Of a stretch of DNA of 36,093 nt, positions 1 through 36,093 are shown in pieces (position 1 is the stretch's first letter; the number at the start of each line of letters is the position of its first letter). Made by a program: the position numbers and the translations under genes. This DNA comes from Desulfovibrio sp. Its GTDB lineage: Bacteria > Desulfobacterota > Desulfovibrionia > Desulfovibrionales > Desulfovibrionaceae. Below the pieces are notes generated by a model. It made no database searches. It was not told where the DNA came from and saw only the letters and a list, made by a program, of their open reading frames with translations. Location: NCBI GenBank assembly GCA_031275955.1, contig JAISNZ010000039.1, forward strand, positions 1 to 36,093, read 5' to 3'.

Positions 1-7
1 GCCTCCC

Positions 8-739
8 ATGCAGCGTAAAGCAGTCATTATGGCCGGCGGCAAGGGCACCCGCCTTGCCCCGTATACGGCCATTATCCCCAAACCGCTGGTGCCGCTGGGT
101 GACATTTCCATTTTGGAAATGATTCTTTTGCAGCTCAAGCATCACAGGATTACGGATGTTGTTCTGGCCGTAAATCATTTGAGCCATTTGTTCCAGGCCT
201 ACTTTGGAAACGGCGAGCGCCAGGGTTTGCGCATTGACTACAGCCTTGAAAGTCACCCGCTGGGCACGGCCGGCCCTCTTGGCGCGGTGCTGGACAGCAT
301 GAGTCCGGATTTTTTTCTGCTCAATGGCGACTTGCTGACCAATATGGACTTTGCGGGAATGTACGCCGCCCATTGCCGTAATAAGGCCGATGCCACCATC
401 GCCGTGCATGAACGGGAGCTGAAAAGCGATTTTGGCGTAATAGATATGGACGAAGACGGACTGCTTGTGGGATACCGGGAAAAGCCGTCTTACCGCCACT
501 TTGTGAGCATGGGATGCTATGTGCTCTCGCGAGAGGCGGTAAAGCCGTTTGTTGCCGCCGATACATACCTGGATATGCCGGATCTGATGCGGCTTATGAT
601 GGACGCGCAAAAGAAGGTTTATTGCAACAAAGCCGATTGCGTCTGGCTTGATATCGGCAGGCCGGAAGATTACGCGCAGGCGCAGGAGCTTTTTGCGAAA
701 CAGCCGGAGCTGTTCCTTCCAGAGCGTTTGACGCCTTGA
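8..739 (+). CDS. Sugar-phosphate nucleotidyltransferase (NTP_transferase family)
   Basis: N-terminal MAGGKGTRLAPYTAIIPKPLVPLGD is the nucleotidyltransferase signature; LLNGDLLTNMD motif; complete ORF with ATG at 8. Confidence 0.9.
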   Translation: MQRKAVIMAGGKGTRLAPYTAIIPKPLVPLGDISILEMILLQLKHHRITDVVLAVNHLSHLFQAYFGNGERQGLRIDYSLESHPLGTAGPLGAVLDSMSPDFFLLNGDLLTNMDFAGMYAAHCRNKADATIAVHERELKSDFGVIDMDEDGLLVGYREKPSYRHFVSMGCYVLSREAVKPFVAADTYLDMPDLMRLMMDAQKKVYCNKADCVWLDIGRPEDYAQAQELFAKQPELFLPERLTP

Positions 740-855
740 AATAATGGTTTGCATCTCGCGCTCGCCAAACCGGGGCTTTGGGCATTACCGCGGAAACGAG
801 GGGGCCGCCGGCAAGGTCTGTTGCGTTTTTTCCCTTTCTTATTTTAGCGGACTCC

Positions 856-2877
856 ATGAATATCCTTCTTTTTATGACCGCCGGCATGTCGCTGAACGCT
901 TGGCGCCAAGCGGGAACCCTTACCCGGGAACTTGCCCTGTATGAACGCCTGGCCGGCCTTGGCGCGAAAATTGGAATTATCAGTTACGGCGGCAAGGAAG
1001 AGCGGGAGCTGGCCACGCCTTTTCCGTGGTTAAGCGTGCACAGCAATGTGTGGGGCTTGTCGGCGGAGCGTTATGCCCGTTGGCTGCCCCTTTTGCATGC
1101 CGCTCCCCTGATGCGGGCTGATGTGCTGAAAAGCAACCAGATGAGCGGCGCGGATGCCGCCCTGCGTTGCGCGCGCCTATGGAACAAGCCGTTTGTCGCC
1201 CGTTGCGGGTATATGTGGAGTGAATTTGCCCTGACCCAATCAGCCGATGCGGCCAAAGAGATTGACCGGCTCGAACGTCATATTTTTACTGAAGCCCGGC
1301 ATTGTATCGTTACCACCGAAGATATGCGTGAAAGCATTCTGGCCCGAACGGCACGGCAAAAAGAAGATATAAGCGTCTTTCCCAACTATGTGCCGGATTA
1401 CTTGTTTACGCCGCCTGCTCGGGCAAAAGCCGATCTGGATGCTCGCATTTGCTATGTGGGGCGCCTTTCCGAGCAAAAAAATCTGCCCGCGTTGGTTCAG
1501 GCCTGTCAGGATTTGCCCGTTACGCTTCGCCTTATAGGCGAGGGGCCGGATCACGAAGCGTTGCAAGCTCTTGCCGAGCGCCTCCATGTTCAGCTGGAAA
1601 TGCCCGGGCGTATTCTTCATGAAGATTTGGGGAAAGAACTTGACGCGGCAACCGCTTGCGCCCTGGTGTCCCACTATGAAGGCAACCCCAAGGCGCTGCT
1701 TGAATACATGGCCAGGGGCCGCCCGATACTCGCCACCAACGCGCCCGGCATTGCCAACCTGATACGGCACGAGGAGAACGGCCTGCTTTGTTCGCCGGAT
1801 CCCTCGTCCATCCGCGAAGGCTTGCAACGCCTGCTGGGTGATCCGGAGTTGCGCGAACGTCTTGGAGCGCAAACCCGGGCCGATGCCAGGGCGTTTTCTC
1901 TTCAAGCTTCCGCTGAGCGCGAGTTCGGCTTGTATCGGCAGATAACGCGACAACCAGGAGGCGCAAGCCTTCCCTGTTTTTTGCGTCATGCTGTCCGTGC
2001 CCTGCCCCGCCTTGGCCTTAAAAAGGCACGCGCGCTTGCATCCCGAGGGCTGGACGGGCTCGCGGCAAAATTGGCCGCAAACCCATGCCTGGCAAGACGT
2101 CTCGGTCCTCTTTTCGCCGCGCCGCGCGCGGCGGATGTCTCCGCCCCCACACCGCCCGCCCCCAGCTTCAATCTTTCCGATACCGCGCGCGCTCTTGCGT
2201 CCGCCTGCGCCGAACTGCCGGCGGCGGATGCCTTGCGGTTGATTTTTACGCTGGAAAACAGTCTGTACTCCATGGCGGGCAATTTTTCCGTCGCCTATGA
2301 TAACGGACTGCACACCAAACATCGCCATACGCAATACCATGCTTTCTTTGTCAACCGCCTGTCCGCCGGGGAAAACGTTCTGGATATCGGCTGCGGCAAT
2401 GGATTTCTCGCTTACGATATGGCTCGGTCGGCGGGAGCTTTTGTTACGGGGATCGATCTGAATCCGGACAATATCACTGTGGCTCAAGAGCGCTTCCGCC
2501 ATGAGCGGGTATCTTTTATACACGGTGACGCGCTTACGGATTTACCGTCCGGTGTTTATGACGTTGTGGTGCTTTCCAACGTGCTGGAGCACCTGTCGGG
2601 GCGGCCGGAGTTTTTGCAAAAAATTCAAAAACGCCTCGGGCCGAAACGATATCTCATCCGTGTGCCTTTGTTTGAGCGCGACTGGCGCGTGCCTTTGAAG
2701 CGGGAGCTGGGCCTGGAGTGGCGTCTGGATACCAGCCATGAAACAGAATATACTCAAGAGGAATTCTTGCGGGAAATGCGGGATGCCGCTTTGACTGTGC
2801 GCCATATCGAATTTCGCTGGAGTGAAATCTGGTGTGAGCTTTACCCGGCTGGCAGCCCCGTGCCTGTTAAGGATTAA
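856..2877 (+). CDS. Bifunctional protein: N-terminal GT4-like glycosyltransferase and C-terminal class I SAM methyltransferase
   Basis: ATG at 856 (MNILLFMTAGMS) preferred over the TTG at 778. GT4-like ICYVGRLSEQKNLPALVQA and EGNPKALLEYMARGRPILATNAPG. C-terminal VLDIGCGNGFLAYDMA ... VVLSNVLEHL SAM-binding motifs. Confidence 0.85.
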   Translation: MNILLFMTAGMSLNAWRQAGTLTRELALYERLAGLGAKIGIISYGGKEERELATPFPWLSVHSNVWGLSAERYARWLPLLHAAPLMRADVLKSNQMSGADAALRCARLWNKPFVARCGYMWSEFALTQSADAAKEIDRLERHIFTEARHCIVTTEDMRESILARTARQKEDISVFPNYVPDYLFTPPARAKADLDARICYVGRLSEQKNLPALVQACQDLPVTLRLIGEGPDHEALQALAERLHVQLEMPGRILHEDLGKELDAATACALVSHYEGNPKALLEYMARGRPILATNAPGIANLIRHEENGLLCSPDPSSIREGLQRLLGDPELRERLGAQTRADARAFSLQASAEREFGLYRQITRQPGGASLPCFLRHAVRALPRLGLKKARALASRGLDGLAAKLAANPCLARRLGPLFAAPRAADVSAPTPPAPSFNLSDTARALASACAELPAADALRLIFTLENSLYSMAGNFSVAYDNGLHTKHRHTQYHAFFVNRLSAGENVLDIGCGNGFLAYDMARSAGAFVTGIDLNPDNITVAQERFRHERVSFIHGDALTDLPSGVYDVVVLSNVLEHLSGRPEFLQKIQKRLGPKRYLIRVPLFERDWRVPLKRELGLEWRLDTSHETEYTQEEFLREMRDAALTVRHIEFRWSEIWCELYPAGSPVPVKD

Positions 2878-2881
2878 CAGT

Positions 2882-5800
2882 ATGCGGACACCCTCCATCA
2901 CAGTGCTCATGTCCGTGCGTAACGGCGAGAAGTTTCTGGCGGAAGCGATTGAAAGTGTTTTGAGCCAGACGTGGCGGGATTTTGAATGTATCATTATCAA
3001 CGATGGTTCCATTGATGGCACGGCTGGCATTTTGGCGGAGTTTGCCGAGGCGGATCCGCGCATAACAGTTGTGGAGCATGCCGGCGGCGCCGGGCTGGCC
3101 GTACGGTTGAACCAGGGCCTTGAACTTGCCCGGGGCGCTTTGATAGCCCGCATGGATGCCGACGATATCGCCCTGCCGGAGCGTTTTTCCCTGCAAAAAG
3201 ATTTTCTGGATGCTCACCCGGAAGTGGCCGCCGTTGGCGGCAGCGTTGCTTACATTGATGATCTCGGCGCGATTACAGGAGAGTATGTCTACCCTTGCGC
3301 GGCAGAGGCCATACGGGAACAGCTGCTCTATTACGGTTCTCCCATTGCCCACCCCGCCGCCATGTTTCGCCTGAAACCGGTTCGCGCCATAGGGGGATAC
3401 CGAAGCATTTTTCCCTACGCGCAAGACTATGACCTCTGGCTGCGCCTGGCGGAAAAAGGCGGCCTCGCCAACTTGGCGGAACGGATTCTACACTACAGGA
3501 TTCACGCGGGTTCAACGAATAAACAACACACCACTCCACAGCTTGCCTGCATGGCGCTTGCCCGGCTGTCGGCACGGCAGCGCGTGCTGCTGCCGGACGA
3601 CATTCTTGCCAAAAGGCAAACGCCGGTTGATGTCTCTCTGGCACGGCAACACATGCGCAATTTTGACATGGTCACCCTTGGGCAACTCATCTCCACTGTC
3701 TCTGTCTATGGAGCTGATGCCGCGGTGGATTCTTTTGTCGAAGAGTGCTGGAAAACGCTTTTGCGGATGGTTCCCGTGACAGACCGGGAGCAAAGAGCTC
3801 TGGCCGTGGCCTACGGGCATGCCCTGGCCTGCTGTCCGGGGATAATACCCTTGCTTTGCCGGGAGTGGGAAGCCTCGCCCTGCGAATCCCTCCATAGAGA
3901 AATTCTTGCCAAACTCATACTCACACTGCCCTTGCCCCCGTTTGACAAGTTGGAAAAAGCCCTGAGCGGCCATAGTGTCGCCGATCACCTTCTCGCGCGC
4001 GAACTTGTGTGGCGCTGCGGCCTGGGGGCGGATGCTCCCGCATGGCTGGGCGCCATACTCGGCCAGGAGCTTGCCGCCTTACATGGCCCCGAGCAAAGCG
4101 ATTATGACTGGTTGAGCGCCCGCTATGGCTGCCTGAGTCTGCTCATCCGCCAAGGCCTTGCTGGATGGCTTGGCGCAATGGCCCCTCAGGCGGATATCCG
4201 CCAGGCCGGCCCCACGGCTTCTCTGGCCTTGCTCTGCCGCCTCTGCGTGACGGTGCACGCGAGCATGGACGGCGCTCCGGAGACTGTCGTCGCGGCGCTT
4301 GGACAATGGCTGCTGACTGAAGCGAAAAATCCCCACGGGAGGGATATGGGGCTTTTGCGCTGCCTTGCGCGGCTTGGCGACTCCGCTGACTTTGCCTTGG
4401 CGGCCAAGCTTTTTGCGGAGTGTACCCCTGAGGATGAGCAGGGTATTTCTGTTATCGTGACCGCGGAGGCGGGCACAAACTGGCTTTTTTATCTTAGTAA
4501 CGTTATCTCCCATACAGCCAATGTGGAATTGGTTCTCTGCGACCTTTCGCCAAATTTTGCCGTTCACTTTTTCGAGCACGCCTATGCTCACAGGCACTCC
4601 GTTACGGTTTTTGCAAGCTCCAAAGGCCTTTTCGCCCCAAAAAACGAAGCCCTGACCGCTTGCCGCTACCCGATAATCGCCTTTGCCAAAGACTTTTACT
4701 GCTATGATCTTCATGCGCTTTCTCTGGCTAGCGGCCATTTGCAGAGGGCGGAAGCCGTATGGGGACAGCCGCACTTTGCAGAGCGAGTGCCGGATGTCGT
4801 GCGGCACGAGCTGGCCTTTGACGTCACCCCTGAAGGAGTGGAGGAATATTTTCCTCTTTTTATCCGCCGCGGCGCAATTGACAGGCTGGGTTTTTTCAAC
4901 AACGACTCCAATGAACAGACCATTGAAAAAGAGTACCGCGTCCGCATGCGGACGCGCGGCGTGTCCACGGCGTATGCCGAAGATGTGCTTGTTCCGCATG
5001 GGAGGACGCCTTCCCCACCTGCCGCCCGGTACCTGTTAAGCAAAGCTAAAAGTCTGGCAAGACATGGTTTGCGCTTCCGCAAAAAATCCCCCCTGCCAAA
5101 GGACAGCGCCTGTGCCCCCCCGGCAGCGCCTGTGAGCGTTGCCGCGTCTTCCCTGAAGGTACTTCCGGAAACTGCCCGGTATATGCCTTCGCTGGACGAT
5201 TTTCGCTTCGCTGCCTTTGAGGAATGGCTCCAGCTTTTTCCGGGGCGCAGCGCGCCTCTCTTTGTCAGCCCGGGAGTAGACCTGGCCTTGCGCCGCGCAA
5301 GAGGCCGTAAGAACAAAGACTACAGCGTACTGCCCCCTTCTGGCTTGTTGCCTGAAGACAAAAAGTTGCTGCTGGCGCTCTTTGCCCAAGAAGCGAAAAA
5401 GTGGCCAAGAGAATTGCTGGCCGCTCATTGCACGGTATTGCTGTATGACGATCAGCCGGAAGACGCCTATGCCGTCAGATCCATAGCGTATGACGCAGCC
5501 GATTTGTGTGTGGCTTTGACAGAAGAATCGCAGGCCCGTCTTGCCATGCTGCATCCGCTCGTGTGCCGCGCGGACTCGGTTCTTGTCGCCTTGGCCTGGG
5601 CTCACAAGCTTTATCTGGCGGCGCGGCTGGGTACCCGTTACCCGGCTCCAGCGCCATACACCCATACAGAGGACGGCGCGGAAGCGGCCCTCCCGCGCAA
5701 ACCATTCATTATGCTGCTGGTGGATACTTTTTATACCGGTGGCAGGGAAAACGTCATTCTGGCCTTGATGCCGTATCTGCGGGATAAAGGCTGCAAGGTT

Positions 5801-6946
5801 GCGCTGGGTATAACGCGCGATTCCACGCCTGAGGGAAGGGCCATGCTTGAGCAGGCCGGTCTGGAATTTTTCAACTTTTCAGGAGACGCCGCGACACAAC
5901 AAAAGATATTGCTGGAGCGGAAGATTGACTTGGTGGTCGCGCAGCATTGTAGAGACGGTGTTTTGGCGGCGGGTTTGGCGGGCATCCCCTGCGTCCAGTC
6001 CATTTACGGCATGTTTATGCAGGCTGAGAAGGCAGAGCTGGATGAGTGGAAACGCCTGGACGCCTGTACTTCAACGTACAGTTGCGTCTCCGCGCTCGCG
6101 GCCATGTGCGTTGACCGCTATTTTGGCGTGGATGTGCATAAAATTGTTATCGCGCCCTGCGCGTCATCCATGCGGATACCCACCGGTTTCGGGCAACGCG
6201 GGGAAGACCCGGCCCTGCGGGCGGAGCTGGGCATTCCCCAAAACTCACCGGTCTTCATCTACCCGGCAAGACTTCAAGACGCCAAAGGCCAACGGCTATT
6301 GCTGGACGCTTTTGCCCAGGCCTTCCAGCAAGATCCGCGAATACGCCTCGTCTTGCTGGGGCCATGCTTCGATTATGGCTACAAAGCGCGCCTGCAGGGG
6401 TTAATAGCGAACTACGGGCTTGATCATGCGGTCATTTTGGCTGGGCATCGTGATGATTTGCCCCGATTTTTCAATCTGGGCAAAGCGCTTGTGATGCCGT
6501 CGTTTACCGAAGGTTGGAGCCTGTCCATTGCCGAAGCGGTGCAGGCGGGCTTACCGGTTATCGCCACAGACGTGGGCGGGGCCACGGAGCAATTGCGTGG
6601 AACCGACGGCATCCTTTTGCCCGCTTTTGCCGACGACCTCTGGCGCATGACTCCGGCCCGCATGCAATATGCCATACACCACGAACACCAGCACCACCAG
6701 TTGCGCGAGGCGCTCTGTCAGGCGTTTCTTGCGATGGCCTCGCGGCCCTCTGGCAGCCAGTCTCCTCCACAGGCAACAAGCGTTGTAAGCATAGAAGAAG
6801 CCTGCGCCCGCCAATTACATATTTTTCTGGCAACCCTTGGCGGGCATTCTGGTTCGGCTTTACGAAACGGCACGTTCATACCGCAGAAGCAATCAAAATA
6901 TATTGACGTATCCTCACGGCGTAAAGAAAGCCGCAAGGAGTTATAG
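2882..6946 (+). CDS. Very large multi-domain glycosyltransferase (N-terminal GT2, C-terminal GT4, unassigned middle region)
   Basis: ATG at 2882 (MRTPSITVLMSVRNGEKFLAEAIESVLSQTW, then ARMDADDIALPERF) is GT2. C-terminal VFIYPARLQDAKGQRLLLDAFAQA ... MPSFTEGWSLSIAEAVQAGLPVIATDVGG is GT4. Confidence 0.88.
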   Translation: MRTPSITVLMSVRNGEKFLAEAIESVLSQTWRDFECIIINDGSIDGTAGILAEFAEADPRITVVEHAGGAGLAVRLNQGLELARGALIARMDADDIALPERFSLQKDFLDAHPEVAAVGGSVAYIDDLGAITGEYVYPCAAEAIREQLLYYGSPIAHPAAMFRLKPVRAIGGYRSIFPYAQDYDLWLRLAEKGGLANLAERILHYRIHAGSTNKQHTTPQLACMALARLSARQRVLLPDDILAKRQTPVDVSLARQHMRNFDMVTLGQLISTVSVYGADAAVDSFVEECWKTLLRMVPVTDREQRALAVAYGHALACCPGIIPLLCREWEASPCESLHREILAKLILTLPLPPFDKLEKALSGHSVADHLLARELVWRCGLGADAPAWLGAILGQELAALHGPEQSDYDWLSARYGCLSLLIRQGLAGWLGAMAPQADIRQAGPTASLALLCRLCVTVHASMDGAPETVVAALGQWLLTEAKNPHGRDMGLLRCLARLGDSADFALAAKLFAECTPEDEQGISVIVTAEAGTNWLFYLSNVISHTANVELVLCDLSPNFAVHFFEHAYAHRHSVTVFASSKGLFAPKNEALTACRYPIIAFAKDFYCYDLHALSLASGHLQRAEAVWGQPHFAERVPDVVRHELAFDVTPEGVEEYFPLFIRRGAIDRLGFFNNDSNEQTIEKEYRVRMRTRGVSTAYAEDVLVPHGRTPSPPAARYLLSKAKSLARHGLRFRKKSPLPKDSACAPPAAPVSVAASSLKVLPETARYMPSLDDFRFAAFEEWLQLFPGRSAPLFVSPGVDLALRRARGRKNKDYSVLPPSGLLPEDKKLLLALFAQEAKKWPRELLAAHCTVLLYDDQPEDAYAVRSIAYDAADLCVALTEESQARLAMLHPLVCRADSVLVALAWAHKLYLAARLGTRYPAPAPYTHTEDGAEAALPRKPFIMLLVDTFYTGGRENVILALMPYLRDKGCKVALGITRDSTPEGRAMLEQAGLEFFNFSGDAATQQKILLERKIDLVVAQHCRDGVLAAGLAGIPCVQSIYGMFMQAEKAELDEWKRLDACTSTYSCVSALAAMCVDRYFGVDVHKIVIAPCASSMRIPTGFGQRGEDPALRAELGIPQNSPVFIYPARLQDAKGQRLLLDAFAQAFQQDPRIRLVLLGPCFDYGYKARLQGLIANYGLDHAVILAGHRDDLPRFFNLGKALVMPSFTEGWSLSIAEAVQAGLPVIATDVGGATEQLRGTDGILLPAFADDLWRMTPARMQYAIHHEHQHHQLREALCQAFLAMASRPSGSQSPPQATSVVSIEEACARQLHIFLATLGGHSGSALRNGTFIPQKQSKYIDVSSRRKESRKEL

Positions 6947-8071
6947 ATGGGGCAATCCGGCTATATTCGTCCTGAAACACTGCCGGCTTTAACAAGTCTG
7001 CGCTTTATGGCCGCCATGATGGTGGTTTTTATGCATACGTCCAGCGCTTTCGGTTGGGAGTTTATTCCTCGACACTTTATCTTCGGGCTCGGGGTTTCCT
7101 TCTTTTTTATTTTATCCGGCTTTATCCTGACACATAACTATCTGCATAGAAATGTCCCGTTTACCACCTTTATACAAAACAGGTGGGCCAGACTATGGCC
7201 GGCGCACCTTTTGTGGCTTGCAGCTGTCTTTATCCTGCTTCCACCTGGTTGGTGGACCTTTGACGGGCCAGGTCTTTTGAGCAAATGGGTAACACTGGTA
7301 GCCAATATTTTTATGATGCACAGCATTGTGCCAATACAGGACTATTACTTTTCATGGAATGCTGTCTCCTGGAGTATTTCCACCGAGTTTTTTCTGTATC
7401 TCGCTTTTTATCCTCTTTTGAAAAATATCCGGCACACTTGGCGATGTAAGCTTCTCATAACGCTTTTTATTTTTCTCAGTTTGGATGTCATTCAACACTG
7501 GTTCCCAATAACAGGGATGAATATTACCTTTGCGATTCCCCCTGCGCGTGTGTTGGAGTTCTTTCTTGGCATGACGGCATATTTGATATGGGAAAAAACA
7601 CGCGAAGGTAAGCTATGGATTGCTTTTCTCATTACTGCCGTGCCGCTCTTCTTGATGTTGCCAGAGCTAACGAGCTTACTACCTATTCTTTCAAAAGCTA
7701 CTCAATTTATTCGTGTTGGCCTGCTTTGCGGATATGCCGCTCTCGCCTGCCTTATAATCTCCCTTGCCGGCAACCACACACTGGCCCGCATTGTCGGCGT
7801 GCGCCCTTTTGTCTATTTGGGGGAAATCAGTTATTCATTGTACCTCTGCCATCAGGTATTTATCCGCATGTTTTTATCGCAAGGACCGGACGGATTCTGG
7901 GCTTCGTTATCCCCGCCCTTACAGGCGGCACTCTATTTTCCCATTATTTTTAGCGCTTCGTGCCTTTCGTATCATATTGTGGAAATTCCTCTGCGTAAGA
8001 TGCTCAGGAGCATTGATTTTCAAAGATATTTTGGGATTTTTAAGCAAAAAAAGGCATACCACCCTCTGTGA
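6947..8071 (+). CDS. Acyltransferase family 3 (OafA/YrhL-like membrane O-acyltransferase)
   Basis: TSLRFMAAMMVVFMHTSSAF start and multiple hydrophobic segments; FVYLGEISYSLYLCHQ motif typical of acyltransferase_3. ATG follows directly on the upstream TAG. Confidence 0.9.
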   Translation: MGQSGYIRPETLPALTSLRFMAAMMVVFMHTSSAFGWEFIPRHFIFGLGVSFFFILSGFILTHNYLHRNVPFTTFIQNRWARLWPAHLLWLAAVFILLPPGWWTFDGPGLLSKWVTLVANIFMMHSIVPIQDYYFSWNAVSWSISTEFFLYLAFYPLLKNIRHTWRCKLLITLFIFLSLDVIQHWFPITGMNITFAIPPARVLEFFLGMTAYLIWEKTREGKLWIAFLITAVPLFLMLPELTSLLPILSKATQFIRVGLLCGYAALACLIISLAGNHTLARIVGVRPFVYLGEISYSLYLCHQVFIRMFLSQGPDGFWASLSPPLQAALYFPIIFSASCLSYHIVEIPLRKMLRSIDFQRYFGIFKQKKAYHPL

Positions 8072-8112
8072 GCATTACGGTATGGGATTTGGACAAAAAG
8101 GAAAATTTGCAT

Positions 8113-10347
8113 ATGATTAAAAAATGTTCCGTAACCTGCGTCATCACAATGCACAGAGAGGGCTTGCTCGCGCACACGACGCTCAACTCCATCGCCAAAG
8201 CGCGGGAAAACGCCGAGGCAGAGGGGTTTCCCGTTGCATTTGTCATTACGCTCGACAATCCCGACGCCCTGACAGAGCGCATTGTCAGGAAGCACCCGAG
8301 CATCAGGGAAAGTGACCTTATGGAGAATGTCCACTTTGGTGACCTCGGCTTGTGCCGCAATTATGCCGTTGGCAAAGCATCCTGCGACTATATTGTTTGT
8401 ATGGACGGGGATGATTATTATTCAAGCAACTACATTGCCGCCATGGTACATAAGGCCATGAAGGGTAAAAATATTGTCGTCTGCCCGGAATATCTCGTAT
8501 TGTTCGGTACACAATATCATTGGACCCGCTTTGGCGGACCGGAGGACTGTATAAAAAACTCGTATGTTCTGTTTTCCGAGCACCATTACTGCGCAACCGT
8601 GGCCGCGCACAAAGACGTGTTCGCGCGGCTTCCCTTTACCCCCTGTAAAGATGGCTTTGGCTATGAGGATTGGCACTGGAATCTGGAAGCTCGCGCGGCT
8701 GGCATGGAACACCAGGTTGCCCGCGATGTTGTGCTCTTTTATCGGCGCAAGGCTGTTTCTCTCAGCAAGATGCAAACTCGGGCGAGCAGTGTCGTTCCTC
8801 CATCCCGTTTTTTTGAAACGCTGCCCAAGCCGGAGTCGGAAGGTTTATCCGCCTTGCCCAGTCCACAAGGGGTTCCCAACGCCGCCTTCCCCTGGAAAGA
8901 GGCGCTCAAAAGCATGGTGTTCAGCATCCTGCGGCTTATGCCGGCCTCTGTGGGAGGGAGAGTGTACGCGGTCCTGCGAAACGGGAAAGTGTATGCCAAA
9001 GAAAGCGTACTGGCGCTGCTCAAGCGCATTCCCGGGTCCATGGAAAAGAGGATCCGCCCGCTGTTGACCCGGATATGGCGCGCCGGAACCAAGCCAGCCG
9101 CCAACGGACTGGAGCCGGTTCTGTATAATGCCTTGCTGGAGGTGGCGAGAACGGACGATTTGCTGCATCCGGACAGGCTGCCGCCGCTTCCGTATGTTCC
9201 CCGCTCCGGAGATGAAGCGCCGGGCAGAGCCTATGCCGGGGCTTGGCATGCCCTGCCCCGGCATGACTACGATGTTGTCTACACGGCTCCGCATATAACG
9301 TTTGGCGGCGCTGACCAAATGGCAATCAACTATATCAAGGTAATGCTCGCCGAGGGCAAGCGCGTGCTTTTTATTACAAGCGCCGGGCTGCCGAACCGCT
9401 TTGAACTGCTGCCGCCGCGGGTGGATGTGCTGGATCTGGGCGCTCTTATCCGGTTTCTCCCTCATGAGGGGCGGGTGGCGGTTTTTACCCGGCTCCTTTT
9501 GCAGCTTGCTCCGTCATTGGTACACATGGTCAACGATCACTTCGGCTTTCAGTGCCTTGTACGGCATGGGCAGGCCTTGCGACGACATAGCAAGCTGTTT
9601 GTCTCCATTTTTGCCGATGCCCAGGATCGCAACGACTACTATGCCGGCGCGGGTACGGACTATCTGCGCGACCTTTACCCCATCATTGAACGGGTGATTA
9701 CGGACAACGCCGTTGGCTCGCAAAAATGGAATGAACGTTTTGGGATAGAGCCGGAATTTTTCCAACCGGTTTATGCGAAAAGCTCCGGGGTGATTCGCCC
9801 CTGGAATCCGCCGTCCATGCGTAACCGGGTTTTGTGGGCAGGCAGACTGGATGCCGAAAAACGACTGGATATCGCCTGCGCCATTGCCGGGCAACTTCCG
9901 GAAATGCGGTTTGATTTTTACGGCAGAGCCATTTTGAACACCGCAAACCCCGCGGTGGACGAGCTGAAAACCCTGCCGAACGTTACATTTTTTGGGGAAC
10001 ATGCAGGGTTTTCCACCTTACCGGCGGAAAGGTATTTCGCGTTTTTGTATACAACCCAGTGTGATGGTTTGCCCATAGTGCTGTTGGAGGCCACAGAGGC
10101 GGGTTTGCCCGTGGTCGCCCCTGATCGGGGTGGCGTTCGTGACTTCCTTACCGACGAAACTGGCTGGCTTGTGGATTCCCACGAGGATGTCCCCGCGTAT
10201 GTACAGGCGCTGCAAGAGGTTCGCGACAATGCCGCTGAGGCGGAGAGACGCTGGAAGAACGCCTGTGCCCTGCTGGCCGCGCGGCATAACGGGCGGGCCT
10301 TTGCCGCCAGCCTGCTCCAGGCCTATACGGGGGAAAAAGAGGTATGA
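8113..10347 (+). CDS. Two-domain glycosyltransferase (GT2 and GT4)
   Basis: GT2: CSVTCVITMHREGLLAHTTLNSI, IVCMDGDDYYSSNYI. GT4: NRVLWAGRLDAEKRLDIACAIAGQLP, GLPIVLLEATEAGLPVVAPDRGG. ORF could begin at GTG 8068 (overlapping the upstream stop); ATG 8113 is preferred. Confidence 0.85.
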   Translation: MIKKCSVTCVITMHREGLLAHTTLNSIAKARENAEAEGFPVAFVITLDNPDALTERIVRKHPSIRESDLMENVHFGDLGLCRNYAVGKASCDYIVCMDGDDYYSSNYIAAMVHKAMKGKNIVVCPEYLVLFGTQYHWTRFGGPEDCIKNSYVLFSEHHYCATVAAHKDVFARLPFTPCKDGFGYEDWHWNLEARAAGMEHQVARDVVLFYRRKAVSLSKMQTRASSVVPPSRFFETLPKPESEGLSALPSPQGVPNAAFPWKEALKSMVFSILRLMPASVGGRVYAVLRNGKVYAKESVLALLKRIPGSMEKRIRPLLTRIWRAGTKPAANGLEPVLYNALLEVARTDDLLHPDRLPPLPYVPRSGDEAPGRAYAGAWHALPRHDYDVVYTAPHITFGGADQMAINYIKVMLAEGKRVLFITSAGLPNRFELLPPRVDVLDLGALIRFLPHEGRVAVFTRLLLQLAPSLVHMVNDHFGFQCLVRHGQALRRHSKLFVSIFADAQDRNDYYAGAGTDYLRDLYPIIERVITDNAVGSQKWNERFGIEPEFFQPVYAKSSGVIRPWNPPSMRNRVLWAGRLDAEKRLDIACAIAGQLPEMRFDFYGRAILNTANPAVDELKTLPNVTFFGEHAGFSTLPAERYFAFLYTTQCDGLPIVLLEATEAGLPVVAPDRGGVRDFLTDETGWLVDSHEDVPAYVQALQEVRDNAAEAERRWKNACALLAARHNGRAFAASLLQAYTGEKEV

Positions 10348-11210
10348 CGCGAACAGGCGAATGCTTCCCCAGGGTCTCTGTTGTCATTCCGTGCTATAAT
10401 GACGGCAAATATCTGCCGGAAGCGGTGGCCTCGGTAAAGGCCCAAACCTACCCTGAGCTGGAGATTGTGATTGTGGACGATCACTCCACAGCGCAGGACA
10501 CACAGGACATATTGTCCGCGATGAAGCAGGCCGGCTGCACCGTCCTTACAGCGCCGGAGGGCAAGAAGGGCGCGGCCGCCGCCCGCAACGCCGGGATTGC
10601 CCGAGCCACCGGTGATTTTATCTTGCCGCTGGATGCCGACGACAAAATCGATCCCACCTATATAGACAAAGCCGTAGCGGCTTTTAAGGCCGATCCCGCG
10701 CTTGTGATCTGCGGATGCGGGGTGCGGTTTTTCGGCCTGCGGGGGCATGCCTTCGCGCAGCCGCCATTGACGCTGACCGCGTTGATTCTGGAAGACTACA
10801 AGCTGGTTGCCTCCTGCCTGTATCGCAAAAGCGACTGGGAGCGCGTAGGCGGGTATGATGAATCGCTCGCGCTTGGCAAGGAAGACATGATCTTTTGGCT
10901 AGACCTGCTTGAAGCTGGCGGTGGGGTCGCTGTTTTGCCGGAAGAGCTGTTCTTCTACAGAATCAGGCCGCGTTCAATCACCGCCGAAGTCCGGGGCGCG
11001 CCCACGGAAAGAGAAAAGCTCACCGCCATGTACCAGGCGCGCCCGGAACTTTTTCACCGTCACACGATTGATTTCATGGATGCGCTTGCCAGGCGCAGGG
11101 CGGAAAGCGCGCGGCGGGAATGCCTTTTCTCCTGGAAATTGCTCGCGCCTGTTTTTAAGATGGAATGGTTTTTACGCCAATGCGCCAAGCGTGTATTGGG
11201 AAGAGCGTAA
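10344..11210 (+). CDS. GT2 family glycosyltransferase
   Basis: PRVSVVIPCYNDGKYLPEAVASVKAQTYPELEIVIVDDHST; LPLDADDKIDPTYI. ATGA overlap with the upstream gene. Confidence 0.9.
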   Translation: MTRTGECFPRVSVVIPCYNDGKYLPEAVASVKAQTYPELEIVIVDDHSTAQDTQDILSAMKQAGCTVLTAPEGKKGAAAARNAGIARATGDFILPLDADDKIDPTYIDKAVAAFKADPALVICGCGVRFFGLRGHAFAQPPLTLTALILEDYKLVASCLYRKSDWERVGGYDESLALGKEDMIFWLDLLEAGGGVAVLPEELFFYRIRPRSITAEVRGAPTEREKLTAMYQARPELFHRHTIDFMDALARRRAESARRECLFSWKLLAPVFKMEWFLRQCAKRVLGRA

Positions 11211-11212
11211 GT

Positions 11213-12235
11213 ATGTCTGTATGCGCGGCAACAACAACTGTTATTTTGCTCAACTACAGGGGGGCTGAAGATACGCTGGCCTGTCTGAAGTCTTTACGTG
11301 TCCTGGCAACAGCCCCCCAGCGGATTGTAATTGTGGACAACGCGTCCGGCGATGGCTCCCTTGAGGCGCTCCAGGCGTGGCTGGAGCAAGAGGCTGGCAA
11401 TGCTTCCGGGGGAGCGGCGGCAAACAGGCCCACACAAGTCCCGCCCGGCCAAAAGACGCAGTACGTCCTTCTGCCTCTGGCGGAAAATAACGGCTATGCT
11501 TCCGGCAACAACGCGGGCATCCGTCTGGCTCTGCAAGACTCCGCATGCAGCGCGGTATGGCTTGTAAACAATGATACGCAGGTCAAACCGCATGCGCTGG
11601 ATGCCCTGTGCCGCAGTTTATCCGAAAAGCCCGAAGCGGGAGCGGCCGGTTCCACACTGGTCTTTGCTGGCAGCGAGGTTATTCAGTGCCTTGGGGGGCA
11701 GTCGGTCAGTCCGTTTTTGGGCTCCACAAAAGCGATCCTGGAATTCTCCCGTTTGGATGAGGGGCTGCTTCTTGCGCCAGAGGATGTAAACGCCCGGATT
11801 GACTTCACCACAGGGGCGTCCATGCTGGTGCGGCGAGAAACCTTTGAGCGCGTGGGCCTTTTATCAGAAGAGTACTTTCTTTATTATGAAGACGTGGAAT
11901 TTGGAATACGCATAAAAAAAGCGGGCCTCGGCCTTGTATGGTCCCCTGAAAGTATTGTTTACCATAAAGGCGGCCCGCGCAAGGAAGCCAACCGGGAGAT
12001 CCCCAGGTGGGTTGACTACCTTATTCTGCGTAATCGAATATATTTTATGCGCAGGCATTATCTCTGGTCGCTTCCCCTGGCTCTTTGCGGGTATGGGGGG
12101 GTGCTGCTGAATCGTATTCGCAGAAATCAGGCGGACAGACTGCCGCTTGTATTCCACGCCTTGCGTGATGGCTTGCGGGGCGAGATGGGCCTATCCCGGG
12201 CTGCCAAGCGCCTGATGGCAAGGGACTTGGCCTAG
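11213..12235 (+). CDS. GT2 family glycosyltransferase (rhamnosyltransferase-like)
   Basis: TTTVILLNYRGAEDTLACLKSL; VWLVNNDTQVKPHALDAL; GLLSEEYFLYYEDVEFGIRIKKAG. ATG 11213 preferred over the upstream in-frame start at 11165. Confidence 0.88.
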   Translation: MSVCAATTTVILLNYRGAEDTLACLKSLRVLATAPQRIVIVDNASGDGSLEALQAWLEQEAGNASGGAAANRPTQVPPGQKTQYVLLPLAENNGYASGNNAGIRLALQDSACSAVWLVNNDTQVKPHALDALCRSLSEKPEAGAAGSTLVFAGSEVIQCLGGQSVSPFLGSTKAILEFSRLDEGLLLAPEDVNARIDFTTGASMLVRRETFERVGLLSEEYFLYYEDVEFGIRIKKAGLGLVWSPESIVYHKGGPRKEANREIPRWVDYLILRNRIYFMRRHYLWSLPLALCGYGGVLLNRIRRNQADRLPLVFHALRDGLRGEMGLSRAAKRLMARDLA

Positions 12236-12236
12236 C

Positions 12237-12252
12237 GCCCCGAAACCGGGGC
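12237..12252 (+). other. Short GC-rich hairpin directly after a GT stop codon (possible terminator-like structure without a T tract)
   Basis: GCCCCG-AAAC-CGGGGC, 2 nt after the stop ending at 12235. Confidence 0.4.
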
Positions 12253-12264
12253 CACCGCATTTAA

Positions 12265-12522
12265 GGAAATGCTGATTTATTCCCTTTGAGGGGGCTTTGC
12301 CCCCTCAAACTCCCCCGGCAGGAGCATCCTGACAGGATGAGTTCGCCCTCGCTGACGTTCGGGACGAACGGCCCCCGCGCCCCCGTTAAGTATTTCAATG
12401 GAATACGACATGAGGGGGTTCGGGGCCGTCCGTCCCGCGCGAAAACGCGGGCGGACAGCATCTGAAACGATATGCCCCCCGGCGGGGTTCAGGGCGGAGC
12501 CCCGATAAATCAGCGCTTCCCT
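12265..12522 (+). repeat. MITE-like repeat, copy A (258 bp, hairpin-rich, terminal inverted repeats)
   Basis: Left end GGAAATGCTGATTTAT and right end ATAAATCAGCGCTTCCCT are inverted and near-identical. Internal perfect 11-bp stem TTTGAGGGGGC-TTT-GCCCCCTCAAA (12285-12309) and CATCCTG-A-CAGGATG. Closely matches the reverse complement of 13567-13757. Confidence 0.85.
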
Positions 12523-12723
12523 AAGAGGAACCGTCACCAGATCAGGTTAAAATCCCGCGCGCTTCCGGCTGCGAAGTGAAAGAAGGGGTCTTACAAAAAA
12601 CTTGCGGATAACATGTTGTTTTGGTAAAGATTTTGATGGTTTTTATCCAGTTTGTGAAGGAGCTCCCGTCAAAGACTGGCGCGGAAGCGCCATGAACTAT
12701 GCCCGGCAAAAAGGCGATCGCGG

Positions 12724-13542
12724 ATGTTGGTTTCAATAATTGTCGCAACATATGGAAGGCGGGCTCCGCTTGAAAAATTTTTTCAAAGTGTGGCGGAACA
12801 ATCATTTCGCAATGTTGAGGTGATTATTGTTGACCAAAATCCTTCTGGATTTCTGGATGACATCATTCTTGCCTACCAGGGTTTTTTCCCCCTGATCCAT
12901 GTCCTCTCCCAAACGGCAAACGCATCCACCGCAAGAAACATTGGCATCGCTCACGCGAAAGGAGATGTTATTGCCTTTCCGGATGACGATTGCCTTTATG
13001 CGCCAGGCGTTATACAGCGTGTCGTTGATGAGCTTGAGGCCAATACGCATTGGAGCGGATTGCTGGTCTCCTGGGCGCAAAGTCCGAAAAAACCACGCCA
13101 CCCCGGGCGCGTGGACCGGGTAACGAGGTGGACTGCTTTTCGTAGGGCTGGAACGCTTGTCCAATTTTATAGGGCATCGGCTATTAACGGTATTTTGTTT
13201 GACCCTGCCCTGGGCCCTGGAGAAAACTCAAAATACGGTTCAGGAGAAGATACCAGTTTTCTCTTAAGCGTTCTGTCCAAAAAGATGTATGTAGCCAAGA
13301 TTCATGATGTGCTGGTGTACCACTTGGAGCCGGACTTCAGTAACCCAGATATGTTTCACCGTGTGCGATCCTATGCGTTGGGGCGCATGCGTTTGCTGCG
13401 AAAACACAAATTTCCGCTCTGGTTCAAGCTGGCCAATGTATTTTACCCTTTGCTCCACATCCCTTTTTGCGGGCGTGATGCTGTGCCTTATCATAAGGCA
13501 ATGTTTGTAGAGAGGTGGAAGGGTTTTTGGGATAAAGAATAA
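12724..13542 (+). CDS. GT2 family glycosyltransferase
   Basis: MLVSIIVATYGRRAPLEKFFQSVAEQSFRNVEVIIVDQNPSG; TARNIGIAHAKGDVIAFPDDDCLYAPGVIQRV. Confidence 0.9.
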   Translation: MLVSIIVATYGRRAPLEKFFQSVAEQSFRNVEVIIVDQNPSGFLDDIILAYQGFFPLIHVLSQTANASTARNIGIAHAKGDVIAFPDDDCLYAPGVIQRVVDELEANTHWSGLLVSWAQSPKKPRHPGRVDRVTRWTAFRRAGTLVQFYRASAINGILFDPALGPGENSKYGSGEDTSFLLSVLSKKMYVAKIHDVLVYHLEPDFSNPDMFHRVRSYALGRMRLLRKHKFPLWFKLANVFYPLLHIPFCGRDAVPYHKAMFVERWKGFWDKE

Positions 13543-13566
13543 GGCCTGCGCACAGGCAATACTTCC

Positions 13567-13757
13567 AGGGAAGCGCTGATTTATCGGGGCTCCGCCCCAA
13601 ACCCCGTCATTTCGTATTCCATTGAAATACTTAACGGGGGTGCAGGGGCCGTTCGTCCCGAACGTCAGTGAGGGCGAACTCATCCTGTCAGGATGCCCCT
13701 GCTGGGGGAGTTTGAGGGGGCAAAGCCCCCTCAAAGGGAATAAATCAGTGTTTCCCT
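13567..13757 (-). repeat. MITE-like repeat, copy B (191 bp), inverted relative to copy A
   Basis: Ends AGGGAAGCGCTGATTTAT ... ATAAATCAGTGTTTCCCT. Reverse complement matches copy A apart from about 10 substitutions and a ~67 bp segment present only in A. Confidence 0.85.
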
Positions 13758-13799
13758 GGGGCGGGGTTTTACGGCGCGCTGGATAAACATGGAGAAAGC

Positions 13800-14720
13800 A
13801 TGAAAGTCTTGGTAAGCGGCGCGTCTGGCTTTTTGGGCAACGTCCTCAGGAGGCAACTGGAAGCGGGCGGGCACGATGTTTGGACTTTTGGCGCGCCCGG
13901 CTGGGCGGTTGTGCCCGAATCACGCCATTTCCATATTGAAGATATTTCTTCTCCGGAAGCGCATGCCCAAATGTTGCGCCAAACCCGGCCGGACTGGATA
14001 TTCCACCTCGCAGGCGTCAGTCGGGCGGCCGGCATCCGCGAAGCCTATATGGTCAACAGCGTCTGGGGTGGAACTCTTCTTCTTGCCGCCGGTGAGGCCT
14101 GCCCGGATAGCCGGGTCATGCTTATCGGCAGCGCCGCGGAATATGGCCCCCAGCAGACAAATGAACATAGCAAGTTTGGCTATGCCCTTGATGAGCAAAC
14201 AGAATGTCGGCCTGTCGGACTCTATGGCATCAGCAAGCTGGCGCAAACCCTGCACGCCTTGTCATTGGCCGGAAAGCAGGATATTGTGGTTGCCCGTCCC
14301 TTCAATATTGTCGGGCCGGGCATGCCGGAAAGCCTGGCGCTTGGCGGTTTTGTGAAACGGATCAAAGAGCTGCCCGCTGGGGGGGGGGTGTTGCCTACCG
14401 GACCGCTTGGCGGCATCCGGGATTTTATAGACGTGCGTGACTGCGCGGCAACCCTGATTGCCCTCATGCAAACCGCAGCCTCTGCCGGTAAAGTCATCAA
14501 CGTATGCAGCGAGGAGGCAACCCTGATGCGCGATCTTCTCGCCCTGGTTATAGACCGGGCGGGCTGTCCTGTGTCTGTTCAGGAAGCGCCAAGCTCCAGC
14601 AAAGAATCGGATGTCTATGTAGGGGCGGCTACCATGTTGCGGGCACTGGGCATACGCCTTCCAGGCGCGGATCTGCCGGCGATTGTTGATGCCATGATGA
14701 ACGGGCGGATGGGCGGATAG
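13800..14720 (+). CDS. NAD-dependent epimerase/dehydratase (SDR family; sugar-nucleotide modification)
   Basis: MKVLVSGASGFLGNVLRRQLEAGGHDV (GxxGFLG); RPVGLYGISKLAQT (YxxxK); VVARPFNIVGPGMPE. Confidence 0.9.
   Translation: MKVLVSGASGFLGNVLRRQLEAGGHDVWTFGAPGWAVVPESRHFHIEDISSPEAHAQMLRQTRPDWIFHLAGVSRAAGIREAYMVNSVWGGTLLLAAGEACPDSRVMLIGSAAEYGPQQTNEHSKFGYALDEQTECRPVGLYGISKLAQTLHALSLAGKQDIVVARPFNIVGPGMPESLALGGFVKRIKELPAGGGVLPTGPLGGIRDFIDVRDCAATLIALMQTAASAGKVINVCSEEATLMRDLLALVIDRAGCPVSVQEAPSSSKESDVYVGAATMLRALGIRLPGADLPAIVDAMMNGRMGG
14379..14388 (+). repeat. Homopolymeric G10 tract inside the epimerase/dehydratase coding sequence
   Basis: gct GGGGGGGGGG tg read directly from the sequence, encoding AGGGV. 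Confidence 0.95.
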
Positions 14721-14915
14721 ATAAAAGGCAGCCAGTTCAGTTCGCATCCGCATTCCTCCGTGGCCATATTTTCTAAAATTTTTCTAAAAAGTCAAGAACG
14801 GAATGACCCTGGCCTGATCCCGCGCGAGTTGCTTTTGAGAGGAGGGGGTGATATTGACGGTGCCCGCCCGCGGCCGCACGATACTTTTAAACCAAGACGT
14901 AAAGAGAACACGCTC

Positions 14916-15698
14916 ATGGGTACAGTCCGGAACAGCCTCAGCTACAATCTTGCGCTTACCAAAACCATATTCAAGCGAGAATTCAGCGCCCTTTATCGGC
15001 GAACGGCCTTGGGGCCGGTGTGGGCTTTGTTGTCTCCGGCAGCATACCTGGCGGTATTCATTTTTTTTCGGCTGCTTTTTGGCCTTTCCAACCCGGAAGG
15101 CGTGCCCATGCTGCCTTTTCTCTTTTCCGGGCTGACTCTTTGGCTTTTGTTTTCCACAACGCTGAGCGCTGTTTTTCCTTCAATAATTTCCAACGTGTCC
15201 ATTTTGAAAAAAATGCCCGTTTCCCCGTTTGTTTTTGTTTTTGCCGGGGCGTTGGTGCCACTGTTTACTTCCGCTGTGTACATGGTCTTGCTTGAGGTTT
15301 TGCTTATTGTGTATGGGTATGCACCTACCATGCACCATCTGGCAATTCCCCTTGTGGTGATTATGGTACAAGCTTTTGCGCTTGCGCTTGGACTTTTGGC
15401 GAGCACCTTCGGACTGTACCGGCAAGATATTATTCAGGCCTTGCCCACGTTTATTCAGCTCGGCATGTTTGCCACACCCATATTTTTTTCGCCTTCTATA
15501 GTGCCGGAAGCCCTGCGGTGGGTTGTGGATTATAACCCTGTCGCCCAGTGTGTCGGCATGCTGCGCGAGATCATATTTAACGCATCGTGGCCGGATCTTG
15601 CTTCTCTGGGTAAGACAATTGCTGTAATTGTTGTTTTTGGGCTTGTGGCTTTCGCATTTTTTAAGCGCACATCGCGGTATCTGGCGGATCTTTTTTAG
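14916..15698 (+). CDS. wzm: ABC-2 type polysaccharide export permease (Wzm-like)
   Basis: FKREFSALYRRTALGPVWALLSPAAYLAVFIFF and downstream hydrophobic helices; IFFSPSIVPEALRWVVDYNPVAQCVGMLREII is typical of TagG/Wzm permeases; partner ATPase lies nearby. ATG 14916 preferred over GTG 14760. Confidence 0.85.
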   Translation: MGTVRNSLSYNLALTKTIFKREFSALYRRTALGPVWALLSPAAYLAVFIFFRLLFGLSNPEGVPMLPFLFSGLTLWLLFSTTLSAVFPSIISNVSILKKMPVSPFVFVFAGALVPLFTSAVYMVLLEVLLIVYGYAPTMHHLAIPLVVIMVQAFALALGLLASTFGLYRQDIIQALPTFIQLGMFATPIFFSPSIVPEALRWVVDYNPVAQCVGMLREIIFNASWPDLASLGKTIAVIVVFGLVAFAFFKRTSRYLADLF

Positions 15699-15703
15699 CG
15701 GGG

Positions 15704-16402
15704 ATGAACATGAAAGAAAGCTCAGTACCCGGTCATGAGGCTACTCCTTTTAGCTACAAAGAAGACGACCCTGGGTTTAACAAATTTCGCTCGGCGCGTA
15801 TCTGGTCCAACTTTGAGCTGGTACGATTTGCCCATCTTTTTTCGGGCACAGTCTGCAATGTAAGCGCAGCCCGCGATGAAGACAAAGAAGGGCGTTGCTA
15901 CAGGAATTATTTTTCAAACGCATCAAATTATATAACAACAAATCACCGCCAGGACGAGCATACGGACTTTGCGCTTGACCTGGAAGCGGCTCTGCCTGAA
16001 AATATGGCCGGAATATGCGACTGTGTGTTCAACCACACTACGTTGGAGCATGTGTATGAATGCCGCCGGGCTTTTGCCAGCCTCTGCGCGATGTCGCGCG
16101 ATGCGGTGATTGTGGTCGTTCCCTATATTCAACAGATGCACGGCACGCCAGAGCGGTATGCGGATTTTTGGCGGTTCACCCCCTATACGATGCAGCGCAT
16201 GTATGCGGAAAATGGCCTTACGTTGCGCTACTGCTCAGCCAATGGCGCGGAGCGTACATCTATTTACCTTTTTTGTCTTGGTTATCGCAATTCCGCATGG
16301 GACGCCCACATACCTGAGCGCCTGGATATTGCGCTTGATCTGGAGCAACCGTTATATGGCAATGAATATACAAACATAATCGGTGGAAACACCATTCGAT
16401 AA
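15704..16402 (+). CDS. Methyltransferase-like protein with an atypical SAM-binding motif I
   Basis: CNVSAARDEDKEGRCYRNYFSNASNYITTNHRQDEHTDFALDL ... FNHTTLEHVYECRRAFASLCAMSRDAVIVVVPYIQQMH has the class I methyltransferase layout without a clear GxGxG. Confidence 0.5.
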   Translation: MNMKESSVPGHEATPFSYKEDDPGFNKFRSARIWSNFELVRFAHLFSGTVCNVSAARDEDKEGRCYRNYFSNASNYITTNHRQDEHTDFALDLEAALPENMAGICDCVFNHTTLEHVYECRRAFASLCAMSRDAVIVVVPYIQQMHGTPERYADFWRFTPYTMQRMYAENGLTLRYCSANGAERTSIYLFCLGYRNSAWDAHIPERLDIALDLEQPLYGNEYTNIIGGNTIR

Positions 16403-16430
16403 GTCGATATAACCGAGAGCTGGCTCCACA

Positions 16431-17630
16431 ATGCACGAAGACGATACTCCAATAATTGAAGTCCGGGGCTTATGGAAGCGCTATGGCCTGCCCCCTCTGC
16501 TGCCCTGGAGCAAGCAATCGCAAGACGATAGTGCCTATGCCCTGCGCGATATTTCTTTTTCTGTTCCCAGGGGTGGCTCTCTTGCTATTTTAGGGCGCAA
16601 TGGCGCGGGCAAATCCACCTTGCTCAAACTGCTGGCCGGGGTGACCCCGCCAGATCGCGGCAATATTGCCGTGCGGGGCAGCATCTTCCCCATGATTGAA
16701 CTTTCAGCCGGCATGAGCATGGAGCTTTCCGGTCGGGAGAACGCCAAGATTTTGGGCACCATTATGGGCAAGCTTGGCGGGGAGTTGGAAGACCTGCTCC
16801 CCGGAGTGCTCGGATTCAGCGAATTGGGAGACTGGTTCGAGCGCCCGGTATGGCAATACTCCAGCGGCATGCTGGCCCGCCTTGCCTTTTCCATTGCTGT
16901 CAATGTGGACGCGGATATTCTGATTGTGGACGAGGTGCTTGGCGTAGGAGACATCCAGTTTCAAAAGAAATGCCAGCAAGCCATTCAAAGAATACTGGGG
17001 CGAGGCACTGCGTTAATTTTCGTTTCCCACAGTCCCTATCAGGCTGAACGCTTATGCGAGCAAGCCCTTTACATGGAAACTGGAAGTCTAAAAATGATTG
17101 GCACTACTGCAGTGGTTGCCAAGAAGTATCTTCATGATGCCGTTTTGTCACCAACTCTGGAAATAGGTGACGAAGGACTTATTTCAGAAGAACGCCCCGG
17201 TGCGGGGGATATACGAATAACAGCGATAAAAATTAAAGATAGCAATAATACCACTGTAACATCACTAACTACAGGTGACTCTTACACTATTTGTCTTAAA
17301 TATCATGCCAAAGAGTTCATTGAAAAAATGAATCTTCGGATTGACATAAATGACGCGCAGGGAACGACTATTGGCATCCTTGGTATTGATCCGATGGAGA
17401 CCAAGACCACCATCCTACCAGGAGATGGAGAGTTGCGCTGTTTGATTCAAAAATTTCCTTTTTATGGAACTTTTTTTCTGTCAATCGTTCTGAAAAGTAC
17501 TTATCTACTTGACTCTTTGCAAAATGCCTATACTTTTGTTGTTGAACCTACTGACGAAATCCGCATTAAAAGCGGAGGAAAAGGTATGGCGCTTATCGCA
17601 TGTACATGGGAAGGATTTTATGAATTGTAA
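16431..17630 (+). CDS. wzt: ABC transporter ATP-binding protein with C-terminal extension (Wzt-like)
   Basis: Walker A LGRNGAGKSTLLKLL; signature YSSGMLARLAFSIA; Walker B ILIVDEVLGVGD; ~170 aa C-terminal extension in the position of a Wzt carbohydrate-binding domain. Confidence 0.88.
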   Translation: MHEDDTPIIEVRGLWKRYGLPPLLPWSKQSQDDSAYALRDISFSVPRGGSLAILGRNGAGKSTLLKLLAGVTPPDRGNIAVRGSIFPMIELSAGMSMELSGRENAKILGTIMGKLGGELEDLLPGVLGFSELGDWFERPVWQYSSGMLARLAFSIAVNVDADILIVDEVLGVGDIQFQKKCQQAIQRILGRGTALIFVSHSPYQAERLCEQALYMETGSLKMIGTTAVVAKKYLHDAVLSPTLEIGDEGLISEERPGAGDIRITAIKIKDSNNTTVTSLTTGDSYTICLKYHAKEFIEKMNLRIDINDAQGTTIGILGIDPMETKTTILPGDGELRCLIQKFPFYGTFFLSIVLKSTYLLDSLQNAYTFVVEPTDEIRIKSGGKGMALIACTWEGFYEL

Positions 17631-18342
17631 AAAAAGTATGAGCGCTATGGGAAAAAGCCAAAAAATGAATTTAGGCGATATTCCTGCGGAAAGAATTCAA
17701 GTTTATTATTACAATGATGATAATGCACAATTTGATTACGAACTGTATAAAAAAATACAAATAGAAGCGAATATTGCTAAAATTGATAAAACATCAATAA
17801 ATGTAGATGATATAAAAATATTATGCGGATGGTTGAATAAAAATATAAATCCGTTGTTGCATGGACTTTGCCATGGGACACGAGCAGGCATAGAGCAGAA
17901 ACTTTTTACCGAGTATACCGGCGCAGAAGTGCTCGGTACAGATATTTCGCCGACTGCCAGTCAATTTCCTAATACTATTCAACACGACTTCCACGATGTC
18001 AAAGATGAGTGGGTTAATTTTTTTGATTTTATTTTTAGCAATTCCTATGACCATTCTTACAATCTGGAATATTGCATAAATCAATGGATCCGTTGTTTAA
18101 GGGTTGGCGGTGTTTGTATTCTTGAGCATGCCGATGGGCACAGAAATGCAAAAAAAACGGATCCTCTTGGAATTTTATACGAAGACTTGTGTCACTTATT
18201 GAAAACGTGGGGGCAAGATTTTTTTTCTATCAAAAAAATTTTGAACATTCCGCTACCGCCAACGGAAAACCTTACCACGTCTTTTCGGTTCGATAATTTT
18301 AGATATATTATCATTGAAAAAATGAAACCGATGCCATTTTAG
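17620..18342 (+). CDS. Methyltransferase-like protein
   Basis: LLHGLCHGTRAGIEQKLFTEYTGAEVLGTDISPTA ... FDFIFSNSYDHSYNLEYCINQWIRCLRVGGVCILEH resembles a class I SAM-methyltransferase core. ATG 17620 overlaps the wzt stop. Confidence 0.55.
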   Translation: MNCKKSMSAMGKSQKMNLGDIPAERIQVYYYNDDNAQFDYELYKKIQIEANIAKIDKTSINVDDIKILCGWLNKNINPLLHGLCHGTRAGIEQKLFTEYTGAEVLGTDISPTASQFPNTIQHDFHDVKDEWVNFFDFIFSNSYDHSYNLEYCINQWIRCLRVGGVCILEHADGHRNAKKTDPLGILYEDLCHLLKTWGQDFFSIKKILNIPLPPTENLTTSFRFDNFRYIIIEKMKPMPF

Positions 18343-18351
18343 GAAATATAA

Positions 18352-19005
18352 ATGTTCAAAAAAGTATATACGAAAGTTGGTAAAGGATATTCTCGCGATA
18401 AGTTAAAATATTTTGCAACGGACGAGTTTACATTAGACCTCGCTTGTGGGAATAGTCCGCTAAAAGATTATATGCCCAACCGGATTGGATGTGATATTAT
18501 CGATGGGCATGGCGTTGATATTATTGCCGATGCACATGATCTTCCCTTTGAGGAAGGTCATTTTGAAAGGGTATTCTGCCTGGAAGCCATCGAGCATTTC
18601 CATACTCCGAAAAAAGTGATTGCCGAAATAGCGAGAGTGCTCAGGCCAACTGGAAAATTGATTATGACGGTTCCTTTATGCTACCCCGTGCATGAAGCCC
18701 CCAACGATTTCCAAAGGTACACGGAATACGGACTACGGGTTCTTTTGGAAGAACATTTTACTATTGATGAGATAACTCCAATTTTTTCAGAAATGCAAAC
18801 TATTTCTATTTTGTTGCAACGCATTGGCTTTCAGAAAGATATGAGTCGGCTCACGCGCTGGATTATCTGTGCGGTTTCTCATCTTCTCTTTGCATGGGAT
18901 TCCGGCCGATTCAAGCTGAAGGGGCGCCCCTATCAGGATATTGGCAAAACCCGGCCAGGGGTCTTTATGACCTCAAGCTATTTAATGATTGCTGAGCGCA
19001 AATAA
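18352..19005 (+). CDS. Class I SAM-dependent methyltransferase
   Basis: FTLDLACGNSPLKDYMPNRIGCDI ... ADAHDLPFEEGHFERVFCLEAIEHFHTPKKVIAEIARVLRPTGKLIMTVPLCYPVHEAPNDFQRYTEYGL. Confidence 0.85.
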   Translation: MFKKVYTKVGKGYSRDKLKYFATDEFTLDLACGNSPLKDYMPNRIGCDIIDGHGVDIIADAHDLPFEEGHFERVFCLEAIEHFHTPKKVIAEIARVLRPTGKLIMTVPLCYPVHEAPNDFQRYTEYGLRVLLEEHFTIDEITPIFSEMQTISILLQRIGFQKDMSRLTRWIICAVSHLLFAWDSGRFKLKGRPYQDIGKTRPGVFMTSSYLMIAERK

Positions 19006-19011
19006 CGTGTT

Positions 19012-20130
19012 ATGCGAATTTTAGTAGCGGCTGGTTTCGCCGCCGGCAGCACCTTTGCCAGCACCATCAACACGGTCAAAATGGCCGAGGGCTTCGCCAT
19101 GCTGGGGCATGACGTGACCTTGGCCTGCCGGGCGCCTTTTGCGGGAGTTCTGGACCAGGAGGAGCTGAAGTACCAATACGCACTGCATAATCACATACGC
19201 TGGACGCAACTAACTCCCACGCGCAAGGGGCAAATGCTTGATCCTCACTGGGACTTTGCCCGGCAACTGTTCCCGTATCTTTTGTTTTCGCGCCCGGATT
19301 TTGTTTTTTCCCGCAACTATATCCTTCCGTGGCTCAGCAGTGTTATGGGCATTCCCACAGCGGCGGAGTCGCACGCTCACCCCGGCACAAGCACCAGGCC
19401 GTTCAATACGTTTGTGAAAGGAACTTCCCGCCGCCGCTTTAAAGCCCTGGTCACCATCGCTCGTATCCTGGCTGATAACTTCAAGAGCATTGGGGTGCCG
19501 GAGAACAAAATTGTCGTCCTGCCCGATGCGGTCGATCTGCACAACTTTCTTCCGCCGGATGTGTTGCCCGTATCGCCCTATGGCATTGGCCCAAATGTGG
19601 TCTATAGCGGGCACCTGTACGACTACAAGGGCATTCCGGACATACTCGGAGCGGCGAAACTTTTGCCGGACGTAATCTTTCACTTAGTGGGGGGACTGGC
19701 AGAGGATATCCAGCGCGCAAAAACATCCATAGAAACATTGCGGCAGAACAATATCGTCCTGCATGGGCACAAACCACGCACAGAGCTTCCGCCTTACCTC
19801 TGGCATGCCGATGTCCTGCTGCTGCCGCCCTCCGGCAAACATCCCAGCGCGCAATGGACAAGCCCGGTCAAACTGGGGGAATACCTTGCCTCCGGCAGGC
19901 CTTTACTCTCGACGGATATTCCAGCGCTGAAGGCTTGGCTTACGGACAAACAGACAAAATTTGTCGCTCCGGATGACCCGGCCTCTTTGGCCGCGGGAAT
20001 TCAATGGCTCCTTGAACATACAAAAGAGGCCGCCGCTATGGCTTCGAGTGGACAAGAGCTGGCTTCCACCCTTGGCTACTCGCAGAGAGCGAGCGCTATC
20101 TTGGATTTTTGCGGAATGCGTTTCTCATGA
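19012..20130 (+). CDS. GT4 family glycosyltransferase
   Basis: NVVYSGHLYDYKGIPDILGAAKLLPDVIFHLVGG ... WTSPVKLGEYLASGRPLLSTDIPAL. Confidence 0.87.
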   Translation: MRILVAAGFAAGSTFASTINTVKMAEGFAMLGHDVTLACRAPFAGVLDQEELKYQYALHNHIRWTQLTPTRKGQMLDPHWDFARQLFPYLLFSRPDFVFSRNYILPWLSSVMGIPTAAESHAHPGTSTRPFNTFVKGTSRRRFKALVTIARILADNFKSIGVPENKIVVLPDAVDLHNFLPPDVLPVSPYGIGPNVVYSGHLYDYKGIPDILGAAKLLPDVIFHLVGGLAEDIQRAKTSIETLRQNNIVLHGHKPRTELPPYLWHADVLLLPPSGKHPSAQWTSPVKLGEYLASGRPLLSTDIPALKAWLTDKQTKFVAPDDPASLAAGIQWLLEHTKEAAAMASSGQELASTLGYSQRASAILDFCGMRFS

Positions 20131-20193
20131 TCGGTTTCAGGTTATAATATTTTCCGCAGGGTAACTCATGGAAGATAAACAGCTTTTTTCATT

Positions 20194-20226
20194 CGGGGCG
20201 GAGCCCCTATAAAGCGGCGTTTCCCT
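20194..20226 (+). repeat. MITE-like repeat end fragment (copy C)
   Basis: CGGGGCGGAGCCCCTATAAAGCGGCGTTTCCCT resembles the right end of copy A (AGGGCGGAGCCCCGATAAATCAGCGCTTCCCT). Confidence 0.6.
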
Positions 20227-21358
20227 GGAGCCGGTACCAGGCGCGGATCAGGCGTTCATAGATGTTTTGGGCCTGGCGCAGGTGGTCCAGGGGGCAGGAT
20301 TCATTGGTGGTATGGGCGGCGGCCGGTTCTCCGGGGCCGAGGATCAGCAGGGGCAGATCGGGCAGGGCGGCGCGCACCGCGGCGGCGTCGGTGAAGTAGG
20401 CGATGCCGGCCACCGCCGGTTCCCGGCCCGCGGGGTCCGCCAGCAGGCGGCGGGTGGCGGCGCACCAGGGCAGGCTGGGGTCGGTCCAGACAGGCGGCAC
20501 GTCCAGGACGGTTGTCAGTTGGACATCCTCCCCGGCCAGGGCGGCGATTTCCCGGCGCAGGGCGGTGTGGTTCTGTCCGGGAACGGTGCGCATATCCAGG
20601 GTGAGCGCGGCCGTGTCGGGGATGGAATTGATGTTCAGTCCCGCGCGCATGGTGGTGAGCGCGGCGCTGCTTTTGCCCAGGACGGGGTGGACGGCTTCCG
20701 GGCGCGGGGCCAGCAGGCGGCAGGCTCCTGGCAGCAGTTTGTCCAGGGCGTTGACGCCTTTTTCCGGCATGGACCCGTGCGCGGCGCGGCCTTTGCTTTC
20801 CAGCTTCAGCCACAGCGCCCCCTTGTGGCCCGCCAGGGGCTGGTTGCCCGTGGGCTCGGCGATGATGCCGGCGCCTGGCCGGCCGAAGTGCCCGGCCGCG
20901 CGCGCGGCGTAAAAGGAGCCCCTGCAGCCCTGCTCTTCGCCGCCGTACAGGTGCAGCACCAGATCCCGCCCTGTCAGGCTGGGGGCCAGACGCAGGGCCG
21001 CGCAGAGGATGGCGGCGACGCCGCCTTTCATGTCGCAGCTGCCGCGGCCGTGGAGCCTGCCGTCCGCCACCAGACCGCTCAGGGGGTCCTTGTCCCAGGG
21101 GGCGTTGCCGAAAGGAACGGTGTCCACATGCCCGCCGAAGAAGAGCGCCTCGCCCGGGGCATCCGGGCTGAGGCGGGCATAGAGGTTGGCTCTGTGCGGG
21201 AAGGGGGGATCATAGCCTTCCAGAACGCAGGTGAAGCCCGCATCCCGCAGCAAATCCGCCATTTCTTCCAGCAGGGGGAGTTCCCCCCTTCCCTCCACGG
21301 TATCGCGGCGCACGAGGCGCTGTGCCAGATCAACAACGTCGGGGACCGCGCGGGACAT
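20207..21358 (-). CDS. M20 family metallopeptidase (ArgE/DapE-like deacylase)
   Basis: ALFFGGHVDTVPFG; LHGRGSCDMKGGVAAILCAAL; LYGGEEQGCRGSFYAAR; GLNINSIPDTAALTLDMRTVPGQ. ATG at 21358 (MSRAVPDVV). Confidence 0.9.
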   Translation of the reverse strand: MSRAVPDVVDLAQRLVRRDTVEGRGELPLLEEMADLLRDAGFTCVLEGYDPPFPHRANLYARLSPDAPGEALFFGGHVDTVPFGNAPWDKDPLSGLVADGRLHGRGSCDMKGGVAAILCAALRLAPSLTGRDLVLHLYGGEEQGCRGSFYAARAAGHFGRPGAGIIAEPTGNQPLAGHKGALWLKLESKGRAAHGSMPEKGVNALDKLLPGACRLLAPRPEAVHPVLGKSSAALTTMRAGLNINSIPDTAALTLDMRTVPGQNHTALRREIAALAGEDVQLTTVLDVPPVWTDPSLPWCAATRRLLADPAGREPAVAGIAYFTDAAAVRAALPDLPLLILGPGEPAAAHTTNESCPLDHLRQAQNIYERLIRAWYRLQGNAAL

Positions 21359-21786
21359 GGGGAACCTCCTGAAAAAAGAGTTTCCGGGCGGCAATGGTTT
21401 CCATGGCGGCGGACGCGGCCCCGGCGCCCGGAAGACGGAAAGCCCGTGTTCCGGGCCCGAGGGCTGCGGCGCGGTTCTGGACTTTTGCCTCGTTTGGCAT
21501 ACAGTGGTTTCGGACCTGTTTCCGGCCGGAGGGCATGGCCGCCCCCTCCCGGCAGGCATCAGGCCGGAATCCGCAACGGGGGAAGGCTTTCCGCAACGGA
21601 GGGGGGGGTCGAGGGACGAAGCTCCCTCAGGAAAGACAGCGGGCGGTTCCTCCGATTGCTCCAGAATACCGTAAAGGGAGGCCCGGCCGGGAGTCAAGCG
21701 ACAATCTAAAGCCTGAAACGCGATGGAGGAACGGGCCTGAACCATTTCCGGCGCTGTCCGCCGGGGATAAAAAAAGGAGAGACGCC

Positions 21787-22359
21787 ATGCGGCAAGCTGT
21801 TTTGAACAATATTCTGACCCGGCGCAGTATCCGGAAATTTCAGTCCGCGCCGATCCCCAGGGAGAGCCTGGAAAAAATCGTGGAGGCCGGGCTGTACGCC
21901 CCCAGCGCCAGAAACAGCCAGCCCTGGCATCTGACCGTGGTTAGCGGTCAGGACCGTCTGGCGCGGATCACCGCCGAACTGAAGGCGGCGGTTTCCCGTA
22001 TGCCGGACAATCCCTACAAGGAGGTTGTCGGCTCCGCCGCTTACAGCGTCAATTACGGCGCCGCGCCGGTCTTCATTATCGTCTCCGCCGCCCCTGACTC
22101 CTCCCCGGTGGTTGTCGCCGACTGCTCACTGGCCCTCGGCACCATGTTCCTTGCCGCTCACGCCCTGGGGATCGGGTCCTGCTGGATCAACCAACTGGGC
22201 ATAGCCTGCGACGAACCGGGTTTTCGCGCCTTCCTCACCCAACTGGGCGTTCCCGCGCAAAACCGGATTTATGGCTGCGGCGCCTTCGGCTTTGCCGAGG
22301 GAGACGCCCCCCCGGCCCCGGCCCGTAAAGAGGGAAGGGTGACCTATGTCCCGGAGTAA
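21787..22359 (+). CDS. Nitroreductase family protein
   Basis: MRQAVLNNILTRRSIRKFQSAPIPRESLEKIVEAGLYAPSARNSQPWHLTVV; GIGSCWINQL. Confidence 0.92.
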   Translation: MRQAVLNNILTRRSIRKFQSAPIPRESLEKIVEAGLYAPSARNSQPWHLTVVSGQDRLARITAELKAAVSRMPDNPYKEVVGSAAYSVNYGAAPVFIIVSAAPDSSPVVVADCSLALGTMFLAAHALGIGSCWINQLGIACDEPGFRAFLTQLGVPAQNRIYGCGAFGFAEGDAPPAPARKEGRVTYVPE

Positions 22360-22380
22360 TGCCGGTTCCCCGGCTTGAAT

Positions 22381-22480
22381 GACCATTGAAAACGTGTCAT
22401 TCGCTCTGCAAGGATTTGCAAGCAAATCCTTGCCGCGGAACAAGGCTGGCTTTGCCCGCCGCAAAACGACGGGCTGATCA
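22381..22480 (+). repeat. Intergenic hairpin repeat (family 2), copy 1
   Basis: ACCATTGAAAACGTGTCATTCGCTCTGCAAGGATTTGC-AA-GCAAATCCTTGCCGCGGAACAAGGCTGGCTTTGCCCGCC. Perfect 12-bp stem at 22408-22419/22422-22433. Confidence 0.8.
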
Positions 22481-22525
22481 TTTTCGGCGGCGGCGAACTG
22501 CACTGCTACACAGCCTGAGGCGCGT

Positions 22526-23452
22526 ATGAATATCCAACACCTGAAGTACGCCTGCGAGGTGGCGCGCAGCGGCTCCATCAACAAGGCGGCCCGGAATCTC
22601 TTTGTCACCCAGCCCCATCTGAGCTTCTGCCTGAAAGAACTGGAACATGACATTGGCCTGACCATATTTGAGCGTTCGCCCAAAGGCATCCATGTGACGG
22701 AAGACGGCATGGAATTTCTGGAAAATGCTGGCCTGCTCCTGCAGCGATTTGACGATTTTTCGCAAAAATACAGCCGGAGCAATACCAGAAAACATTCCAT
22801 GCATATCATGAGTGTGCGTACTGTAATCTCCATGCTGGCCTATCTTGAATTTTATAAACAATATTATGTGAATCTTGATCATTACAGGTTGCGCTTCATT
22901 GAAACGAACTTTTTTTCCCTTGTTGACGCTTGCGGCAGAAATGAGGCCCAGATAGGCATTCTTCTCTATTTCACCGGCCAGAAGGACTATGTGGAAAATT
23001 ACATCCGGACGCGCAATCTTGAGCTCTGCGAAGCAGGATGCCTGCCCGCGCACATTACCCTGTCCAAAAACAACTGTCTTCTGAGATCTGGAAAATTCGC
23101 CTGGGACAGAATCCGGGAACTGCCCTGCGCGACCTATAGCGACTACATGGGGTCCATTCTCAATATTACCAATGAATGCAAGCTCATCAACCTGATCTCT
23201 CCTCAAAAGCTTGTCTATGTCCATGATCGCCATGCCCTGCTCAACACCCTGTCCCAGACCGATGCCTATGCCATCAGCACCCGCTTCTCTTCCGAGGACT
23301 GCGCCCTTTACGGACTGGTTTCTCTTCCCATCCGCAAGTGCGCTTCCGTCCACTTCGGCTATGTAAAGATGCAGCAAATCCGTTTTCCCGAAGGTGGGAT
23401 GGAGACCTGTTTCATCCAGTCCCTTGAGCGGACCATCCGGAAATTTTATTGA
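22526..23452 (+). CDS. LysR-family transcriptional regulator
   Basis: MNIQHLKYACEVARSGSINKAARNLFVTQPHLSFCLKELEHDIGLTIFERSPKGIHVTEDG helix-turn-helix. Confidence 0.93.
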   Translation: MNIQHLKYACEVARSGSINKAARNLFVTQPHLSFCLKELEHDIGLTIFERSPKGIHVTEDGMEFLENAGLLLQRFDDFSQKYSRSNTRKHSMHIMSVRTVISMLAYLEFYKQYYVNLDHYRLRFIETNFFSLVDACGRNEAQIGILLYFTGQKDYVENYIRTRNLELCEAGCLPAHITLSKNNCLLRSGKFAWDRIRELPCATYSDYMGSILNITNECKLINLISPQKLVYVHDRHALLNTLSQTDAYAISTRFSSEDCALYGLVSLPIRKCASVHFGYVKMQQIRFPEGGMETCFIQSLERTIRKFY

Positions 23453-23462
23453 TAACCGTATT

Positions 23463-23478
23463 GAAAAGTAAACTTTTC
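23463..23478 (+). other. AT-rich hairpin shortly after the LysR-family gene
   Basis: GAAAAGT-AA-ACTTTTC perfect 7-bp stem, 10 nt after the stop ending at 23452; possible terminator-like element. Confidence 0.35.
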
Positions 23479-23610
23479 TCTGCGGAGGATCGTCAACTGA
23501 AAAATACGGTTTTCGGCTGATTCACGCCGCAACGCGGTGATAACAACTTGACTGCTGCTTTACAGATTTCCATGCGGAAAGCTGTAAAGCTCTTTGCATT
23601 TAGAGCAAAT

Positions 23611-23720
23611 GAACATTGAACATGTATCATTTGCTCTGCAATGATTCACCAGCAAATTCTTGCTGTAAAATGCTTGCAGGCGAACTTTGCTCGCCTGCAA
23701 GCATTTCCTGCGCAAAGGCT
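23611..23720 (+). repeat. Intergenic hairpin repeat (family 2), copy 2, divergent
   Basis: AACATTGAACATGTATCATTTGCTCTGCAATGATTCACCAGCAAATTCTTGC followed by a perfect 16-bp stem AAATGCTTGCAGGCGA-ACTTTGC-TCGCCTGCAAGCATTT (23668-23706). Confidence 0.75.
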
Positions 23721-23990
23721 CTGCGATTGCCGCTTCAAGACTGGCAAACCGTGCCAAGCGGTTTTGCTGCGGGAACGGTATCAGCTGGAGCTATAGCCGC
23801 ATAAGTAATTCCAATAAACAGTCTCTCCCGGCTTGTGCTAAAAAGGTCATGATGCCTCTTCTGCGGAACGCGCCTTGGCGGAAATATCCGTTCCGCGCGG
23901 AAAGCGCCGCCGGGGGAAGGCATTTTTCAGGCGAGGGAAAGGAGGGCAAGCCGTCAAGGATGTGCGCAACATTTTTTCAGGAGGTGCGCG

Positions 23991-24551
23991 GTGTTTCAGC
24001 CAACCAAGGCCGGTCCGGTCACATGGGAAGCGTTGAAGGAGGATTTGGGGCAAATTTCGAAAGAGACCCTTATCGACATGGTCAGCATGTGGATCCAGAA
24101 CTACTGGGCCTGCCAGAGCTACTGGGTGACCTTTGTGGAACGCGATTACGGTCTCAAGGCGGCGACGGACATGGACGGCGAGGTCTTTGAAAAGACCGCG
24201 CGGATTCAGGCCAGGAAACTCAAACAGTTGCTGGGGCTTGGAGATGATATGCAGGCCCTGGCCTTTGTCCTCAAACACACGACTCCCCAATGGGTTCCGG
24301 CGGGCTTTACCTGGGAATTCTTAGAGATCGAGGAAGGCTATATCACGATGCGGGTCCGCGAATGTCCCATGGGTACCTTCCGCAAGGGCCAGGGGCTGGA
24401 GCTCTTTCCCTGTAAAAACATTTCCCAACCGCTCTATACGGCCCTGGCCAAGGCCGTTAATCCGAAGATGCGGGCCGTCTGCACCCATGCGCATCCGGAT
24501 GCTCCGAAGGAAGGGGTGAACTGTGAATGGCGGTTTGAGTATGAAGCCTAG
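23991..24551 (+). CDS. Conserved-looking small soluble protein of unknown function (possibly DUF6125-like; not verified)
   Basis: GTG start after a CAGGAGGTGCG-like RBS; 187 codons; MFQPTKAGPVTWEALKEDLGQISKETLIDMVSMWIQNYWACQSYWVTFVERDYG; followed by co-directional transport and metabolic genes. Confidence 0.7.
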   Translation: MFQPTKAGPVTWEALKEDLGQISKETLIDMVSMWIQNYWACQSYWVTFVERDYGLKAATDMDGEVFEKTARIQARKLKQLLGLGDDMQALAFVLKHTTPQWVPAGFTWEFLEIEEGYITMRVRECPMGTFRKGQGLELFPCKNISQPLYTALAKAVNPKMRAVCTHAHPDAPKEGVNCEWRFEYEA

Positions 24552-24608
24552 GCATATTTTTTTGTGTACCGGAGGTTCTTTCATGCTGTAAAATCTGAGG
24601 AGGCTGTC

Positions 24609-25901
24609 ATGTCATATCCTGAATTGGCTGAGGATAGAAAGGCGCAGCTTATTTTTACCTTAAAGAGAAGAATTCTGCCGTTTGCCTTCTTATTGTATTT
24701 TTTTAACATGATGGACAGGATCAATGTCGGTTTCGCGGCATTGACCATGAACGCCGAACTGGGCATCACTCCGGAGCAGTACGGCACCATCGCCTCCATC
24801 TTCTTTCTGGCTTATCTCATTTTTCAGATGCCCTCCAACATGATTCTGCCCAAACTGGGCCCGAAACACTGGATTGGCTCCCTGTTCGTGGGCTGGGGTC
24901 TGGTGACGGCCCTGACGTTTTTTGCCGGCAGCCCGACTTACATATTCGTCACCCGATTCCTCATCGGCATGCTGGAGGCCGGGTTTTTCCCGGGCATGAT
25001 TTTTTATATAGCTTGCTGGTTCCCGCAGGAGGAGCGGGCTCACGCCAGCGGTCTGTTCCTGGTTTCCGCCGCCATATCGCAACTGATCTGCGCCCCCATT
25101 TCCGGCTGGATCGTCGGAAACATCAACTTCGCGGGCTATGCGGGCTGGCGCTGGCTGTTCGTCATTGAGGGCATCCCCACCATCATCGTCGGCATTTCCA
25201 TCTTCTTCTTCATGTGCAATACCCCCAGCGAAGCCAAGTGGCTCAGCGACGAGGAAAAATCCTGGCTCCTGGGCGTTCTGGAAAAGGAAAAGACCTCCCA
25301 TGACAAACGGGAAAAATCCCGCCTGCGCGATGTTTTTTTCGATCTCAAGCTCTGGCAGCTGGCCCTGGCCTATATGTTTATCCAAGGAGCCTGCCAGGCC
25401 CCGGCCTTCTGGATGCCCAAGCAGTTGCAGAGCCTGGATCCGATGCTTACGAACACCATGATCGGCTTTATCATGATGACCCCCTTTGTTATGGGCGCCC
25501 TGGCGGGCGGTCCCTGGGGCCGCCATTCGGACAGGACCGGCGAACGGAAATGGCATACCGCCATTCCTTTCCTGCTCTGCATGGTCTCTTTCCTCGGCGT
25601 GGCCTTTATCTCCTGGCTGCCCCTGCGCGTTTTCTTCCTCGGCCTTTACGGAGCGGGCATTTTTGCGGCCTACGGCCCCTTTTTCGCCGCCGCCCCGAGA
25701 CTTCTGCCGCCTGCCGGTCTGGCTGTGGGCATCGCCTTCATCAACACCTTCTCGGGCATAGGAGCCCTGTTTACCAACAAGGCCATCGGCTACTTTGAAA
25801 GCTCCTACACCACCACGCACAGCCTGCTCTTCCTGGCCGGACTCTGCCTTCTTGCCTTTCTCATGGTCATGATTACGGCAATTCCCCGAGAAGAGCGTTG
25901 A
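24609..25901 (+). CDS. MFS transporter (anion:cation symporter-like)
   Basis: FLLYFFNMMDRINVGFAALTMNAELGITPEQYGTIASIFFLAYLIFQMPSNMILPKLGPKHWIG is typical of phthalate/tartrate-type MFS carriers. Confidence 0.9.
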   Translation: MSYPELAEDRKAQLIFTLKRRILPFAFLLYFFNMMDRINVGFAALTMNAELGITPEQYGTIASIFFLAYLIFQMPSNMILPKLGPKHWIGSLFVGWGLVTALTFFAGSPTYIFVTRFLIGMLEAGFFPGMIFYIACWFPQEERAHASGLFLVSAAISQLICAPISGWIVGNINFAGYAGWRWLFVIEGIPTIIVGISIFFFMCNTPSEAKWLSDEEKSWLLGVLEKEKTSHDKREKSRLRDVFFDLKLWQLALAYMFIQGACQAPAFWMPKQLQSLDPMLTNTMIGFIMMTPFVMGALAGGPWGRHSDRTGERKWHTAIPFLLCMVSFLGVAFISWLPLRVFFLGLYGAGIFAAYGPFFAAAPRLLPPAGLAVGIAFINTFSGIGALFTNKAIGYFESSYTTTHSLLFLAGLCLLAFLMVMITAIPREER

Positions 25902-25944
25902 AAGGCGCGTAAGCCATGCTTGTCATGCGCGCAGGAGGTTTGTC

Positions 25945-27549
25945 ATGTTCTTTGCGGAAAAGATTTTTAAAAACGCCCGCGTGGCGACCCTGAATCCGGA
26001 GATGCCCTGGGCTCAGGCCGTGGCCGTCACCGGGGGCGTCATTGTGGGCGTCGGAGACAACGAGGAAATGGAGGCCCTCAAGGGATCGCGGACCGCCGTC
26101 ATGGATCTTGAGGGACATTTCATGATGCCGGGTTTCAATGACTGTCACTGCCATCTGCTGCAACAGGGGCTTTCTTTTCTCAATGTCGATCTGACGCCCG
26201 ATGCGGCCCCGGATCTGGAAACCCTGAAGCGCCGCATCGCTGAACGGGCGGCCAAGGTCGGCCCCGGCAAGTGGATTATCGGCTGGGGACATAATGAAAC
26301 CATGATGAAGGAGCGCCGGCAGCCGACCAAGGAGGAGCTGTCCGAGGCGGCGCCCCACAATCCCGTTTTTCTGACCCGTTCCTGTATTCACATGTCCGTG
26401 GCCAACCTGATGGCCTTGCGGATTGCGGGTGTTACCGACGATACCCCGGACCCCTATGGCGGGATTATCGACAGGGGTTCCAGGGGCGGAATCACCGGGC
26501 TTTTGAAGGAGAGCGCCCAGAATCTGGTCAAGCGGCATATCCCCCGGCCGCAGAAGAAGGAGATTGTCGAGGGCATAACCCTCGGCAGCCGGGCCTTTGT
26601 CCAGAGGGGCATTACCAGCATCACCGACGCAAGCCTCCTGATCGACGTGGACGGCGAACTGGAGGGCTGGTTTGAGGCCGCGGTCAATGGGGCACTGACT
26701 TTGCGCTGCACCACCTCCATGGGAGAGGGCGTCGCCGCCAGAGCTTACGAAGTGGGACTGCTGTCAGGCTATGGAAACTCCATGCACCGTTTCGGTCCGG
26801 TGAAATTGTTCATGGACGGCAACATTGGGGCGAAGACGGCGGCTCTTACCTCGCCCTTTCTCCAGCCGCCTTACGGCTGCGGAGTGACTTACATGGAAGA
26901 GGAGGATCTGCGGGCCAGGGTAAAAAAATATCACAACGCCGGCTATCAGCTGATGATCCACGCCATTGGCGACCGGGCGGGGGATATGGTGCTGGATGCC
27001 TACGAGGCCGCTCTGAATGACAACCCAAGGCCCAATCACCGCCACCGCATTGAGCATGTGACCCTCGGCTCCAGAAATATTCCCCGCATCAGGAGTCTGG
27101 GGGTCTGCCTGACCCTGCAGCCCGCTTTTATCTATTATTTCGGGGCGGATTTCACCGCCAATGTGGGAGCGGAACGTGCCGCCAAGACCATGGCCACCCG
27201 CATGGCCCAGGACAGCGGGGCAATCTGGGGCATCAGCACCGACTGCCCCTGCATTGACGCCCATCCCAGATATACCCTGTACGGGGCCTTGTCCCGCAAG
27301 GTGGGACCCACAGGGGAAATTCTCGGGCCGGAAGAAATCATCACCATGGAGGAAGCCCTGGCGGCCTATACCAGGAGCGGCGCCTACCTGACCTTTGAAG
27401 AGGACCGCAAGGGCGTCATCAGACCCGGCATGCTGGCGGATTTCGCCGTCCTGTCCCTCAATCTGTTCGATCTGCGGGATATCGGCCAACTGCTCGACAT
27501 GGAGGTTCTGCACACCATTGTCGGCGGCAGAGTCGTCTACAGCAAGTAA
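25945..27549 (+). CDS. Amidohydrolase family protein (YtcJ-like)
   Basis: MMPGFNDCHCHLLQQGLSFLNVDLT; KWIIGWGHNETMM; GYQLMIHAIGDRAGDMVLDAYE; RHRIEHVTLGS; GISTDCPCIDAHPRYTLYGALSRK. Confidence 0.9.
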   Translation: MFFAEKIFKNARVATLNPEMPWAQAVAVTGGVIVGVGDNEEMEALKGSRTAVMDLEGHFMMPGFNDCHCHLLQQGLSFLNVDLTPDAAPDLETLKRRIAERAAKVGPGKWIIGWGHNETMMKERRQPTKEELSEAAPHNPVFLTRSCIHMSVANLMALRIAGVTDDTPDPYGGIIDRGSRGGITGLLKESAQNLVKRHIPRPQKKEIVEGITLGSRAFVQRGITSITDASLLIDVDGELEGWFEAAVNGALTLRCTTSMGEGVAARAYEVGLLSGYGNSMHRFGPVKLFMDGNIGAKTAALTSPFLQPPYGCGVTYMEEEDLRARVKKYHNAGYQLMIHAIGDRAGDMVLDAYEAALNDNPRPNHRHRIEHVTLGSRNIPRIRSLGVCLTLQPAFIYYFGADFTANVGAERAAKTMATRMAQDSGAIWGISTDCPCIDAHPRYTLYGALSRKVGPTGEILGPEEIITMEEALAAYTRSGAYLTFEEDRKGVIRPGMLADFAVLSLNLFDLRDIGQLLDMEVLHTIVGGRVVYSK

Positions 27550-27585
27550 CCCCCTGCGCCTGTGCGCGGGAAAGGAGAGCGCAGC

Positions 27586-28815
27586 GTGAGTTCCTCCGGA
27601 AAACCTCTTGCCGGTATCCGCATTCTTGATCTGACCTGGGTGTATTCAGGCCCGTACTGCACGTCCCTGCTGCTCGATCTTGGGGCGGAGGTCATCAAAA
27701 TCGAAGGTCCGGATTTCGGCGATCACACCCGGACCTTCCCGCCCTTCAAAAACGGCGGCAGCGGATATTTCTACGCGCTCAACAGGGGGAAAAAGTCTCT
27801 GGCCCTGAATCTGAAAACAGAGCGGGGCAAGGAGCTTTTTTCCCGGCTGAGCGAAAAATGCGATATGGTGGTGGAAAATTTTGTCCCCGGCGTCCTGGAA
27901 CGCATGGGCCTCGGCTACGAAAGGCTAAAGCGGCACAATCCCCGCCTGATTTACGGCTCCATTCACGGTTTTGGCTCCTGGGGTCCCTATTCCTCCTGGC
28001 CCTGCGTGGACCCTGTGGCCCAGGCCATGGGCGGACTGATGGATCAAAGCGGATTCCCCGGCGGGCCGCCGGTGAAAACCGGCCCTGCCGTGGCGGACGC
28101 GGTGGCGGGCACCTATCTTGCCCTCGGCCTGGTGGCTGCTGTCCTGGAAAGGGAAAAGACCGGACTGGGCCGGCGGGTGGAAGTATCCATGCACGACGCC
28201 GTTTTTTCCGTCCTGGAGGAATCCGTCGTCCGGGCCGGCATGACCGGAAACGCCCTTCCCCGGCGGGGCAATACCGACCCCCTGGGTGCGCCCTGGGACG
28301 CCTTTGCCACTGCCGACGGCAAGTGGATCATGGTCTGCTCGCTGGGGGCGGATCGCTTTGACAAAATCTACCGCTTGCTGGGCCGTGAGGATATCGCCGA
28401 AAAATTCGGTGGCGATGCGGAAGAGGATTTCGCCAGGCGTTCGGAAAATCTGGCGGAATTGAATGCGATCTTTTCCGGATACGCAAGGACCAGGACAGCG
28501 GCCCAACTTGTCGAAACCTTGCATTCCCTGCGCATTCCCTGCGGCATTGTGAAGGATGTCGTGGAACTGCTTGACGATCCCCACCTGGCGGAAAGAAATA
28601 TGGTTGTCCCCATTGATCACCCCAGGCTGGGCAAAATCAGGACATACAACAACCCCATCATGTTTGACCAAAAAAGCCTGGGCATCCGGCCCGGCGAAAA
28701 TCCCCTGGACCCGGAACTGGGCGCGGACAGCGCGGATATCCTCGCCGGGTGGCTCGGCCTGACGGAGGAAGAAATCCGGACTTTGGCGCGGAAGAAGATC
28801 CTCTGGAAGTCTTAA
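27586..28815 (+). CDS. CaiB/BaiF family (class III) CoA-transferase
   Basis: PLAGIRILDLTWVYSGPYCTSLLLDLGAEVIKIEGPDFGDHTR ... DMVVENFVPGVLERMGLGYERLKRHNPRLIYGSIHGFG. GTG start with AAAGGAG upstream. Confidence 0.93.
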   Translation: MSSSGKPLAGIRILDLTWVYSGPYCTSLLLDLGAEVIKIEGPDFGDHTRTFPPFKNGGSGYFYALNRGKKSLALNLKTERGKELFSRLSEKCDMVVENFVPGVLERMGLGYERLKRHNPRLIYGSIHGFGSWGPYSSWPCVDPVAQAMGGLMDQSGFPGGPPVKTGPAVADAVAGTYLALGLVAAVLEREKTGLGRRVEVSMHDAVFSVLEESVVRAGMTGNALPRRGNTDPLGAPWDAFATADGKWIMVCSLGADRFDKIYRLLGREDIAEKFGGDAEEDFARRSENLAELNAIFSGYARTRTAAQLVETLHSLRIPCGIVKDVVELLDDPHLAERNMVVPIDHPRLGKIRTYNNPIMFDQKSLGIRPGENPLDPELGADSADILAGWLGLTEEEIRTLARKKILWKS

Positions 28816-28822
28816 GGCAAAT

Positions 28823-28912
28823 TACCATTGAAAATGTATAAGTCGCGCTGCAAGGATTTGCCCGCAAATTCTTGCGGCGCAACAGGAGCAGACCGGCTGG
28901 CCGCAGGCGGAC
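28823..28912 (+). repeat. Intergenic hairpin repeat (family 2), copy 3
   Basis: ACCATTGAAAATGTATAAGTCGCGCTGCAAGGATTTGCCCGCAAATTCTTGCGGCGCAAC, 10 nt after the CoA-transferase stop. Confidence 0.7.
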
Positions 28913-29027
28913 CGCTTCAAGCGTAAAATGCATAGAGCGCTTTCAGGTCGCAATCTTCAGCGGCGAAAGGTCCGGGAGTTGTCGCCCGCCTCCCGCCGGG
29001 ATGCGGGCGACAACGGAGGAACGCGCG

Positions 29028-29876
29028 ATGACGCTCCATAGGAGAAGCCTTCTGTACCTGGCTCTGGCCTCCCTCCTCTGGAGCGCCTCCGGGATTGTCA
29101 TCAAGACCGTGGACTGGAGTCCTCTGGCCATTGCCTCCGTCCGCGGTTTGTTCGCGGCCGCCACCGTCGCCTTTCTGGGCCGGAAAAGCCTGTCCCCCCG
29201 CCCGCCCTCGCCCGCCCAGATCGGCCTGTCTCTGCTGCTGGCTCTTCTGGCTCTGGCCACCATCTTTGCCACCAAGTTGACCACAGCCGCCAACGCCATT
29301 CTTCTGCAATACACCGCTCCGGTCTGGGTGGCGCTCCTCGCGCCCCTTTTTCTGGGGGAACGGACCAGTCCGCGGGACTGGCTTTTTATTGTCCTGATCT
29401 TCTGCGGCATGGCACTCTTCTTTCTGGATGCCCTGTCTCCGGAGGGAATGTGGGGCATCCTTGTCGCCGCCGCCGGCGGCGCGGTCTATGCGGGAGTCAT
29501 TCTGATCCTGCGCCGGATGCCCGATGAGCGGCGGGTCGCGGGCACGGTATACGCCAATGCGCTTCTCGCCCTTTTGGGCATCCTTGCCTGGCGGCCTCCC
29601 TGGCCTTCGGCCGGGGATCTTCTGGTGCTCGCCCTGGCGGGAATTTTCCAGATAGGCCTGGCCTTCTATCTGTTTACCCTGGCTAGCCGGGGCGTGACTG
29701 CCCTGGAAATGGTCCTTGTAACCGTGCTGGAACCCATCCTCAACCCCCTGTGGGTATATCTGGGCATCGGCGAACTGCCCGGCGCCTGGGCCGTGCCCGG
29801 CGGAATCATGGTCTTGGGGACGGTCAGCCTGTGGGGCGTCCACAAAGCCCGAAACTCTTCCCGCAACTTGCCGTGA
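29028..29876 (+). CDS. DMT/EamA family transporter
   Basis: RRSLLYLALASLLWSASGIVIKTVDWSPLAIASVRGLFAAATVAFLGRK; two repeated hydrophobic halves; LEPILNPLWVYLGIGELPGAWAVPGGIMVLGTV. ATG 29028. Confidence 0.88.
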   Translation: MTLHRRSLLYLALASLLWSASGIVIKTVDWSPLAIASVRGLFAAATVAFLGRKSLSPRPPSPAQIGLSLLLALLALATIFATKLTTAANAILLQYTAPVWVALLAPLFLGERTSPRDWLFIVLIFCGMALFFLDALSPEGMWGILVAAAGGAVYAGVILILRRMPDERRVAGTVYANALLALLGILAWRPPWPSAGDLLVLALAGIFQIGLAFYLFTLASRGVTALEMVLVTVLEPILNPLWVYLGIGELPGAWAVPGGIMVLGTVSLWGVHKARNSSRNLP

Positions 29877-29934
29877 CCGCGCCGGGTCTCCTTTCTGGTT
29901 CATCCGGTCGAAGGATACTTTTGGCAAAAAACGT

Positions 29935-29993
29935 GGACATGGTTTCCACTTGAGAGTCCGCCTCAAGACTTTCAAGGAGGAAAAACCATGTCC
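29935..29993 (+). other. Nested inverted repeat overlapping an RBS-ATG
   Basis: GGACATGGTTT (29935-29945) pairs with AAACCATGTCC (29983-29993); inner CTTGAG (29949-29954) pairs with CTCAAG (29962-29967). AAGGAGG and ATG (29988) lie in or next to the 3' arm. Confidence 0.6.
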
Positions 29994-30149
29994 CCGTGTC
30001 AAGCCCCCAAATACCGGACCAGATCAAACGGGAGTTTCCCGGGTTGCCATAGTGTCCTGCGCGCACGCCTGCCGCCTGTTGTTTTCCGCGGGGAATGCCC
30101 CGGGGGAACCCGGCCTTGTCAAAAAAAGAAAAAGGCGTATACAGAAGGT

Positions 30150-30225
30150 GCGCTGTTCTCTCAAGGATTTGCCTGCAAATCCTTGCCGCGGAACAAGGCG
30201 GGCTTTGCCCGCCGCAAGCGGACTG
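30150..30225 (+). repeat. Intergenic hairpin repeat (family 2), copy 4
   Basis: CTCTCAAGGATTTGC-CT-GCAAATCCTTGCCGCGGAACAAGGCGGGC-TTT-GCCCGCCGCAA. Perfect stems at 30162-30172/30175-30185 and 30197-30203/30207-30213. Confidence 0.8.
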
Positions 30226-30262
30226 TTTCAGGCCTTATTGCTCCAAGGCGCAAGGCGCGATA

Positions 30263-31465
30263 ATGGATCTTCCACTCCGGCACAATCCCGACGACTGCAC
30301 CGCCTGCGCCATCTGCACGGTGCATTGCCCTGTGGCCGGGGCGACCCTGAAATTCCGGGGACCCAGGCTTACCGGCCCCGCCTACGAGCGGTTCCGCCTT
30401 CTGGGTTTTGGCGATGACGCCGCCCTGGAATATTGCTCCAACTGCAAAAATTGCGACATCGCCTGCCCCTCGGGGGTTCCCGTGGCCGCCTTTACCATGC
30501 TGGCCAGGGCCGCCCGGAGCGGGAAGCGCAAGCCCCCCCTGGGCGAATATCTGACAGGCTATTCCGGCACCCTGGGAGAACTGGCCCGCTTTTTCCCCGC
30601 CTTTTTCCTGAATTTCGTCCTGAAAAATCCTTTGTCCCGCGCCGTTCTTGACTCTATGGGCCTGGATCGCCGCGCGCCGCTGCCCTCCTTCGCCCCCCTC
30701 GCCCAGAGGCGGCGTCTGACGAAAAAACGGCCCGGCCGGCACGCCAGACAGGCGGTTCTTTTCCCCGGCTGTTTTGTCCGTTTCTACGAGCCGCGGGTGG
30801 GCCTGGATCTTGTCCGTCTGCTGGAAAAGGCGCGCTATGACGTCCTTGTGCCGAAGGAATTTGTCTGCTGCGGCCTGCCCCTTGTCACCGCCGGCCTGTA
30901 CGGGGCCGCCCTGGCCCGCGCGCGGGTCAACGGCAGGGAACTGGCCCGCTGGGCGGACCGCGGCCTTCCCGTGATTACCCCGTGTCCCAGCTGCGCCCTG
31001 ACGCTGCAGCAGGAATACCGCGACCTCTTTCCGGAGGAGGAGGACCTTTCCCGGCACGGTCCTGTGGTTTCGGAAGCCTGCGCCTTCATTCGCGCCCTGA
31101 TTGACGACGGGGAACTTTCCCTCGCCGGGGGGCGCCCCCCCCGTGAACTCCTTGCCTACCACGCCCCCTGCCATTTGCGGGCCATGGGCGGGGGGCGTCT
31201 TGCCCCGGACATCCTGAGCGCCGTTCCCGGCCTGCGCCTCAAGGACACGGACGCCGGGTGCTGCGGCATAGCCGGCAGCTATGGCCTGAAAAAGGGCAAA
31301 TACGAAATCGGCATGACCATCGGCGCGGATTTGTTCTCCGCCCTGAAGGGGAGCGGGGCCGGCCTCGCCCTGAGCGAATGCGGCACCTGCCGGGTGCAGA
31401 TGACCCACGGCAGCGGGCTGCCCGCCGCCCATCCCCTGTCCGTCCTTTCCGCCTGCCTGCCGTAG
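30263..31465 (+). CDS. GlpC-like (Fe-S)-binding protein with two CCG domains
   Basis: CTACAICTVHCPVAG and CSNCKNCDIACPSGVP 4Fe-4S motifs; FPGCFVRFYEPRVGLDLVRLLEKARYDVLVPKEFVCCGLPL; YHAPCHLRAMGGG ... DAGCCGIAGSYGLKK. Confidence 0.85.
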   Translation: MDLPLRHNPDDCTACAICTVHCPVAGATLKFRGPRLTGPAYERFRLLGFGDDAALEYCSNCKNCDIACPSGVPVAAFTMLARAARSGKRKPPLGEYLTGYSGTLGELARFFPAFFLNFVLKNPLSRAVLDSMGLDRRAPLPSFAPLAQRRRLTKKRPGRHARQAVLFPGCFVRFYEPRVGLDLVRLLEKARYDVLVPKEFVCCGLPLVTAGLYGAALARARVNGRELARWADRGLPVITPCPSCALTLQQEYRDLFPEEEDLSRHGPVVSEACAFIRALIDDGELSLAGGRPPRELLAYHAPCHLRAMGGGRLAPDILSAVPGLRLKDTDAGCCGIAGSYGLKKGKYEIGMTIGADLFSALKGSGAGLALSECGTCRVQMTHGSGLPAAHPLSVLSACLP

Positions 31466-31547
31466 ATCCTGCCGTCATACTTCCCGCCTCCGGCGGCATT
31501 TCCAAGCGGCGCCGGATGCGCTATATTCCCCGGAACAGGGAGCGTCT

Positions 31548-32149
31548 ATGATCGCCTATCTTGAGGGCCGGGTTCTGGAGCGGACGGAAGGGTCATGCCT
31601 TGTGCTGACGGGCGGCGGCGTGGGCTATGAGGTGCATGTTCCGGCGCATGTCCTGTCCGCCCTTCCGGGGCGGGGCGGGGAGGCGCGGTTTTTCATCTGC
31701 ACGGTGGTCCGGGAAGACGCCCTGGAACTCTATGGATTCGACACCTGGGACGAGCGGGAAACCTTTCTGACGCTGACCTCCATCACCCGGGTGGGGGCGC
31801 GCACGGCCCTGGCGATCCTCTCTGTCTTCCGGCCGGATGATTTGCGCCGCCTGGTGCTGGAAGAGGATGTCGCCGCCCTGACCCGCGTGCCCGGCATCGG
31901 CAGAAAGAGCGGCCAGCAGATTTTTCTGGAGTTGCGGTACAAGCTGAAGGGGGACCCGGGAGCGGTTCCGGGGCGGGGAGCCTCCGGGGGCGGCGTTTTT
32001 GAGGATGTCGTCGCCGGTCTCGGGAATCTGGGCTATGAGCGGGAAGAGGCGGCGAAGGTGGCGCAGAAGGTCCTGGCCGCGGAGCCGGATCTTGACGCGG
32101 GCGAAGCCCTGCGCGCCGCCCTGAAGAATCTGGCCGCCGGGAGGAAGGG

Positions 32150-32153
<4 letters not shown>
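31548..32153 (+). CDS. ruvA: Holliday junction branch migration protein RuvA
   Basis: [55 protein letters not shown]; overlaps ruvB by ATGA. Confidence 0.95.
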
Positions 32154-33160
<1,007 letters not shown>

Positions 33161-33214
33161 AGCGGGTCCGCTCCTCCCGGCCGAAGCGGCCGCGGGAATC
33201 CGGCGAAGAAAAGG

Positions 33215-33243
33215 TTGCCTCGCCCGGCGTTTTCCTCTATGGT
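33215..33243 (+). promoter_or_regulatory. Possible sigma70-like promoter upstream of the TonB-dependent receptor
   Basis: TTGCCT - 17 nt - TATGGT, followed by the inverted repeat ACGAA-ATAAAAA-TTCGT and the gene start at 33287. Confidence 0.35.
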
Positions 33244-33286
33244 CACACGAAATAAAAATTCGTAATACCAGAAGGAGTGAAACACC

Positions 33287-35407
33287 ATGCGCCAGGGCAT
33301 TTTCGTTTTCCTCGTCTGTCTTTTGGTCTGGAATCTGGCGGCCCTTCCCGCCCTGTCCCAGGACTCCCCCGCTCCGGAACAGGTCTTGCCGGAGTCCGCC
33401 GGCTCCGCCCTGCCGACACAGGGTTCCCTGACACAGGGTTCCCTGACCGCCTATACCCTGCCGGAAGTCACGGTTTACGGCCTGGCCGATCAGCCGCCCT
33501 CCACCCCGGTGACCACCAGTTTCGGCACCCAGTTCAACGTCGTCACCGAGGAGCAGATCAGCCGCCAGGGGGCGCTGGATTTTTACGACGCCCTGCGCAA
33601 CGTGCCCGGCGTCATGTACCGCAAGAGCAACATCATCGGCGGCCAGACCAGCCACAGCCTGTATATCCGCGGCCGGGGGGCCAGCCATCCCAGCCCGGAC
33701 CTGAACATCTATTTCGACGACGTGCCCCGCAGCGGCGTACTCTACGGGCAGGCCCTGGCCGACGGCATCCCCGTCTACGCCCTGGGCGGCATGGAGATCT
33801 ACAAGTACCCGCAGCCCTCGCGTTTCGGCAGCGGCTACGGCATGGTGAATTTTATCCCCAAGTATATGGCCGAGGAGGGCCAGGAGGCGCGTTTCGGCTT
33901 TGAAGGCGGCAGTTACGCCACCTTTGCCGAGAACGTCGGCCTGGGCATGAAGAAGGGAGTCTGGGACATCTACGCCGCCCAGAGCCTGCTTTCCACCGAA
34001 GGGCATGTGGCTCATTCCGGCGGCTGGCAGGAAAGCTACTACCTCAACACCGGCCTGCAACTGGGAGAACACTGGAGTCTCAGATTCATGGGCAATTACG
34101 TTTACGCGGAAACCGACAAGCCGAACACCCCCCTTACCCGCCAACGGGGGAGCCCGCGCCGGTTCGACACCGAAACCTCCCTCACCACCCTGACCCTGTC
34201 CAATACCTACGCCGACGCCTCGGGCTATGTGAAGGGCTATTACAACAACACCAACTTCTGGCTGGTGGGAGAAACCAGCGGCGGCGTCCCCAATGCCGCC
34301 ACCTCCAGGCAGTCCAACGACCTGTGGGGGCTGCGGGCGCGGGAAACCTTCTCCCTCTGGGAGGGGAGCGAGATCGTGGCCGGTTTCGATCTGGACAGGA
34401 TGGATCTGGCGAACGAACAGAGATTCCGGGACAACCGATCGACCGTCACCTGGAACTTCCCGGACCAGACGGTGTTTTCCCCCTATGCCGCCGTGAGCCA
34501 GTTCCTCGGCAGCGAGGACGGCTTTCACCTCATCCCCTCCGCGGGTCTGCGTCTGTACAGCAACTCCGTCTTTGAGGACAAGGCCGCTCCCCAGGCCGGC
34601 CTGATCCTCGGCTACGCCCATACCGACCTGAACTTCAACTACGCCCGGGGCGTCAACTACCCCAGTCCCGTCATTCTGCAGAATTACCTGGGCAATGCCT
34701 CCCTGCCCTCCAGCCTGGATACGGAAGAGATCCGGCCGGAGATCGTGGATCACTACGAACTGGGCCTGACGCACACCTGGCCGGGCCTGGCGAGGCTGAG
34801 CGGCACCTTCTTCTACGACCGGGGCAGGGATCGGACCAGGGCCTACATGTACGGCAACCAGCCGTCCAGCGTGTCTTTTTTCAATTCCTCCGCCTCCCGC
34901 TACAGGATCCGGGGCCTGGAACTCGCCGGCAGCCTGACCCCTCTGGAGGGCCTGGAACTCTTCGCCGGGGCGACCTGGCTGCGGGCCAAGGCCGTGGGCG
35001 ACGACGGCCTGGAGAGGGACAGGATGCCCTATACGCCGGACTTTGCCCTGCAGACCGGCTTTTCCTGGAAGTTTCACGAGAACTTCCGCCTGAGCGGGGA
35101 CTACCAGCACCTTCAGGGCGTGTATGACGGGACGGCCGCCCGGACCACGAACCCGGCCGCTCCCGCCAGCGACTTCAGCCGGCTGACCAAATTGAACAAA
35201 CTCAAGGACATCGACGTGGTCAACCTGCGCCTGGACTATCTCTTTTCCTATGAACCCCTGGCCCTGAAGGAAGGAAAGCTCTTCTTCGCCGTGGACAATG
35301 TGTTTGACGCCGACTACGCCTATACCAAGGAGGTCTCCGCAACGGATTCCGCTTCCTACTGGATGCCCGGCACGACCTTCATGCTGGGCCTGGAACTGAA
35401 ATTCTGA
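33287..35407 (+). CDS. TonB-dependent outer-membrane receptor
   Basis: N-terminal signal peptide (MRQGIFVFLVCLLVWNLAALPALS); TLPEVTVYG TonB-box-like segment; plug domain FYDALRNVPGVMYRKSNIIGG; C-terminal GTTFMLGLELKF. Confidence 0.92.
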   Translation: MRQGIFVFLVCLLVWNLAALPALSQDSPAPEQVLPESAGSALPTQGSLTQGSLTAYTLPEVTVYGLADQPPSTPVTTSFGTQFNVVTEEQISRQGALDFYDALRNVPGVMYRKSNIIGGQTSHSLYIRGRGASHPSPDLNIYFDDVPRSGVLYGQALADGIPVYALGGMEIYKYPQPSRFGSGYGMVNFIPKYMAEEGQEARFGFEGGSYATFAENVGLGMKKGVWDIYAAQSLLSTEGHVAHSGGWQESYYLNTGLQLGEHWSLRFMGNYVYAETDKPNTPLTRQRGSPRRFDTETSLTTLTLSNTYADASGYVKGYYNNTNFWLVGETSGGVPNAATSRQSNDLWGLRARETFSLWEGSEIVAGFDLDRMDLANEQRFRDNRSTVTWNFPDQTVFSPYAAVSQFLGSEDGFHLIPSAGLRLYSNSVFEDKAAPQAGLILGYAHTDLNFNYARGVNYPSPVILQNYLGNASLPSSLDTEEIRPEIVDHYELGLTHTWPGLARLSGTFFYDRGRDRTRAYMYGNQPSSVSFFNSSASRYRIRGLELAGSLTPLEGLELFAGATWLRAKAVGDDGLERDRMPYTPDFALQTGFSWKFHENFRLSGDYQHLQGVYDGTAARTTNPAAPASDFSRLTKLNKLKDIDVVNLRLDYLFSYEPLALKEGKLFFAVDNVFDADYAYTKEVSATDSASYWMPGTTFMLGLELKF
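33415..33444 (+). repeat. Perfect 15-bp tandem duplication in the TonB-receptor N-terminal linker
   Basis: GACACAGGGTTCCCT twice in tandem, encoding TQGSL-TQGSL in frame. Confidence 0.95.
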
Positions 35408-35434
35408 CCGGCGCCCGCCGCAGGAGGATGGCCT

Positions 35435-36082
35435 ATGCCCCCCGCTGAAAGAGGATGCCCCATGCCGCCCGCGTCGGAACGGGAGGAGCGCCGGCGCCGG
35501 TTTTTCGATCAGGCCGCCGAGGGCTGGGAGGAACGCCACTATCCCCCGGAAATCCGCGCCCGCCTGGAGCCTTTTCTGGCGCGCCTGGCCACGGCCCCGG
35601 GCCTGACCATTCTGGACGCGGGCTGCGGCCGGGGGATACTGCTGCCCCATCTGCGCCGCCTTGGCGGGCGGGACGCCCGGCTCATCGCCCTGGACGCCTC
35701 CGCCGCCATGCTCAGGGGAGTGGCGGACAAGGACCCTGGGGCTGTGGCCCTGCACGCCCGGGCGGAAAGCATCCCCCTGATCGACGCCTATGTGGACAGG
35801 GTCCTTTGCTTTGCCGCCTTCCCCCATTTTGAGGATCAGGCCGGGGCGGCCCGCGAATTCCACCGGGTGCTGAAGCCCGGCGGCCTCGCCCTGGTGCTGC
35901 ATCTGGCCAGCGCAAAGGCCGTCAACCGCCACCACGAGGACCATCCGGCCGTGCGCGGCGATCGCCTGCCCGACGAAAAAACCATGCGGGATCTCTTCCT
36001 GCGGGTGGGGTTCGTCCGGGTCAGCCTGGAGGAAAGCGCGGACTCCTACTGTTTCTCCGCGGAAAAGGAAGGGAAACGCTGA
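35435..36082 (+). CDS. Class I SAM-dependent methyltransferase
   Basis: LTILDAGCGRGILLPHLRRLGGRDARLIALDASAAML ... VDRVLCFAAFPHFEDQAGAAREFHRVLKPGGLALVLHLAS. Start ambiguous between ATG 35435 and ATG 35462. Confidence 0.85.
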   Translation: MPPAERGCPMPPASEREERRRRFFDQAAEGWEERHYPPEIRARLEPFLARLATAPGLTILDAGCGRGILLPHLRRLGGRDARLIALDASAAMLRGVADKDPGAVALHARAESIPLIDAYVDRVLCFAAFPHFEDQAGAAREFHRVLKPGGLALVLHLASAKAVNRHHEDHPAVRGDRLPDEKTMRDLFLRVGFVRVSLEESADSYCFSAEKEGKR

Positions 36083-36093
36083 TGTCTTTCCTT

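Follow-up and report, generated by a model that had tools for sequence, protein, structure and literature searches.

Two inverted copies of an abundant IS5-type MITE bracket a glycosyltransferase gene in Desulfovibrio, probably as two separate insertions

The window, a stretch of 36,093 nucleotides from Desulfovibrio sp., carries a glycosyltransferase gene that is bracketed by two inverted copies, A and B, of a short repeated element. Both copies belong to a dispersed and abundant family of MITEs, and most probably (probability about 0.88) they are independently inserted members of this IS5-type family, so that the bracket around the gene is coincidental. The features on which this reading is based are located in the window as follows.

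12262..12263, no strand: TA target duplication left of A (from the sequence)
12264..12521, plus strand: MITE copy A, 258 bp, both optional palindromic modules present
12264..12280, plus strand: left terminal inverted repeat of A, AGGAAATGCTGATTTAT (terminal-repeat search)
12505..12521, minus strand: right terminal inverted repeat of A, GGGAAGCGCTGATTTAT (terminal-repeat search)
12522..12523, no strand: TA target duplication right of A (from the sequence)
12724-13542, plus strand: intact GT2 glycosyltransferase gene between A and B, in the same direction as its neighbours
13568..13756, minus strand: MITE copy B, 189 bp, no 69-bp module; CA on its left and TG on its right
20192..20229, plus strand: third copy of the A/B family, an end fragment
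36071..36093, plus strand: fourth copy of the A/B family, a terminal repeat cut by the contig end

The arms of A and B are identical at 152 of 162 positions (94%) and at 37 of 39 positions (95%), a likeness far beyond chance, and 69 bp of A are absent from B. The inverted and closely matching copies described in the initial annotation are therefore real, with coordinates correct to within 1-2 bases. The same applies to its observations that the copies enclose a single intact gene, the product of which was identified as a family 2 glycosyltransferase (PF00535, E=1e-24), and that the neighbouring genes of the locus abut or overlap.

A search of the own genome with the repeat yielded 63 match pieces, of which many are truncated at contig ends. 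The terminal repeat, when as many as 3 mismatches were allowed, matched at 102 places in the same draft, as compared to 1 for the reversed sequence used as control; merging of the matches listed left about 80 sites. Of 14 other genomes of the genus, 11 contained related copies, as compared to just 2 of the 45 genomes searched outside it. The copies are non-coding, 59-340 bp and mostly 147-258 bp long, with terminal inverted repeats of 17 bp. In an alignment of 12 copies the ends and the centre were constant, while two modules of ~40 bp and ~69 bp were optional; the former is found in A and B, the latter in A and not in B. As the second module of A sits between the near-identical short repeats GGGGTTCGGGGC and GGGGTTCAGGGC, the shorter form of B may have arisen by loss of this palindromic module between short direct repeats. 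A different repeat family of ~65 bp, containing the palindrome GCAAGGATTTGC..GCAAATCCTTGC, is represented in the window by four copies (22378-22442, 23608-23672, 28820-28884 and 30131-30195), and similar sequence was seen near a fragment of an IS630-type transposase gene in a genome of the genus (L107).

Complete insertion sequences of the IS5 family, with a length of ~1.2 kb, have the same terminal repeat, GGGAARCRCTGATTTAT, and duplicate the same TA target. Three complete elements of 1200-1212 bp (L352, L354 and L356) possess both ends, TA...TA flanks and an IS5 transposase frame of 355-359 aa. Within the genus, such ends and TA...TA are also seen in decayed IS5 copies at L273, L279 and L282, in genomes G012 (1172 bp) and G014 (760 and 793 bp). 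Among the matches listed, clustering of the frames located inside unpaired ends yielded related IS5-type transposase frames in L182, L184, L192, L222 and L225; the two frames scanned both matched PF05598, that of L222 also PF01609 and NF033581. Because ends and TA target are shared, movement in trans by an IS5-type transposase is most likely for the MITE family. The earlier proposal of a MITE-like element mobilised in trans through AGGGAAGCGCTGATTTAT ends thus gains support by homology to complete IS5-family elements, which share both ends and TA duplication. A full-length insertion sequence with matching ends, which the same annotation had suggested to look for, exists in the three complete elements but was not found in intact form in the own genome. 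An IS5 transposase of this type was not found there either, which counts against the assumption of two insertions, although the genome is a draft of 83% completeness and its contigs break at these repeats. IS630 (PF13358) was also considered as autonomous partner on account of the TA duplication and was rejected, as IS630 loci lack these ends; candidates from a first DDE_Tnp_1 search belonged to other IS groups with other ends.

The A/B family shares with IS5-family MITEs the short and non-coding sequence, IS5-type terminal inverted repeats identical to those of a transposase-bearing insertion sequence, the TA duplication and a high copy number. It differs by its internal palindromic modules, which are present or absent between copies. 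The target duplication was found for A and the family, whereas B itself is flanked by CA...TG. No account of this terminal repeat was found in the literature searched. An exact scan of public genomes for the repeat preceded by TA returned, among the matches listed, records of Pseudomonadota, Desulfovibrio, Treponema and Ruminococcus. The non-coding elements that bear the repeat with TA among the matches listed are short, ~44-336 bp, and come from several phyla, drafts of Treponema and Ruminococcus among them.

The flanks of the copies provide information on how they were inserted. Of 16 two-ended copies in the contigs read, 5 were flanked by TA...TA, and of 59 single ends 33 were flanked by TA, with CA as the second commonest single flank. 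Copy A is bordered by TA...TA, and this target duplication of its own indicates that A was inserted by itself. The CA...TG flanks of B, which were also observed at one other copy (C69), are a second point against two ordinary insertions; we assume decay or an insertion without duplication, and the flanks have probably decayed. With about 80 such sites in the genome, chance alone should produce a close pair. Random placement of 80 sites on 2.2 Mb, under a uniform model that takes account neither of contig breaks nor of gene avoidance, gave an expectation of 3.0 pairs per genome separated by 0.4-1.5 kb, and 95% of the trials contained at least one; four such pairs were observed, the A-B pair included. 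The occurrence of a gene-bracketing pair is thus at chance level.

The initial annotation had described the enclosed gene as more AT-rich than its neighbours. Its GC content of 48.1% is indeed below the 56-59% of the genes directly on either side; as a special mark, however, it does not hold, as six further genes of the cluster show 35-50% GC (6947-8071, 45%; genes within 14760-17630, 48-50%; 17584-18342, 35%; 18352-19005, 43%). We infer that the glycosyltransferase gene just belongs to a set of several low-GC genes in the cluster. The gene at 17584-18342, which reads like a methyltransferase gene as judged from sequence and stands in a cluster with mostly 56-59% GC, points to foreign origin more strongly than does the glycosyltransferase gene. 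The glycosyltransferase protein matched once in the own genome, and its best identity in relatives was 48%. In a neighbour-based comparison aimed at an empty site, an ortholog of the epimerase was not found in the genus and the identity of GT neighbours was only 33-43%; a relative with the same gene arrangement was likewise not found among the genomes compared. In another contig (L147, G001 C169, ~1266-1310) a MITE of the same family seemingly lies inside a GT2 gene homologous to that of the window, with two protein halves matching on either side of the copy.

Two other explanations of the bracket had been offered. According to the one, A, the glycosyltransferase gene and B moved together through the outer ends with a transposase acting in trans, in the manner of TIME-COMP structures (PMC4133298) or MITE-flanked integrons (PMC10969869), in which two MITE copies surround passenger DNA and are known to move it. 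The A-B region resembles this arrangement in that the copies are inverted, their outer ends are intact and the one gene enclosed is low in GC, although the described cases are Tn3-derived or surround integrons. In TIME-COMP units the target duplication encloses the entire unit, whereas the A-B unit has unlike outer flanks, TA and TG, and A is bordered by a TA...TA of its own. Furthermore, no second copy of the unit was found in the own draft or among the relatives compared, and neither a close MITE pair nor a low GC content is unusual in this genome and cluster, respectively. Joint transposition is therefore quite unlikely. According to the other, homologous recombination between the inverted arms would flip the gene against the operon as an ON/OFF switch, a possibility given in principle by arms of 162 bp with 94% identity at a distance of 1.05 kb. 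Exchange of the inner flanks would result in TA/TG at both copies and destroy the duplication of A; as the TA...TA pairing is kept, the present arrangement is most simply the original one. In addition, the longest exact run between A and B comprises just 45 bp, no recombinase was detected among the eight cluster proteins scanned and promoter-like sites in the region do not exceed the number in shuffled sequences (one promoter-like and four terminator-like matches, within the spread of shuffles). We consider such a switch very improbable, and equally so an occasional inversion or excision of the gene by MITE-MITE recombination that would make a surface sugar variable through randomly inserted MITEs. 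Neither an invertible cassette nor a composite unit is thus sustained, the close pair being expected by chance in both cases.

Both copies fold far better than shuffled sequences (z -7.9 and -6.8), as would RNA hairpins that regulate the operon and were conserved for their function. Palindromic MITEs, however, fold well by construction, the copies are dispersed over the genome, many of them with target duplications, and no Rfam family reached threshold, so that this explanation is scarcely credible. An effect of the MITEs on the operon mRNA is nevertheless possible by analogy with the Correia elements of Neisseria, abundant intergenic MITEs which can act in mRNA and for which inversion of the element itself was reported (PMC10969869). 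The A/B family is comparable to these as a group of abundant intergenic bacterial MITEs but differs in sequence; in the Correia case the reported inversion concerns the element itself, whereas for A and B flipping of the gene between two copies was proposed, which is not supported.

For the two separate insertions, the following course appears plausible. An IS5-family transposase (PF05598 and PF01609, NF033581) would move MITE copies in trans, provided by an IS copy that has since been lost or is unassembled in the own draft. A and B would have landed in two gaps beside the glycosyltransferase gene of a mosaic surface-polysaccharide cluster. If transcribed, A and B would fold into strong hairpins and could have a modest effect on the mRNA of the operon.

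An ordinary explanation thereby takes the place of a switch that was attractive but unsupported, and the IS5 family is named as the type of autonomous partner of an abundant MITE family with a terminal repeat present in several phyla. This is of use in annotation and helps to understand why the draft assembly is broken at MITE repeats, and the distribution of one IS5-type end over several phyla is worth a survey.
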